The translations under genes were made by a program, and so were the position numbers. This document shows, in pieces, positions 1 to 64,000 of a stretch of DNA of 64,000 nucleotides. Every line of letters starts with the position of its first letter. Position 1 is the first letter of the stretch. Origin of the DNA: Pleurocapsa sp. FMAR1 (lineage in GTDB: Bacteria > Cyanobacteriota > Cyanobacteriia > Cyanobacteriales > Xenococcaceae); the NCBI RefSeq assembly GCF_963665995.1, contig NZ_OY762512.1, forward strand, positions 4,092,001 through 4,156,000, in the 5' to 3' direction. Below the pieces are notes generated by a model. It was not told where the DNA came from. It did not search any database and worked only from the letters and a program-made list of their open reading frames with translations.

Positions 1-992
1 ATACTATTAGTGTAACTGCTGCCATCTCTACCGTTTGCACCTATCCAGGCAGGAATTTTGGCTTTAATTACAGCCTGATAAAAACTAGAGCCGTCAATGA
101 TATCCTGCCAATAAAAAGGTAAAGCACCTTCAGGAGTTAAGACTACATCTACTCCTTGTTTAGCCAGTCTTTGATAACCAGAAGTATAGCCAGCGATCGC
201 TTTACTCCAGCCAGCGGAAAATAGCTTGATTTCGTTGGCAATATTTCCCTGAATAATGCCGACTTTTAGCGGTGCTAGATTATCTTTTGATACTGGTATT
301 TGATAAAGATAATAGCCTACAAGATGACCTGTAATTAAAACTATTAAAGGAGAAGTTATCAACAATAGTTTAATTTTAAAATCAGCATGATTCCGCCAAG
401 CTAAAATAGCTTCTGCCAGTAAACCATTAACCGCAACAATTATCGCTGCAACGGTATTAACTCCTGAGATTTTGCCTAACTGTAAAATAACTAAATTATG
501 GGGACTTTGAGTATAGGCGATCGCGGGCCACCACAAAGGACTATAGCTCCATAATGTTTCTAGGCTACACCATAAAGCTACGCCAATTAAAACCAAAATC
601 AGACTATTAAATAATTTTTTATTGCTAATTCTTTTACTAACAAAGCCGATTAGAATTGCCCAGGTTACTACTACTCCTGCACCCCATAAAGTAATAAAAA
701 CCCAGCAAAAAATAGCGATCGCTAAACTAGCCAACCAAGGAACACCCATCCAAGTCATCGGATGTATTCCAGTGATCCAAAACAAAGCCATGCCGTCATA
801 GCCAACTCCCCAAGCTAAAGCAAGAATAGCTATCTGTTTTAAAGACTTTCGCTGTCTAATTAAAATCCATAAAGGAGCTAAAGCAAACCAAGCAAAATAC
901 CAAGCATTGAACGGTGCTGGTGCTAACCCCATTAAGAAACCGCTTAGTAAAGATGTGATGATTATTCGGATTCTCAACGGTAATAATTTCAT
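1..992 (-). CDS. lnt: Apolipoprotein N-acyltransferase, 5' part (runs off the window)
   Basis: The frame is open from an ATG at 992 to the window edge, so about 330 N-terminal residues are present and the C-terminus is missing. The protein opens with hydrophobic membrane segments and the family signature LMGLAPAPFNAWYFAWFALA. Near the edge it enters the nitrilase-like domain with VVLTPEGALPFYW, whose Glu (about residue 288) matches the catalytic Glu of the Glu-Lys-Cys triad. The Lys and Cys lie outside the window. Lnt transfers the third acyl chain to the N-terminal Cys of lipoproteins in the cytoplasmic membrane. An in-frame TGA three codons upstream of the ATG supports the start. The identification is firm from the two signatures. 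Confidence 0.9.
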   Translation of the reverse strand, partial: MKLLPLRIRIIITSLLSGFLMGLAPAPFNAWYFAWFALAPLWILIRQRKSLKQIAILALAWGVGYDGMALFWITGIHPMTWMGVPWLASLAIAIFCWVFITLWGAGVVVTWAILIGFVSKRISNKKLFNSLILVLIGVALWCSLETLWSYSPLWWPAIAYTQSPHNLVILQLGKISGVNTVAAIIVAVNGLLAEAILAWRNHADFKIKLLLITSPLIVLITGHLVGYYLYQIPVSKDNLAPLKVGIIQGNIANEIKLFSAGWSKAIAGYTSGYQRLAKQGVDVVLTPEGALPFYWQDIIDGSSFYQAVIKAKIPAWIGANGRDGSSYTNS

Positions 993-1252
993 CAAATCTC
1001 AAGCAATTGATGAGTACCTCAGTAATCACAACTGGACTTGTGCCAATACCAGAATGAGGTGTTTAAACACTGCTTGTAAGCAGCTAGCTATTTGGGAAAC
1101 TTCAAGAGCAGGGCGAAACTATTGCCCAGATGTACAGACTGAATATTTGCTGTCGTACAGCTACAGCAGCTAGAAAAACTTAAAGAGAGATCGAGCAATT
1201 ATTTGTTGACCTCTCTACTAACTATCTATCTAGAGACAGATTACTAAAATAT
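993..1252. other. Spacer between lnt and rpoD
   Basis: This is 260 bases between the start of lnt and the end of rpoD, both on the minus strand, so it holds the lnt promoter and rpoD terminator if these exist. A plus-strand open frame crosses it, but it overlaps the lnt start and has no recognisable features. I see no RNA gene. Confidence 0.5.
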
Positions 1253-2374
1253 TTAGCGTATGTATTCTTTTAATATGCTGTTACGGTTAGGATGACGCAG
1301 TTTGCGTAGTGCTTTAGCTTCAATTTGACGAATACGCTCGCGGGTAACATTAAAAATTTGTCCAATTTCCTCTAATGTTTTCATGCGACCATCATCTAAA
1401 CCGTAGCGTAGGCGCAAAACGTCTCGTTCGCGAGGGCTAAGAGTGTCTAACACACTTTCTAAATCTTCTCTAAGCAAACTTTTAGACACCTGATCTTCTG
1501 GAGTCTCTCCGTCTGCCTCAATAAAATCGCCCAAACGAGAGTCTTCTTCTTTACCAATGGGTGTTTCCAAGGAGATAGGCAATTGAGCCGATTTAGCAAT
1601 AAATCTGAGCTTTTCAATCGTCATTTCCATGCGAGTAGCAATCTCTTCTTCTGTAGGCTTGCGTCCTCGCTCTTGAGAAAGTAGTTTAGTAGTTTTTTTA
1701 ATACGAGAAATAGTTTCATATAGGTGAACAGGAAGGCGAATAGTGCGAGACTGATCGGCGATCGCTCTGGTAATTGCCTGTCTGATCCACCAAGTAGCAT
1801 AGGTAGAAAATTTATAGCCTTTTTCATGATCGAATTTTTCGGCTGCTCTAATCAAACCAAGAGAACCTTCTTGAATCAAGTCCTGAAAAGATAAACCACG
1901 ATTCATATATTTTTTGGCGATGGAAACAACCAACCGCAGGTTGGACTGCACCATCTTGTCTTTAGCTCTCCTGCCGATATAGAGACGACGACGGAATTTG
2001 GGATATTCCATGTCTACTTCTCTTGCCCACTCTTCGTCACTAGCTTCGTGACCTAGACCGTCTTCTAAACTATCTTTTAGTCTTTCTAGTTCCAATAAAT
2101 CGGCAATTTGACGGGCTAATTCAATTTCTTCCTCTGCTCTTAAAAGTCTAATGCGACCTATTTCTTGCAGATAGATGCGAATAGAATCTTCAGTATAAGG
2201 TTTTTTTCTGCCACGTTCGACACGCTTAGTACCAGTAGCTTTTTTCTTTTTGCCTTTTGCTGCTGGCTTAAGATCGACACTGTCTTTTACTTTTTTGGAA
2301 TCCTCTTCAATGAGGCTTTCCCAGTCGTTTCCAGGATTGGCGATCGTTGCTAGAACTTGGTTAGCTTGGGTCAT
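1253..2374 (-). CDS. rpoD: Principal RNA polymerase sigma factor (SigA/RpoD, sigma-70 group 1)
   Basis: A 373-residue primary sigma factor that directs RNA polymerase to housekeeping promoters. A basic, lysine-rich leader (about residues 30-60) precedes region 1.2 ([16 protein letters not shown]), the non-conserved spacer, region 2 ([26 protein letters not shown], then the -10 recognition segment [14 protein letters not shown]), region 3 and region 4.2 ([20 protein letters not shown] helix-turn-helix). The length is normal for cyanobacterial SigA, which is shorter than the E. coli protein. GAGGA lies about 8 nt before the ATG. It is an isolated gene with over 600 bases of non-coding DNA upstream. 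Confidence 0.97.
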
Positions 2375-2984
2375 GCCGTTTTCCTCTTGCTCCTTCAGTG
2401 AAAATTTAATGATATTTTTTTTGTTAACTTTAGTTAAGTTGAAATTAGCTTGTGTCTAATTACACTTAACTTGACTATTGATTATTTGGATCGCTTATCT
2501 GCTGACAAATAACGGTTTGATCCTTGTGTATCATGGTTGAGATAGATTTTCTAGCGGGTATTATTAACTAGAAGCTGGCGATATTTTTCGATTTTAGCCT
2601 TGATCGCCATAAGTTTGGTAAATATTAAACAGAAATTCAGGAGTTTTTACACAAGATTTATCAAGAAATTACAAAATTTTCTGTAATTTTACTCCTATGG
2701 CATTGTAAGCAATTTGACAGGAAATAACACGGATTAATTTTTTTATCTAGGAATTTTCCTCTTTGAGAAGCTCGTAAAATAGCATCAGAGTAGCTTTGAA
2801 TAAGATCCTGCTCGGAGCGTCTTTTTGCTTTACATTTATTCGTAATTTTAGCGTTGCTGATTTAGCGAATAAGTGCGGTGGGGGTTTCTCTCAATGAGCA
2901 ACTTGTTCAAGACAGTAATTGACTTATAAAATAATATTTTTTGTAACTCTTAGCTTTTAGCTCTTAAGATGACATACTACTAAA
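2375..2984. other. Long intergenic region between divergent rpoD and a membrane-protein gene
   Basis: These 610 bases separate the divergently transcribed rpoD and the gene starting at 2985, so both promoters should lie here. Visible structures are a short hairpin (AAATTACA/TGTAATTT, 2666-2689) and a MITE-like repeat at 2851-2926, annotated separately. I found no convincing ORF or RNA gene. Confidence 0.6.
2851..2926 (+). repeat. Short copy of a MITE-like element (GCGTTGCTGATTT ... GACAGTAATTGACTTA)
   Basis: This segment starts GCGTTGCTGATTTAGCGAA, passes through GCGGTGGGGGTTTC and ends GTTCAAGACAGTAATTGACTT. The same blocks, in the same order but on the opposite strand and separated by about 100 extra bases, occur at 10345-10523. 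Its first 13 bases match the terminal repeat of the IS1-like element that starts at 17031. A non-autonomous element mobilised by an IS1-type transposase is my inference. Confidence 0.6.
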
Positions 2985-4718
2985 ATGTTTAATGGTGAAG
3001 AGCAAGTGAAAATCAACAACAAAGATTTTTATTTCTGGTTGGGTGTAAGTTTATTATTCGCTCTTTATTACGGATTATTTTTTTACTATCAGGTATTTAG
3101 CCATGAATACATAGTTCAAGATGATGCCAGACATCATGTAGTTTGGCTACAAAAATTTATCGATCCAAAGCTATTTCCTAACGATCTAATTGCTGACTAT
3201 TTTCAAAGTCTTGCTCCTTTGGGATTTAAAGCACTATATTTTTTAATGGCAAAAATTGGCATTCAGCCAATTGTCTTGGCAAAAATATTGCCTCCAATAC
3301 TAGGTCTAATTACTACTGTTTATATCTATTTATTTAGTTTAGAAATATTACCTCTTGCCAGTTGTGCATTTTTAAGTAGCTTATTCGTCAATCAACTCAT
3401 TTGGCTAAATGACGATTTGGTTTCGGCAACACCTAGAGCTTTTCTTTATCCAATCTTGGCAGCATTTTTATATTATTTATCCAAAAAGGAGCTTGTTGCT
3501 TGTTTATTATTAATGCTATTGCAAGGCTTATTTTATCCTCAGTTATTATTAGTTGAAATAATAGTATTTAGTTTGAACTTGTTAATAGTAAAGGACAAGA
3601 TATTATTTAAATTTACTTCCCAAAAAGAACCCTATATTTGGTGGATATTGGGAGGAATAGTTACGGCGATCGCACTTTTTTCCCAGGTTCAAAAACCACC
3701 AGAACTAGCAATCCTTGTTACCGCCCAACAGATGCAGCAAATGCCAGAGTTTAATTCTGGTGGTAGAACTCCGTTTTTTGGTGGTGGTTGGTTTAATTAT
3801 TGGCTGGCTGGCGATAGTGGCTTAAGTTTGCCTCTTTTTCCGTCTGTAGTTTGGAGTGGGTTGGCATTACCTTTTTTACTTAAAACTAAACTGCCGATTA
3901 CCAAGTTAATTACCAAAAAAATCAGCATTTTAATTCAGGTTGCGATCGCATCTATTTTAATGTTTATCGCTGCCCATATTTTATTGCCAAAATTACATTT
4001 ACCAAACCGTTATACATATCATAGTCTGCGGTTGGTTATGGCAATTACCACGGCAATTGTCTTAACGATTTTAATCGATATAGCTAAAAATTGGTTGCTT
4101 AAAAAGCTTCAGTCGAAAACTTCTTTTAAGACTTCAGAAAAAATTAAAATTGCTGTAATTACTATTTTTAGCATCACAATAATTGTACTTCCTGCTATCC
4201 CTTATGTATTTACTAATTGGTGTCAAAATTGGAAAATAGGTACGGCAACGGAGATATATCAATATTTGGCAGGGCAGCCTAAAGATACTCTTGTTGCATC
4301 CTTAAGCAAAGATGCTGATAATATTCCTGCATTTTCCCAACGGTCAATTTTGATTGGAGGTGAATTTGCCTTTGCTTATCATCCTATCTATTATAATCAA
4401 TTTAAACAAAGAACAATTGATCTATTAGAGGCTCAATATAGTCCAAATCCAAAAGTTTTAAAATCTTTTATCCAAAAATATAAAGTAGATTATTTACTGT
4501 TAGATAATAATGCTTTTACAGCTAATTATTTATTAGACAAAAATTGGCTGGTTAATAGCAGTTGGTCGGCAAAAACAAACAAAAACATATCCCAATTAGA
4601 ATCCAATGTTTCTCCTGCTTTACTCAAATTTGTTTTATCTTGTTCAGTTAGATCTACAGGCAACTTAAATCTAGTAGATAGTAACTGTATTGTAAATAAT
4701 TCAAACAACGATGTTTAA
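2985..4718 (+). CDS. Polytopic membrane protein of unknown function, possibly GT-C glycosyltransferase-like
   Basis: A 577-residue protein with roughly ten to twelve hydrophobic segments spread over residues 15-410, followed by a largely soluble C-terminal part (about 420-577). The first non-membrane loop carries EYIVQDDARHHVVW (Asp46-Asp47). An acidic pair in this position is typical of GT-C glycosyltransferases and related membrane proteins, but no other family motif was recognised, so the assignment is only suggestive. Codon usage resembles the neighbouring genes. The stop codon overlaps the end of modBC on the other strand by 4 bases, so the two genes converge tail to tail. The start is the first ATG after an AT-rich leader. 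Confidence 0.75.
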   Translation: MFNGEEQVKINNKDFYFWLGVSLLFALYYGLFFYYQVFSHEYIVQDDARHHVVWLQKFIDPKLFPNDLIADYFQSLAPLGFKALYFLMAKIGIQPIVLAKILPPILGLITTVYIYLFSLEILPLASCAFLSSLFVNQLIWLNDDLVSATPRAFLYPILAAFLYYLSKKELVACLLLMLLQGLFYPQLLLVEIIVFSLNLLIVKDKILFKFTSQKEPYIWWILGGIVTAIALFSQVQKPPELAILVTAQQMQQMPEFNSGGRTPFFGGGWFNYWLAGDSGLSLPLFPSVVWSGLALPFLLKTKLPITKLITKKISILIQVAIASILMFIAAHILLPKLHLPNRYTYHSLRLVMAITTAIVLTILIDIAKNWLLKKLQSKTSFKTSEKIKIAVITIFSITIIVLPAIPYVFTNWCQNWKIGTATEIYQYLAGQPKDTLVASLSKDADNIPAFSQRSILIGGEFAFAYHPIYYNQFKQRTIDLLEAQYSPNPKVLKSFIQKYKVDYLLLDNNAFTANYLLDKNWLVNSSWSAKTNKNISQLESNVSPALLKFVLSCSVRSTGNLNLVDSNCIVNNSNNDV

Positions 4719-6550
4719 TTAGGTGCTTTAGCATCAAACATTATTATCTCAGGAGGAGACAGATGAATGTACCAAGGAAAAGCTAGCTTATTTAGTCTTT
4801 GCCACTCAAGCAGAGTTATTTCTGCTTCAAGCTGATAATCTTCTGCATTATTAATCGTGGAATGAAGTTTTAAGTACGCAATAACTTTGTTAGGAAATTC
4901 GCTATATTTAGTCAGCCATACGGGAAATATATTTATCCCTGACTCATTTTTGGTAAAGGTAATTACATGAGCATGAATCCCAATCTGGCTTAGGTTTTTA
5001 GGTATGGGATGCTCAACCTGTAGCTCACATTGCCAATCTATAGCTGCGATAATTTGAGATGATATTTTCTTGGCACGAGAAAAATTATTGCATCCTGTTA
5101 TTTGAGCCGTTTTGAGGTTAGGAGGATGATTGATAACATTTTGTTTTTGATTAAAAGCGATCGCCTTTCCGCGATCGATAATTAATAATTGCGGACAAAG
5201 ATAATAAGCCTCTGCCAGATTGTGAGTAACATACAGAGTTAAACCTGGATAATTAGTCAAACGCTTGCGGAGCAATTTAATTAATCTAGATTTTAAATTT
5301 GTGTCTAAAGCCGAAAATGGTTCATCCAGCAAGGTTACAGCAGGATTGCTAGCTAAAGCTCTGGCTAAGGCGATTCTTTGCTGTTCTCCTCCTGATAGCT
5401 GGGCGGGAAAGCGATCGTGTAATAAAGGTAAATTTACTTCTTGCAATTGCTTTGTTACTTCTTTTTTAATTACTGAAGTTGAGTGTGTAATAGACATCCC
5501 AAAAGCAATATTCTCAGCCACAGTAAGATGAGGGAAAAGAGCATAATCTTGAAATACTAAACCCACAGCGCGCTCTTGGGGTAGTAGGTTAATTTTTTTT
5601 GCTGAATCAAATAAAACTCTGTTATTAAGAACGATTATGCCTCTATCTGGGGTTTCTAAACCCGCAATACAGCGCAAAACAGTTGTTTTGCCTGCGCCAG
5701 AAGCTCCTAGTATACCTAACGGATTTTGCTGGCTATTAATTGTAAAAGCAATATCTAATAAAAAATCTGGTAGTTGTTTTTGAATATCTACTTCTAACTT
5801 TATCTCTTCTATTTGCTTACTTTCTCTAAAGGCTGTTTGCGAATAGCCTCTTTCTTTAGGAAAAAATATCCGTTTGCCCCGATCTACGTTACTTTGGTGT
5901 TCCCAATAATTAACTCCCATAATGACAACTAAAGAAATAAACAATAAAATAATTACCAACCATAAAGCCCGATCCATCGCCCCACTTTCGGCAACGAAAA
6001 AGATAGCGATAGGTATGGTTTGAGTTTTACCAGGAATACTCCCCGCTAACATCAAAGTTGCCCCAAATTCACCTAAAGCACGAGCAAAAGCCAATAAAGT
6101 TCCTGCAATCAGTCCAGGTTTAGCTAAAGGTAAAATGATTCGCCAGAAAATTGTGATTTCTGAAGCCCCTAAAGTTCTCGCACAGGCAATGAGATTACTA
6201 TTATTTTGCTGAAATGCTGCTAAAGCAGTCTTGTACATTAAGGGAAAAGCTACTACTGTGGCTGCAATGACGGTGGCATACCAGGTAAAAATTACTCGTA
6301 TGCCTACCAAATCTAGTAGTTGTCCTAAGAATCCATTTTTACCCAAAGCTAACAGCAGTAAAAATCCTACTACTGTTGGTGGCAATACCAAAGGTGCGGT
6401 AAAAATGCCATCTATTAAACCTTTACCTTTACCCTGATATCGACTCATCCACCACGCAGCCAAAACTCCCAAGCAGAAAGTAATTATCGTGGCGACTACT
6501 GCTGTTTTGAGAGATATCCAAACGGAAGCTAAAACACTGCTATTTAACAA
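4715..6550 (-). CDS. modBC: Fused molybdate ABC transporter permease and ATPase (ModB-ModC)
   Basis: A 611-residue fusion of two transporter subunits. Residues 1-217 are the ModB permease, with membrane segments and the ABC-coupling loop ACARTLGASEITIFW near residue 123. A linker leads to the ModC ATPase with Walker A GASGAGKTT (282-290), signature LSGGEQ (385-390) and Walker B TLLDEP (406-411). The last 140 residues form a C-terminal extension where ModC usually carries its molybdate-binding TOBE domain. With ModA it imports molybdate, driven by ATP. Fused modBC is known from cyanobacteria. modA ends 19 bases upstream, so the two are probably one operon. The high-identity ABC motifs make the call firm. 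Confidence 0.95.
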   Translation of the reverse strand: MLNSSVLASVWISLKTAVVATIITFCLGVLAAWWMSRYQGKGKGLIDGIFTAPLVLPPTVVGFLLLLALGKNGFLGQLLDLVGIRVIFTWYATVIAATVVAFPLMYKTALAAFQQNNSNLIACARTLGASEITIFWRIILPLAKPGLIAGTLLAFARALGEFGATLMLAGSIPGKTQTIPIAIFFVAESGAMDRALWLVIILLFISLVVIMGVNYWEHQSNVDRGKRIFFPKERGYSQTAFRESKQIEEIKLEVDIQKQLPDFLLDIAFTINSQQNPLGILGASGAGKTTVLRCIAGLETPDRGIIVLNNRVLFDSAKKINLLPQERAVGLVFQDYALFPHLTVAENIAFGMSITHSTSVIKKEVTKQLQEVNLPLLHDRFPAQLSGGEQQRIALARALASNPAVTLLDEPFSALDTNLKSRLIKLLRKRLTNYPGLTLYVTHNLAEAYYLCPQLLIIDRGKAIAFNQKQNVINHPPNLKTAQITGCNNFSRAKKISSQIIAAIDWQCELQVEHPIPKNLSQIGIHAHVITFTKNESGINIFPVWLTKYSEFPNKVIAYLKLHSTINNAEDYQLEAEITLLEWQRLNKLAFPWYIHLSPPEIIMFDAKAPN

Positions 6551-6569
6551 AAGATTTAATCGTACAAAT

Positions 6570-7433
6570 TCAGGTAAAGCAAAATGAAGTATCTTCAGTT
6601 GTTAATTGTTTATTATTAATTGACACAAAGCCATACTGTTTAAAAATAGCTTGAGCTTTGGGTGAGAAGAGGAACTGAAGCATCTGTTGAGCAGCTTGGG
6701 GATGATTGCTATCTTTAATTATGGCAACAGGATATATTATAGGACTATGGGTTTGTGGGAGTGCGATCGCAACAGTTTTGACTTGTTTAGAAGACTCTGC
6801 ATCGGTACGATAAACTATTCCTGCATCCACATTGCCCGTCTCCACATAACTTAAAACTTGACGTACATCTTTGCCATAAACACTTTTAAGTCTAACCGCA
6901 TCAATAATATTTAGGTTAGTTAATATTTCTTCAGCATATTGTCCCGCAGGAACACTTGTCGGTTCTCCTAAAGCGATTTGCTTAGTTGATTCTTTAGCTA
7001 AATCAGCAAAATCAACAATTGATTGATTGTCGAGCGGTACTATTAAAACCATTTGGTTTCTAACTAAATCTTGACGAGTTTTAGCAAGTAGCAGCTTTTT
7101 AGCCTCTAAATCATTCATTTGCTTTGGTGCAGCAGAAATAAAGATATCAATCGGCGCGCCTTGTTCTATTTGATTTTCCAAAGAACCAGAAGAACCAAAA
7201 TTAAGAGCTATCTTTACTTGAGGATGTTGTTGCGTATAAAGATCTTCAATATCAGTTAATACATCCTGCATACTAGCAGCAGCAGAGATAGTTAATTCTG
7301 TTGTTGCGGTTTTCTGTTTATCTACTGTCTGGCGATTGACGGTTTGAGTACAGCTACTAATTAAACTTAGAATTAAAAATTGAAAAGCGATAAATCTCTT
7401 AGGTATGTTTTTAATTCCTCTTGTCATGATCAA
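6570..7433 (-). CDS. modA: Molybdate-binding lipoprotein of the ABC transporter
   Basis: A 287-residue substrate-binding protein of the ModA family. The signal sequence ends in a lipobox (LISSC, Cys28), so the mature protein is predicted to be a lipid-anchored periplasmic receptor. Family hallmarks are TELTISAAASMQDVL after the linker, LNFGSSGSLENQIEQGAP (oxyanion-binding loop) and GNVDAGIVYRTDA. The C-terminus carries a short tail beyond the usual end (QLTTEDTSFCFT), which looks dispensable. It is the first gene of the modA-modBC pair. An SRP RNA gene on the same strand lies about 60 bases upstream. Confidence 0.94.
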   Translation of the reverse strand: MIMTRGIKNIPKRFIAFQFLILSLISSCTQTVNRQTVDKQKTATTELTISAAASMQDVLTDIEDLYTQQHPQVKIALNFGSSGSLENQIEQGAPIDIFISAAPKQMNDLEAKKLLLAKTRQDLVRNQMVLIVPLDNQSIVDFADLAKESTKQIALGEPTSVPAGQYAEEILTNLNIIDAVRLKSVYGKDVRQVLSYVETGNVDAGIVYRTDAESSKQVKTVAIALPQTHSPIIYPVAIIKDSNHPQAAQQMLQFLFSPKAQAIFKQYGFVSINNKQLTTEDTSFCFT

Positions 7434-7494
7434 TAAGAGTAATTCGGTTTCAACAACTGTAGTGAGTTAAATCCTAAAACGCATCTATAAAAAG

Positions 7495-7590
7495 TGATTC
7501 GGATATCACGCCTGTGTTAAGCATCCCTTATTGCTGCTGCCGTCAAGCTCTGACAAGGTTCGGGCGTTAATACTGCATGAGTCCGAATCA
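7495..7590 (-). ncRNA. ffs: Signal recognition particle RNA, small bacterial type
   Basis: Read on the minus strand, the ends pair (TGATTCGGA with TCCGAATCA) to close one long stem-loop of about 96 nt. The apical part contains CAGAGCTTGACGGCAGCAGC, which matches the conserved SRP-RNA domain IV core (CAG-Gxx-CCGGAAGGnAGCAGC pattern) bound by Ffh. This RNA forms the SRP that targets nascent membrane proteins. The core motif plus terminal pairing makes this a confident call although it has no ORF. Confidence 0.9.
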
Positions 7591-7596
7591 TAAACC

Positions 7597-7626
7597 AGCA
7601 TAACACAATCATTCGCCGATAACCAA
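7597..7626 (-). promoter_or_regulatory. Predicted sigma-70 promoter of the SRP RNA gene
   Basis: On the minus strand TTGGTT (7626-7621) and TATGCT (7602-7597) are separated by 18 bases. The start would fall about 6-7 bases further, at the first base of the terminal stem of the SRP RNA. The spacing and position fit; the -35 box is only a partial match. Confidence 0.5.
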
Positions 7627-7659
7627 GTAGATGCGTATTGTAACTGCACTTTACTTTAT

Positions 7660-9525
7660 CTAGCCTTTTAAAACCCTAGTAGCGTTGAGAATTGCCAACA
7701 GTGCTACGCCTACATCGGCAAACACGGCTGACCAAAGAGAGGCTATTCCAACTGCTCCTAGTAAAATAAACAAAGCTTTAATTGCCATTGCCAGGATGAT
7801 ATTCTGCCAGACAATAGAGTGAGTTTTACGAGCGATATTAATTGCTTCTGCCACTTTAGAAGGAGCATCGGTCATTAGCACCACATCGGCAGTTTCGATC
7901 GCTGCATCTGAACCTAATGCACCCATTGCTATACCTACATCGGCTCTGGCAATTACAGGTGCATCGTTAATTCCATCGCCGACAAAAGCCACTTTGCTTT
8001 TTTTGTCAGACTTACGAATATAATGCTCGATCGCCTCTACTTTATCTTCTGGTAGTAATTCGGCTTCGTAGGTATCTAAACCGAGTTTACTGGCAACATT
8101 CTTAGCCACAACTCGGTTATCTCCCGTTAGCATTACCGTTTGGGTGACTCCTGCTTTTTTGAGTCGGGCGATCGCTCTTGAAGCATCTTCTTTAATTCTG
8201 TCGGCGATTAAGATATAACCCGCATATTTTTTATCTATTGCTAAATGAACTACCGTACCTTCAACATTGCAGGTATCATGTTCTATATGTTCTCGGTGTA
8301 ACAGGCGATCGTTTCCTGCTAATACTGACTTTCCCTGAACTTTGGCTCGTATACCGTGTCCTGGGATTTCTTCGTAATCGGTAACATCAGAGTCAGCAAT
8401 TGCACCATCGTAAGCTTCAACAATCGATCGCGCTACAGGATGATTGGATTGAGATTCTGCTAAAGCTGCTAGGGTTAATAATTCCTTTTCGCTGTAGCCG
8501 TTATAGGGAGTTATCTGAGTAACTTGAAATACACCTTCGGTTAACGTTCCTGTTTTATCAAAAATAACCGTTTTGACATCGGTTAAAGTATCTAAGAAAG
8601 TCGAACCCTTAACTAAGATTCCTCTTTTTGCTGCACCGCCGACTCCACCGAAGTAACCCAAAGGAATACTAATCACTAATCCGCAGGGACAGGATATTAC
8701 TAATAAGACTAACGCCCGATAAACCCATAGTTCGCTAGATTCACCAGGAATTAATAAGGGCGGTAAGATGGCAACGGCTAAAGATAAGAAAACCACTACA
8801 GGAGTGTAATAACGAGCAAAGCGAGTAATAAATTGCTCGGTTGGGGCTTTTTTACTGCTAGCATTTTCCACCAAGTCCAAAATCTTAGCAATGGAAGATT
8901 CGGCAAATAGTTTAGTTACTCGAACGGTCAAACTACCTGTTTGGTTAATCGCACCTGCTAGGATCGTTTCTCCTTCTCTTACAGTTCGAGGTATAGACTC
9001 ACCCGTCAGTGCCGAAGTATCCACCTGGGAATTACCCGCTAATATCTCCCCGTCTAAAGGAACTTTCTCCCCTGGCTTGATAATGATAATATCCCCAACT
9101 TCTACTTTTTCTGGTGCAACCTCTCTAATTTCACCATCTAGCTTGAGATTCGCCGTGTCGGGGCGTACTTCTAACAATGACTTAATCGAACGTCGCGATC
9201 GCCCGACTGCAAACCCCTGAAACATTTCTCCTACCTGGAAAAACAGCATTACCGCCACGGCTTCAGGTATTTCATGAATGGCGATCGCACCTATGGTAGC
9301 AATAGTCATTAAGAAGTTTTCATCAAAGATTTGACCCCGCAAAATATTACGTCCCGCACTAGTTAAAACACTCCAGCCACTTATCAAATAGGCGGGAATT
9401 AGAACTGCGTATTCAGCGATCGCTCCAGGGGTATTATGCAAAGGCTGGTTAAAAATTAAGCCAACAAGAAATAAAACTATCGCAATACTTAAAGGAATAA
9501 GTTCAGAGCGTAGAGTCGGAATCAT
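7660..9525 (-). CDS. P1B-type heavy-metal-exporting ATPase (Zn/Cd/Co/Pb class)
   Basis: A 621-residue cation-transporting ATPase. Visible motifs are TGES (174-177, actuator), the membrane metal site CPC (279-281), the phosphorylated DKTGT (323-327), the HP dipeptide in SNHPVARS, and the hinge GDGINDAP. The CPC site and SmtB-type regulator next door point to export of zinc, cadmium or related divalent ions across the membrane. There is no N-terminal HMA domain; a Cys/His-rich leader normally fused to such proteins is instead encoded by a separate 27-codon frame whose stop overlaps this ATG (TAATG at 9527-9523). Translation is therefore probably coupled. Substrate is inferred, not proven. Confidence 0.93.
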   Translation of the reverse strand: MIPTLRSELIPLSIAIVLFLVGLIFNQPLHNTPGAIAEYAVLIPAYLISGWSVLTSAGRNILRGQIFDENFLMTIATIGAIAIHEIPEAVAVMLFFQVGEMFQGFAVGRSRRSIKSLLEVRPDTANLKLDGEIREVAPEKVEVGDIIIIKPGEKVPLDGEILAGNSQVDTSALTGESIPRTVREGETILAGAINQTGSLTVRVTKLFAESSIAKILDLVENASSKKAPTEQFITRFARYYTPVVVFLSLAVAILPPLLIPGESSELWVYRALVLLVISCPCGLVISIPLGYFGGVGGAAKRGILVKGSTFLDTLTDVKTVIFDKTGTLTEGVFQVTQITPYNGYSEKELLTLAALAESQSNHPVARSIVEAYDGAIADSDVTDYEEIPGHGIRAKVQGKSVLAGNDRLLHREHIEHDTCNVEGTVVHLAIDKKYAGYILIADRIKEDASRAIARLKKAGVTQTVMLTGDNRVVAKNVASKLGLDTYEAELLPEDKVEAIEHYIRKSDKKSKVAFVGDGINDAPVIARADVGIAMGALGSDAAIETADVVLMTDAPSKVAEAINIARKTHSIVWQNIILAMAIKALFILLGAVGIASLWSAVFADVGVALLAILNATRVLKG

Positions 9526-9608
9526 TATGAGCGTGGCTGATGGTCATGACCTTCATGTTTATGGCTTTCGACGGTAGAACAGCAGCCAGAAGAATGTTGA
9601 TTTGACAT
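9525..9608 (-). CDS. 27-residue Cys/His-rich mini-ORF overlapping the metal ATPase start
   Basis: ATG at 9608 opens a frame of 27 residues containing GCCSTVESHKHEGHDHQ, with two adjacent Cys and five His, and it ends with TAA at 9527-9525. That stop shares its last base with the ATPase ATG. Cyanobacterial relatives of this ATPase carry a similar Cys-Cys/His-rich leader as part of the same protein, so this may be a split-off leader (natural or by frameshift) or a free metal-binding peptide. The in-frame extension of the ATPase upstream of its ATG meets a TGA within ten codons, so the two frames cannot simply be joined. It sits between a SmtB-type operator and the ATPase. Confidence 0.6.
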   Translation of the reverse strand: MSNQHSSGCCSTVESHKHEGHDHQPRS

Positions 9609-9636
9609 TATCAAAGCAATTTGACAATTGAACAAT

Positions 9637-9650
9637 TGAATACTTGTTCA
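9637..9650. promoter_or_regulatory. SmtB/ZiaR-type operator in front of the mini-ORF and metal ATPase
   Basis: TGAATACTTGTTCA fits the ArsR/SmtB operator core TGAA-N6-TTCA and lies about 29 bases upstream of the mini-ORF start and just after the repressor gene. A second copy of the same pattern occurs upstream of the repressor. Binding by the neighbouring SmtB-like protein is inferred. Confidence 0.65.
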
Positions 9651-9696
9651 GATAATATCTCAAAAAAAGCAATTGAGCAATGAACGAAAGTCAGGA

Positions 9697-10092
9697 TTAA
9701 ACCTCGTCCAGATGCTCTGCTACTTCCCGATAAAGATTAGCAATATGCGCGTCTGCCAGACTGTAATAAACATTACGACCTTCACGGCGATGCTTAACTA
9801 AGCGGAGGTTTCGTAACAGACGTAACTGATGAGAGACAGCAGATTCACTCATCTTTACTACTGCTGCTAAGTCACAGACACAAAGTTCAGCTTTGAATAG
9901 TGCAGAAAGAAGTTTTAGCCGATGGGGGTCTGCCATTGCCCCAAAAAACTGAGCCATCTGTTGTGCTTTTTCTGTGGTTACGATTTGAGATTGCACTCGG
10001 CGTACTTGCTCTAAATGAACTAAAGAGGAATCACAAGTCGGTGCGTCGGATTCTGAGGAGGCTTGTTTTTTCGATTGGTCAACTTTACTCAT
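9697..10092 (-). CDS. SmtB/ZiaR-type zinc-responsive repressor (ArsR family)
   Basis: A 131-residue winged-helix repressor. Residues 42-105 form the DNA-binding domain (FFGAMADPHRLKLLSAL; SESAVSHQLRLLRNLRLVKHRREG). Both metal-site types of the family are present: a Cys-x-Cys at 71-73 (ELCVCDLA, alpha3N) with an N-terminal Cys20, and the alpha5 site Asp114-x-His116 ... His127-x-x-Glu130, whose spacing exactly matches the zinc ligands of SmtB. Metal binding is expected to release it from TGAA-N6-TTCA operators, which flank it on both sides. It is co-directional with and upstream of the ATPase rather than divergent from it, the more usual arrangement for smtB and ziaR. Confidence 0.93.
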   Translation of the reverse strand: MSKVDQSKKQASSESDAPTCDSSLVHLEQVRRVQSQIVTTEKAQQMAQFFGAMADPHRLKLLSALFKAELCVCDLAAVVKMSESAVSHQLRLLRNLRLVKHRREGRNVYYSLADAHIANLYREVAEHLDEV

Positions 10093-10170
10093 TTTTTAGA
10101 CTCTAAAACTTATTAGTCTAGTTATGCAGACAATAATACTGAGTTAATACAGCTTTAAACTAGCTTATAT

Positions 10171-10189
10171 GATAATGATACTCATTATT
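10171..10189. promoter_or_regulatory. Fur-box-like palindrome upstream of the SmtB-like repressor
   Basis: The 19 bases GATAATGATACTCATTATT differ at two positions from the classical Fur box GATAATGATAATCATTATC. It lies about 80 bases upstream of the repressor start and 5 bases from a SmtB-type operator. A Fur-family regulator (Fur or Zur) is the likely binder; which one cannot be told from sequence. Confidence 0.55.
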
Positions 10190-10193
10190 TTGC

Positions 10194-10209
10194 CTGAATG
10201 TCTATTCAG
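10194..10209. promoter_or_regulatory. Second SmtB/ZiaR-type operator, upstream of the repressor gene
   Basis: CTGAATGTCTATTCAG is an inverted repeat matching TGAA-N6-TTCA with an extra C/G pair on the outside. It is about 100 bases upstream of the repressor ATG and suggests autoregulation. It shares the pattern of the site at 9637-9650. Confidence 0.6.
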
Positions 10210-10344
10210 ATGAACAAATACACTTATCAATCGTTTCTATTTATTTACGGAGTTGGTAAATGCGTAATGCTAAACTCATATTTTACTTATCAACCAAAAA
10301 CATACAATTTTTTAAAAGCTACTAGCTACGAACAGTACTATATT

Positions 10345-10523
10345 GTAAGTCATTACTGTCTTGAACGAGTCGCTTATGGGGGAAACCCCCACCGCGAGAG
10401 TGGAATAGCGCTTGGGTCTGTTGCGGGGGTTCCCCCCGTTGAAGAACTGAACCAAGACAGCCCTTTAATTCAGGGCATTTCCGTGCAGCAAAGACCGCGC
10501 TCGTTCGCTAAATCATCAACGCC
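10345..10523 (-). repeat. Long copy of the MITE-like element, GC-rich
   Basis: Read on the minus strand it begins GGCGTTGATGATTTAGCGAA, ends with TCAAGACAGTAATGACTTA, and contains GCGGTGGGGGTTTC. These blocks also form the short element at 2851-2926. The extra internal part carries a GC-rich segment (about 10422-10442) that recurs, reverse-complemented and identical over 20 or more bases, at 29942-29965. The composition is clearly unlike the surrounding AT-rich DNA. Confidence 0.65.
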
Positions 10524-10534
10524 TTTTAAAATAA

Positions 10535-10801
10535 ATGCACTTAATTCTCTACAGCAAACCAGGCTGCCATCTTTGTGAAGGTTTGCAGTCAAAACTGGCA
10601 CAGGTAAGCAACGTTGATTTTGAGTTAGAAATTCGCGATATCAATACTAATGAGAACTGGTTTGCTGCTTATCAGTATGAAATTCCAGTACTCTGTCAAA
10701 AGTTACCTGAAGCAGAAAAAACATTGCCTCGTTTGTCTCCTCGTGCTTCGGTGGCCAAACTAGAGCAAATGTTACAGAAAAATTTAACAATCTTAGGTTA
10801 A
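10535..10801 (+). CDS. Glutaredoxin-like protein (DUF836 family)
   Basis: An 88-residue thioredoxin-fold protein. It opens with a beta strand and a redox-type motif, LILYSKPGCHLCEGL (Cys-His-Leu-Cys at residues 10-13), then IRDINTNENW and the cis-proline turn EIPVLC, the standard order of a glutaredoxin-like domain. A role in thiol-disulfide chemistry in the cytoplasm follows from the family; the substrate is unknown. The gene starts immediately after a MITE-like repeat, so its promoter may lie inside or beyond the repeat. murE begins 48 bases downstream on the same strand. Confidence 0.85.
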   Translation: MHLILYSKPGCHLCEGLQSKLAQVSNVDFELEIRDINTNENWFAAYQYEIPVLCQKLPEAEKTLPRLSPRASVAKLEQMLQKNLTILG

Positions 10802-10849
10802 AAAAGTGTCCAAAATGTAGTAGAAACTTTTGTTTACTCAAAAAGAAAT

Positions 10850-12331
10850 ATGATGAAGCTGCGGGAACTATTAGCGAAGGTAAATCTTCAGCAACCAGAA
10901 CATTCTGCTTTAGATTTGGAAGTCAATCGAGTTTGTACTAATTCTCATGCGTGCAAACAGGGAGATTTATTTATTGGGATGCCAGGAACAAGAGTTGATG
11001 GCGGAGAATTTTGGCGTAGTGCCTTGGGGCAAGGTGCGATCGCAGCAGTGGTAACTCCTAGTGCAGCGGATAAACAGCCTCCCACCGCCGATGCCTGTGT
11101 GATTCAAACTGAGGATATGATTGCTACCTGTAGTGCGATCGCCGCAGCTTTTTATGATTATCCTACCCACAAGCTTAAAACCATTGGCGTAACTGGCACA
11201 AACGGTAAAACTACTACCAGTCATTTAATTGAATATTTCTTACTTCAGGCGCAACAGCCGACAGCTTTACTAGGTACTCTCTATACCCGTTGGCAGGGAT
11301 ATAGCCAAACTGCTATCCATACTACGCCTTTTTCTGTAGAATTACAGTCTCAGCTAGCAGAAGCGGTAAAGGCGGGAAATAAATACGCCGTAATGGAAGT
11401 TAGTTCCCATGCCTTAGCTCAAGGTAGAGTTAAAGCCTGTAGTTTTGAAGTGGGAGTCTTTACTAACCTAACTCAAGATCACCTTGACTATCACAAGGAT
11501 ATGGAAGACTATTTTCAGGCGAAGTCTTCGCTCTTTACTCCCGAATATCTCAAAGGTAAAGCCATTATTAACCTAGATGATGCTTATGGTAAGCGTTTAA
11601 TTAATCGGCTTGATAGCAGCAAGGTTTGGACTTATAGCGTAAACGATCGGGCTGCGGATTTATATACCAGTAATTTAGATTATCAACCCACGGGAGTTAG
11701 AGGTACTTTGCATACTCCCGTAGGCGAGATGGCTTTTAATTCTCCTTTGGTTGGTCAATTTAACTTAGCTAATCTCTTGGCAGCAGTGGGAACAGCCTTG
11801 TATTTAGATGTAGAATTACAAGTCCTGATAGATTGCTTACCTCAGTTTGCAGGCGTACCTGGCAGAATGGAACGAGTCCAGCTTACTCCTGAACAAGATA
11901 TTAGTGTTATCGTCGATTATGCCCACACTCCTGACAGTTTAGAAAACTTGCTCAAGGCTGCCCGTCCCTTTATTAGTGGGAAAATGATCTGTGTCTTTGG
12001 CTGTGGTGGCGATCGCGATCGCACTAAACGTCCCTTGATGGGTAAAATTGTCGCCGAACTAGCAGACGTGGCGGTGGTTACATCAGATAACCCCCGTACC
12101 GAAAACCCCGAACAGATTCTCAAAGATATAGTAGCAGGGATTCCTCTAACGATTGAACCAATGGTTATTAGCGATCGCGCCCAGGCGATCGCCACTGCCA
12201 TCAAGCAAGCACAGTCAGGAGATGGGGTACTGATCGCTGGCAAGGGACATGAAGACTATCAAATTTTAGGTACAGAGAAAATTCATTTTGACGATCGCGA
12301 ACAGGCAAGAGTTGCTTTGGGCGATCGTTAA
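10850..12331 (+). CDS. murE: UDP-MurNAc-L-Ala-D-Glu:meso-diaminopimelate ligase
   Basis: A 493-residue Mur ligase that adds meso-diaminopimelate to the peptidoglycan precursor in the cytoplasm. The N-terminal UDP-binding domain is followed by the ATP loop GVTGTNGKTTTSH (about 119-131), the central-domain segment VMEVSSHALAQGR, and the C-terminal DNPRTENPEQI (the DNPR motif selecting diaminopimelate over lysine). The length is typical. Two ATG codons stand in tandem at 10850 and 10853; either may serve. It follows the glutaredoxin-like gene on the same strand. Confidence 0.97.
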   Translation: MMKLRELLAKVNLQQPEHSALDLEVNRVCTNSHACKQGDLFIGMPGTRVDGGEFWRSALGQGAIAAVVTPSAADKQPPTADACVIQTEDMIATCSAIAAAFYDYPTHKLKTIGVTGTNGKTTTSHLIEYFLLQAQQPTALLGTLYTRWQGYSQTAIHTTPFSVELQSQLAEAVKAGNKYAVMEVSSHALAQGRVKACSFEVGVFTNLTQDHLDYHKDMEDYFQAKSSLFTPEYLKGKAIINLDDAYGKRLINRLDSSKVWTYSVNDRAADLYTSNLDYQPTGVRGTLHTPVGEMAFNSPLVGQFNLANLLAAVGTALYLDVELQVLIDCLPQFAGVPGRMERVQLTPEQDISVIVDYAHTPDSLENLLKAARPFISGKMICVFGCGGDRDRTKRPLMGKIVAELADVAVVTSDNPRTENPEQILKDIVAGIPLTIEPMVISDRAQAIATAIKQAQSGDGVLIAGKGHEDYQILGTEKIHFDDREQARVALGDR

Positions 12332-12338
12332 ACTTTAA

Positions 12339-12376
12339 AAAAGCGTTGTATTATTGCCAAAATAAGCAACGCTTTA
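12339..12376 (+). terminator. Stem-loop after murE
   Basis: AAAGCGTTG (12340-12348) pairs with CAACGCTTT (12367-12375) around an 18-base loop, 8 bases after the murE stop. There is no long T-run on the plus strand, so termination efficiency is uncertain. The adjoining GCATTCACCAACGCC (12378-12392) resembles the right end of the IS1-like element at 18195-18210. Confidence 0.45.
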
Positions 12377-12461
12377 CGCATTCACCAACGCCAGTAATTT
12401 TATGGCGGGACGAGAGTGATACTAAATTCTGTTCGGATAGAACACTTTAAGGTTAGGTAGA

Positions 12462-12493
12462 TCAGAGGTCAGAAGTCAGAGGTCAGAGGTCAG
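12462..12493. repeat. Heptamer tandem repeat (TCAGAGG, 4.5 units)
   Basis: Four and a half copies of a 7-base unit (TCAGAGG, with one TCAGAAG) lie between murE and folC. Short tandem heptamers of this kind are common in intergenic DNA of filamentous and other repeat-rich cyanobacteria. Confidence 0.75.
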
Positions 12494-12582
12494 TAAATTG
12501 ATCACTACCTTTATCAATCGGATTTAGTTTAAGTTTAATAATCATTAAAGTTCAGGTTTCCAGTTTGGCTTATGATAATTGA

Positions 12583-12588
12583 TATAAT
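12583..12588 (+). promoter_or_regulatory. Predicted -10 box of folC
   Basis: A perfect TATAAT stands 22 bases before the ATG at 12610. No good -35 box is visible at 17 bases. If used, transcription would start near 12595, downstream of the TTG codon at 12592, which favours the ATG at 12610 as the folC start. Confidence 0.4.
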
Positions 12589-12609
12589 GATTTGAACAGA
12601 GTCAAGACC

Positions 12610-13893
12610 ATGCCAGTCAAAGAAGATATTAGTTCTCTTTTAGAGCCTTTTCAACGTTTTGGCGTAAATCTGGGTTTAACTAGAATTGAAAAACTACTGG
12701 CTGCTCTAGGAAATCCGCAAGCTAAAGTACCGATTATTCATGTTGCAGGAACAAATGGCAAGGGATCTGTATGCGCTTATCTGTCTTCGATTTTGACGGA
12801 AAGTGGTTATCGAGTCGGACGCTATATTTCCCCTCATTTAGTAAACTGGACTGAAAGGATTTGTCTTAACGAGCAAGAAATAACTATCCCAGCTTTAATT
12901 GAGATCCTCCAGGAGGTTACAAAAGCTGTTGACCCTGACTGCCAAAGCCCGACTCAATTTGAAGTGATTACCGCAGCAGCTTGGCTTTATTTTGCTAAAT
13001 CACAGGTAGACATTGCCGTGATGGAAGTAGGGTTAGGTGGTAGACTGGATGCTACTAACGTTAGCGATCGCACTTTAGTTAGTATTATTACTTCCCTAAG
13101 CAAAGAGCATTGGCAGCGTCTTGGTCCTACTGTCGCTGATATTGCTAGAGAAAAAGCAGGGGTGCTTAAAGCAAATTGCCCTGCTGTTGTTGGTCAACTT
13201 CCCCCTGAAGCTAAACAGGTGGTAGTGGAAAAAGCGCGAGAATTGAACGCGCCGATCGCTTGGATTAAGCCAGCCCAAGGAATTCATCTATCAGCACAAA
13301 ATGATGCTCGCTGGGCAGAATACCAAGATATTAAATATCCCTTGCCCCTATTGGGAGAAGTGCAGTTAAGTAATTCGGCGATCGCGATCGCCACGATTAA
13401 AATTTTACAGCAGCAGGGTTGGCATATTCCTGAACTAGCGATTCAAACGGGAATGAATAAAACCCGTTGGCTAGGCAGATTACAGTGGACAACCTGGAAA
13501 AATCATCCTCTGTTAATTGACGGGGCGCATAATTCTGCTGCTGCGATCGCTCTTAGAAGCTATATTAATACTTTAAACCAGCCTGTCATTTGGGTTATGG
13601 GTATGCTAACAACCAAAGACCACGCAGACATATTTGAAGTGCTTTTAAAACCTCAAGACGAACTACATTTAGTTCCCGTACCCGATCATAGTAGTGCTGA
13701 ACCTGCAAAACTGGCATCAATAGCTCAACAGGTTTGTCCCCATTTAAGTAACTGTAAAACTTACGACAGTGTTTTTTCTGCTTTGGATATAGCAGTTGAT
13801 TCTGCTAATAACTCCGCAACACAACCCTTAGTTGTTTTGTGCGGATCTTTATATTTAATTGGTTACTTGTTTAAAAACTCAGATATTTCTTAG
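12610..13893 (+). CDS. folC: Folylpolyglutamate synthase / dihydrofolate synthase
   Basis: About 427 residues of the Mur-ligase superfamily. The start region FGVNLGLTRIEKLL, the P-loop VAGTNGKGSVCAYLS, GRYISPHLVNWTERI and AVMEVGLGGRLDATN are FolC signatures, and LLIDGAHNSAAAIAL marks the C-terminal glutamate-ligase domain. It adds glutamate to dihydropteroate or folates in the cytoplasm. A TTG codon 18 bases upstream would extend the frame by six residues, but the ATG follows a TATAAT box at the correct distance and is preferred. It stands alone, with an opposing gene ending downstream. Confidence 0.94.
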   Translation: MPVKEDISSLLEPFQRFGVNLGLTRIEKLLAALGNPQAKVPIIHVAGTNGKGSVCAYLSSILTESGYRVGRYISPHLVNWTERICLNEQEITIPALIEILQEVTKAVDPDCQSPTQFEVITAAAWLYFAKSQVDIAVMEVGLGGRLDATNVSDRTLVSIITSLSKEHWQRLGPTVADIAREKAGVLKANCPAVVGQLPPEAKQVVVEKARELNAPIAWIKPAQGIHLSAQNDARWAEYQDIKYPLPLLGEVQLSNSAIAIATIKILQQQGWHIPELAIQTGMNKTRWLGRLQWTTWKNHPLLIDGAHNSAAAIALRSYINTLNQPVIWVMGMLTTKDHADIFEVLLKPQDELHLVPVPDHSSAEPAKLASIAQQVCPHLSNCKTYDSVFSALDIAVDSANNSATQPLVVLCGSLYLIGYLFKNSDIS

Positions 13894-13925
13894 CAACTGT
13901 ATTTTTTCAGCTAAATTCAAAAAGA

Positions 13926-14561
13926 CTACCGTGAGCGAGACAGTCCTGAAGAAGACTGTCCAAGAGGAGAAGGCGTTATAGTATTAGACTTTGACTTTTC
14001 TTGACTGCTCGGAATTTCTACAGATGGACTGTCTCCTAGCGGACTAGTCAGACTACTACCTGATGCACTATTTTCTAACGGACTAATCAAACTATTTGAC
14101 GAGCTATTAAAATTATTACTAGAGGATGGCTGACTATAGTTGGGAATCGTTGACTGAGCATTTTCAGCAGCCATGTTTTCTTCAATTGACTTATTTCTCT
14201 CAACGCTAGAATTATTATCTTGGAGAGGACTTCCTGGAGAAAGACTCGAACTTCCTGAAGATCTAATAGTTTTGGGTGGATGTGAATACGTACCAGTAGG
14301 AATCCCTTCTTTAAAATCATTATTAATTTCTACACTACCACTGCCTGCTGCTGGAGGCGGGGCGGAGATAATCTTCTGCTTGTCTTTTCCATTAGACTTT
14401 TCATAAGGATTGTAATCTTTCGCTGTCTTTTGGGAATTTTTCTCGTCTTGGGCAACATTCTCACTATAAAAACTGTTTAAAGCCACTGCTAAAAGTAGAG
14501 CAGTTGTAGATAATAAGAGGATACCGATGATAACCAGTCGTCTGCTTGAATTGTTTTTCAT
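13926..14561 (-). CDS. Ser/Pro-rich membrane-anchored protein of unknown function
   Basis: A 211-residue protein with one hydrophobic N-terminal segment (residues 9-29) preceded by positive charges, so it is probably anchored in the cytoplasmic membrane with the remainder outside. The rest is low complexity, rich in Ser, Asn and Pro, with repeated SPL-type motifs (SLSPGSPL, LISPLENS, LTSPLGDS, ITPSPLGQS). No domain is recognised. Such a tail suggests a disordered linker or wall-associated region; that is inference. The following gene on the strand, at 14653, is also uncharacterised. Confidence 0.65.
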   Translation of the reverse strand: MKNNSSRRLVIIGILLLSTTALLLAVALNSFYSENVAQDEKNSQKTAKDYNPYEKSNGKDKQKIISAPPPAAGSGSVEINNDFKEGIPTGTYSHPPKTIRSSGSSSLSPGSPLQDNNSSVERNKSIEENMAAENAQSTIPNYSQPSSSNNFNSSSNSLISPLENSASGSSLTSPLGDSPSVEIPSSQEKSKSNTITPSPLGQSSSGLSRSR

Positions 14562-14652
14562 TACATTTGACTTTTGTTATACTACAGGTAAAAATCTTGA
14601 TTAGTTTTCATAGCATTAAGTAATCATAAAATAACCGATTATTTTTAACCAG

Positions 14653-15159
14653 TCAAGCTTGGTAACTTTCAATCTTTTCGGGAGATAGTTTACGTAAGAT
14701 AGGAAGAGCGCGATCGCTCAAACCACCAAAATCTTCAACTAAGACTAAATATTTATTAGCATCTAGATAGTCACGATAAGGAACTGTGTCGCTTTTTGTA
14801 TCCATTGCCCAACCAACGCCACCACCCACAAAAACGCTGCCCATAGCACCACCAATAGCACCTAAAATACCGCCTACTATGTGATTACCTGGATCTCCCG
14901 CCCAATCTAAATTGTCTAATCCTGCAATCAGGTTAAACACATATCCACCAATAAAACCAAAAGGAATTAGCCAATATGCCATAAAAGTTGCACGATTCTT
15001 AGCTTGCCTCATGGGATCGATAAAGCCAAGCTCATCGGCAGTTTTGTAGCCTCTGCCTGCGATCGCCATTTTATTCAAGGGAATGCCTGCTTTTTCTAAC
15101 GCTGTATAAGCTTCTTCGGCTTGGAAGCGATCGGATAAAACAGCAATTAGATAGTTCAT
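14653..15159 (-). CDS. Conserved hypothetical membrane-associated protein
   Basis: A 168-residue protein with an alpha/beta-looking N-terminus (MNYLIAVLSDRFQAEEAYTALEKAGIPL), two glycine-rich hydrophobic segments (about residues 64-84 and 92-122, GGILGAIGGAMGSVFVGGGVGW) and a C-terminal segment YLVLVEDFGG. The overall arrangement resembles small stress-type proteins with a glycine-zipper core flanked by ferredoxin-like halves. No function is known to me. It is upstream of and co-directional with the Ser/Pro-rich gene, about 90 bases apart. Confidence 0.75.
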   Translation of the reverse strand: MNYLIAVLSDRFQAEEAYTALEKAGIPLNKMAIAGRGYKTADELGFIDPMRQAKNRATFMAYWLIPFGFIGGYVFNLIAGLDNLDWAGDPGNHIVGGILGAIGGAMGSVFVGGGVGWAMDTKSDTVPYRDYLDANKYLVLVEDFGGLSDRALPILRKLSPEKIESYQA

Positions 15160-15319
15160 TAATTAATTCTCGATTAAACCATACGTTAATTAAAATCCTA
15201 GCTCACTCAGGTATTACTCTACCGTTTTCGACTAAAAACTATAAATTTCAGGCGCGTGATTTATCTGTAGATATGAATCAGAGACAAAGGATATGCAGAT
15301 CGAATATGTTTTTCAAAAT

Positions 15320-16864
15320 CTAGACTTGTATGTGAGATTTCTGTAGGTTAGGATTGTGATGTGAGTTACCCAAAGGAAGAAAGATAGTTAGTTCTTTACC
15401 CTGTTCTTGTCTCTGTCTAACGGTGAGTTTTCCTCCCAAAGCCTGAAATATATTTTTAGTCACGTCTAGATTAAGGCTGAGACATCCTGTTGCTGGTTGA
15501 AAAGCCAGTAATTGCCCCAAAGATTTAAGTGGATTATCAATATTACCTGCTTGGGATAGCACCTGCAATTTAAGCTGATCTCCGGCGGTGGAAACTTTGA
15601 CATCGATGTGTCCTCCAGTCGGCAGACTACGAGTACAGCTTTCGATTAACCCAGTCAATACCTTGTCTAGCATAGCAGGGTCGCTTACCACTTTTGGTAG
15701 TTTTGAGGGGAGGGTAAAATCTAAATCTACGTGACGACGTTTGGCTTTCTCCTGCCAACGGGGAATACTTTGATGAAATACCTGCTCCAAAGAAAACTGT
15801 ACTAACTGCACTGGTTTAGCAGCGGGAGGAGTGGACTCCAATTCCGCAGCACTAAAAATTAACTCCATGCGTTCTATCTGTTCAGTACATTCGCGATCGA
15901 TAGTTTGTAACCGCTGCACCACGTTGGGTTTGAAATCCTGCTGACGCTTAAGCAGCAGCTTAGTTAAGGTGCGAATAGTAGTTAGGGGAGTTCTTACTTC
16001 ATGAGTAAGAGCCTGTAACAGTTCCATTTCGGCATATCTGGTAGTCTTTTTAGATGCCAAGGTGGACTTAATTTTAGCCAGTTCTGAAGCTGCTGGAATA
16101 TTTTCAGCTTGACGAGTTTTAGCTACTGACAAAGTAGCCGAATCGGGTATGTTGTGCAGCAATTGACGGCTAAAGTTAGTTACTAGGCGATAGCTGGGAT
16201 TTGGTGGACTAAAGTGCTTCACTAGATTATCTAACTGTTCTAGATAATGAAAGTTAGTTACGACTAAGCGCGATCGCAATGTTGCCCAAACTTCACCGAT
16301 GGTTATCGGATCGAAAGAAAAATGGAACTTAGTAGCTGACTCCCTATCTTTGCCTAAAACCATAACCAGACCAAAGTTAGCGGTTAGAACTAAACAAAAC
16401 TGTTCTTGACTAATAGGATCTTGAGGAACTAAAGGCAGCTTAATTACTGATGCAGCATCTTCATTAACTGCTTGATTGGTTTCTACAGAATGACGGCAGG
16501 GCATTAAAGCGTTAGTATTGAAAGCATCTTTGGTGAATACCGCCGACTGAAAACAGGTAACTAAATTAGAATTACTTAATAAAGGAACAGGCGCAGAAAA
16601 GATTAGTCCCTGCTTTTGATGGGGTAGAGATTTTTGGTTAGAATCAATTTCAGACAGGAGTAGCTTTTCTACTGAAGCGATCGCTCCACTCCACTCTTTT
16701 TGAGCTTTTAATTCTGCTAGACGGTTTTTTTCGCTATAGTATCTCTGTCTATTGCTCTCGGTTACTTGTTGAGCATCAGAATTATTATTTATTATACAAG
16801 TACCCTCGGCTTGTAATTCCCGATTTAGTACATCACTTAAATTTTGTAGTAACCAGTTTTGCAC
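15320..16864 (-). CDS. Sensor histidine kinase with degenerate ATP-binding domain
   Basis: A 514-residue protein starting at GTG. Residues 50-240 form an N-terminal sensory region, possibly DICT-like, without membrane segments, so it is likely cytoplasmic. The dimerisation/H-box is clear: ALTHEVRTPLTTIRTL (His288). The HATPase part keeps the general layout (VVSDPAMLDKVLTGLIESC) but the N-box Asn is replaced (LIES for the usual LxxNA), and no DxGxG G1 box is seen where QVLSQAGNID stands. LGGKLTVRQ near the end corresponds to the final strand. The kinase may be inactive or may serve as a phosphotransfer or scaffold partner. No response regulator is adjacent. Confidence 0.8.
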   Translation of the reverse strand: MQNWLLQNLSDVLNRELQAEGTCIINNNSDAQQVTESNRQRYYSEKNRLAELKAQKEWSGAIASVEKLLLSEIDSNQKSLPHQKQGLIFSAPVPLLSNSNLVTCFQSAVFTKDAFNTNALMPCRHSVETNQAVNEDAASVIKLPLVPQDPISQEQFCLVLTANFGLVMVLGKDRESATKFHFSFDPITIGEVWATLRSRLVVTNFHYLEQLDNLVKHFSPPNPSYRLVTNFSRQLLHNIPDSATLSVAKTRQAENIPAASELAKIKSTLASKKTTRYAEMELLQALTHEVRTPLTTIRTLTKLLLKRQQDFKPNVVQRLQTIDRECTEQIERMELIFSAAELESTPPAAKPVQLVQFSLEQVFHQSIPRWQEKAKRRHVDLDFTLPSKLPKVVSDPAMLDKVLTGLIESCTRSLPTGGHIDVKVSTAGDQLKLQVLSQAGNIDNPLKSLGQLLAFQPATGCLSLNLDVTKNIFQALGGKLTVRQRQEQGKELTIFLPLGNSHHNPNLQKSHIQV

Positions 16865-17030
16865 TTTAATACTTAAACCTCTTCTTGCTTCTCTTATCTT
16901 TAGTACCCAAATATAATCTGGGCAAGGCGATACTTTTCTATTTGTTTTGATAGTATCTGTTTTTATAGTCTCTTACCAAGAAGTAAAACCGAACTAAGGA
17001 GGTGGCAATCGCCGATATAGTAGAAACCTC
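16865..17030. other. Spacer before the IS1-like relic
   Basis: These 166 bases lie between the histidine kinase start and the presumed left end of the IS1-like relic, and should contain the kinase promoter on the minus strand. No ORF or RNA gene is seen. Confidence 0.4.
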
Positions 17031-17369
17031 GGCGTTGCTGATTTGAGTGAAGAAAATAACGGTAATCCCAAAACTCGTAAGATTAAGTAGATAGAAGACG
17101 AGGATAATAATAATTTTGAGCTAAAGGATTTAATAACTTATCCTTTCTTTTCTCTTTCTTCACAGCATTATTCTGGGATTTTGTATCGAATAAATCTTTT
17201 TTGATTAGTTTGATCGACTAATTTTTAAATAGATAATTTTCTAACCCTTTAAAAAACGGATCTAGCTGGTAAGGCAAGCCCCGTGGTACTAGCTGAATCT
17301 GTTTTAGTTTCGGCTTAGAGAATTTTTGGCGTTGGTGAATCGAGGTATGATTTGGGAATAAAGCGAGCG

Positions 17370-18146
17370 CTAAAAATGAGAATATTGTTTTATATAAGGA
17401 ACTGGGACATCCCAAAATCTAAGATAATGAAGAAGTAAACGAATCGAATGCTCTAACATTTTCTTGGATTTGGAATAACAAAGAGTGTCTTGGCAAGCGT
17501 TCGCCGTAGGCGCCTTTCGGCGACGCTGGGTCTTGCCGCTTTTTCGATGTAATCGAGCCAGATAATGTCTTAGTCGAGTATTCTCACCTTCAACTAAGCG
17601 CCATATAGGTTTTACAAACGATTTGAGCGCCATCTGCAATAAAACCTGGATAAACCTTCCATCCATCGGTTACGTAGAAATAGCACTGCCATTCTTTAAC
17701 TACCCTCCATCGTGGTTCAAAAGTTTCTGCACTATGATCCCCAAGAACCCAACCTAAAATTCCTGGCTGAAAGTGAGCTACTGCTGTCCAAAGCCATATT
17801 TTGTTTTTTTATGACCAACAAAGGTTTCTAATTCGTCCAATTCTCCCACTTGTGGAATTGTTTCTGGATCATAGGCATTTCTGTAAAAGTTCTCCCACTG
17901 CGCGAACCCAGTTCATAATAGTGACGTGATGTATTCCTTTTACTTTTCCTATTGCTCTAAAACCCATTCCCTTAACGTACATTATCAAGCATTCTCGTTT
18001 TAGTTCGTCCGAATAACCTTTTTGAGTTTGATAACAGTCTAGAAATTGTCTTTGGCACTCAACACAGATCTAGTTTTGTTTGCCTCTTTTCTTTCCGTTT
18101 TTATTGATGTGAGTAGATTTACATTCAGGGCATTGCCTGAAAATTT
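17370..18146 (-). pseudogene. IS1-family transposase remnant (InsA/InsB, frameshifts and stops)
   Basis: Read on the minus strand, the InsA zinc-finger QCPECKSTHINKNGKK is followed by an in-frame TAG, then VECQRQFLDCYQTQKGYSDELKRECL and the helix-turn-helix GMGFRAIGKVKGIHHVTIMN. InsB resumes in another frame with NAYDPETIPQVGELDELETFVGHKK, shifts again, and continues with AHFQPGILGWVLGDHSAETF and YVTDGWKVYPGFIADGAQIV. It then shifts once more into GENTRLRHYLARLHRK, and ends LCYSKSKKMLEHSIRLLLHYL. InsA/InsB frameshifting is normal for IS1, but the additional stop and shifts make this a pseudogene. An 18-codon foreign insertion separates HRK from TLCYS. Confidence 0.85.
17488..17540. repeat. 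GC-rich palindromic repeat inserted in the IS1 transposase relic
   Basis: This stretch contains GCGTTCGCCGTAGGCGC and CGGCGACGC, which pair as a hairpin, and is bracketed by two TCTTG copies (17488-17492, 17531-17535). It interrupts the transposase between HRK and TLCYS with 18 extra in-frame codons. Related GC-rich repeats (cgtcgccgttaggcgc) occur at 29978-30100. It is a nested mobile palindrome by inference. Confidence 0.6.
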
Positions 18147-18210
18147 AACTCTCGTTAGTTATTCAATCAGCGAGCGCGAGTTTTTAAATCATACCTTAAT
18201 TCACCAACGC

Positions 18211-20091
18211 CTATTTGATTACTTTTTTGGAAGTTTTGGCTGCTTTGTTTTTTTTAATCGCATCGTTAATAATATTTTGAATTTCCTGTTTGGTTAATGC
18301 TAATGCCACAACATCTATATTTTTTCCGCCTTGAATAAATCCGTGGTTCAAAGCATATCGGTGAATAATTCTATGTTGAGCCAAAGAGAGATTCTGGGTA
18401 TAATTCTGATTTATTGCTGGAACTGCTTGATGTTCTCCTGTCTGAGGATCTCGGATGTGAATGACTGAAATATCGTTACGATTATATTTGAACTTAGCCT
18501 TTTCTTTGCTTCTAATTTTGTCTCTTCTACGGAAATCCCCTGCTTCATAGCGATCGCGTAATTCTTGCAGGCGATCGCTGTTATAAAATAAGTAATAAAA
18601 CTCAATTCCTGTTCTACTAATAGTTCTCTCTTCAATATCGCCTAACAAAACCTTCAAAGTTTCGTTAGAACTAGGCAAAGAAACTGGATAAGATTGGACT
18701 CCGTGATCCCAAACTGAAGCGCGAGTACTCTTCAATTTAGTATGCGAGCTTTGATTATGTACATCTATCAAGAAGATATGGATGATTTCCTGTAGGTCGT
18801 GTAGCGTTACAACTGCTTGCTTTTTGGGATCGTAATCATTTTCTTCCATAAACTTGGCACAGCTTCCTGGAATTTTGCCACTTAACTGTTTCTGAATACT
18901 GCCAAAATATCTTTCTACTGTACCTTTATACCAAGGTATCCGAACAGGACAAAACTCTAAATTTACTTTTAGTTCTCTGCAAGCATCTTCTAATGATTTG
19001 CCTCGAAAATCCGTACCATTATCGACTTTGAGAGTTTCCATTAACCCAAAAGAAGTCCATTTATTTTTTACAGGTTGATAGGTCGATCTCACGTATTCTT
19101 TGGATCTAATACTGTGCAACAAGCAGTACATAACCGAAAGATAGCTAGGGGGATCGAAAGTCAAGTAATAGCCAACTACCGTCTGTGAATACACATCGAT
19201 TGCAGATGTAAGCCAAGGTAGACCGACTGGTAATCTATGTTCATTATCCAAAACAAAAAAAGGCAACTTACAGTGATCGATTTCTACGACTTCTAAGGGT
19301 CTTGTAGGATTCAAACCTTCGCCGACACTTACAGATCGATGAATTAAGTCTGAAGTTTTCTTTCCTAACCTAGCTTTATCTCTCTCTTGTGAGGGAATTT
19401 TTTTGATGGTATTACGAATAGCCATATAGTTAGGGATTTTTAACTCTGGCAAATTCAAAGATTGTCTATACTGATTTTCTTCCACAATTAAAACAATCAC
19501 GCGGTCGTAGGTGTCTTTAATAGAACCTTGATTGCGATTTAGGTATATTTCATCAATTGCTTGTTCTATTATTTGGTTAACTTCTGGCTGTAGTCGAGAT
19601 TTACGGTTGCCTTTCTTTTTGGTATTTGATACTAAACAATGAATGTTTCCTTCCGATTGCTTATATTTTTTGACCCATTGATAAACCGCATTAAATGAAG
19701 GTTTAGGTTTATTTTGAATTTTTTGCGGAATATTTTCATCTAGTTTTATTTGACGATATACTTCTTTAATAATTGGTTCTAATGCTTTTTTAGTAGACTT
19801 ATTTATGCCTTCTTCCAAGACTTTCTTTACATACTTTTCTTTCCAAATTGCATTGTTTTTTTCTGCTTCACTCAGATCGGGAAAATTAATGTGTTGTTGA
19901 GATTTTGCTGTGACGAACTGGAGTTTTCCTTTAAACAAAAGATCTGTAATATCAGTTTCTGACAAGCTAGTTTCCCTTGCTGTGACTACATTACGGATTT
20001 TCCAGTCTCCTAAAGATATCCTTTCGATTAATTCATATTCTCGTCCGTGTAGTTCAAACTTCAATCCATCTCGCAGCTTTATTTTAGACAT
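18211..20091 (-). CDS. tnsB: Tn7-like transposase TnsB (DDE/Mu-type integrase)
   Basis: A 626-residue transposase. The N-terminal half has helix-turn-helix regions (PSFNAVYQWVKKYKQ). The catalytic core carries the DDE triad: Asp272 in VVEIDHCKL, Asp357 in KVDNGTDFRG, Glu393 in GTVERYFGSIQ. The C-terminal part is the Mu-transposase beta-barrel and a basic tail (KKNKAAKTSKKVIK). In Tn7-like elements TnsB cuts and joins the 3' ends with TnsA and TnsC. The start overlaps the end of tnsA by 8 bases. The stop codon TAG takes its last base at the junction with the IS1 terminus, so the C-terminus may be truncated and no tnsC follows. The catalytic part is intact. Confidence 0.88.
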   Translation of the reverse strand: MSKIKLRDGLKFELHGREYELIERISLGDWKIRNVVTARETSLSETDITDLLFKGKLQFVTAKSQQHINFPDLSEAEKNNAIWKEKYVKKVLEEGINKSTKKALEPIIKEVYRQIKLDENIPQKIQNKPKPSFNAVYQWVKKYKQSEGNIHCLVSNTKKKGNRKSRLQPEVNQIIEQAIDEIYLNRNQGSIKDTYDRVIVLIVEENQYRQSLNLPELKIPNYMAIRNTIKKIPSQERDKARLGKKTSDLIHRSVSVGEGLNPTRPLEVVEIDHCKLPFFVLDNEHRLPVGLPWLTSAIDVYSQTVVGYYLTFDPPSYLSVMYCLLHSIRSKEYVRSTYQPVKNKWTSFGLMETLKVDNGTDFRGKSLEDACRELKVNLEFCPVRIPWYKGTVERYFGSIQKQLSGKIPGSCAKFMEENDYDPKKQAVVTLHDLQEIIHIFLIDVHNQSSHTKLKSTRASVWDHGVQSYPVSLPSSNETLKVLLGDIEERTISRTGIEFYYLFYNSDRLQELRDRYEAGDFRRRDKIRSKEKAKFKYNRNDISVIHIRDPQTGEHQAVPAINQNYTQNLSLAQHRIIHRYALNHGFIQGGKNIDVVALALTKQEIQNIINDAIKKNKAAKTSKKVIK

Positions 20092-20743
20092 TTAACAATC
20101 TCTCCCAATCAATTTTTTCCGAGACTGCTGTAATATCACTGTCTAACTGAATAAGTTGCTTAAGATCTATCTTGACTGAGCAGCAAAAGATTAACTTGAG
20201 CAGTACATTACGAGGAATTTTATGGCAGTCAAGAATCTGATAAATACCAGAAAACGAAGTTGGCACTTGAGATCTAACAATTTCTAAACAGTCTCGATAT
20301 TCATCAATACTAAAATTTTCTCGTGCATATCGATAGAGTAACTTGATATTTGAGAAGATTGGCTCTCGTCGAACTTCCGACTCGCTCAAAGCAACAAATG
20401 TCCATCCAGCACCATCGCAAATATTTAACAGTCTCTGGTAGAGTAGCTTGTATCGATCGCCTTCAAGCGTTTTTTTAGATTTAACGTCGATAATTTGTTT
20501 CTTATGGCGGCGAATAACTTGAAAATCGGGAACATATTGTTTGAGTTTGCCTGACTCGTAATAATCAAATGAAATAGCTGGCGTTATATAAGATACAACA
20601 TCTGGATCGAATTCCAGCCAGTACATAAAATCTCTTTTAAGCGCGGAATCATACTAAACACCCGTCTTCATTTTGCAGCTACTAAAATTGCCGACGGTCT
20701 GCTTGTATCCGCTATTCCTGCGTAGCTTTCGAGAAACAGCCAT
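20084..20743 (-). pseudogene. tnsA: Tn7-like TnsA endonuclease gene interrupted by an amber codon
   Basis: A frame from ATG at 20743 encodes MAVSRKLRRNSGYK... GNFSSCKMKTGV, meets TAG at 20656-20654, and continues at once with YDSALKRDFMYWLEFDPDVV and the TnsA core (YVPDFQVIRRHKKQIIDVKSKK). TnsA proteins normally carry (F/Y)ESxLERDF here, so the halves are one interrupted gene. A restart at ATG 20626 would give 180 residues lacking the conserved N-terminal piece. The first catalytic acid position (Glu) is Asp in YDSALKRDF; the downstream Asp (YVPDF) and Lys (DVKSK) are present. It overlaps tnsB by 8 bases. TnsA cleaves the 5' strands in Tn7 transposition; this copy is probably inactive. Confidence 0.82.
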
Positions 20744-20792
20744 AAGATAAGGGTATCTCTTATAATTGATTGTGAGATACCCTTATCTTATG
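20741..20792. repeat. Perfect 19-bp inverted repeat between tnsA and gyrB
   Basis: CATAAGATAAGGGTATCTC (20741-20759) is perfectly repeated inverted at 20774-20792 around a 14-base loop. It lies 31 bases past the gyrB stop and overlaps the tnsA start codon. It could be the gyrB transcription terminator, although no clear T-run follows on the minus strand, or a structure linked to the transposon boundary. Confidence 0.8.
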
Positions 20793-20823
20793 ACGTTTTA
20801 GCTTATGAGTAAACCGACAAGAA

Positions 20824-23113
<2,290 letters not shown>

Positions 23114-23449
23114 ATGGGTAGTCGTATTATAAAAGAGGCTTTATTCTTAACAGGATTGGCATCTGCAATATTATTTGCCAATCTAGCCAGATCCCAATCA
23201 GTTGATGGCGTAGATAATACAGTTCAAAATTTAAGTCAAACTCTTCAATATAATGATGTTAGACCAGTTAGACAACCAAACTTCTTGATTGATTCGAGTA
23301 GTGGCTCGCAGCAGTTTTTTCAACAAGGAAAAAAACAACTTTATTTTTTACCAGAAGAGAAAGCAAAACCAATTTTAAAAATAGACAAGACTGTTAAAGC
23401 TGATGGTGTAAATTATGAGGATTTGCAACCTATGCCTAATAAAAAATAA
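23114..23449 (+). CDS. Small secreted protein of unknown function
   Basis: A 111-residue protein with an N-terminal signal-like segment (residues 9-26, ALFLTGLASAILFANLA) and likely cleavage after ARS/SQS, with no lipobox Cys. The mature part is short, hydrophilic and contains SSSGSQQFFQQGKKQLYFLPEE. No domain is recognised. It is preceded by an AT-rich spacer and followed after 18 bases by the SDR gene on the same strand, so they may share a transcript. Confidence 0.7.
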   Translation: MGSRIIKEALFLTGLASAILFANLARSQSVDGVDNTVQNLSQTLQYNDVRPVRQPNFLIDSSSGSQQFFQQGKKQLYFLPEEKAKPILKIDKTVKADGVNYEDLQPMPNKK

Positions 23450-23467
23450 ATTTAGCTTAAATTGACA

Positions 23468-24136
23468 ATGACAAAAACATATTTAATTACGGGAACAAAT
23501 AGAGGCATCGGCTTAGAGTATTGTCGTCAGCTAAAAGAACAAGGACATGAGGTAATTGCTGTATGCAGATCGCCTTCTGAGGAGTTGGAAGCTTTGGAGG
23601 TACAGATAGAAAAGGATGTAGATCTTACTTCTGAACAAGCAGTCAATAGTTTAGTTGCAAGACTCAATGGAAAAAAGATTGATGTTTTGATTAATAATGC
23701 GGGAATAGTAGAGCGGAACACCTTAGAAGAGCTTGATTTTGATAGTATAAGTCGGCAGTTTGAGATAAATGCGATCGCACCGTTGCAATTTACCAAAGCA
23801 CTTTTATCTAATTTAGATAATGGCTCAAAAGTTGTTTTGATGACTAGTCGTATGGGTTCAATTGAGGACAATACATCTGGTGGCTCATACGGCTATCGAA
23901 TGTCCAAGGTAGCTTTATCGATGGCAGGTAAATCTTTATCTCATGATTTAAAGCCTAAAGGTATTGCGGTGGCTATTTTACATCCAGGGTTGGTTAAAAC
24001 TCGTATGACTAATTTTACCGATTCAGGAATTACCACCGAAACTTCAGTCAAAGGTTTACTGACTCGTATTGAAGAATTAGATCTCAACAATACAGGAACT
24101 TTTTGGCATTCCAATGGAGAGATTTTACCTTGGTGA
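23468..24136 (+). CDS. Short-chain dehydrogenase/reductase
   Basis: About 222 residues of the SDR family. The NAD(P)-binding motif is TGTNRGIGLEYC near the N-terminus, followed by LINNAGIVERNTLEELDFD, the catalytic Ser in VLMTSRMGSI and the Tyr-x-x-x-Lys pair in SYGYRMSKVALSM. The substrate is unknown. The ATG at 23468 is chosen over a TTG two codons upstream because the dinucleotide fold begins only a few residues later. It stands in a small cluster with the secreted-protein gene and an alpha/beta hydrolase. Confidence 0.88.
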   Translation: MTKTYLITGTNRGIGLEYCRQLKEQGHEVIAVCRSPSEELEALEVQIEKDVDLTSEQAVNSLVARLNGKKIDVLINNAGIVERNTLEELDFDSISRQFEINAIAPLQFTKALLSNLDNGSKVVLMTSRMGSIEDNTSGGSYGYRMSKVALSMAGKSLSHDLKPKGIAVAILHPGLVKTRMTNFTDSGITTETSVKGLLTRIEELDLNNTGTFWHSNGEILPW

Positions 24137-24214
24137 TAAGTACCCAGATAATTAAATCTAGCCAAGATTCTGCTTCAACAGATAATTAGAGCGATTCTAA
24201 CCAGGAGATACAGA

Positions 24215-25015
24215 ATGCCCAGAACCAAGATTGGTAATATTGAAATGTACTATGAGGTTCACGGCAGTGGTGAACCTGTAGTTTTGATTCACGGTTTAAG
24301 CATGGATAGCAGCACATGGTTCAACCAAGTTCCTGTACTCTCACAAAAATATCAGGTTATCGTCTTCGATCATCGTGGTGTTGGACAAACTGATGCTCCT
24401 AATCAAGATTACTCAACCGAGATGATGGCGGATGATCTTGTCGGCTTATTAAAATTTTTGAAGGTGGATAATGCTCATATTTTGGGCTTTTCAATGGGTG
24501 GTATGATTGCCCAGACAATTGCCTTGAAATATCCTAAGTTGGTAAAAAGCTTAGTGTTAAACGCAACAGCCACCCAGTTTCCTGCTAGAGCAAAACATTT
24601 AGTTCAGACCTGGATCAGAATGCTCAACGAAAATGTGTCTATAGAAACCTGGATGAGAGACATCTGCTTGTGGGTTTACACAAATGAGTTTTTTGAAGAT
24701 GACGAAACTGTGACGGATTTAATCAATCTTGCACTCAATAATCCTCATCCACAATCCACTCAAGGTTTTGCAGGACAGGTTGCTGCGCTGATGCAACATG
24801 ACACGCGATCGCAAGTTAGCCAAATCTCAGTTCCAACTTTGGTGCTGATTGGTAGAGATGAAATCTTTATTCCTCTAAAATATTCAGAAGAACTTGCTGC
24901 TAAGATCCCCAAAGCTGAGTTAGTGATATTGGAGCGAGGCGGACATAATAGCTTGATAGAATTTCCCGAGCAGTTCAATCAAGCTGTAATGCAATTTTTA
25001 GACGGAGTGGCATAG
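24215..25015 (+). CDS. Alpha/beta hydrolase
   Basis: A 266-residue alpha/beta-hydrolase-fold enzyme. The oxyanion-side motif VVLIHGLSMDSSTW, the nucleophile elbow GFSMGGMIAQ (Ser), an Asp in LIGRDEIFIP and the catalytic His in ERGGHNSLIEFPE make a complete triad. Esterases and haloperoxidase-like or 3-oxoadipate lactonase-like hydrolases share this form, so the substrate is open. CCAGGAG sits 8 bases before the ATG. It follows the SDR gene by about 80 bases on the same strand. Confidence 0.88.
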   Translation: MPRTKIGNIEMYYEVHGSGEPVVLIHGLSMDSSTWFNQVPVLSQKYQVIVFDHRGVGQTDAPNQDYSTEMMADDLVGLLKFLKVDNAHILGFSMGGMIAQTIALKYPKLVKSLVLNATATQFPARAKHLVQTWIRMLNENVSIETWMRDICLWVYTNEFFEDDETVTDLINLALNNPHPQSTQGFAGQVAALMQHDTRSQVSQISVPTLVLIGRDEIFIPLKYSEELAAKIPKAELVILERGGHNSLIEFPEQFNQAVMQFLDGVA

Positions 25016-25319
25016 AGCATAGATTGTAGGAGTAAAATAAATTTAATAGGCTTTTCAGCAATTTCTATAGATTCATTGGCAAATGTTTCCTGAGAAACGT
25101 TAACATAAGTTAACAAGGTTAAAATTTAAAAGAGTAATAAAGGCTGGATTTTTAGATGATGCTTGCAGATAGTAATCTGTAACCGTTGGTCAAATCCGAT
25201 GTTGTCAGTGTATTCAGCTTATAATTATCTAAATAATCTTTAACAAAGAGCAACAAAGCAGAAATCATTAAAATTAAAGTAAAAAGATTCCTAATCTTCA
25301 GCGCAGGGAGGCTGTCAGA
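25016..25319. other. Spacer upstream of ftsH
   Basis: 304 AT-rich bases. GTTAACATAAGTTAAC (25099-25114) forms a small palindrome that could be regulatory. AGGGAGG just before the GTG start of ftsH is the only clear signal. Confidence 0.45.
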
Positions 25320-27170
25320 GTGAGTAAAGATAACAATAAAAAATGGCGCAATGCAGGACTGTATGTTTTGTTAGCCATAGTAGTGGTAGCGTTAGGCACT
25401 GCCTTTTTAGATAAGCAACCTCAAACACGTGAAACTTGGGCGTACAGCAAATTAATAGACGAAGTTCAGAGCCATAAAATAGAAACCGTTAAGATTAGTG
25501 CAGATCGCACTAAAGCGCAAGTTATTGACCGTGAAGGCACACCTATAACTGTTAACCTACCTAACGATCCTCAATTAATTGATATTTTGAGTGATAACGG
25601 TGTTGATATTGCCGTTCTGCCTCAAAGTGATGAAGGATGGTTGTTTAGAGCTTTGAGCAGTCTTTTATTCCCCATATTATTATTAGTTGGATTATTTTTC
25701 CTTCTTAGAAGAGCGCAAAGTGGTCCAGGCTCACAAGCCATGAACTTTGGCAAGTCTAAAGCTAGAGTGCAGATGGAGCCAAAAACTCAGGTAACTTTCG
25801 GCGATGTAGCTGGTATTGAGCAAGCCAAGCTAGAGCTTACTGAAGTAGTAGACTTTCTCAAAAATGCCGATCGCTTTACCGCTATTGGCGCAAAAATTCC
25901 CAAAGGTGTATTACTTGTAGGACCTCCAGGAACAGGTAAAACCTTACTAGCTAAAGCGGTAGCTGGTGAAGCTGGCGTACCTTTCTTTAGTATTTCTGGT
26001 TCAGAGTTCGTCGAAATGTTTGTGGGTGTGGGTGCTTCTCGTGTCCGCGACCTGTTTGAGCAAGCTAAAGCTAATGCACCCTGTATCGTCTTTATCGATG
26101 AGATTGATGCCGTTGGTCGTCAGCGTGGTGCTGGTTTAGGGGGTGGTAACGATGAGCGCGAACAGACTCTTAACCAACTGCTAACCGAGATGGATGGTTT
26201 TGAAGGCAATACAGGCATTATCTTGATTGCTGCTACCAACCGTCCTGATGTATTAGACTCCGCTTTAATGCGTCCAGGTCGCTTTGACCGTCAGGTAGTA
26301 GTTGATCGTCCTGACTATGCAGGTCGTCAAGAAATCCTCAACGTTCATGCTCGCGGTAAAACTTTAGCTAAAGACGTAGACCTAAATAAAGTTGCTCGTC
26401 GTACCCCTGGCTTTACTGGTGCTGACTTAGCAAATTTACTTAACGAAGCAGCAATTCTAGCGGCTCGTCGCAGTTTAACTGAAATCTCAATGGATGAAGT
26501 CAACGACGCAATCGATCGCGTCATGGCAGGACCAGAGAAGAAAAACCGCGTCATGAGCGAAAAACGCAAAGAGTTAGTGGCTTATCATGAGGCTGGTCAC
26601 GCTTTAGTTGGTGCATTGATGCCTGACTACGATCCTGTACAGAAAATAAGCATTATTCCTCGTGGTCGTGCTGGTGGTTTAACTTGGTTTACCCCTAGTG
26701 AAGATCGCATGGAGTCTGGCTTATATTCTCGTTCTTATCTTCAAAACCAAATGGCTGTAGCCCTCGGTGGTCGTCTAGCTGAAGAGATTATCTATGGCGA
26801 AGAAGAAGTTACTACTGGTGCTTCTAATGATTTACAGCAGGTAACTAAAGTAGCGCGTCAGATGGTAACTCGTTTTGGAATGAGCGATCGCCTTGGTCCT
26901 GTAGCTTTGGGTCGTTCAAACGGTAATGTCTTTATGGGTCGCGATATTGCCTCAGACCGCGATTTCTCCAACGAAACCGCAGCAGCGATCGATGAAGAAG
27001 TACGTAACTATGTCGATCAAGCCTATGGTCGTGCTAAAAAGGTCTTGCAAGAAAATCGTCACATTCTTGATCGTTTAGCCGCAATGCTAATTGAGAAAGA
27101 AACGGTAGAAGCAGATGAACTACAGGATGTTTTATCCAGTAATGATGTAACAATGGCATCTTTAGCTTAA
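25320..27170 (+). CDS. ftsH: ATP-dependent zinc metalloprotease FtsH (FtsH3 type)
   Basis: A 616-residue membrane AAA+ protease starting at GTG after a strong AGGGAGG site. An N-terminal membrane segment, a periplasmic loop and a second membrane segment (about 107-130) precede the AAA+ domain, with Walker A GPPGTGKT (201-208) and Walker [11 protein letters not shown]. The zinc site is HEAGH (423-427). Length and sequence are closest to the cyanobacterial FtsH3 lineage, which forms hetero-hexamers with FtsH1 or FtsH2 and acts on photosystem proteins or Fur. The subtype call rests on recall of family sequences. Confidence 0.95.
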
Positions 27171-27286
27171 GTTCAATTTAGTTAACTTGACGAAATTTCT
27201 GTAAACACAAAAAGGCTAAAACCTATGCTAGATTGCCGTTCTAAACATTAGTTAACGGCGATCGCTAGCGAAAAACTAATACATTC

Positions 27287-28114
27287 ATGAAATTAAAAAT
27301 TCCCGCCCTAATTTGCTTCTTCAGCGCATTTTTGGCGGGATTTATTTTTCAATACCCAAATCAAGCGACTAACGTTACTGCAAAGGCTGTAGGGATTATC
27401 AGTGAACAGAAAATTAATCAACTCAAACAGTATGACGTAATTTACTTAGGAGAAAATCACGATCGCGCTGAACATCATGCAGCAGAGTTAGAAATTATCA
27501 CTCAACTCGATCAAGCTCAAGCAAATTCTAAGACAAGACTAGCAATTGGCTTAGAAATGTTTCAGCGTCCTTTTCAACCAATCTTAGATCTTTATTTATC
27601 AGGAGAAATTAGCGAGGCTGAGTTAAGAGAGCAAACTGAATACGATACTCGCTGGGGTTTTGACTGGGAATTTTATGCTCCTATTTTACGCTTTGCTCAA
27701 GAAAACAAAATCCCCCTAATTGCTCTAAATACTCCCGCAGAAGTTACGCAAAAGGTAGCTGAAACTGGCTTAGATAGCTTAAAAGACGGTAATTTTCGCT
27801 ATATTCTACCTCTAGCGGAAATTAAGCTGGATAATCAAGAATATCGTCAAAAAATGGCAGAAGTCTATCAAGCACACGCTCAAAATGGACAGGGAAATAG
27901 CAGCGATCAAGAAAATTTCTATGCAGCACAAGTATTGTGGGATGAGACCATGGCAGATGCGATCGCTCGTTACTACAACAATCATCCTCAGTCCCAGATA
28001 GTTGTCTTAGTTGGCAAAGCTCACGTTATGGATAATTATGCTATTCCTGAGCGTGTAAATAGACGCATCAAAGATAAGTCTTTTAGCCAAACAAGCTTTT
28101 TATTAGAAGAATAA
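27287..28114 (+). CDS. ChaN-family (Tiki/haem-binding uptake-like) secreted protein
   Basis: A 275-residue protein with an N-terminal hydrophobic signal (residues 3-22) and no lipobox. The ChaN domain is recognised by VIYLGENHDRAEHHAAELEI near the N-terminus, LAIGLEMFQRPFQPIL, YDTRWGFDWEFYAPIL and VVLVGKAHVMDNYAIPERV at the end; His and Glu residues in these motifs are the conserved metal- or haem-binding positions. Related proteins are linked to iron or haem handling; the role here is inferred. It follows ftsH by about 115 bases. Confidence 0.85.
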   Translation: MKLKIPALICFFSAFLAGFIFQYPNQATNVTAKAVGIISEQKINQLKQYDVIYLGENHDRAEHHAAELEIITQLDQAQANSKTRLAIGLEMFQRPFQPILDLYLSGEISEAELREQTEYDTRWGFDWEFYAPILRFAQENKIPLIALNTPAEVTQKVAETGLDSLKDGNFRYILPLAEIKLDNQEYRQKMAEVYQAHAQNGQGNSSDQENFYAAQVLWDETMADAIARYYNNHPQSQIVVLVGKAHVMDNYAIPERVNRRIKDKSFSQTSFLLEE

Positions 28115-28117
28115 TTT

Positions 28118-29758
28118 TTACTTCTTACTAATTGATTTTGGAGACTCATCCCGCCAGAAAACGATGCTGTCATCTAATGGCTTAATTTCAGTCTGGGGAT
28201 AATAGAAAGCCAAAATTCGCTCTGCTGACCAACCCAGATTTGCCAAATTATAAGAACCATATTGGCTCATACCTACGCCATGACCAAAGCCACCACCAAT
28301 AAAATCATAAGCCTGTAACTGCTTCTGCTTATTGTAAATGGGCTGAAGATAGAAGAAAGTACTGCGAGGAGGCTCTAAGGCACTGCGAATTTCATTTTTG
28401 TGTAGCTCTAGTTTTCCTTTGTCAGTTTCGATAGCCAAAGTCAACATTCTGCCAGAGGGCGATCGCTCTTGAACCTCCATTGATTTAATGGTATTAAAAT
28501 CAGCGAGAGGATCGCGAGTTTTTTGCAGGTATGTACGCAGATCTTGATTTAAGTCAGCAATGCTTCTGGTTTTGTGCCAGCGAAATACGCCTTCTCTTCC
28601 TGTTTCATTAAACCCCTGAGTCATTTTCAGAAAGTGACGAAAGGTTTGTTCATTATTTAAGGGATGTTTTACCAGATCCCAAAGAGGACGAGAGGAATCA
28701 ATTACAGGCTGAAGGTAGGGACGTTCTGCACCATTCCAGGTGTCTGCAAAACTAGCCGTTACCCCGCCAGTAGTAGAAGAATAAAGAGCATCAATTAGTT
28801 CATTTTTGTAGGTAAGAACTAAACCTGCGGTTTGAGCGATCGCTTGGTCACTAATAGGATTAGTATCATTCAAGCCTTTATATACCTGACAGTGGACGGT
28901 GGCGCAAAGTTGGTAATCATCTACCTTAAAACGCCGTAGATTACGTAAGGCATAGGTGCGGGCGATAATTGTTTGAGCCGCAACCGCTTGAGCAGGGGCA
29001 TTTGCACCAATTTCATAGGGAACAACTCCCCGCAGATAAGTTTCTAGGGGAACATGATTAACTAAGCTAAACTCTCCATAAGCGTTAGGTTGAAGCTTGA
29101 GACTGCCTCCATAGGTACGAGCAGCCTGAGAATTATCGGTAGTGTTAACCTCAACTAAGTTTTTGCTACTGGTAATTTCTACTTGATCTTGGTTGTATTC
29201 TTTTTCACCAATTTTCAAGATAATATCGGGCTTTTTAGATAAGACTTCCGTATCAAGATAGGGACTATCGTAACCATTGGCTTCTAGACTATGAAGCAGC
29301 CAGCGACGAACCAAAGGAGTACTGTAAACATCTCGCTTTGCCCAGACTTGCCAGCGTCCAGGTTGAGCCACCTCTACCTCAATCCCCAGTTTCTGCCAAG
29401 ATTTGGCACTATCTTCAGCAGTTTCAAAGGTAGAGCGATCGCTTAAAATCAGCTTTTCTTCTAATTTAGGTTTAGTCAGAGGGGTAGAATCTACCTTTAA
29501 CACAACTTCTTTGGTTTCAATCGCCGAAATAGATGCTTGATCGGGAAAACTAACTTTTAATGAATCGCCAGAAGTACTATTGATCTTAACTTTTTGGATT
29601 AAAGGATCTCCATCAATCATCGGTTTGGCACCCAAACGCTGAATAATTCCAATTTCGAGATCTAGCTTTTGAGCCTTAGCTTCAGCAGCAATTGTAGACT
29701 GTATTCCCCATAGGTTTGATATCCAAAAAACACCTAAAAATACTGTAGCTTTTATCAT
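28118..29758 (-). CDS. SpoIID/LytB-domain protein, probable secreted peptidoglycan lytic factor
   Basis: A 546-residue protein with a short N-terminal signal-like segment (residues 5-24). The C-terminal half carries SpoIID motifs: LVNHVPLETYLRGVVPYEIGANAPAQAVAAQTIIARTYAL-type helices, YSSTTGGVTASFADTWNG and GGGFGHGVGMSQYGSYNLA. SpoIID enzymes cleave glycan strands stripped of stem peptide. The N-terminal 200 residues may be a cell-wall-binding region. The gene converges on the ChaN-like gene (3 bases apart). Confidence 0.88.
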   Translation of the reverse strand: MIKATVFLGVFWISNLWGIQSTIAAEAKAQKLDLEIGIIQRLGAKPMIDGDPLIQKVKINSTSGDSLKVSFPDQASISAIETKEVVLKVDSTPLTKPKLEEKLILSDRSTFETAEDSAKSWQKLGIEVEVAQPGRWQVWAKRDVYSTPLVRRWLLHSLEANGYDSPYLDTEVLSKKPDIILKIGEKEYNQDQVEITSSKNLVEVNTTDNSQAARTYGGSLKLQPNAYGEFSLVNHVPLETYLRGVVPYEIGANAPAQAVAAQTIIARTYALRNLRRFKVDDYQLCATVHCQVYKGLNDTNPISDQAIAQTAGLVLTYKNELIDALYSSTTGGVTASFADTWNGAERPYLQPVIDSSRPLWDLVKHPLNNEQTFRHFLKMTQGFNETGREGVFRWHKTRSIADLNQDLRTYLQKTRDPLADFNTIKSMEVQERSPSGRMLTLAIETDKGKLELHKNEIRSALEPPRSTFFYLQPIYNKQKQLQAYDFIGGGFGHGVGMSQYGSYNLANLGWSAERILAFYYPQTEIKPLDDSIVFWRDESPKSISKK

Positions 29759-29811
29759 TTACAACCCTGTTTACTTTTTTTCTACGAATACAGCAAAAAA
29801 TAATCTTGTAC

Positions 29812-29870
29812 GTAAGGTGGGCAAATTCAGACTTTATTGTGAAGTCCAATTTTTGCTTTGCCCACCCTAC
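29812..29870. repeat. Dispersed GGTGGGCAAA/TTTGCCCACC palindrome, copy 1
   Basis: GTAAGGTGGGCAAA at the left and CTTTGCCCACCCTAC at the right are inverted copies with about 30 bases between them. The same arms with variable centres occur at 41646-41706, 56451-56515 and 56556-56619. Confidence 0.75.
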
Positions 29871-29879
29871 ACATTCTCT

Positions 29880-30165
29880 GTACGGGCGAACGGTGAGACA
29901 GTTGCGGTGGGTCGAGACCCCCTAAAGGGTTCGTGCCTTTGCTCAACGGGGGGAACCCCCGCAACGCAACTGCTTCACCGCGTCGCCGTTAGGCGCAAGG
30001 GAATGCTCGACTTGCGGGTTTCACCGACATAAGCAAACTGAGGAAAGATCCCGCGTCGCCGTCAGAGGTCAGACCCCGCGTCGTCCGAAGGCGCAAGGGA
30101 ATGCTGACCTAGCAAGGGAATGCTTTCCGATGTCGAACCCGAAGGGCCCTTCGCCCCTAACTGAT
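29880..30165. repeat. GC-rich mosaic of short repeats
   Basis: GCAAGGGAATGCT occurs three times (29995-30007, 30093-30105, 30112-30124), and gcgtcgccgt-type units twice. A GC-rich segment at 29942-29965 is the reverse complement of part of the element at 10345-10523. The region has no homogenous coding pattern. Confidence 0.7.
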
Positions 30166-30179
30166 TACTTCTGACTTAC

Positions 30180-33100
30180 CTAGCCTTCGTCCTCATTTTT
30201 AATTAACGTTTCCCCATCCATCATTCTTTTAGCTGCTTTTAATAGATCATCTTCTACATAAGGTTTCACAAAATAGCCATTTGCCCCGCGAGACGCTGCT
30301 ATATTCCGCATTTTTTTCGCTCCACGGGAAGTTAGCATGGCGATCGGTAAAGATGATAGTTTTTCGTCTTGTTGCAGTTGAGACAGCAGTTCTAAACCGT
30401 TCATGCGGGGCATTTCGATATCACAGAAAGCGATGTCACACTCTAAACCATCACTTAGTTTTTCCCAGGCTTCTTGACCATCTCGCGCTTGTTCGACACG
30501 ATAACCAGCCTTTTTAAAAGTCATGGACAATAGCTCTCGTACCGTTACCGAGTCATCAATAATTAGGACTAGAGGCGCATTCTCAAATTCCGCTTCTGCC
30601 AGATTGTTTTTAACTCGATTAAAGTTAACGGTGACGGATTCAGCTTCTTTATTTGCCCGATTGATGTCAATCAAATGTTGCGCCACATCCATCAAATCTT
30701 TTTCGGTGTAGGGTTTAGTTAAATAAGCTTTTGCACCCAAGTCATTAGCTATTTGTCGATGTTTATCGGCACCACGAGAAGTCAACATAGCAACAGGAAT
30801 AGATCTAAGGGATTGATCCTTATGCAGATTAGACAGCAGTTCTAAACCATTCATGCGAGGCATTTCAATATCGCTAAAGATCATGTCGCAGACTAAACCA
30901 CCTCGCAGCTTATCCCAAGCTTCTTGACCGTCTCTAGCTTGCTCAACCCGATAGCCCAGCTTATTAAAACTCATTGATAGTAGCTCTCGAACCGTAATCG
31001 AGTCATCAACTACCAATACCATTGGCTCTTGCTGAATACTTTCAGCCTGGAACTGTTTTCTGGCAGCTTCACCAGCCAGGACATCAAAGCCAATTTCAAT
31101 AGTTCTCTTACCTTGAGCAATTTCAATTAGCTCTAGTACGTCACCAATCGGCATGATTGTACCATCACCCAGAACTGTAGCTCCTGCTATACCTGGTGGT
31201 TTCGGGATTGCGCCATCAATTTGTTTAATTACGATTTCTTGTTCGGCTTTAACTTCATCTACTTCAACTGCTAACAAATTATCTAAACTGCGCAGAATAA
31301 TTACAGAAATAGTATCGTCGTTGTTTTGATTTGCATTATATATTCCAGCCCTACGAATTTTGCGATTGTAATTAAGTAGAGTCTTGAGAGGTCTTAACGG
31401 TAACAAGGTATTTTTCCAGGTAATACAGCGCAGACCGTTGGCATTAGTTGTAATATCACTGGGTAAATATTCTTTGGTGTCTTCTACCCCGTCAATGGGA
31501 AAAGCAATCTTTGTATTATCGTCTACACAGGTTAGGGCTTTACAGATACTTAAAACAAGGGGTAAGCGAATCGTAAAAGTTGTACCTTTGCCAACTTCTG
31601 ATTCAGTGCTTACCGAGCCACGAATTTTTTTGAGGTCGGTATTAACTACATCCATACCTACACCACGACCAGCAAAGTCATCAGCCTGGTCTTTAGTGCT
31701 AAAGCCTGGATGGAATAGCAGCTCATAAACCTGTTGTTCTGTCAAATTTTGTGCTGTCGCCCAAGTGATGAGATTTTTCTCAACCGCTTTTTGCTTGACA
31801 ATTTCAAGATCGATTCCCGCCCCATCATCACGAACGGTAATTACAGTCTGATTCCCTTGAATAAAGGCACGAATATTAATATTTCCTACTTCTGGTTTAC
31901 CTTTTTTCAGTCTTTCTTCAGGCTTTTCAATCCCATGAGAGATGGCATTGTTTACCAAGTGAGTCATGGGATTATAAAGATGCTCGACGATCATTTTATC
32001 GATTAGCACATCTTTACCTTCTACATAAAGTTGAGTTTGTTTTTTCTGCTTACGGGAAATATCTCTAATTGCTCTAGGTAGTCGGTCAGTCGTTTGCTCA
32101 AAAGCAACCATCCGCGAAGAGTTCATGCCGTCTTGCAACTGGCCGGTTACCTGACGGAAAGTTTGAGCAACCTTGTCCGTTTCATCTACCACAAACTGAA
32201 TATCTGATGCAGCTTCTCTAACTCGGACAATTAGCTCAATAATGTCTTGAGAAACTAAGTGGAAGCCGTTAAAGCGATCCATCTCTAGCGCGTCTAATCC
32301 TTCTGCTTGAGCTTCTCTAGTGCTACCAAAACCAGAGCCACCAGCAGCCACCGCTGAGTTAGCACGGGACTGACGACTAGCGATTAATGCTCCTTCTAAA
32401 AGCGATCGCTCGTACATATCGTGCATTTTAGCTCCAGCATCTCCTAGAGACTGTACATGACCTAGTAGGTTATCTAAAAAGCGACGCAATCTTTCTTGAT
32501 CATCCTCTAAACGATTACGTTTAACTACTAGCTCTCCGATTAAGTTATTGAGGTCATCCAGTTTCTTTACCGAAACCCTCATTGTTTGGTCAAAACTTTG
32601 GGCTTGATTGACTGGTGAAAGGTCGGCTACTTCGTTACTTACTTTAACAGTTACTGGTGCAGGACTAACCTTGGGTCGCTCAAAAGCAGCAGGTACAACC
32701 TCTAGCAAGGAATCAACCTCATCGCCAAGCAATGAGTCCAAGGATGATAATTCTAAATCAGAATCCAAGGAATTTTCTATTGTTTCAGATGTAGACTCTA
32801 GCACCAAAGAATCTAAAGACTCTATTTCTGTCTCTAAGTCTAATATGCCGTCGAGATCATTATCTAATCCTTCTGCCGTCAGCGAATTTAGATCACTTAA
32901 GCCTTCAAAATCATTAAGCTCAAGACTATCAAGCTGTAGATCTTTAGCACTATCTAAGTCTAAAGCTGAGTCATCTAATTTATCTAAAATATTTAGATCG
33001 ATCTCTTCTAAATTATTTTCCTGAGCATATTTGGCTGTTAATGATTCAAACTCGCTCAAATCATCAAGCTGAATGTCTTCGGAATCTTCTAGATTTAATA

Positions 33101-33551
33101 GTGCTTCTGTTAAAGACTCTAAGTCATCAAATTCTATATCTGCCGAACTATTTAAATCAGTTTCTTTAGCAATATTTTCTTGAAGGTCTGCTTCAACTAG
33201 ATCTATTTGTTGAGAATCGTTGGTGATGAGTTCGTCTACTTCTGGACTTGATTTAATTTGCTCAGGAGAATTATCTAAAACTAGATTCGACTCTAATGTA
33301 TTTCCATCCTCAGCCAATAGTGGATCGCGAAAATCCCAGTTATCAAAATCGGCATCTGACAAAACTTTCTTTTTGGTCTGGTCAGTTTCTGCTGTTGAAG
33401 ACTCTTCAGAATCTAAAGTTTCGGCAGATATAAATTCTGTTACTATCTCAGAATCATCGTCTTCTGTCCATAAATCTGCTGAACCTTCAGAAGCTTTTGA
33501 AGGTTCATTTAGATTGTCATTTGTTTCTAAAGACTTGTCTTGACTGCTCAT
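30180..33551 (-). CDS. CheA-like hybrid histidine kinase with two receiver domains (PilL-C type)
   Basis: A 1123-residue protein. Residues 1-290 are acidic low complexity (Asp/Glu/Leu/Ser-rich) with no HPt motif visible. Then come a P3-like dimerisation segment (MRVSVKKLDDLNNLIGELVV), the HATPase (HLVNNAISHGIEKP, VRDDGAGIDLEI, GRGVGMDVV), a CheW-like domain, and two similar receiver domains with phospho-acceptor Asp in FSDIEMPRMNG and FCDIEMPRMNG. Cyanobacteria split PilL into an HPt-containing N part and a C part like this, which control type IV pilus motility and phototaxis. The HPt partner is not in the window. Both receivers look functional. Confidence 0.9.
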   Translation of the reverse strand: MSSQDKSLETNDNLNEPSKASEGSADLWTEDDDSEIVTEFISAETLDSEESSTAETDQTKKKVLSDADFDNWDFRDPLLAEDGNTLESNLVLDNSPEQIKSSPEVDELITNDSQQIDLVEADLQENIAKETDLNSSADIEFDDLESLTEALLNLEDSEDIQLDDLSEFESLTAKYAQENNLEEIDLNILDKLDDSALDLDSAKDLQLDSLELNDFEGLSDLNSLTAEGLDNDLDGILDLETEIESLDSLVLESTSETIENSLDSDLELSSLDSLLGDEVDSLLEVVPAAFERPKVSPAPVTVKVSNEVADLSPVNQAQSFDQTMRVSVKKLDDLNNLIGELVVKRNRLEDDQERLRRFLDNLLGHVQSLGDAGAKMHDMYERSLLEGALIASRQSRANSAVAAGGSGFGSTREAQAEGLDALEMDRFNGFHLVSQDIIELIVRVREAASDIQFVVDETDKVAQTFRQVTGQLQDGMNSSRMVAFEQTTDRLPRAIRDISRKQKKQTQLYVEGKDVLIDKMIVEHLYNPMTHLVNNAISHGIEKPEERLKKGKPEVGNINIRAFIQGNQTVITVRDDGAGIDLEIVKQKAVEKNLITWATAQNLTEQQVYELLFHPGFSTKDQADDFAGRGVGMDVVNTDLKKIRGSVSTESEVGKGTTFTIRLPLVLSICKALTCVDDNTKIAFPIDGVEDTKEYLPSDITTNANGLRCITWKNTLLPLRPLKTLLNYNRKIRRAGIYNANQNNDDTISVIILRSLDNLLAVEVDEVKAEQEIVIKQIDGAIPKPPGIAGATVLGDGTIMPIGDVLELIEIAQGKRTIEIGFDVLAGEAARKQFQAESIQQEPMVLVVDDSITVRELLSMSFNKLGYRVEQARDGQEAWDKLRGGLVCDMIFSDIEMPRMNGLELLSNLHKDQSLRSIPVAMLTSRGADKHRQIANDLGAKAYLTKPYTEKDLMDVAQHLIDINRANKEAESVTVNFNRVKNNLAEAEFENAPLVLIIDDSVTVRELLSMTFKKAGYRVEQARDGQEAWEKLSDGLECDIAFCDIEMPRMNGLELLSQLQQDEKLSSLPIAMLTSRGAKKMRNIAASRGANGYFVKPYVEDDLLKAAKRMMDGETLIKNEDEG

Positions 33552-33944
33552 AATAGTTATTTTTGACCGAATATTGCTTTGTTGCTCAACTTTGAACCAG
33601 GAAAGGTAAATTTAGTTTTGCCTCTAGAGATTGTCAAAGATGATTCACCCAGAGTCTGGAATTTTTAGAATATGTATATGTATAAATTTGTAATAGCATT
33701 ATCTGCCGTATTTAAAAGATCCGCTTCAAGTTAAATCTTAAAGCTATAAGAAAAATAAATATATCTACTTAAATTAATTATATGGTTGGCTAGATAATTT
33801 TAGTTTGCCCAAAAATAGAGTATCAAATTAAGTTTGACTAAAAAAAATATTGAGGTCTTAAATAATTGAGAGTATATTGTGATTGTTTACTTTGGGTAAA
33901 CATCATTTTTAGTTATTGTAAAAAATATTATTTGCTGAACACAC
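33552..33944. other. Divergent spacer between the CheA-like gene and purU
   Basis: 393 very AT-rich bases that should hold promoters in both directions. I see no ORF, RNA gene or clear palindrome. Confidence 0.5.
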
Positions 33945-34799
33945 ATGAGCGAACCTACCGCAACTTTACTAATTTCTTGTCCTGATAGCCCTGGATTAGT
34001 TGCTAAGATTGCCAACTTTATTTATGCTAACGGGGGTAATATAATTCATGCCGCTCAGCATGCAGATTTCGCTACAAGTTTATTCCTGATTCGTATAGAA
34101 TGGCAACTTGAAGGCTTCAATTTACCTCGTGAAGCAATAGCTACAGCTTTTAAGGCGATCGCCAAACCTTTAAATGCCACTTGGCAACTACACTTTTCTG
34201 ACACTTTACCAAAGATTGCACTATGGGTCACTAAACAAGAACATTGTCTTTTAGATCTGCTTTGGCGTAATCAAACTAAGGAATTACCAGGAACTATTGC
34301 TTTAATTATCAGTAATCATGCTAATTTGAAAGCGATCGCCCAGCAGTTTGGCATCGATTTTCATTATTTACCGATTACCAAAGACAATAAAGCCGAGCAA
34401 GAAGAAAAACAGCTAGAGCTTTTACGCCAATACGAGATAAAGTTAATAGTCTTGGCTAAATATATGCAGATTATTAGCCCCAATTTAATCACTCAATTTC
34501 CGAATATTATTAATATTCATCATTCTTTTTTGCCAGCTTTTCCTGGAGCAAAACCTTATCATCGCGCCTATGCTAGGGGAGTTAAAATTATTGGTGCTAC
34601 AGCTCATTACGTAACCAAAGATTTAGATGAAGGTCCAATTATTGAGCAAGAGGTTGCTAGAGTTAATCATCAAGACACTATTGCCGAGTTGATTCGCGAA
34701 GGGAAAGATCTTGAGCGGTTAGTATTATCCCGTGCTGTCAGGCTGCATCTACAAAACAGAGTTTTAGTCTACGATAACAAAACCGTAGTGTTTAGCTAA
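33945..34799 (+). CDS. purU: Formyltetrahydrofolate deformylase
   Basis: A 284-residue enzyme with an N-terminal ACT domain (TATLLISCPDSPGLVAKIANFIYANGGNIIHAAQHAD-like start) and a formyltransferase-fold catalytic domain. INIHHSFLPAFPGAKPYHRAYARGVKIIGATAHYVTKDLDEGPII-region motifs give the conserved His in NIHHSFLPAF and Asp in TKDLDEGPII. It hydrolyses 10-formyl-tetrahydrofolate to formate and tetrahydrofolate, supporting purine synthesis and one-carbon balance. Length is normal. A DUF29 gene follows after about 50 bases. Confidence 0.95.
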   Translation: MSEPTATLLISCPDSPGLVAKIANFIYANGGNIIHAAQHADFATSLFLIRIEWQLEGFNLPREAIATAFKAIAKPLNATWQLHFSDTLPKIALWVTKQEHCLLDLLWRNQTKELPGTIALIISNHANLKAIAQQFGIDFHYLPITKDNKAEQEEKQLELLRQYEIKLIVLAKYMQIISPNLITQFPNIINIHHSFLPAFPGAKPYHRAYARGVKIIGATAHYVTKDLDEGPIIEQEVARVNHQDTIAELIREGKDLERLVLSRAVRLHLQNRVLVYDNKTVVFS

Positions 34800-34847
34800 A
34801 ATTCAATCAGGTGCAGCATTTTTAAGCCAGCAATTTCAGTATTTAAA

Positions 34848-35279
34848 ATGGAAGAGTTAATCGAGTTAAGGAAAAGTATTACATCAGGAGATTACAGTAA
34901 AGCTTTAGAAATCGTTGATCAACTAGAAGAAATGTCTCTAGAAGACAAGCTTAACAAAATATACAGCTACACGGTTATCTTATTGCTGCATTTGATTAAA
35001 CAAGAAGCTGAAGGAAAAACTACTAGGTCATGGTCAAATTCTATTCTCAATTCAGCAGAGCAAATCAACAGAATCAACAAAAGGCGTAAATCAGGAGGCT
35101 ATTACGCCAAAGCCGAAGTTTTACAAGAAATTATTGATGACGCTTTTCCTCCTGCTTTGAGAAATGCTGCTTTAGAAGCTTCTGGTGGTGCTTACCAGGA
35201 AGAAGAGCTATTGAAAATGATTAGTAGTTTATCTGATATTAAACAAAAGGCACTAAATTTATTGGAATCCAAAACTTAA
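34848..35279 (+). CDS. DUF29-family protein
   Basis: A 143-residue all-helical protein. The segment EDKLNKIYSYTVILLLHLIK, a Lys-rich linker and WSNSILNSAEQINRI match the DUF29 family that is widespread in cyanobacteria, often in many copies. The molecular function is not established. It is co-directional with purU and converges on the FGE-like lipoprotein gene. Confidence 0.8.
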   Translation: MEELIELRKSITSGDYSKALEIVDQLEEMSLEDKLNKIYSYTVILLLHLIKQEAEGKTTRSWSNSILNSAEQINRINKRRKSGGYYAKAEVLQEIIDDAFPPALRNAALEASGGAYQEEELLKMISSLSDIKQKALNLLESKT

Positions 35280-35285
35280 AACTAT

Positions 35286-36221
35286 TCACTTTTTAACTAA
35301 ACGAAAACCAAACAAAATATGGCGAGAGTTAATTGGACGAGTGTGTTCGTAAGCAGCACGACAAAAACCAGGTAAATCGTCCCAACCGCAGCCTTTCATG
35401 GTGACGCGAGTATCATCATATTTTAACGAACTCGTATATTCAAAGACATTTCCCGCCATATCTTCTACGCCATAAACGCTTTTACTTAGAGGAAATTTGC
35501 CAATTTCGCTAGTATAATTCAATTCGCTAGTTGCTGAGTTGGTTGCTTGGTTTTGCCAATCATTACCCCAAGGAAAATATCTGCCATCTTCTCCTCTGGC
35601 TGCTTTTTCCCATTCCTCCGCCGTTGGTAGGCGATAAGCTGCCTCCGTTTTTTCTCTCCAGTCAGCATAAGCTAGGGCATCTTGGTAAGATATAAGCACA
35701 ACTGGTTTTTGAGCGGTATTGGGGGGATATGTATTATTAGTCCAGAGAAATTCTTTTACCTTGGAATAGGGATGGACTAAAAACCCTTGTTTTTGATAAT
35801 CTGCTTCGCTAATTCCAGGGGCTTGATAATTGGTAGCTTGAATAAATTCTTGATAGTCTTGGTTGGTAACTAAATTGCGACTAATGCAGAAACCTGGAAG
35901 AGATGAAGTTTGGCGAGCGCTTTCCCCATCAAACCAACCTGTTTTACGTAGTTTTCGTTCGGCTTGTTTAATCTCTGCGTCTGTATCAGCAATTGACTCA
36001 GCCGAAATACGATAGGCATAATCTCGTTCTTGGCGATCGCTGCCTGAAATAAAATCTCCAGCAGGAACATACACAAAAGATTTATCTGATGTGCATTCTT
36101 CAGAGGTGATAGCTGCCGATGATCTGGCTGATGGAAAAACGCCACAGCCGATAATGGCGATCGCTATTGTGACTAAAGCTATTATTTGTATGGGTAACTT
36201 ATTAAAATTTTTTGTAGGCAT
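35286..36221 (-). CDS. FGE-sulfatase (SUMF1)-domain lipoprotein
   Basis: A 311-residue protein with a signal ending in IAIIGCGVF (lipobox Cys26), so it is probably lipid-anchored on the outer face of the membrane. The rest is a formylglycine-generating-enzyme-like domain: FVYVPAGDFISGSDRQE, GFCISRNLVTNQDYQEF, RLPTAEEWEKAARGEDGRYFPWGN and the C-terminal MAGNVFEY and FGFRLVKK. Domain proteins of this family include true sulfatase-activating oxidases and many without that activity. The enzyme role is unproved; no sulfatase gene is adjacent. Confidence 0.88.
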   Translation of the reverse strand: MPTKNFNKLPIQIIALVTIAIAIIGCGVFPSARSSAAITSEECTSDKSFVYVPAGDFISGSDRQERDYAYRISAESIADTDAEIKQAERKLRKTGWFDGESARQTSSLPGFCISRNLVTNQDYQEFIQATNYQAPGISEADYQKQGFLVHPYSKVKEFLWTNNTYPPNTAQKPVVLISYQDALAYADWREKTEAAYRLPTAEEWEKAARGEDGRYFPWGNDWQNQATNSATSELNYTSEIGKFPLSKSVYGVEDMAGNVFEYTSSLKYDDTRVTMKGCGWDDLPGFCRAAYEHTRPINSRHILFGFRLVKK

Positions 36222-36307
36222 TATACTTTCTATAGAAAAAAGTGAAAGTGAAATATTTTAGCAATCTGTAATTTATTTACTACTAAGCATTTACCCGTTA
36301 AAAAATT

Positions 36308-36967
36308 ATGCCTCAGAATCTTTCAACTAATACTAGCGATCGCCTTATTGAAGCCAACCCAGACTGCGAAAACTGGATTGTTGATGATGATAGTTCGACC
36401 GAAGCTTATTATCCTCAAGAAACAGAGTTAACCGTAGATCCCTATCGCCTTTTTCGTTTTCTAAGCGATCTAGAAGATATATTGCTGGATATTCCTGGCG
36501 ATCGCGATCGCCTTAAAGCCATCATGCCTTTAGTGCGACATTTGTTAACCAGTTCTTATTGGTTACAGATGGAATACGATCAGCCTTCGCCTAAAACTGG
36601 TTGGTCTGTCAAAATGCTGTATCGTGAACCAGAATATCCTCTAACAGTACAGATGGTAGCTTGGCAACCCCGAAGCGTATCACCAATTCATAATCATGGT
36701 GTGTGGGGAATCGTGGCTTTAATAAGTGGCGAAGAAAAAAATCGGTTTTGGAAGCGATCGCCAACTGCTGAACATCCCGATCGCCTAGAGTTAGTTGGAG
36801 AAAAAATTCTGCAACCAGGAGAAATCATTAGCTTTATGCCTGGTGCTATTCACAGCGTTGAATCTATTGGCGACGAGCCGACTATATCCTTTAATCTTTA
36901 CGGTGAGACAAACTATAAGCAACGTTATGAATTTGATGTCACAAATCATACTGCTAAGAACTTTTAA
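36308..36967 (+). CDS. Cupin protein, cysteine dioxygenase-like
   Basis: A 219-residue double-stranded beta-helix protein. The metal motif SVSPIHNHGVWGIVALISGEEKNRFW (His-x-His) and, later, GAIHSVESIGDEPTISFNLYG match cysteine-dioxygenase-like cupins, an iron-dependent oxygenase group. The N-terminal 60 residues are hydrophilic. Substrate is unknown; cysteine dioxygenase is one possibility. It is divergent from the FGE-like gene, 86 bases apart. Confidence 0.8.
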   Translation: MPQNLSTNTSDRLIEANPDCENWIVDDDSSTEAYYPQETELTVDPYRLFRFLSDLEDILLDIPGDRDRLKAIMPLVRHLLTSSYWLQMEYDQPSPKTGWSVKMLYREPEYPLTVQMVAWQPRSVSPIHNHGVWGIVALISGEEKNRFWKRSPTAEHPDRLELVGEKILQPGEIISFMPGAIHSVESIGDEPTISFNLYGETNYKQRYEFDVTNHTAKNF

Positions 36968-36989
36968 TAGATAACTGTGTAGTAAAAAT

Positions 36990-37012
36990 TACCTACTACC
37001 TACTACCTACTA
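36990..37012. repeat. Heptamer tandem repeat (CTACTAC) at the pgeF stop
   Basis: Three tandem 7-base units (CCTACTA-type) overlap the last codons and the stop of pgeF. Two other heptamer arrays in the window are at 12462 and 45091. Confidence 0.7.
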
Positions 37013-37803
37013 ACAATTCCTGACCACTGCACCTGTTTTTCCCCCGTGCGTCGATAAGAGAAAAAGCGATCGCTTTGTTGATAAGTACAGTATGGTGCGA
37101 TCGCTATATATTTGGGATTAATATCTAATTGTTCTAGCTGAATTTGATTTACCCGTGGCACATCTATACGTACCTTTCCTGGTACGTCATCAGGCGAAAT
37201 CGGGGAATTAGGTAATTGCCTTAATGCTGCTAATATTTCAGCGTCAGTTTTGCTTTGGGCATCAGCAACAATAGTTTTGCCCACTTCTACGGCAACATCT
37301 TCACCTACCTGATAAACTTCACCAGCGATCGCTGGACCAATAGCAATCCGCAGGTTTTCTTTTTTGCTATCTAACTCTAGAAATCGAGCGATCGCACCCG
37401 AAACTATTTTTTTTGCTGTACCTCGCCATCCTGCATGGATAGCACAGACTTTACCCGTAACTATATCTCCAATCAAAACAGGAGTACAGTCCGCACTAGC
37501 TGCCCAAACAGATTGTTGTGGCTGTTGGCTCATAACTCCATCAGCATCAGGAAAAGAGCCAGCTAAACAATTTTTTTCTTCAATTTCTTGGGTTGTTAAT
37601 ACTATATTGCCATGTACCTGCTTAACTCTATAAGCAGTTGTATTGGGTTGCAAAAATAGAGTTAAATCTTCTGGAGTACGGGGATAAAATTGCTTAGTAA
37701 AAAAGCCATGTTGCCAGTTAGATAATACATTACAGGTTAGGTAAGAATAATCCTGCCAACTTTGCCATTGCCAAATGCGATCGCTATTTCCTGAGTCAGT
37801 CAC
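37003..37803 (-). CDS. pgeF: Peptidoglycan editing factor (PgeF, laccase-domain/YfiH family)
   Basis: A 266-residue cytoplasmic protein of the YfiH/PgeF family. SADCTPVLIGDIVTGKVCAIHAGWRG gives the Cys/His zinc ligands of the family, and IGPAIAGEVYQVG and FSYRRTGEKQVQWSGIV are conserved at the end. PgeF corrects mis-incorporated L-Ser in peptidoglycan precursors. The last residues and the stop fall in a heptamer repeat array, so the natural C-terminus has been reshaped by repeats. It is convergent with the cupin gene. Confidence 0.93.
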   Translation of the reverse strand: MTDSGNSDRIWQWQSWQDYSYLTCNVLSNWQHGFFTKQFYPRTPEDLTLFLQPNTTAYRVKQVHGNIVLTTQEIEEKNCLAGSFPDADGVMSQQPQQSVWAASADCTPVLIGDIVTGKVCAIHAGWRGTAKKIVSGAIARFLELDSKKENLRIAIGPAIAGEVYQVGEDVAVEVGKTIVADAQSKTDAEILAALRQLPNSPISPDDVPGKVRIDVPRVNQIQLEQLDINPKYIAIAPYCTYQQSDRFFSYRRTGEKQVQWSGIVSR

Positions 37804-37883
37804 AGAATTTGAATTTGAAAAGGACTAGCAATTATTGTATGTTGATTAACTATGAATTATAGAAAGGTGACATCAATTCTAAT

Positions 37884-38579
37884 TTATGCAGATCGCTTGG
37901 CATACCAAGCATGAAGAAGAAGGGTTTGTAAGAACAACACGGGAGCATCAAAACCGCTTGATGCGATCGCTGATTCAACCTCCCGGGGCGATAATATAGC
38001 GACATCTTTGCCATAAGAAGTGCGAAATTTTTCAACCTCCTCAATAGCTACTTCAGATTTCAACATTCGCAGCCAAAATTCAAACAAACTTTTATAAGTT
38101 GAAGTGGACATATCAGCAGCCAAGGTAGACATAACCAAATATCCATTAGGGCGAAGTCGCGAGGCAATTTGACGTAAAAAGCTGCGTCGCTCATCTGGCT
38201 GAAACAGGAAATAAAGCACTACAAAGCAAGTGACAGCATCAAAAGCGTCCGAGGTCGGCAGTGAATCAAGATAGCCTTCGTAAAAAGTGCAGCGCGACGC
38301 AATACCCGTCTTTTCGGCTTGCTGGCGACAGATATTTAGCATAGGTGTCGCAGGCTCTACAGCCGTAAACTGCCACTGGGGAAATGCTTGGGCGAGATTA
38401 ATCAATTCTGCGCCAGTACCCACGCCAACACAGAGAACTCGTGCATTGGCTGGCAGTTCAGAGAGTAGCGCACGGGTAAGTAAATGAAGTACGCCGTTCA
38501 GAGGAGCCAACTTAGCAAATCGTTTGTCATAGGCAGATGCGCGTTCTTGGTCGAAGACAAAAGGTTCTTGGTTCTGCAT
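37884..38579 (-). CDS. Class I SAM-dependent methyltransferase
   Basis: About 231 residues. After FDQERASAYDKRF, the SAM-binding motif I is ARVLCVGVGTGAELINLA, then TAVEPATPMLNI and CFVVLYFLFQPDERRSFLRQ. The ATG at 38579 (MQNQEPFVFD) is preferred over a TTG 66 bases upstream. The substrate is unknown. It stands alone between pgeF and a long spacer. Confidence 0.86.
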   Translation of the reverse strand: MQNQEPFVFDQERASAYDKRFAKLAPLNGVLHLLTRALLSELPANARVLCVGVGTGAELINLAQAFPQWQFTAVEPATPMLNICRQQAEKTGIASRCTFYEGYLDSLPTSDAFDAVTCFVVLYFLFQPDERRSFLRQIASRLRPNGYLVMSTLAADMSTSTYKSLFEFWLRMLKSEVAIEEVEKFRTSYGKDVAILSPREVESAIASSGFDAPVLFLQTLLLHAWYAKRSA

Positions 38580-38896
38580 AGGAGTAGGGAATAAGTACAA
38601 ACTTGGACGTATTCTAGTCTTTATGTAAAAATGCTTTTCTCTCAACTTAAGGCGTTTGAGAGGCTGTGAACTGGGAGTAAAGTTGCTACGTAGCGAATTT
38701 AACCTTCTAACCTTTGTTCAAATAGACTCCGCCGTAGAACAACGGAGTTTTGCCAATCGAGATAATCTCTTACTATTCAAGAGCTTAAAGTTTTAATTTC
38801 TGCCGAAGCCTATTGCTTAATATTTTTGTTAAAATCAACTTAGCAATATCTGAACGAAATAAAACTTAGAATAATCCAACGCTCAAACAATAGCAG
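38580..38896. other. Spacer with a short hairpin
   Basis: About 317 bases between two minus-strand genes. ACTCCG ... CGGAGT (38727-38749) makes a 6-bp stem that could terminate transcription. Nothing else is supported. Confidence 0.4.
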
Positions 38897-39700
38897 TTAG
38901 TTTGAAACGACTGCTACATAAAGCTTGGTTTCTGGTTCATATTTCCAGGCTACTCCTTCTGGATCTTTGCTTTGACTCCACTCTTCAAAATCAGGCTCAG
39001 ATTTCCTTCTACCAACGGTACTGGAATTAAGATCGAGACGTTTTGCTAGTTCGGCTTGAATTAATGATTGTCCAGCATCAATAGAAGTCGGTTGATTATC
39101 TGTTAAATCTTCGACTTCAGATTCAGTATCTATTGCAGTTGAAGTCTCTGCTTTAGTTAGTTGAGCGACGGCAGATGATTCTTGAGAATCGTCTAGGTTT
39201 TTAATTCCTGAATTTTGTTCTTGTTTTGCCAATTGAGCAATACCTCTAACCGATAATTTGTTAGATTCTTTAGCTGCTAATTGATAAGAGTTTATAGCCT
39301 GATCTGGTTCACTATCGTCAAAAATACTGCCTAAAGCACTGGCAGTAGGGAAATAATAAACAACGCCTTTATCTTTAACATTTTTAGGCTTGGTACCATA
39401 TTCCTCGCTTTTACGGCTAAGAAAAATTTTGGCATCTCTAGCAGTCAGGTTTGCTTTAACGGATAGATCCACTGGAGTTAGGTAGCCCCGATTTTCTTTA
39501 ATTAATTGATTAAAGTAGGGATTGATATCTCCACACCATTTTTGCCACTGAATATTTTGCCAAATTTTATAAGCTACGATTAATGCTGCTAATGCTAGCA
39601 AAAAAGGCCATAGCTGATATAAAACCACAAAACCAAAGGCAAGAGGCAGAATGAGAACCAAAATTCCAGCAGAACCATTATCTAGTACTTTTCCAGTCAT
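38897..39700 (-). CDS. Conserved hypothetical membrane protein with C-terminal helix-turn-helix-like region
   Basis: A 267-residue protein with two adjacent hydrophobic segments at residues 11-46, then a soluble region YFNQLIKENRGYLTPVDLSVKANLTARDAKIFLSRKSEEYG-like and a low-complexity middle. The end, AELAKRLDLNSSTVGRRKSEPDFEEWSQ, resembles a helix-turn-helix, and the middle piece resembles a winged-helix-type start. It looks like a membrane-tethered nucleic-acid or protein-binding factor; the function is unknown. Confidence 0.7.
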   Translation of the reverse strand: MTGKVLDNGSAGILVLILPLAFGFVVLYQLWPFLLALAALIVAYKIWQNIQWQKWCGDINPYFNQLIKENRGYLTPVDLSVKANLTARDAKIFLSRKSEEYGTKPKNVKDKGVVYYFPTASALGSIFDDSEPDQAINSYQLAAKESNKLSVRGIAQLAKQEQNSGIKNLDDSQESSAVAQLTKAETSTAIDTESEVEDLTDNQPTSIDAGQSLIQAELAKRLDLNSSTVGRRKSEPDFEEWSQSKDPEGVAWKYEPETKLYVAVVSN

Positions 39701-39962
39701 AGTTTTGGTTGCAATTGCATAAGATGTACGAAGTGGAGCTAAAAAATAGCTCCTGGTGAATGAAAGCTCTGTCGTATTTAGGTTAAGTGTTTACTTGAGT
39801 TTTTTAATCTTGCTTGACAAGACAATAACTCTTGGAAAAAATCCTTTTACGACAGTTTTCTTTTTAAGTTGCAAGATATTCTTGCATAATTTGTCTGATT
39901 GCAATATTAAAGTAAATTGTGTTGCAACGCACGCAACTAATGCAAAGTTTAACAACTAATTT

Positions 39963-40760
39963 CTAAACTGTAGCCATCAGGTTTGATAATTCAAGACGTT
40001 GCAACATGGCTTTGCGTGCTGCAACAGCTAAAGAATCGTCTAAAGGAGTTAAAATAAATTCTTGCTCATATTTTTTTTGCAAGGCTTTTTTAATTAGCCA
40101 ATCTGCAATAAAAGGATTTTTGGGTAATAAAGGTCCATGAGCATAAGTTGCGATCGCATTTTGATAAAATGCCCCTGCGGTTTTATCTTCTCCGTTATTG
40201 CCATAACCTTTAATTACTCTACCCAAAGGCTGCACATCGCTAAGATAGGTTCTACCGCCGTGATTTTCAAAGCCAATTGCGATCGCTTTTTCTCCCAGCA
40301 TCTGCTCTAATTCAGAGGCGATAGGATTGGCGGTAATTTCAAATACTAAGTTGCCTATACAGCGTTGGGCATCAATACCTGGGTGTTGACTTACCATATC
40401 CAGTAGCCCTAAACCCTCAATTCTTTTACCCAATGCTGGCTCGTAATAGTGTCCTAAAAGCTGGGGTGAGCCACAGGTAAACACTCCTGGTGTTCCGCGA
40501 TCGAGCTTTTCCTTGAGAACTTGGGCTTTTTCTCCCCGCAGGTCACGCATGACAATTTCTTGTTGACGATCCTGCGCGCCTCCACCCACAATTAAATCTA
40601 CTTGGCTGAATTTTTGCGCCTCTGTTTCTCTGGTAAGGGAAACAATCTCTACCTCGATTCCTCGCCACTGACAACGCCTTTGCAGACAAATTACGTTACC
40701 GCGATCGCCATAAGTACTCATTAGTGTCGGATAAAGCCAGCCAATTGCAATTTTCATCAA
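39963..40760 (-). CDS. gatD: Type 1 glutamine amidotransferase, GatD of lipid II isoglutaminyl synthase
   Basis: A 265-residue CobQ/GatD-type amidotransferase. The N-terminus MKIAIGWLYPTLMSTYGDRGNV is typical of GatD. The catalytic Cys is Cys96 in GVFTCGSPQLLGHY and the His is His208 in YAHGPLLPKNPF. In the GatD/MurT complex it supplies ammonia to amidate D-Glu in lipid II. Here murT is not adjacent on either side. The start is ATG ATG in tandem. Confidence 0.85.
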   Translation of the reverse strand: MMKIAIGWLYPTLMSTYGDRGNVICLQRRCQWRGIEVEIVSLTRETEAQKFSQVDLIVGGGAQDRQQEIVMRDLRGEKAQVLKEKLDRGTPGVFTCGSPQLLGHYYEPALGKRIEGLGLLDMVSQHPGIDAQRCIGNLVFEITANPIASELEQMLGEKAIAIGFENHGGRTYLSDVQPLGRVIKGYGNNGEDKTAGAFYQNAIATYAHGPLLPKNPFIADWLIKKALQKKYEQEFILTPLDDSLAVAARKAMLQRLELSNLMATV

Positions 40761-40908
40761 TCTGATAGTAAAAGTTAAACATTAGCAAATTCAACAACTC
40801 GATTGGGTAAGCTGGGGAAACCCCAGCACCCCTCTCGTTCAAGGCTAATCGCCACTGGCTCAATCAATTTTGAAGAAATTGTTAAAAATAGGTAAACTAG
40901 AATTTTGG

Positions 40909-40949
40909 GCAGGTTGCAGATTAAGACCAAGTGTTAATCTACAACCTGC
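40909..40949 (+). repeat. Strong stem-loop upstream of clpS
   Basis: GCAGGTTGCAGATTAA (40909-40924) pairs with TTAATCTACAACCTGC (40934-40949), with one mismatch, around a 9-base loop. It lies about 57 bases upstream of clpS on the same strand. It could be a 5'-UTR regulatory element or a dispersed palindrome. Confidence 0.7.
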
Positions 40950-41005
40950 TAACCTAGTGTTTAGATAAACATTGTTTAATTGACATAACTTTAGGATTTA
41001 TTGGA

Positions 41006-41299
41006 ATGACTTTCACTCCCACCGTAACTAAAGAGAAAGCTGGTCAAACCATCACACAGCATTATCCCAACTACAAAATCATTGTGCTAAATGACGACTT
41101 TAATACTTTTCCCCACGTCATAGAATGCCTGATGAAATACATTCCAGGCATGAGTGGCGATCGCGCCCAAGAGTTAACTGAACAGATTCATTTTGAAGGA
41201 CAGGCTCTAGTTTGGGTTGGTCCCCAAGAGCAAGCAGAACTGTATCACCAACAGTTAAAGCGCGCTGGATTAACTATGGCACCATTAGAAAAAGCTTAA
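41006..41299 (+). CDS. clpS: ATP-dependent Clp protease adaptor protein ClpS
   Basis: A 97-residue adaptor that delivers N-end-rule substrates to ClpAP/ClpCP. The core YKIIVLNDDFNTFPHVIECLMKYIPGM contains the conserved NDD and the hydrophobic pocket residues. The tail ALVWVGPQEQAELYHQQLKRAGLTMAPLE completes the fold. A DUF2103 gene follows 28 bases downstream. Size and motifs are fully typical. Confidence 0.95.
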   Translation: MTFTPTVTKEKAGQTITQHYPNYKIIVLNDDFNTFPHVIECLMKYIPGMSGDRAQELTEQIHFEGQALVWVGPQEQAELYHQQLKRAGLTMAPLEKA

Positions 41300-41327
41300 A
41301 ATCAAGTAGTAAAAGCAAGTAAAGATT

Positions 41328-41609
41328 ATGTCTTCTGATGGTCGGTTAGTCTGGAATCACTCAACTCATCTGGCTGGTTTGATTCCTATATTGGAAAAAC
41401 TAGTTAAGTGTGAAGGAATCACCACCATTACTCCAGGCAGAATCAAAAAGACTAGAAGCCATATCCCCAAAATGAAGCTGAAGATATCTGTTCCCATTCG
41501 CGGTGGCTATAAAATTATTGCCCGCCAAGGAAAAACAGTACAGGAAGTGTTTGTCCTTAGTACCTTAGAGCAGTCAGAGTTGGAACAGGCGATCGCCAAT
41601 TTATTATAA
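41328..41609 (+). CDS. DUF2103-family protein
   Basis: A 93-residue protein, MSSDGRLVWNHSTHLAGLIPILEKL followed by a basic segment (GRIKKTRSHIPKMKLKISVPI) and a beta-rich end (GGYKIIARQGKTVQEVFVL). It matches the DUF2103 family of small proteins found in cyanobacteria, described as predicted metal-binding. No function is known. It follows clpS closely and is probably in the same operon. Confidence 0.8.
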   Translation: MSSDGRLVWNHSTHLAGLIPILEKLVKCEGITTITPGRIKKTRSHIPKMKLKISVPIRGGYKIIARQGKTVQEVFVLSTLEQSELEQAIANLL

Positions 41610-41645
41610 GCAGCAACTTTCCAGAAAACGTCCATACGAGCAAAT

Positions 41646-41706
41646 GTAGGGTGGGCAAAAGATCATCTAGAGTAAAAAGCATTTCAGGTGTAAATCTTTG
41701 CCCACC
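41646..41706. repeat. Dispersed GGTGGGCAAA/TTTGCCCACC palindrome, copy 2
   Basis: GTAGGGTGGGCAAAA (41646-41660) and CTTTGCCCACC (41696-41706) bracket about 35 bases. The right half is repeated once more downstream at 41911-41957. Confidence 0.7.
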
Positions 41707-41910
41707 AAAATTAAAGTCATTATTCCCAGCAAAATAATGTCTAGTTGTGTTTCGGATTAGAGTAAGTCTGACCAGATATTAGTATAGATTTTGCTTTAGT
41801 TCATCTTTGACTTGTTGAAGAAATTATATTCAATTCCTTGTACTTGATTTGACGCATCGCTATTTAAGCGATTTACAAGAGCGATCGCTTTTTGGGATAA
41901 ACAAAAAATA

Positions 41911-41957
41911 ATCTAGAACAAAAAGCATTTCAGGTATAAATCTTTGCCCACCAAAAT
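41911..41957. repeat. Half copy of the palindrome (direct duplicate of 41665-41711)
   Basis: Forty-seven bases matching 41665-41711 at about 44 positions, including AAAAAGCATTTCAGGT and CTTTGCCCACCAAAAT. The left arm is absent. Confidence 0.65.
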
Positions 41958-42104
41958 CAAATATCAAATAATTTTATCTTTGCAAACACAATGCCAATTG
42001 TGAGCCTATATTCACGATTGAAATTTCGATGGGCATTAACACTATGCAGCTTTCGCTAGCTGATCTAGATTGCCATGCCCACCTACGTTTAATGTAATAG
42101 CGAT

Positions 42105-43292
42105 CTAAACCTTCGCTATGTTCTTGAAGCTAATTTTCAAATAATCATCATCCATTTTTGCTCCTGATGGCTCAAGTGCTGCCAAAGCTTGAGGTAAAAC
42201 CAAGTTACGACGATGATTACCAATTCTGACGTTTAACTCATCGCCAGTTTTATTTAACTGGATTTTTTCTTTGGGAATTCCTGGCAGATATAGATGAAGA
42301 CTATAGTTACCTTCTTCTTGAATTATTTTAATCGTGTTTTCCTTGTAATAAACCTGAGTAGGATCTTCGTCCTTATACAAGATTTCTTTAAGCTTTTCTA
42401 ATGCTTCCATGCCACACATTTCGGTAGGAAACAAAGGAGCTTCTTTGACTGGCAAAGGATGAAAGTTATCATAAATCTCTTGTTTATAAACTTTCTGGTT
42501 TTCTTTCCAGCGTTGGAAAAAAGGATCGCTCACCTCATCAGGAATTACCCGATTTGCTATTACTAAGTCTGTAGCCACATTGTATAAACTTAGATAAGCA
42601 TGGGCGCGCAAGGACTCTTTAATCACCATTTTTTCGGGGTTCATTACTAAACGCACCGAAGTTTTAGTATTATCGGTCAAAACCTTTTCTAAAGCTTCTA
42701 TCTGCTCATAAAATTCATAGGGAGCATTCATGACTTCATTATCAGGCAAGGAAAAACCTGCAATCGGTTTAAAAAATGGTTCAACTAAGGGACGCAAAGC
42801 TGCGGACATTCCCTGTAAAGGCTTGTAAAAACGCCTCATATACCAGCCTCCAACTTCAGGGAGGCTTAACAGTCTTAAAGCCGTTCCTGTGGGTGCTGAA
42901 TCAATAATTAAAATATCGTAGTCACCATCATCATAGTGACGCTTCATTCTGACTAAACCAAAGATTTCATCCATCCCTGGCAGAATTGCTAATTCTTCAG
43001 CCTGCACGCCGTCTAAACCTCTGGCTTGCAAAACCTGAGTAATGTAACGCTTCACCGCACCCCAGTTGCCTTCTAATTCTCTCAAGGCATCAAGTTCTGC
43101 CCCCCAAAGATTAGGACGGACTTGTATTGGGTCGTGTCCTAATTCAAGATCGAAGCTGTCCGCCAAAGAGTGTGCAGGATCGGTACTCAGTACTAAGGTT
43201 CTATAGCCTAACTCCGCACAACGCAAACCAGTGGCAGCAGCAACGGAGGTTTTACCTACTCCGCCTTTGCCAGTCATTAAAATTACCCGCAT
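42105..43292 (-). CDS. ArsA/Get3-family ATPase with C-terminal HSP20-like domain
   Basis: A 395-residue ATPase. The P-loop is [15 protein letters not shown] (8-22), followed by [15 protein letters not shown] and [16 protein letters not shown], all ArsA/Get3 signatures. Residues about 328-390 form an HSP20-like (ArsA_HSP20) domain: [17 protein letters not shown]. This type is found in photosynthetic bacteria as a likely tail-anchored-protein or metal chaperone ATPase; arsenite export is not implied because no arsB is adjacent. A DUF2358 gene lies 43 bases upstream on the same strand. Confidence 0.9.
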
Positions 43293-43335
43293 AAAAATTT
43301 AGATCCTATATTAAATATATTTACATTACTTAATT

Positions 43336-43770
43336 TTATTGTGACGCTTTTTTACCCGAAAAGAAATTTTGGCGCAAAACATTCCAGGGTGAAATATGCC
43401 AATAGTCAACATGAGATGAAATTAGATTATCGCCGTTAATTCCTAATTCACTCCAGCCAGGAATTGATAAGCGCGGTTTCCAAGGCAGGGGTGGAGTCAT
43501 ATTTAATGTCCACTCTGTCTTGATCGAGTTATCCTGTTTACTCATGTCATGTACTTCCATCTCGACATTGATGAAAAAGCTGTTTAAAAAGCCGATCATT
43601 GCCTGGTACTTTTTAACTCCCCGAAATTCATTTAAAGGATCTTTAAAATAAACATTGTCTGCATAAATATCAAAAGTTTGATTCTCTGGAAAATGTTGAT
43701 AATCTTCTTTGAGAATTGCGACTAAATCCCTTTGTTGTTGATGGTTAGTAGTTGTTTGTTGATTGTTCAT
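43336..43770 (-). CDS. DUF2358-family protein
   Basis: A 144-residue protein of the SnoaL-like fold. ILKEDYQHFPENQTFDIY, VYFKDPLNEFRGVKKYQAMIGF and ISSHVDYWHISPWNVLRQNFF are typical of DUF2358, widespread in cyanobacteria and plastid-bearing plants. Function is not known. It is directly upstream of and co-directional with the ArsA-like gene. Confidence 0.8.
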   Translation of the reverse strand: MNNQQTTTNHQQQRDLVAILKEDYQHFPENQTFDIYADNVYFKDPLNEFRGVKKYQAMIGFLNSFFINVEMEVHDMSKQDNSIKTEWTLNMTPPLPWKPRLSIPGWSELGINGDNLISSHVDYWHISPWNVLRQNFFSGKKASQ

Positions 43771-43865
43771 AAGTATTTACTTTTTAGCTTTTCAATTATC
43801 GTGGATAACTAAGAGCTAATAGCTAACCCAAGCAATTTACTCTCTATTGAAAGTAGGAACATAAG

Positions 43866-44435
43866 TTAAACCTCTACCTCAGACCACAGACGCTCTAGCT
43901 GAGACTTCCAGGCTGCTAAAAATTGCTCTCTTTGGTTTGGGTCTTGATCGATTCCCCCCATAACCCCTTCTTGGTAGAATCTATCTATAGTCTGATAGGT
44001 AGCTTCTAAAGTTTGTCCTTGGGCTTTGGCAGCTTTAACAATTTGAATGATTTGTTTTTCAATCAACTGATTAAAAGAGCCTGAAAGTCCTTTGGCTATA
44101 AGATTTTGTAGAGATGCGATCGCGCTTTTCAAATCTTCTGCTGTTAAACTTTCTAGGCGATGCTGATATACACCCCATAAAACATTTTGATTAATTGCAT
44201 AGCGAACTTCTTGAGTAAGATCAAAATTATCTTCCAATAGCTGAGGTAACAATGACTGGGCTTCTGAGGCTGTTGCAATAGGGGTTAATAGTCTCAACCA
44301 GGAACTATCTTCTGAGAGAATTACCAGCAAATGAATCTGGGAATTTTTAATTTGCCAAGCTTCGTTTACGTCATGCTTGATATCGTTTTGGTCAAATAAC
44401 TGTTCTAGAACAGTTGATATTTCTGCTGCTTTCAT
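43866..44435 (-). CDS. Conserved hypothetical cyanobacterial protein
   Basis: A 189-residue soluble protein. Residues 1-90 resemble a YbjN or type III chaperone-like fold (VLEQLFDQNDIKHDV, IHLLVILSEDSSWLRLLTPI). The rest is helical (LKSAIASLQNLIAKGL). No function was recognised. It shares strand and neighbourhood with the DUF2358 and ArsA-like genes. Confidence 0.75.
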   Translation of the reverse strand: MKAAEISTVLEQLFDQNDIKHDVNEAWQIKNSQIHLLVILSEDSSWLRLLTPIATASEAQSLLPQLLEDNFDLTQEVRYAINQNVLWGVYQHRLESLTAEDLKSAIASLQNLIAKGLSGSFNQLIEKQIIQIVKAAKAQGQTLEATYQTIDRFYQEGVMGGIDQDPNQREQFLAAWKSQLERLWSEVEV

Positions 44436-44542
44436 CTTTAGGCTGAAAAATAAATATTTGTATTGCTAGGTTTAACGATAGTTTAATAGTTTTTAAGATT
44501 AGGTAAATCTGTAATTGTGTATATTTTTAAGGGTTTTACTCA

Positions 44543-45076
44543 ATGGCAAAACATTTGTCATCACGCGATCATAACGTTGAAAAAACTTTTGACCAGCTAG
44601 ATTACAGTGCTTATTTAGTTCATTGTCATTGGATGAACTATGCTCTTGAATTGGCACATAAGGCAGGGGAAGCAGGAGAAGTGCCTGTCGGGGCTGTAAT
44701 TATCGATTCTCAGGGAAATTTGCTGTCTGAGGCTGCTAATCAAAAGGAAAAAAATCAAGACCCTACCGCCCATGCCGAAATTGAAGCAATTCGTAATGCA
44801 AGCCGAGTAAAGCAAAACTGGTGTCTGCAAGACTGCACTCTTTATGTCACCTTAGAGCCTTGTCCTATGTGTGCTGGAGCAATCCTTAATTCACGCCTCA
44901 GTTTGCTTGTTTATGGTGCAGATGAGCCAAAGTCAGGCGCAATTCGTACCGTAGTAAATTTGCCTGATAGTGAATGTTCTCATCACCGACTACAGGTGTT
45001 AGCGGGAATTAAAGAGGCTGCTTGTCGTCAACAATTGCAGTCCTGGTTTAGTCGTCAAAGAAACAAAAGTAAGTAA
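44543..45076 (+). CDS. tadA: tRNA-specific adenosine deaminase
   Basis: A 177-residue zinc deaminase that converts A34 to inosine in tRNA-Arg. The zinc and catalytic motifs are present: DPTAHAEIEAIRNASR (His-Ala-Glu) and LEPCPMCAGAIL (Pro-Cys-x-x-Cys), with GEVPVGAVI upstream. About 25 extra residues precede the usual start. Length is otherwise normal. Confidence 0.95.
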   Translation: MAKHLSSRDHNVEKTFDQLDYSAYLVHCHWMNYALELAHKAGEAGEVPVGAVIIDSQGNLLSEAANQKEKNQDPTAHAEIEAIRNASRVKQNWCLQDCTLYVTLEPCPMCAGAILNSRLSLLVYGADEPKSGAIRTVVNLPDSECSHHRLQVLAGIKEAACRQQLQSWFSRQRNKSK

Positions 45077-45090
45077 ACGGCTTCGCCGTA

Positions 45091-45123
45091 GCTATTAGCT
45101 GTTAGCTCTTAGCTATTAGCTTA
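45091..45123. repeat. Heptamer tandem repeat (GCTNTTA) after tadA
   Basis: Four and a half 7-base units, GCTATTA GCTGTTA GCTCTTA GCTATTA, follow tadA directly. Confidence 0.7.
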
Positions 45124-45161
45124 ATTAGAAGAGGCTTTAAACTTCTCCTAATTGAAGGTGA

Positions 45162-45189
45162 GAGATGCGCGGGGTTCACGCGCATCTCT
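45162..45189. terminator. Hairpin between tadA and feoB ends
   Basis: AGAGATGCGCG pairs perfectly with CGCGCATCTCT around a 6-7-base loop. It lies between the converging ends of tadA and feoB and may terminate either, but there is no T-run. Confidence 0.5.
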
Positions 45190-45291
45190 AATCGACTTGT
45201 TGAACCCAATAGCTTGAAAGCTCTTAGCCTTTTGCTTAAATAGTCTTCAGAGCTATAAAAGCTTTTTTTTGCAATGCAAGTTTAGTATTAG

Positions 45292-47145
45292 TTATTGAAA
45301 TCCTAACAGTAAAGCTGTTTGATAAAAACAAAAGCTTGATACCCAAGCTAATCCTAAAGAAAAAGCCAAAGAAAACAAGGTAAATTTCCACGACTTTGAT
45401 TCGTTCAAAAGCGTGGCAACAGTAGTTAAACAGGGAGTGTAAAGTAAGCAGAAGATACAAAAACTATATCCTTGGGCAAAGCTTACTGTTTCGGTAATAT
45501 GACCACCCACGGCGGTCGCATTTAAGCCATAGATTACCGCTAACGAACCCACTACAATTTCTTTAGCTACAAAACCAAAAATTAGAGTCAAAGTTAGGTA
45601 AGGATCGATACCCACAGGAGCCATAATCGGTGTAAGAAATTCACCCACCTGACCGCCAATAGTATTTATTCCTGTTGCTCCTGGGGGTAAATTAGTAACA
45701 GTCCACACCGCAATGCAGCCAAAGGTAATAAACCCTGATGCTCTAGTTAAAAAATGCTTGACTTCGCCCCAACCTCTAACAATTACCTGTTTCCAAGTGG
45801 GGAAGCGATAGGGAGGTAGTTCTAAAACAAACGGTTCATCATTTTTAAACACTCCTTGAAACACAGCAGCCGTTGCGATCGCTGCCACGAAACTGAGTAG
45901 ATAGAGAGAAAATAAGACAATTGCCCCATTCCCATTAGGAAAGACCGCAGCAATAATAAAGACAAAGACCTGAAGCCGAGCCGAACATAGAGCAAAAGGA
46001 ATAATTAGCATGGTCAGGAATCTTAATGATTGAGAACGCATTACCCTAGTTCCCATCAAGGCTGGAACATTACAGCCAAATCCCATCATTTGCATCACAA
46101 AACTGCGACCATCTAAACCAATCCTCACCATTAACGCATCCATTAAATAAGCTGAACGAGAAAGATAGCCACTATCTTCTAAAACCGCCATCAAAATAAA
46201 AAATAGAATGATTAAAGGCACAAAACCAATTACCGTAGCCAACCCATTCCAGATGCCATCAATAAAAAAACTTTGCACAACTTCAGGAAAAGGCTGGAGA
46301 ATTGGCTCAACAAGGCTAGTTTGCAACCAGTCGGTTATATCCCCTACCAAACCTTGAGCAGGTAAGCCTAAGTTCCAAATGAGTGAGAAAACTAAATACA
46401 TCCCCAGAAAAAATAGAGGCAATCCCAAAATTGGATGTAATAGAATGCGATCGAGCCTCGTAGTTAAATTGTTCCCCACATTCTGAGGCATGGTTACTGC
46501 CCCTGCTAAAACCGATTCAATTTTCTTAGGAGTAATATCGGCACAGTTGCCTAAACAGGGTTGAATATTTTTGACTTCCTGGGATTGTCCTTTAAGAGCA
46601 TAAGAGATTTTTCGGTAGGCGTTAGCATATCCTTTCCCGTACTTGGCACTTACGAGGACACAGGGCATCTCCAAGCGTTCTGATAACTCATCAGTATCAA
46701 TTACCACCCCGTATTTCTCTGCTTCGTCCGCCATATTAAGAACAACAACTGCGGGTAGACCTAAAGCTTTTATTTGCAGAGGTAGAGAAATTTGTCTATC
46801 TATCTGAGAGGCATTAAGCACCACTACCACTAAATCAAAAGGAAATTTGTCTAGGAAACTTCGCGCAACTTTCTCATCTTCAGAAAAGCCGTCAAAGTCA
46901 TAAATACCTGGTAAATCGACTAATTCTGTAAGTTTGCCGTCAATTTTAATTTGAGCCTGAAGAAAATCTACCGTCATCCCTGGCCAATTACCAACCGCAG
47001 CAGCAGCACCCGTAAGGCGATTAAAAAAAGTTGATTTTCCCGTGTTGGGCATTCCCACTAATACAACTCGTTTAAGGCGATCTCGCGAGTCAGGTGATTT
47101 GCGATCGCGTCTTGAAATTGTTGTCTTGTTATTATGGCAAGTCAT
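45292..47145 (-). CDS. feoB: Ferrous iron transport protein B
   Basis: A 617-residue membrane GTPase importing Fe2+. The N-terminal G domain shows VLVGMPNTGKSTFFN (G1), DLPG (G3) and LNMADE (G4-like), followed by two Gate motifs around conserved Cys (MGFGCNVPALMGTR and CLLYTPCLTTVATLL) and multiple membrane segments. It is somewhat shorter than the enterobacterial protein but normal for cyanobacteria. feoA lies 59 bases upstream on the same strand, so the two form an operon. The start is taken at ATG 47145. Confidence 0.95.
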   Translation of the reverse strand: MTCHNNKTTISRRDRKSPDSRDRLKRVVLVGMPNTGKSTFFNRLTGAAAAVGNWPGMTVDFLQAQIKIDGKLTELVDLPGIYDFDGFSEDEKVARSFLDKFPFDLVVVVLNASQIDRQISLPLQIKALGLPAVVVLNMADEAEKYGVVIDTDELSERLEMPCVLVSAKYGKGYANAYRKISYALKGQSQEVKNIQPCLGNCADITPKKIESVLAGAVTMPQNVGNNLTTRLDRILLHPILGLPLFFLGMYLVFSLIWNLGLPAQGLVGDITDWLQTSLVEPILQPFPEVVQSFFIDGIWNGLATVIGFVPLIILFFILMAVLEDSGYLSRSAYLMDALMVRIGLDGRSFVMQMMGFGCNVPALMGTRVMRSQSLRFLTMLIIPFALCSARLQVFVFIIAAVFPNGNGAIVLFSLYLLSFVAAIATAAVFQGVFKNDEPFVLELPPYRFPTWKQVIVRGWGEVKHFLTRASGFITFGCIAVWTVTNLPPGATGINTIGGQVGEFLTPIMAPVGIDPYLTLTLIFGFVAKEIVVGSLAVIYGLNATAVGGHITETVSFAQGYSFCIFCLLYTPCLTTVATLLNESKSWKFTLFSLAFSLGLAWVSSFCFYQTALLLGFQ

Positions 47146-47204
47146 AGATTTATCTAAGATTCTATTGTTTTGTTATTTAACCCGTTCATATCTGATGTCT
47201 CAAT

Positions 47205-47459
47205 TCAATGAGAATTTGGATAACGAACTCGAACCATCTCGGCTTCTTGGTGGCGAATCGCAATTTCAGTCGTAGAACCGACGCGAATGTGCAACGGCCC
47301 TCCAAAGCCAGCTTTACGTATAACCTTAATTTGCTTATTGGGAATAATTCCTATTGCTGCCAGCCTTTTACCTAACCCCTGACTGTGGCGTTTTAACTGT
47401 ATGCTCTCGACTACAGCTATTTCGCCCGATTTTAATTCTGATAGTGTCATATATACCAA
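47205..47459 (-). CDS. feoA: Ferrous iron transport protein A
   Basis: An 84-residue SH3-like protein: MTLSELKSGEIAVVESI, LAAIGIIPNKQIKVIRKAG and GPLHIRVGSTTEIAIRHQEAEMV are characteristic. It supports FeoB function. It is immediately upstream of feoB. No convincing Fur box is seen directly upstream. Confidence 0.93.
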   Translation of the reverse strand: MVYMTLSELKSGEIAVVESIQLKRHSQGLGKRLAAIGIIPNKQIKVIRKAGFGGPLHIRVGSTTEIAIRHQEAEMVRVRYPNSH

Positions 47460-47735
47460 ATAAAAATATCTAGCAATAATTATAAATACTTGAGGACGTT
47501 AAAACAAGATATAACTCTCATGTAATCGAAAGTCTTTTAGAACAATGACAATTTAACTTTATTTTTGTTGATTTAAATATTTTCCTCGAAGATGCCATGC
47601 CAAAAGTGCGATCGCGATCTTTGCTATTTTGTGATTGACTTCAAATTCGCAATTTGCTAAGTTTGAGATAGTGGAGCTAAAAATTGCGTTTAGGAGAGAA
47701 ACAAGATGAATGTTGTCAATTAACAAGGAGACTTG

Positions 47736-48038
47736 ATGCACGTCATCTCATATTCTCGACTTAAACAATTCTGGAGCAATCATTCTACTGCTGAGGTTAG
47801 TCTAAGATATTGGTATAAACTCACTATAAAACAACAGTGGCATTGTTTTAACGATATTTGTCAAACTTTTCCTTCGGCAGATAGAGTAAAAAACTTCGTT
47901 GTGTTTAACATTGGAGGCAACAATTTTCGCTTAATTGCTTATGTTGATTACAAACAGAGTAAAGTTTTTATTCGGTTTGTTTTAACCCATGCTGAATATG
48001 ATAGAGAGGATTGGAAAAAAGATGAATGGTATCAATAA
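47736..48038 (+). CDS. higB: HigB-family type II toxin (mRNA interferase)
   Basis: A 100-residue RelE-fold protein of the HigB family: MHVISYSRLKQFWSNH, FPSADRVKNFVVFNIGGNNFRLIAYVDY and FIRFVLTHAEYDREDW are signatures. Such toxins cleave mRNA at the ribosome. The ATG at 47736 is preferred to a TTG one codon upstream because AAGGAG sits 6 bases before it. The toxin precedes its antitoxin, the order normal for higBA. Confidence 0.9.
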   Translation: MHVISYSRLKQFWSNHSTAEVSLRYWYKLTIKQQWHCFNDICQTFPSADRVKNFVVFNIGGNNFRLIAYVDYKQSKVFIRFVLTHAEYDREDWKKDEWYQ

Positions 48039-48139
48039 TCAGTAACTCTCAAGTGAGTTGACTACAAATAGCCCCGAATCTCGATTATGTATTTGCTTTT
48101 GTTCTATCCTAATTTTTGTCTAAGCCAAATCTTATTTTT

Positions 48140-48553
48140 ATGATCGATAAATATATTCAATTGCTACAACAGTTCCCGCCTCGTACTATAACTAATGACG
48201 AACAGTTAGAAGCAACACAAGTGGTTATAGATAAGTTGCTTGACCGCCCCCAATTAAGTCCTGAAGAATTAGATTACCTTAATCTTTTGGGTACATTGGT
48301 TTATGAGTACGAACAAAAAGGCGAACCAATTGCCGATATTTACGGTGTAGAACTATTAAAAGTTTTGATAGCTGAAAGACAGTTGCGTCAAAAAGACCTC
48401 GTTCCTGTCTTTAAAACAGAGTCTATTATCTCTGATATCTTGAATGGGAAACGACAATTAACTGTGCGTCATATTCAAGGATTAGCTCAATTTTTTAACC
48501 TGTCGCCAGCGGTATTTCTACCAGAAGAACAAAACATCAAAGTTATTGCTTAA
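48140..48553 (+). CDS. higA: HigA-family antitoxin (helix-turn-helix)
   Basis: About 137 residues. The C-terminal half is a Cro/C1-type helix-turn-helix: LIAERQLRQKDLVPVF, ILNGKRQLTVRHIQGLAQFF; the N-terminal half is helical. It should neutralise HigB and repress the operon. The start is placed at ATG 48140 rather than a TTG 24 bases upstream; 101 bases separate the two coding frames, more than usual in higBA. Confidence 0.85.
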   Translation: MIDKYIQLLQQFPPRTITNDEQLEATQVVIDKLLDRPQLSPEELDYLNLLGTLVYEYEQKGEPIADIYGVELLKVLIAERQLRQKDLVPVFKTESIISDILNGKRQLTVRHIQGLAQFFNLSPAVFLPEEQNIKVIA

Positions 48554-48573
48554 AAAATATTAGTCTATTTTAA

Positions 48574-49563
48574 ATGAATCTACTTTACATCACGGGGTTA
48601 CTGCTGTTATTGCTAGCAGTTAGTATTGCTGTTTATCTATTAACCGCCCGTAGTTATCAATCTGCTGATTCTGTTGCCAATTCTTACGATGAATGGACTG
48701 AAGACGGAATTTTGGAGTTTTATTGGGGAGAGCATATTCATTTAGGACATTATGGTTCACCAGCAAAATCAAAAGACTTTATAGCTGCCAAACATGACTT
48801 TGTGCATGAAATGGTGCAGTGGGGTGGTTTAGATAAATTATCTACGGGGACTACTTTATTAGACGTTGGTTGTGGCATTGGGGGCAGCAGTCGTATCTTG
48901 GCAAAAGACTATTGTTTTAAGGTTACAGGTGTCACTATTAGCCCACAACAGGTTAAACGCGCCCAAGAATTAACCCCGCCAGGAATTGACGCTAAGTTTC
49001 AGGTAGATGATGCCATGGCTCTTTCTTTCCCTGATGCCAGTTTTGATGTGGTTTGGTCAGTTGAAGCGGGACCACATATGCCTGATAAAGCAGTTTTTGC
49101 CCAGGAGTTATTACGAGTACTAAAGCCTGGAGGTATTTTGGTTGTAGCAGACTGGAATCAGCGTGACGATCGCCAAATCCCCCTCAACTTCTGGGAAAAA
49201 CCTGTCATGCAGCAGCTATTAGATCAATGGTCACATCCTGCATTTTCTAGTATTGAAGGCTTTTCAGAGCTTTTGGCTGAGACAGGGTTGGTGAAAGGAG
49301 AAGTTGTTACCGACGACTGGACACAAGCAACTCTTCCCTCTTGGATTGATTCTATCTGGCAAGGAATAGTAAAACCCAAAGGACTAATATTGTTTGGTTT
49401 GTCTGGCTTTATTAAATCGTTGAGAGAAGTGCCTACCTTGTTACTTATGCGTTTAGCTTTTGGTAATGGTCTTTGTCGCTTTGGAATGTTTCGGGCTACG
49501 CGAGCTAATTCTTCTCAGCCTAAAGAAGTTGAAAGTGAGGCTGCATTAAAAAGTGGGAATTAG
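48574..49563 (+). CDS. MPBQ/MSBQ methyltransferase (2-methyl-6-phytyl/solanyl-benzoquinone)
   Basis: A 329-residue membrane-anchored methyltransferase. A hydrophobic N-terminal segment (3-25) precedes the motif I LLDVGCGIGGSSRILA and the conserved VEAGPHMPDKAVFA. The sequence agrees closely with the cyanobacterial enzyme (Synechocystis sll0418 type) that methylates 2-methyl-6-phytylbenzoquinone in tocopherol synthesis and the analogous plastoquinone precursor. It is downstream of higA by 20 bases but unrelated to it. Identification relies on recall of the family. Confidence 0.9.
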   Translation: MNLLYITGLLLLLLAVSIAVYLLTARSYQSADSVANSYDEWTEDGILEFYWGEHIHLGHYGSPAKSKDFIAAKHDFVHEMVQWGGLDKLSTGTTLLDVGCGIGGSSRILAKDYCFKVTGVTISPQQVKRAQELTPPGIDAKFQVDDAMALSFPDASFDVVWSVEAGPHMPDKAVFAQELLRVLKPGGILVVADWNQRDDRQIPLNFWEKPVMQQLLDQWSHPAFSSIEGFSELLAETGLVKGEVVTDDWTQATLPSWIDSIWQGIVKPKGLILFGLSGFIKSLREVPTLLLMRLAFGNGLCRFGMFRATRANSSQPKEVESEAALKSGN

Positions 49564-49592
49564 TCTGCTTGCGGAAAGTTAAACTGTCCTTT

Positions 49593-49823
49593 TTAATTAG
49601 TAACTTTTAATTTATTATTAGCTATTGGAATTTCTTGATGTTTTTCTTGATAGTCTTCCTTGACTAATTCCCAAGCGTTTTTCAATTCTTCTAATGATTC
49701 TTGAGGCGTATCCCCGAATGCAGAAATAGTTGGAATCTCTTGAAAATGTGCCAACCAGTCTCCTTGCTCATCAACATACAAATTGATAATAAAATCATCA
49801 AAATTGTAATTATCTAAAGACAT
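49593..49823 (-). CDS. hicB: HicB-family antitoxin
   Basis: About 76 residues. IINLYVDEQGDWLAHFQEIPTISAFGDTPQESLEELKNAW is the HicB partial RNase-H-like core. The start is placed at ATG 49823 because it overlaps the stop of the upstream hicA remnant (TAATG), the usual coupled arrangement; a slightly longer frame from 49844 would overlap the remnant. The toxin partner is broken, so this is an orphan antitoxin. Confidence 0.75.
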   Translation of the reverse strand: MSLDNYNFDDFIINLYVDEQGDWLAHFQEIPTISAFGDTPQESLEELKNAWELVKEDYQEKHQEIPIANNKLKVTN

Positions 49824-50012
49824 TATTTTCCTTTTTGCTGGCATTTAATGAACTGTTGAACTTGATAAATCTTCGCTTTGCCATCTTTGCGAGATTGGAT
49901 TGGTAATGATTGACTATTAGGAGAAAACCATCTTTTTGACGCGCCAATAGCCAGCCACTTTGTTCCAACAGAGTTTCAAACTCTTTAAAAGTTAGATTTT
50001 GTGAATTTTGTT
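49823..50012 (-). pseudogene. hicA: HicA toxin remnant, frameshifted and without a start codon
   Basis: Read on the minus strand, one frame gives NLTFKEFETLLEQSGWLLARQK, then a neighbouring frame gives RWFSPNSQSLPIQSRKDGKAKIYQVQQF and stops at TAA (49825-49823). HicA proteins usually have a GSH(Q) segment where the frames switch, which is missing, so a small deletion is likely. No start codon is seen and a TAA lies upstream in frame. It ends in the TAATG overlap with hicB. Confidence 0.65.
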
Positions 50013-50091
50013 GTGCTTATAAGGTTTGCATCTTTAATTGTATTAAAAGCGATCGCCTGTTCTAAATCACATAAACCGAACTGAGTATAAT

Positions 50092-50307
50092 TCAAAGCAG
50101 CTTATAAGATTCAACCTCTAAGACAGGACCGATCATAGCAGTAGTCATAATATCTTCGCGGATTTTCCCTTGTATTTCTACTTTTATTCCTTCTTTTTGT
50201 AATTCTGCTACGGGGTCTTTGAGTTGATAGGTTGTGCCATCATCGGTCACTAACGCCCAAACACCAAAGCCAAAGCCCTTTTTCTCGATTGTTCCTATTA
50301 CTTTCAT
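50092..50307 (-). CDS. Small OB-fold-like protein (DUF5818-like)
   Basis: A 71-residue beta-rich protein: MKVIGTIEKKGFGFGVWALVTDDGTTYQLKD, then IKVEIQGKIREDIMTTAMIGPVLEVESYKLL. It resembles small OB-fold proteins of unknown function. It stands alone between the hicAB remnant and the subtilase gene. Confidence 0.65.
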   Translation of the reverse strand: MKVIGTIEKKGFGFGVWALVTDDGTTYQLKDPVAELQKEGIKVEIQGKIREDIMTTAMIGPVLEVESYKLL

Positions 50308-50428
50308 CGTGGCTATCTAATCAATAAAAAACTGAGTTCCAAATTATCTTAGCAACTTAGAACTCAGTACCTGTAATATTTAATAGATTAAGGAGATAGA
50401 AAATCAACTTGTCTCATTTCTTATCCTT

Positions 50429-52204
50429 TTAAATCCTTGCTGTTCGAGTTTCTTTTTTGCTAGCTAAGTATGCCAAACCTAGACAGAGAAGAGCATTGAC
50501 TATTAGATAAGTACGAGCGATCGCGCCACTGCCCAAAAGCCAAATACCAGGATCGACTACAGCACTGACACCCAAGCAGGCAGCAACACCAATACTCGAA
50601 CCAATAGCAAACCATCTCCAGCTAGAATTCCCCAGTAAAAAGATAGTTAAAACAAAAGGAATTAAAACACTGGCAAACAAAGGATTGAGATTAGAATTGC
50701 CTAATACTACATTGCCAAGTTCGGGTAAAGAACTCCCAAATAGGCGCATTGGCCATTGAGGAAGATCGAAGATATATAGTCCTTGAAGGAAAAATAGCCC
50801 AGAGCTACCAAAAATCAAACCGCTATTGAGAGCCAAGCTAGCAGGTAAATAGTTACGTAAAAACCAAGCTAATAAGTACGAACCAAGCACCATGCCTATT
50901 TTAGGCAACAGAGCTACCGCCCCACCATCGATCCAGAAACCAATGTTGAGATAGCCACTCTTACGTAACCAACGGAAGAAATCATTAAAGCTAATCTTGC
51001 CTTTAAGAGCCAATTGAACTGCTGCACCTGCATCAAGATTTCCCGCACCAAAATGATTTAGATGGTCTTCTTGAATCTTGCGAGAAGACTGCTTGATAAT
51101 ATTTAATACTTCTGTAGGCTCTTCTACGCCTGTGGCTCTAATTAAGGCAGCCACTCCAGCTACGTGAGGAGCAGCCATACTAGTTCCCTGAAAACCAACA
51201 AATACTGATTCTCCACTGCTAGGATCGACCGTATTTTGAATAATTTTACCCGTTTCACTGCCTCCAGGAGCAGAAATATCAACCCCAGCACCAAAGTTTG
51301 AGTAAGATGCCTTATCTCCCGCAGCATCGATAGCAGAGACGCTAATTACATCAGGATAGCGAGCAGGATAAGCAGCAGCATTGCGACCTTCATTACCCGC
51401 AGCAGCGACAATAACTACCCCTTTGCTATGGGCATACTTAATCGCTTCTTCCAACATGATACTAGCTCCGCCACCGCCCAAGCTCATATTGATTACATCT
51501 GCACTATTATCGGCAGCAAATTTAATCGATTCGGCAATATCGGCAATTGTTCCTCCACCACTGCCAGAGAGAACTTTTAAAGGCATGATGCTTGACTGAT
51601 AGGCAATCCCCGCTACTCCATAACCATTGTTGGTCGATTGGGCAATAGTTCCTGCTACATGAGTACCATGTCCATTATCATCATCAGCATTTTCTTTGTC
51701 GTTAACAAAATCGTAGCCTTTGACAAACTTAGTCAGTTTTAAATCAGGTACTTTACTCACTCCTGTATCAATGACAGCGACGGTAACACCTTCTCCTTTG
51801 GTTTCATCCCAAGCTTTTTCAATATTAATGTTGCGGAAATTCCACTGTTTACTATAATCAGGATCGTTAGGGGCTTCAAAAGCTTTATATTGATAATTAG
51901 CTTCAATATATTCAGTATCTCGGCTAATGGGCGATCGCTTTAATTCTTTAAGAGTTTTTTTGTCACCCTTGACTATATAAATGCGATCGCTAATCGAAAA
52001 AACGCTATTTAAATTAACCTGTTGATTATATTTCTGAGAAAGTCCTTGAATTTCATCACTGACTTTGGCGATCGGCACATCTTCTTTAAAATCTAAAATA
52101 ATGGAGTCAAATTCTCCTGATTGTGCCAGTCCTTTGAAATTGAATAGGGCAAATCCAATTGCAAAAACAAATAGGCACAGCAGCATTAATCTTTTCATTG
52201 CCAC
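50429..52204 (-). CDS. Membrane-anchored subtilisin-like serine protease (S8)
   Basis: A 591-residue protease with a signal-like N-terminus (1-27) and a propeptide (about 30-105). The catalytic triad is Asp146 (TVAVIDTGV), His179 (NGHGTHVAG) and Ser342 (GTSMAAPHVAG). The C-terminal 150 residues contain several hydrophobic segments (from about 430), anchoring it in a membrane. It probably acts on the outer side; substrates are unknown. Spacers of about 120 bases lie on both sides. Confidence 0.92.
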   Translation of the reverse strand: MAMKRLMLLCLFVFAIGFALFNFKGLAQSGEFDSIILDFKEDVPIAKVSDEIQGLSQKYNQQVNLNSVFSISDRIYIVKGDKKTLKELKRSPISRDTEYIEANYQYKAFEAPNDPDYSKQWNFRNINIEKAWDETKGEGVTVAVIDTGVSKVPDLKLTKFVKGYDFVNDKENADDDNGHGTHVAGTIAQSTNNGYGVAGIAYQSSIMPLKVLSGSGGGTIADIAESIKFAADNSADVINMSLGGGGASIMLEEAIKYAHSKGVVIVAAAGNEGRNAAAYPARYPDVISVSAIDAAGDKASYSNFGAGVDISAPGGSETGKIIQNTVDPSSGESVFVGFQGTSMAAPHVAGVAALIRATGVEEPTEVLNIIKQSSRKIQEDHLNHFGAGNLDAGAAVQLALKGKISFNDFFRWLRKSGYLNIGFWIDGGAVALLPKIGMVLGSYLLAWFLRNYLPASLALNSGLIFGSSGLFFLQGLYIFDLPQWPMRLFGSSLPELGNVVLGNSNLNPLFASVLIPFVLTIFLLGNSSWRWFAIGSSIGVAACLGVSAVVDPGIWLLGSGAIARTYLIVNALLCLGLAYLASKKETRTARI

Positions 52205-52331
52205 TTCCTGATGATTATAATTTTGTTACTTACTAAGATAACGTAACTCTGGTGATAGCAACTATATCTTTTGCCTACTATCAATCGCCATGACTTCCAT
52301 CGAAATTGCGCTCGCCTTGTGGCAACCCAGG

Positions 52332-52931
52332 TTATTTAATAAAATTAATAAAATCTGATTCTATTGTCAAAGGACTTTCACTAAATCCTCGATTAACAAA
52401 ACTTTCTAAATCTCTGGCAGCTAAATTAGGCAGAAATATACTATTAGCAATCTCAGTATATCCATCATTTGCTAACTGATAAAAAGTAATCTGATTGTCT
52501 TGCCAGAACCAAACTTCTGCAACTCCTATAGACTTATATTTCTTAAGATCGTCAATACTACCACTTGAAAATATTACTTCAATAGCTAGATCGGGAATGC
52601 TTTTTCTAGCACCAAAAGAAAAGCTAACATCTGGTTCTTTTGCTGCTAAAGGTTTGTTAACTAATCTAGTTGAACGCATAGGATAATAAAGCAAGTTTGT
52701 TTGCCTACAATATGCCACAATTAAATAGTTGATTACCTCTGCTATAACTTCATGATTTTGACTGGGAGACACTAAAGTAATTACCCCATTAAAATATGAA
52801 ACTCGATAACCTAAATACTCTTGAGAATCTAATTTTTCATAATCAGCCCAATTCATCCCTGCTAGACTCAAAGTTTGGTCTTTTTGACTGAGATGATTTA
52901 AATCAAACGGTAGTTTGGCATTGATCAACAT
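52332..52931 (-). CDS. Uma2-family (DUF820) protein
   Basis: A 199-residue Uma2-family protein, with a PD-(D/E)XK nuclease-like fold. Landmarks are MNWADYEKLDSQEYLGYRVSYFNGVITLVSPSQNHE, KEPDVSFSFG, IPDLAIEVIFSSGS and KYKSIGVAEVWFWQDNQITFY. It is abundant in cyanobacteria; the function is not known. Alone on its strand. Confidence 0.85.
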   Translation of the reverse strand: MLINAKLPFDLNHLSQKDQTLSLAGMNWADYEKLDSQEYLGYRVSYFNGVITLVSPSQNHEVIAEVINYLIVAYCRQTNLLYYPMRSTRLVNKPLAAKEPDVSFSFGARKSIPDLAIEVIFSSGSIDDLKKYKSIGVAEVWFWQDNQITFYQLANDGYTEIANSIFLPNLAARDLESFVNRGFSESPLTIESDFINFIK

Positions 52932-53227
52932 AGCTTTATATCTCTGGAACTCGATTAAGCAACATTATTTTTGTTTTGTATATCAAAGCAGATTTCAAGT
53001 TGATCGTACTATAAGAAAATAGCTCATGTACTTACAATGTGAGCAATTAGTTTAATTGTGAAAATATGCGATCGCCTACTATTAAACAAATAAACTTTTT
53101 CAAACAGCTAGTAGCTAGTTGCTAAATCGCCACCAATCATTCCCTTAAGCACAAAATAACTTGGTAGTTTACTACACAGCAGTTAGAAAATACTAAAATA
53201 CTTGAAGACGAATTTTAGAATGAGAAC

Positions 53228-53431
53228 ATGAACCCCGATCAAGTAAATTGCGCTGTAGATTGCGCCAAGGGCTGCGTTTTAGGCGATCGCTGTCCGAATA
53301 CTGAGTATAAAAATGAAGCCTCTAATTTTATTCAAGAGACTTCATTAGACAAAATGTTGGAAATGGCAGAGATAGCCAGAATGAAAAAGATATCAGAACC
53401 CCCTAAGTGGGTAATACCCGACGATATTTAA
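53228..53431 (+). CDS. Small Cys-rich protein of unknown function
   Basis: A 67-residue protein with four Cys near the N-terminus (NCAVDCAKGCVLGDRC) and an acidic/amphipathic remainder (SLDKMLEMAEIARMKKI). The four Cys could bind a metal or form disulfides. No known family recognised. It is preceded by a 296-base spacer and followed by a strong hairpin. Confidence 0.6.
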   Translation: MNPDQVNCAVDCAKGCVLGDRCPNTEYKNEASNFIQETSLDKMLEMAEIARMKKISEPPKWVIPDDI

Positions 53432-53438
53432 GTAAATA

Positions 53439-53470
53439 AAGTAGGGGCGGTTCCAGAACCGCCCCTACTT
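53439..53470. terminator. Perfect 15-bp hairpin between convergent genes
   Basis: AAGTAGGGGCGGTTC and GAACCGCCCCTACTT pair perfectly around a 2-base loop. It lies between the end of the small Cys-rich gene and the end of gatA, so it can terminate both. The sequence also resembles a cyanobacterial repetitive palindrome. Confidence 0.7.
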
Positions 53471-53484
53471 ATCCCTCATCCCTG

Positions 53485-54939
53485 TTAAATCTTTGGTTGC
53501 TTTTTATGCCATTGGGTTGCCTGTTCGTAGGCATAAGCAGTATGAAACAGAACATCTTCCCGCAAGACATTACTAATCAACTGTAAACCAATGGGCAAAC
53601 CTTTTTCGTCAAAACCACACGGGATACTCATGCCTGGTAAACCTGCCAAGTTAACAGGAATAGTCATTAAATCTAGAAGATACATACTTAGAGGATCTGT
53701 AGTTTTATCTCCTGCTTTAAATGCTGTGGTAGGCGCAGTAGGTGCAACCAAAACATCTACATCTGCAAACGCCTGCTCAAAATCTTGTTTGATTAGGGTG
53801 CGAACCTTTTGCGCTTTAAGATAATAAGCATCGTAATATCCTGAAGACAGTGCATAAGTACCAATCATTATGCGCCGTTTTACTTCCGCCCCGAAACCAG
53901 CAGCGCGAGTATTGGTATACATCTCTAGCAGGTTGTCTGATTCTTGACGTAAACCATATTTAACAGCATCATAACGAGCTAGATTTGCTGAGGCTTCTGA
54001 AGGAGCAATAATATAATATGCTGCTATACCATAACGAAAACGAGGACAGGAAATCTCTTTAACTTCTGCCCCCAACTCTTCTAACTGAGCGATCGCTTTT
54101 TTGACTGTTTCTGCAACTACAGGATCTACTCCTTCCCCAAAAGTTTCAGTGATGATGCCTACTTTTAAGCCTTTTTTGAGTTTTGGTTGCAGATATTGAG
54201 TATAGTCAGGAATATCTACTTTTAGACTAGTAGAATCATTAGGATCGTGTCCAGCGATTTCTCTCAACACAATTGCAGCATCTTCTACACTACGAGCAAA
54301 TGGTCCAATTTGATCTAAAGATGAACCAAAAGCCACCAAGCCAAAACGAGAAACTAAACCATAAGTTGGCTTCATTCCCACTACCCCACAAAGAGAAGCT
54401 GGCTGGCGAATTGAACCCCCTGTATCTGAACCAAGAGAAACTACACACTCTCCAGCAGCAACAGCAGCAGCCGAACCACCAGAAGAACCTCCAGGCACTC
54501 TTGCTAAATCCCAAGGATTGGCTGTAACCTGAAAACTAGAGTTTTCTGTAGAGCCTCCCATAGCGAATTCATCCAGATTGGTTTTACCTATAAGTACCGC
54601 ACCTGCATCCTTTAGTTTCTGGGTGACGGTAGATTCATAAGGAGGCACAAAGTTAGCCAAAATCTGCGAAGCGCAGGTAGTTTTAATCCCTTTGGTACAC
54701 ATATTATCTTTAACACCCACAGGAATGCCTTCTAGTATGCCAATAGATTCCCCTGCTGCAATTTTGTCATCTACTTCTTGGGCAGTGGCTAAAGCTTGAT
54801 CGGCAGTTATAGTCAGAAACGCTTTTACTTTTGGTTCGACTGTTTCAATCTGTTTTAGAGTCGCCTGGGTAATTTCGACTGCCGAACGTTCCTTGTTGAC
54901 TAGTTGCTGATGTAACTCTTTTATACTTCCTTGGTACAT
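53485..54939 (-). CDS. gatA: Aspartyl/glutamyl-tRNA amidotransferase subunit A
   Basis: A 484-residue amidase subunit of GatCAB. The amidase signature is [23 protein letters not shown] with the cis-Ser/Ser nucleophile [12 protein letters not shown], and the catalytic Lys is in [13 protein letters not shown]. It transamidates mischarged tRNA to Gln-tRNA or Asn-tRNA. Length is normal. The start is ATG 54939; a 56-codon frame ends 4 bases upstream. gatB and gatC are not in the window. Confidence 0.97.
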
Positions 54940-54943
54940 CTAT

Positions 54944-55114
54944 CTAAGATTTAATTTGAGACAATAACTCACGATACAGTAAACGAGTTGTTTTAAACAA
55001 TATTCTTACCAGGGCATCTTTACCCTTGAGCGTCTTGCGTAACTCTTGGGCGCGATCGCAAATCTCATCCCCTATTTTGCCATTAATCCGCTGTTTTTGA
55101 ATGCAACTTGGCAT
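54944..55114 (-). CDS. Short ORF (56 residues) immediately upstream of gatA
   Basis: ATG at 55114 opens MPSCIQKQRINGKIGDEIC..., 56 residues, ending LYRELLSQIKS just 4 bases before the gatA start. The frame is bounded upstream by TAA. It is Lys/Arg-rich and helical in appearance. I recognise no family; it may be a real small gene coupled to gatA or the tail of a lost gene. Confidence 0.4.
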   Translation of the reverse strand: MPSCIQKQRINGKIGDEICDRAQELRKTLKGKDALVRILFKTTRLLYRELLSQIKS

Positions 55115-55262
55115 ACAGCCCAATTGTTACTATCTTCGACATCGAGATTTTGTAGAAGAGTATTTAAGTCAGACAGAGGAGTTGGCTGAATCTGCACATC
55201 AGCGTTTATCTAGCATACAGCCCGATTTTAGTTTAGTTCGTTCTCGTTTGTTATTAAGATAA
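55101..55262 (+). pseudogene. Probable 3' remnant of a small cyanobacterial gene
   Basis: A 53-codon plus-strand frame, ending ...HRDFVEEYLSQTEELAESAHQRLSSIQPDF... RLLLR, resembles the C-terminal part of small cyanobacterial proteins (YYLRHRD-type ends seen next to DUF433-like proteins). Only the end is present and the ATG is probably fortuitous. It overlaps the minus-strand short ORF by 14 bases. A 14-base GCATACAGCCC-type repeat occurs twice (55111 and 55213). Confidence 0.4.
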
Positions 55263-55392
55263 GATATTGTAGAGAATGTGTGCGTGATTGCGATCGCACC
55301 AGTTGCAAATTGTTATCGTTGAAGAAAGGATATTATTATTTGCTAAATATCCTCAATATCCATAGAAGTTAGTATTTATATCAGTTAATTCC

Positions 55393-56454
55393 ATGAATAA
55401 GGTCGTTGTCGGCTTGTCTGGCGGAGTTGACAGTTCTGTTGCTGCTGCCACACTACATCATCAAGGTTACGAAGTAATTGGTCTTACCCTCTGGTTAATG
55501 AAGGGTAAAGGTCAATGCTGTTCTGAAGGGATGGTGGATGCTGCACGACTGTGTGAAGAATTAGAAATTCCTCATCATATTGTGGATAGTCGAGATGTAT
55601 TTCAAGAAAATATTATTGATTTTCTAGTTAGCGGTTATCAAGCAGGAATTACTCCCCTACCCTGTTCTCAATGCAATCGAGCGGTGAAGTTTTCTCCCAT
55701 GTTGGACTATGCCAAAAAAGAATTAGGCACAGATAAAATTGCCACGGGTCATTATGCTCGTATTAATTACGATCATCAAAGCGATCGCTATCAGCTTTTA
55801 AGAGCCGTAGATCGTCATAAGGATCAGTCTTATTTTCTCTACGATCTCACTCAAGAATTGCTGGCAGGTTCGGTTTTTCCTCTGGGAAATCAAACTAAAG
55901 AAGAAACTCGTCGAGTCGCAGCAGAATTTGGTTTAGCCACAGCAGATAAACCCGAAAGTCAAGACCTATGTTTAGTAGAGGCTCATGGCTCAATGCAAAC
56001 TTTTTTAGACCGCTATATTAATCAAAAAGAAGGAGATATTGTGGACATGACGGGGAATGTCTTGGGTAAACATACGGGCATTCACCACTACACTATTGGT
56101 CAAAGAAGAGGCTTAGGTATTGCTGCTGCTGAACCTTTATACGTAGTCAAGTTAGATGCAGTGATGAATCGGGTAATAGTAGGCGATCGCCATGCAGGAG
56201 GACGCTTAGAATGTACTGTTTCTAGGTTAAACTGGGTTTCTATTGCCGAACCGACTGCCCCAATTCCAGCCGAAGTTCAAATTCGCTATCGCTCAAAACC
56301 TGTCCCCGCGCAAATAATTCCAATTGAAAATTCTCGGATCAAAGTTATATTCGCCGAACACCAGTTTGGCATAACTCCTGGTCAAGCAGCAGTATTTTAT
56401 AGCGGAGAAATGGTTCTAGGTGGCGGAATAATTGAAGTGGAGAGTCAGACGTAG
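55393..56454 (+). CDS. mnmA: tRNA-specific 2-thiouridylase
   Basis: A 353-residue enzyme that thiolates U34 in tRNA. The PP-loop is [12 protein letters not shown], the catalytic Cys pair is in [11 protein letters not shown] and [12 protein letters not shown], and the C-terminal [16 protein letters not shown] and [13 protein letters not shown] complete the family pattern. The stop TAG is the second to fourth base of the palindromic repeat 56451-56515, and the last 13 codons are repeated in altered form 100 bases downstream, so the C-terminus was reshaped by a tandem duplication. Confidence 0.95.
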
Positions 56455-56515
56455 GGTGGGCAAATTCAGTTTTCACTGCATTGTTGAATTCTATATTTTA
56501 GTTTGCCCACCTTAC
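56451..56515. repeat. Dispersed palindrome, copy 3, overlapping the mnmA stop
   Basis: GTAGGGTGGGCAAA and TTTGCCCACCTTAC with TTGTTGAATTCTA in the centre. The mnmA stop codon TAG lies inside its first arm. Confidence 0.75.
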
Positions 56516-56555
56516 TTGGTGGCGAAATAATTGAAGTTGAAAACAGTAATTAAAA

Positions 56556-56619
56556 GTAGGGTAGGCAAAATTAATTTCTATTGCATTGTTGAATTCTACT
56601 TTTAGTTTGCCCACCTTAC
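56556..56619. repeat. Dispersed palindrome, copy 4
   Basis: GTAGGGTAGGCAAAA and TTTGCCCACCTTAC with the same TTGTTGAATTCTA centre as copy 3. Together with the 35 bases before it, it repeats the mnmA 3' end. Confidence 0.75.
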
Positions 56620-56652
56620 AAAACAAGTCACTGAGGAAATTTAATCTAAAGC

Positions 56653-57075
56653 ATGGAAAGAGGATTATTATGGCTGCCCTTGCTGGTGGTATTTATTTGG
56701 TTAGCATGGAGTGGCTGGAATGAATACCAAAAGTTAGAGGCTTATAAAATTTGGGCGGCAGGTTTTGATAATGCTAAGTTTGATATCTACTCTGTTTTGG
56801 GTGTCAAAAATCGTCAAATCACCTGGGGGAAGCCTACCCGCAAAGGAATGATTAACTTAGATAGCTTTTCTTTAGATAAAGTGAAAGAGATTAACTTATT
56901 AGTAAACGATAAACCTGTCGGCATTACTTCAAACAGTTCAGAAGAAGCTAATAATCTTCCTCGTAAGGGTAAAACCGCCTTAGAATTTAGTTTTGTTGAC
57001 CAAGAACAAACTAGACAAATACCTTTTACGGATATTTCTTTAGCTGCTAAGTGGTGCGCGTATTTACAGAAATAA
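56653..57075 (+). CDS. Conserved hypothetical single-pass membrane protein
   Basis: A 140-residue protein with one N-terminal membrane segment (4-20, LLWLPLLVVFIWLAWSG) followed by a soluble beta-rich domain (FDIYSVLGVKNRQITWGKPTRKG; EINLLVNDKPVGI). No family is recognised. It is downstream of the mnmA repeats on the same strand. Confidence 0.65.
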   Translation: MERGLLWLPLLVVFIWLAWSGWNEYQKLEAYKIWAAGFDNAKFDIYSVLGVKNRQITWGKPTRKGMINLDSFSLDKVKEINLLVNDKPVGITSNSSEEANNLPRKGKTALEFSFVDQEQTRQIPFTDISLAAKWCAYLQK

Positions 57076-57241
57076 TATCTTTTCTCTTAAAGTTTGCGTG
57101 ACTATGGCTGACGGGGAGACTAGGTAACTAAGAGACTGAGAAAAGGTCTATCCGTATCATTCTTTTTTGTATTTCATATAAAGTCACAATTATGAGTTCT
57201 TTTAAAACACTAGTATTTATTATTTTTTAGGATATTTTGTC
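57076..57241. other. Spacer upstream of the cNMP-type histidine kinase
   Basis: 166 bases, AT-rich; no repeat, hairpin or ORF seen. Confidence 0.4.
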
Positions 57242-58651
57242 ATGCTGTGTTCGGAAGAACTTTTGAGGCTGGAACTATTTGAGACATTATCAAGCGATCG
57301 CCTGGAGTGGATTTGCGATCGCGCTACAGAAATAAAGCTTAACAAAGGAGAAATCTTAGTTAGAGAAGGAGATCCTGGAAGGGGCTTTTTTATTATGCTT
57401 TCAGGCAGCATCAGTGTTACTCGATTGAGCGAAGGCTTACAAATACCTGTGGGGCAGCATCAAAATCTTTCTTTCTTTGGAGAAATTCAGATTCTTAGCG
57501 ACGATCTTGTACCTGTTACCCTACAGGCTTTGACTGACTGTCGCCTATACGAAATTAATGGGTCAGATTTTCTGGAGATAGTACACGAATGCCGTGATTT
57601 TGAGAGAACTATATTTAAGATAGTCCAAAATCGAGTGCGAGGGTTAGAGTCATTTGTGCAAAATCGCGAAAAAATGGCAGCCTTGGGCACATTAGCTGCT
57701 GGTTTAGCTCACGAACTCAATAATCCTGCTGCTGCGGTAGTTCGCGCCCTCAAAGATATTACCCCCGCCGTGCTGGAACTACAGCGTATGAACTTAGTTT
57801 ATGGACAGCATAATGTTGATGATCAGCATACAGAAGAATGGCTTAAGGTCAGAGACGATGGTTATGAATTTATTAATAACGATCGCTCTAAACCACTGGC
57901 AATGATGGATCGCGAAGACGCAATTCTTGAGTGGCTAGAAGACTATGGGGTTAAAGATGCTTGGAAGCTATCAGAACCTCTAGCAGCAGGGAATGTAGAG
58001 ACAAAAATTCTCGATCGGCTGATGTCCCGTTGGCGAGACGATTCTACGGAATTACGGGATATGGGTTTGCGCTGGCTGGCTTTATCTTTTGAAGTAATGA
58101 CGATGATTCAATCGGGTTTGCGGGGTGCGGAGCGAGTTTCTGGGCTAGTTCAGTCTATGCGTTCCTATTCTCACTTGGATCGTGGTGCTAAACAGCTAGT
58201 TGATGTTCATCAAGGATTGGAAGACACTCTGCAATTATTGTCTCATAAATTAAAACAAGGAGTTAAAATCAACCGCGTTTACGATCGCACTCTGCCTCAG
58301 ATCCAGGCTTATGGCAGTGAACTAAATCAAGCTTGGACTAACCTAATCGATAATGCGATCGATGCGATCGACGACAAAGGCACAATTGAGATCGTTACTT
58401 TGAATGAAGGCGATCGCCTGAAAATAAAAATTATTGACTCTGGAACAGGCATTCCTCCTGAAATCAAATCTCGTATTTTTGAGCCATTTTTTACTACCAA
58501 ATCCGTAGGTAAAGGTTCTGGCTTGGGTTTAGATAATGTTCGGCGCATTGTGGAAAATCGTCATCGTGGGGCTATTTATCTAGAGTCTGAACCCAATAGG
58601 ACTTGCTTTACTATTTGCCTGCCAGTATGTGTTGAGAATGCTGACAATTAA
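57242..58651 (+). CDS. Histidine kinase with N-terminal cyclic-nucleotide-binding domain
   Basis: A 469-residue protein without membrane segments. Residues 1-125 are a cyclic-nucleotide-binding-like domain (ILVREGDPGRGFFIMLSGSISVTR, FFGEIQILSD). The H-box is ALGTLAAGLAHELNNPAAAV (His157), and the HATPase is intact: AWTNLIDNAIDAIDD (N), IDSGTGIPPEIKS (G1), GSGLGLDNVRRIV (G2). It therefore appears an active kinase that senses a nucleotide-like ligand. A KaiC-like ATPase gene follows after about 90 bases on the same strand. No response regulator is adjacent. Confidence 0.9.
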   Translation: MLCSEELLRLELFETLSSDRLEWICDRATEIKLNKGEILVREGDPGRGFFIMLSGSISVTRLSEGLQIPVGQHQNLSFFGEIQILSDDLVPVTLQALTDCRLYEINGSDFLEIVHECRDFERTIFKIVQNRVRGLESFVQNREKMAALGTLAAGLAHELNNPAAAVVRALKDITPAVLELQRMNLVYGQHNVDDQHTEEWLKVRDDGYEFINNDRSKPLAMMDREDAILEWLEDYGVKDAWKLSEPLAAGNVETKILDRLMSRWRDDSTELRDMGLRWLALSFEVMTMIQSGLRGAERVSGLVQSMRSYSHLDRGAKQLVDVHQGLEDTLQLLSHKLKQGVKINRVYDRTLPQIQAYGSELNQAWTNLIDNAIDAIDDKGTIEIVTLNEGDRLKIKIIDSGTGIPPEIKSRIFEPFFTTKSVGKGSGLGLDNVRRIVENRHRGAIYLESEPNRTCFTICLPVCVENADN

Positions 58652-58742
58652 GCTATTTTTAGGGTAAAAATAAGCAATATCTTGGAAATTTAGGGGCGTA
58701 AACCAGCTAAAATATTCACCAGAACAATTTTAAAGCATTTAA

Positions 58743-60185
58743 ATGAGTACAAAACGCATTTCTACTGGAATAGATGGTTTAGACGAAATTCTCGTAGGCG
58801 GCTTAATTACTCACCAAGCTTATCTAATTAAAGGTCAACCAGGTAGCGGTAAAACTACTCTGGGATTTCATTTTCTTGGTGCTGGCATTGCTCAAGCAGA
58901 AACATCATTATTTATTAGCTTTAGCGAATCAGAAGCTAGGCTGCGCGGTAACGCCCAAGAAATAGGAATATCCTTGGAGCAAGTGGAGTTTCTCGATCTC
59001 AGTCCCACAGAAGACTATTTTAGCCAAGATCAAAGCTATGATATTTTTTCTCCTGCTGAAGTAGAAAAAGCACCCATAACCCAAAAGATTATTGATGCGG
59101 TTGAACGTATCAAGCCACAACGTATCTTTTTAGATGCTATAACTCAATTTCGCTTTTTGACAGCAGATCCTTTCTCGTTTCGCAAACAGGTGCAGTCTTT
59201 TTTGCGCTTTATGTTAGAACGCAACATTACTCTTTTGTTTACTTCTGAAGGAAGCGATCGCCATCCTGATGATGATCTACAGTTTATGAGTGATGGGGTA
59301 ATTGAGCTACAGATGACCTCAGATAGACGCACCATCAAAGTCAATAAGTTTAGAGGTTCTGATTTTGCTAAAGGCATTCACGATCTGATTTTAAGCGATC
59401 GCGGTATGGAAGTTTTCCCTCGTTTAGTTCCCGAAACTCTTCAGCGCGAGTTTCAACCAGAAACTATTTCGGCTGGTATTCCCGAAATCGACGAATTACT
59501 CCACGGCGGTATTGAACGAGGAACAACCACCATCATTACTGGACCATCAGGAGTTGGTAAATCCAGCTTTGGGATGCAGTTTATGAAAGAAGCTGCGGGT
59601 AGGGGAGAGCGTTCTGTCGTTTATGCTTTTGAAGAGGGGACAGAAACTTTGCTCAAGCGTTGTGAAGCAATTAATATACCCGTTCATGCCATGCTTGAGC
59701 GCGATACTCTAGGGGTGATTTCCGTTGAGCCACTCCAGTACACCCCTAATCAATTTGTTCATTTAGTTCGCACTCAAGTAGAGCAAAACAATGCCCGAAT
59801 AGTGATGCTTGACAGCACATCTGGCTATAGACTCTCTATGCAGGGAGAAGATTTGGTGCGTCAGCTACATTCTCTTTGTCAGTATCTAAAAAACATGGGA
59901 GTGACGATTATTTTAATTAACGAAACCCACTCCATTGCAGGGGGAGAATTTAGCGTTACCGAGGGAGGACTTTCTTATTTAGCAGATAATTTGATTTTTA
60001 TGCGTTATCTAGAATTAGATGGTCAGCTACGTAAGGCGATCGGTGTATTAAAGAAAAGGGTGTCGGATTTTGAGCGGACTTTAAGAGAATTTGAAATTAC
60101 CAAATATGGCATTAAAGTAGGAGAACCTTTGACTCAGCTACGGGGAATTCTTAGCGGTGTACCAGAATGGATCGATAAGCATTGA
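58743..60185 (+). CDS. KaiC-like dual RecA-domain ATPase
   Basis: A 480-residue protein with two RecA-like halves: P-loop GQPGSGKTT (31-39) and GPSGVGKSS (267-275). The second half keeps the adjacent Glu pair (AFEEGT, 297-298), while the first has Ser-Glu (FSESE, 61-62). At the positions equivalent to the clock phosphorylation residues Ser431/Thr432, alignment with KaiC gives Ser411-Tyr412 (GLSYLADNLIFM). It is thus a non-canonical KaiC homologue and not the clock KaiC, whose kaiA/kaiB partners are absent here. It follows the cNMP-type kinase. Confidence 0.88.
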   Translation: MSTKRISTGIDGLDEILVGGLITHQAYLIKGQPGSGKTTLGFHFLGAGIAQAETSLFISFSESEARLRGNAQEIGISLEQVEFLDLSPTEDYFSQDQSYDIFSPAEVEKAPITQKIIDAVERIKPQRIFLDAITQFRFLTADPFSFRKQVQSFLRFMLERNITLLFTSEGSDRHPDDDLQFMSDGVIELQMTSDRRTIKVNKFRGSDFAKGIHDLILSDRGMEVFPRLVPETLQREFQPETISAGIPEIDELLHGGIERGTTTIITGPSGVGKSSFGMQFMKEAAGRGERSVVYAFEEGTETLLKRCEAINIPVHAMLERDTLGVISVEPLQYTPNQFVHLVRTQVEQNNARIVMLDSTSGYRLSMQGEDLVRQLHSLCQYLKNMGVTIILINETHSIAGGEFSVTEGGLSYLADNLIFMRYLELDGQLRKAIGVLKKRVSDFERTLREFEITKYGIKVGEPLTQLRGILSGVPEWIDKH

Positions 60186-60463
60186 ACATAGTGTTCAACT
60201 ACAGGAAAAGGAGCGTAAAAATGATGTAGTAATTCTTTCCAAGTTTGATATTTCTCAGACTGTCTAAAACCAACGGTATGATCTTCTAGAGTTTGCCAAT
60301 TGACCAATAATAAATATTGGTTATCTACTTCTACACACCGCTGTAAATTATGATCGATATATCCTGGCATCGAAGCAATAATACTGGAAGCTTGGCTAAA
60401 AGCAGCCTCAAACTCTTGATTCATGGCTGGTTTAATTTTTAGTATGGCAACTTCTAAAATCAT
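60134..60463 (-). CDS. Antibiotic biosynthesis monooxygenase-like protein (ABM)
   Basis: A 109-residue dimeric alpha/beta-barrel protein: MILEVAILKIKPAMNQEFEAAFSQASSIIASMPGYIDHNL-like start, YLLLVNWQTLEDHTVGFR and EHYVQCL. ABM enzymes are cofactor-free oxygenases of quinols and polyketides; the true substrate here is unknown. The end overlaps the KaiC-like gene by 52 bases tail to tail. Confidence 0.85.
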   Translation of the reverse strand: MILEVAILKIKPAMNQEFEAAFSQASSIIASMPGYIDHNLQRCVEVDNQYLLLVNWQTLEDHTVGFRQSEKYQTWKELLHHFYAPFPVVEHYVQCLSIHSGTPLRIPRS

Positions 60464-60571
60464 GAGAACTAATCAAAAAATAATTTGCTAATCATTATCG
60501 TTAGATAAATTGTTGAAATTGAATATTTAAATAAGTTTTGTAAAATGCGCCATTAAGTTCGCTAAAAAGTT

Positions 60572-62491
60572 TTATCTAGAAGATTTAGAGACTTGATTAT
60601 TTGGAGGTATACCTTCAATATTAATTATTCCCTGAATGACTGAACCGACTATAGGTGCTGCTACAGTAGAGCCAAAAGTATATTTACCATGAGGCTCATC
60701 AACTACGGCTAACACTGCGTAACGGGGTGCTTCTACAGGAAAGATACCAACAAAACTGGTAATTTTAGCAGTTTTATCATAACCACCTTGAGTCACTGCT
60801 TTTTGGGACGTTCCCGTTTTGCCTGCAATCCGATAACCAGGAATTTTAGCAGCATAACCACTTCCGTCTTCCACGACTTTTTCCATCATTTCTAAAACAG
60901 TAGTAGCAGTTTTAGGAGAAAATATCTGTTTGCTGTGGGGAGGCTGAGAATAATGTAAATAACCTTTATAATCTGACAAACCTCTAACTACGTGGGGAGT
61001 AATTAGTTTACCTTTGTTCGCCAATGCTGCATGAAGTTGAATTAGTTTGAGAGGAGTGACAGAAAAGCCTTGACCAAAAGCTGCGGTGGCTGGTTCGATT
61101 TCTCTGACGGTAAATTCTACTTCGTCTTTGAGTCTACCCTTAGTATATCCAGGAATATCAAATTCTACCTCATCTTCAATACCTATTTTTTGTAAATCTC
61201 GGTAATAGTCGAGGGGATTCATGTGTCGCATTACCCTGATCATTCCTACATTACTTGAGTGCTGAAGAATTTGTGTTAGAGTTATTTTGCCTCGCGCTCC
61301 TTCTGTGGCAAAATCGTGATTACGCACCAAGGCATCCTTGATTTGAATCTCTCCCGTATCATTAAACGTATCCTGGGGAGAAATCACCCCTGCATCTAAA
61401 GCCAAGGCTATATTAATCGGTTTAAAAGTTGAGCCTGGTTCGTAAAGATCGGTAACTGCCCAATTTTTAAACAGTCCAAAATCGTTGTATTTATAATAAG
61501 TATTGGGATCGTAAGTGGGTTCTGAGACTAAAGCTGCGATCGCACCATCACGCACATCCATGACAATTACGGCACCTCGCTTTGCCTTATATTCCTTCAT
61601 TTGTTTAGCTAAAGCATTACGGGCAATTTCTTGCAAACGCAGATCGATAGTCAACTGTAAACGCAGGTCATCAAAGTTAAAAAGCTGTTGAGATTTTTTG
61701 AGATTACCTGGATAAAACACTGGTTTATTGTTGTCAAAGCTACGCTTCATTTTCCAGCTAATTGGCTTTCTTTCTAGTAGCTTATTTTGAGTATACTCAA
61801 CCCCAGCTTGAGGAGTACGGCTACTATCTCGATTTACATATCCCGTAACTTCTGCTGCCATTTCTTTATGAGGATAAAAACGAGTATAGTTTTGCTTGAG
61901 ATCCAAACCATCGATTTGTAGTGCTGCGATTTTCTCTTTAGCTGATTCTGGTAAATTTTCTGCCAAAAGTATTCCCCAATCTTGCTTACTAAAAATTGTT
62001 AGTAATTCTTCAGGGGTTTTAGTCCCTAATATATTTGCTAACTTTTCAGCGATTTCTTTTGCAGGTACTGCTTGGGAGTTTCTTATGAACAAGTGAGGAT
62101 GGACATAAAGAGTATAGGTAATGCGATCTGTTGCTAGAACATTTTGTTGGCTATCTACAATCTGGCGACGAGGAATGTAGAATTGTAACTTTGTGGTTTG
62201 TTGATCTAGTGCTATTTGAGTTAGTTTTTTTCCTTGAGGTGCTTGCTCATAGACTATTACAGGGTTAACTATCTGTAAATAGTAAAGTCTGGTAGCCAAG
62301 CTTAGCGCGCCTATAACTAATATTCCCCAAACTATGAATAAGCGCAGTATGGCTTGATTAGACTGATGTGCTTGCTTAGGGTTTGTATTTCGGTGACGGC
62401 GTTTAGAGGTTGAATAATTAGATTTGGCTTTAATTTGGACTTTACGGCTTTTAGCTGATTTTAGGGGAATTTCAAACTTAGATTTGGTCAT
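60572..62491 (-). CDS. ftsI: Penicillin-binding protein / septal transpeptidase FtsI (class B)
   Basis: A 639-residue class B penicillin-binding protein. A Lys/Arg-rich cytoplasmic leader and a membrane segment (about 48-70) precede the dimerisation domain; the transpeptidase domain has Ser354-x-x-Lys357 (EPGSTFKPIN), Ser412-x-Asn414 (HSSNVG) and Lys558-Thr-Gly (AGKTGTSQ). It cross-links septal peptidoglycan. The FtsL-like gene upstream on the same strand supports the division role. Confidence 0.93.
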   Translation of the reverse strand: MTKSKFEIPLKSAKSRKVQIKAKSNYSTSKRRHRNTNPKQAHQSNQAILRLFIVWGILVIGALSLATRLYYLQIVNPVIVYEQAPQGKKLTQIALDQQTTKLQFYIPRRQIVDSQQNVLATDRITYTLYVHPHLFIRNSQAVPAKEIAEKLANILGTKTPEELLTIFSKQDWGILLAENLPESAKEKIAALQIDGLDLKQNYTRFYPHKEMAAEVTGYVNRDSSRTPQAGVEYTQNKLLERKPISWKMKRSFDNNKPVFYPGNLKKSQQLFNFDDLRLQLTIDLRLQEIARNALAKQMKEYKAKRGAVIVMDVRDGAIAALVSEPTYDPNTYYKYNDFGLFKNWAVTDLYEPGSTFKPINIALALDAGVISPQDTFNDTGEIQIKDALVRNHDFATEGARGKITLTQILQHSSNVGMIRVMRHMNPLDYYRDLQKIGIEDEVEFDIPGYTKGRLKDEVEFTVREIEPATAAFGQGFSVTPLKLIQLHAALANKGKLITPHVVRGLSDYKGYLHYSQPPHSKQIFSPKTATTVLEMMEKVVEDGSGYAAKIPGYRIAGKTGTSQKAVTQGGYDKTAKITSFVGIFPVEAPRYAVLAVVDEPHGKYTFGSTVAAPIVGSVIQGIINIEGIPPNNQVSKSSR

Positions 62492-62808
62492 AATTAACCC
62501 ATAAGCTGTATAGTATTGATACTATCTTTGACAATTAATTAGCAATCATTTAAAAAAAGCTTAACAAATCAGCATTAATAAAGTTTCTGTTAAAGATAAA
62601 CTTGTATCACAAGTAATTTGATATTAGGCAATGCTATCTATATAATCGCTGGCTCAAAATTTACCAACGAAGAATCACTAAAGATATTTTGAGTTTGTGC
62701 TATTGCTTATTGATTGTCAAATAACTATAAAATGCAATCTTGTTGAACGGCAATTCTATATTTTCTATTAAGAATTGGTTTACAAGAATCTACAGCAAAA
62801 TTAATAGT
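62492..62808. other. Spacer between the FtsL-like gene and ftsI
   Basis: 317 AT-rich bases between two minus-strand genes; no hairpin or ORF stands out. It presumably carries an ftsI promoter. Confidence 0.4.
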
Positions 62809-63321
62809 TTAATATCCCCAACTATTGAGTTTTAAATTAGCTACCTTAACTCGATTGACGTTAATTTGAGAAGCAGTTTTAACTTGAACTTCAGCTGGAT
62901 TGATAAACAAGGCTGACTCTGGTGTTGAGATAGCAAGCTGTTTATTTTGACCAGCCTCCTTAGCAATTTGATATTTAATAGTTTCGTTAATTGATACTAA
63001 TTGACGTTCTTGAAGCTGTAGGTTTTCAAGATTTTGATATTCCTGACTCCAAAGCTCAGGAATTTGTACTGTAGATATATAAAGACCAATGCTTGCTGTC
63101 ATAGAAACTAAAGCCAAACCAAAAGATCCTTTTTGTAAAGAAGATAAAGTCTTGAGGTTATTTGGCAGAACATTTGACTGGGAAAAATTACGAGATTTTA
63201 CTACTTTTGCTCGTTTAACTTGAGGACGCTTAACTACTTGGTATTGGTGATTATTATTTTTTGGCTGTAGTTCTGGCGAATAATATTCAGTGGTCAAATC
63301 AGGTTGGCGAAGAGCAGACAT
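62809..63321 (-). CDS. FtsL-like single-pass division protein
   Basis: A 170-residue protein with FtsL topology: a Lys/Arg-rich N-terminus (50-70 residues), one membrane segment (about 67-85, GLALVSMTASIGLYIS), and a coiled-coil-like stretch (LWSQEYQNLENLQLQERQLV). The C-terminal part (about 120-170) is beta-like. It is about 320 bases upstream of ftsI, the order known for cyanobacterial division genes. Sequence similarity to FtsL is weak, so this is a topology-based call. Confidence 0.6.
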   Translation of the reverse strand: MSALRQPDLTTEYYSPELQPKNNNHQYQVVKRPQVKRAKVVKSRNFSQSNVLPNNLKTLSSLQKGSFGLALVSMTASIGLYISTVQIPELWSQEYQNLENLQLQERQLVSINETIKYQIAKEAGQNKQLAISTPESALFINPAEVQVKTASQINVNRVKVANLKLNSWGY

Positions 63322-63501
63322 TTAGTAATCTCCGTGTTTATTGAGAGGAATCCGTTGGGCGAAATCTTAACCTATTTTCGACAAGATGATAAGAGGGCAA
63401 ACAAAAAGTAATACTTGAACTAACTGTTAAAAAATGCTACCCAAAACTTTTATGATTTTGGCGATCGCGATTTGAGTAATGCAAATTAGATAATTTTGCT
63501 G

Positions 63502-64000
63502 TTAATTTACCTGAAATTCTTGCTCATAAAGATATTTAACTATTGTTGCATCGGTAAGATTATATTGCAGGGGCGTAATGGTAATATAGCGATCGCGAAT
63601 TGCCTGAACATCTGTCAAAATATGAGGCGGTAAATTAATATCTTCTGGCTGTTCAATATCCTCAATAATTTCTCCTTCTAGCCAGTAATAGTTTTTCCCA
63701 CGAGGATCTAGTCTTTTGGAAAACTTCTCAATGTAGCGACGTAAACCCTGACGAGTAACTAATACTCCCGTTATTTCTGAGGTTGGTACAGGAGGAATAT
63801 TAACGCTCAATAATGGTGGTTTAGGATACTCTCGTGCCATCTGCTGCACCAGCTTTAGAGCAAAATCTGCTGCGGGCTGAAACTCTAAAAAGGAAAAGCT
63901 TGCTAAACTGAAAGCAACGCTAGGTATACCTTCTAATACTCCCTCCATTGCCGCTGATACCGTACCAGAATACAAAACGTCTGTACCCAAATTAGGACCG
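63502..64000 (-). CDS. surE: 5'/3'-nucleotidase SurE, 3' part (start lies beyond the window)
   Basis: The frame is open to the window edge. [20 protein letters not shown] and [13 protein letters not shown] are SurE signature segments, LLSVNIPP follows, and the end [19 protein letters not shown] is typical of the family. SurE is a metal-dependent nucleotidase of the stationary phase. The N-terminal metal-binding residues (DD near the start) are outside the window. Confidence 0.92.

Follow-up and report, generated by a model that had tools for sequence, protein, structure and literature searches.

Genes and features at the locus

The window, i.e., the whole 64,000-nucleotide stretch of the Pleurocapsa sp. 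FMAR1 genome that was analyzed, harbors on its reverse strand a gene for a metal-exporting ATPase, preceded by a very short ORF and by the gene for a metalloregulator. The features considered below are as follows.

7660–9525, minus strand: metal-exporting P1B-type ATPase of the Zn/Cd family, ZiaA-like, 621 aa, with an intact core (profiles, dN/dS)
9513–9541, minus strand: stretch in which the window is longer by one base at each of two sites, about 25 nt apart (DNA alignment, gap in 18 of 18 relative rows)
9523–9527, minus strand: TAATG, the leader stop sharing one base with the ATPase start (sequence)
9525–9608, minus strand: leader ORF of 27 codons, the detached N-terminal Cys/His leader of the ATPase, homologous to the fused leaders of relatives
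9637–9650, minus strand: TGAA-N6-TTCA, a repeat resembling an ArsR/SmtB-type operator, located 5′ to the leader ATG
9697–10092, minus strand: SmtB/ZiaR-like ArsR-family metalloregulator, 131 aa (NF033788, 99.1 bits, cut-off 55; PF01022)
10195–10208, minus strand: a further operator-like TGAA-N6-TTCA repeat, located 5′ to the regulator gene

The ATPase scores 566.7 bits against TIGR01512 (curated cut-off 313.5) and 591.9 bits against TIGR01525 (cut-off 346.25), contains the Pfam domains E1-E2_ATPase and Hydrolase, and carries SCPCGL and DKTGTLT in its translation, of which CPC and DKTGT are the metal-site and phosphorylation motifs, respectively. Its core is intact, constrained, and without decay: dN/dS of the core is 0.061–0.105 between the window and six relatives and 0.064–0.099 for the 15 pairs among those relatives, each pairwise value being a mean over both lineages that cannot isolate the constraint since the split of the leader. 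The genome, a single contig of 5,429,540 bases with 99.88% completeness, yields only one close copy of this ATPase, and the remaining ATPase matches are 33–43% identical. Further downstream, a bacterial small SRP RNA is located at 7493–7589 on the minus strand, between the ATPase gene and a modA-like gene (RF00169, 50.2 bits; gathering 40), and the region 4715–7433 on the same strand encodes a modA-like binding protein and then one ORF joining a ModB-like permease and a ModC-like ATPase, as judged by eye from the translation.

The regulator gene is located upstream of the ATPase gene on the same strand; ziaR likewise adjoins ziaA in Chondrocystis NIES-4102. This organization resembles ZiaA/ZiaR of Synechocystis and AztA/AztR of Anabaena, pairs of a zinc-responsive ArsR/SmtB repressor and a P1B zinc ATPase, in that a regulator stands beside a Zn/Cd-family P1B ATPase with an operator-like repeat between them, and differs from both in that the Cys/His leader is found in a separate frame. 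Synechocystis ZiaA has an HMA domain. The orientation is also different: Synechocystis ziaR is described as divergently transcribed in a passage of the source (PMC8790569), whereas the regulator and the ATPase of the window are read in the same direction. According to a further passage there, SmtB/ArsR regulators bind 12-2-12 inverted repeats (PMC8790569). The 15-base form of the repeat, CTGAA-N6-TTCA, has three matches with one site counted on both strands, while 0.9 are expected and 6 of 100 shuffles reach three. Among the 41 rows of relatives described below, TGAA-N6-TTCA is found within 420 nt upstream in 31 and is missing from 10. Apart from these repeats, an intergenic G-run/C-run palindromic sequence can be seen by eye at 10340–10480, upstream of the regulator gene.

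The leader ORF and its counterparts in relatives

An earlier note on this DNA, made from the sequence alone, had described a 27-residue ORF on the minus strand, from ATG at 9608 to TAA at 9525, with a Cys-Cys pair and five His, whose stop overlaps the ATPase ATG in TAATG. The translation agrees with this description, and the sequence confirms that one base is shared. Small ORFs are common here, with 67 ORFs of at least 20 aa overlapping 6000–12500; at least two Cys together with at least five His are found in 8 of the 4982 ATG-started ORFs of 20–60 aa in 1.256 Mb of the genome, the leader ORF counted. The similarity of the peptide to the best 12 of 32 leaders of relatives amounts to 6.8–12.7 SD over 200 self-shuffles, which indicates that the ORF is derived from a coding sequence and did not arise by chance. 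A profile search with the peptide gave no match at E values up to 0.1 in Pfam and up to 0.001 in NCBIfam.

Homologues were gathered from the best 80 of 206 confirmed contig matches and from 60 genomes (the own genome included; 23 matching at 1e-200). Leaders were read as in-frame extensions upstream from the ATPase core in relatives of at least 63% identity, giving 41 rows, or 32 distinct sequences after removal of 9 duplicates. An in-frame leader of at least 20 residues is found in all of the 41 rows and all of the 32 distinct sequences. At least two Cys are present in 30 of the 32, at least three His in 30, both in 28, and an adjacent Cys pair in 23. One leader (L088) apparently starts with GTG, and another (L104) is long and, as judged by eye, contains an HMA-like motif. 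In the ZiaA-type ATPases of Xenococcus PCC 7305, Waterburya, Pleurocapsa, Hyella, and others, the homologous leader occupies the same position before the same core; it is in frame with the ATPase in every distinct relative read, while that of the window is split off. The statement of the earlier note that related cyanobacterial ATPases carry the leader fused at their N-terminus thus holds. In contrast to these near relatives, the window ATPase has no in-frame leader, the leader sitting in another frame: 5′ to ATG 9525 its own frame offers just six open codons and no Met, and the next ATG, GTG, or TTG in this frame after ATG 9525 is a TTG at codon 29, in what appears by eye to be the first membrane segment. 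A fused N-terminal leader is a trait of near relatives and does not define the whole TIGR01512/ZiaA-like family. The note had further raised conservation of the Cys/His peptide with its TAATG junction as a separate frame; the split arrangement is seen in 0 of the 32 distinct relatives read.

A survey of 388 genomes of the order, 127 of which matched, gives 133 match rows. Of these, 125 are full length and 8 are excluded from this tally since they start after query residue 13 or end before residue 616. The open frame of the window is the shortest at 627 aa, the next being 636 aa, so that the other 124 full-length matches all reach 636 aa or more. This survey concerns open-frame length only, so that a Cys/His leader is not implied where the leader itself was left unread, as in most of them. 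In five genomes of the same genus that have no match at 1e-200 (G001, G003, G005, G009, and G012), a search at 1e-30 does not recover a complete close copy; what it finds are less similar ATPases of 32–39% identity and, in G003, a fragment. The fragment (L250, 2953–3240) is an approximately 90-residue stretch of the ATPase with 83–84% identity near a different ATPase, probably a remnant. The region 9500–9720 is matched in 13 of 30 genomes (own and 29 related ones) and at a single place in the own genome, a search that gives places only, fusion being read separately from the frames. The best-scoring relative genome is G008. As for plasmid records, ATPase annotation lies under the match in 24 of the 25 matches listed, out of 1476, and is lacking under one. 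The best named match is plasmid1 of Chondrocystis sp. NIES-4102 with 91% identity, annotated as ziaR_1-ziaA_1. Of the distant loci, 39 have a match that begins no later than query residue 12, and in three of these the part preceding the core is almost devoid of Cys and His, suggesting that the leader may be dispensable; all of the three are from metagenome-assembled genomes with uncertain starts.

Two one-base gains: mutation or error

Compared with 18 of 18 aligned relative rows, the window has gained one base at each of two sites about 25 nt apart. In this alignment the first site is opposite longer gaps in some rows, three of the rows appear identical, and the exact gap placement is that of the aligner. 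The joint effect of the gains is that the leader frame is closed at TAA and that an ATG within the leader codons now lies in the pump frame. The earlier note had also considered that a frameshift split the leader off, and this is borne out by the two gains and by the in-frame leaders of the relatives. The downstream gain alone would give the pump an in-frame ATG and the upstream gain alone would not; judging from this, the downstream gain probably came first, or both occurred at once. Programmed ribosomal frameshifting was also considered and rejected: the relatives are plainly in frame, and the short overlap contains no slippery heptamer by eye. A narrow literature search found no report of split metal-ATPase leaders, which is no proof of absence from print.

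The sequence between the two gain sites can still be read as leader, now in the third frame, and has hardly decayed, so that the event is either recent or an error. If it were an error of sequencing or assembly, the leader would be fused in the living organism as it is in the relatives. This would agree with the readable third frame and with a core showing no decay, as well as with the fact that the split arrangement occurs in no other genome examined, and a locally bad stretch of sequence might account for two errors together. However, the compared part of the assembly is poor in frameshifts. When 0.8 Mb of G008 was compared with 1.256 Mb of the own genome, a frameshift was found in 1 of 94 comparable genes (29,183 aligned residues); seven further matches hold stops, six of them ahead of the first Met in the query and one some eight residues before the query end. 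In the reverse direction, the count is 1 of 90, and seven matches hold stops. The detector recovered 65 of 94 planted one-base insertions and missed 29, mostly near gene ends, so that 1 of 94 is a lower bound; it does not flag the leader/ATPase locus itself. Nor are the gain sites in long single-base runs; the genome is one contig and, as noted above, nearly complete; and two independent errors 25 nt apart are improbable at the rate of 1 in 94. The assembly is thus not generally ridden with frameshifts, and because they are rare in its compared part a true mutation is clearly favored over an error, which we regard as unlikely.

The one frameshifted gene is that of an SNF2-type helicase, with a two-base difference from G008 at a GCGATCGC site (L184 at about 16906; G000:C1 near 3716906), which we take to be a HIP1 site. 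The best NCBIfam match of this helicase is DISARM DrmD, under its cut-off.

Fates of the leader and the pump

The detached leader might now be a functional free peptide that is made together with the pump and either hands over zinc or cadmium to it or buffers metal, in the manner of PacL1 and CtpC. The peptide retains the Cys pair and five His, its TAATG junction would couple it to the pump, and there is a precedent for a P1B pump whose gene is accompanied by that of a small, separate metal-binding partner: mycobacterial PacL1, a small metal-ligand-rich ORF product encoded beside the zinc P1B ATPase CtpC, is described as assisting CtpC (PMC9374683). The likeness to the window goes no further. 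PacL1 has 93 residues and a membrane segment and belongs to the DUF1490 proteins, a family described as restricted to Actinobacteria (PMC9374683), whereas the peptide of the window has 27 residues, a different origin, no hydrophobic, membrane-like stretch by eye, and no sign of conservation as a separate gene. Furthermore, it is without the last part of the leaders of relatives and, as mentioned, matches no Pfam or NCBIfam profile; none of the 32 relatives read has it as a separate frame, and the open-frame lengths across the order give no hint of one. The metal-delivering peptide suggested in the earlier note thus finds no positive support or conservation among the genomes examined, and a function of this kind is improbable. 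A slightly bolder version, in which both gains are real and selected and the leader has been shortened to stop precisely at an internal ATG and so become a free, co-translated Cys/His peptide acting on the pump in trans, i.e., a metallochaperone born by gene fission, is a shade less probable again.

The other role suggested in the earlier note is that of a metal-sensing leader peptide, which would control translation or transcription of the ATPase by attenuation. A short ORF rich in Cys and His codons directly 5′ to the pump gene and overlapping its start would be suited to this. Against it, the RNA does not exceed shuffled sequences in structure (z 0.31, 0.73, and –1.10), no terminator-like site is found in 9400–10350, the SRP RNA is the sole Rfam match in 7300–10600, and the neighboring ArsR/SmtB-type gene and the operator-like repeats already point to metal control. 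The same codons belong to the pump in the relatives. The metal-sensing peptide, too, finds no positive support or conservation among the genomes examined, and such a role is highly improbable. The 27-residue ORF is not a new gene, and it reflects a local peculiarity of a pump gene that is otherwise ordinary, not a peptide of a new type.

Probably, this is a ZiaA-type pump gene whose leader has been detached by two gains and whose product is a leaderless working pump. The split in this assembly, the ancestry of the Cys/His leader as a fused, in-frame part of the pump, and the intact, constrained core are shown. Two one-base gains about 25 nt apart would have closed the leader with TAA and joined the hidden ATG to the pump frame. 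Leader and pump probably share one mRNA, controlled by the ArsR/SmtB-type regulator through the operator-like site just 5′ to the leader; on this mRNA, a ribosome would read the leader frame, stop, and restart at the overlapping ATG 9525, and its product would be a pump that lacks the leader and is nevertheless working. The free leader is most likely a by-product, at most kept as a frame that delivers ribosomes to the pump start.

Translational coupling of the leader and the ATPase is plausible from the geometry of TAATG, the kind of stop/start overlap found in termination-reinitiation pairs. According to a study of such pairs, the class of one-base overlaps, to which TAATG belongs, ranks second in frequency among the overlaps of prokaryotes, reinitiation drops sharply with distance, and the final 15 nt of the upstream gene are enough for it in one pair of E. 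coli genes (PMC10666635). The window shares TAATG with the one-base-overlap pairs treated there (PMC10666635) and differs from them in that its pair arose by splitting one gene. No Shine-Dalgarno-like motif is seen by eye near ATG 9525. In cyanobacteria, as part of another source has it, Shine-Dalgarno motifs are rare at new starts and ample for reinitiation at overlapping pairs (about 40%), and overlapping pairs themselves make up <10% (PMC6728339). Taken with this usage, the lack of a motif near ATG 9525 speaks against efficient coupling.

If the split is real, it illustrates how a metal-binding extension fused to a pump can disappear or be set free without loss of the pump, which an ATG concealed among the leader codons keeps alive. 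A warning also follows: Cys/His-rich micro-ORFs near metal pumps can be frameshifted leaders, not new peptides.
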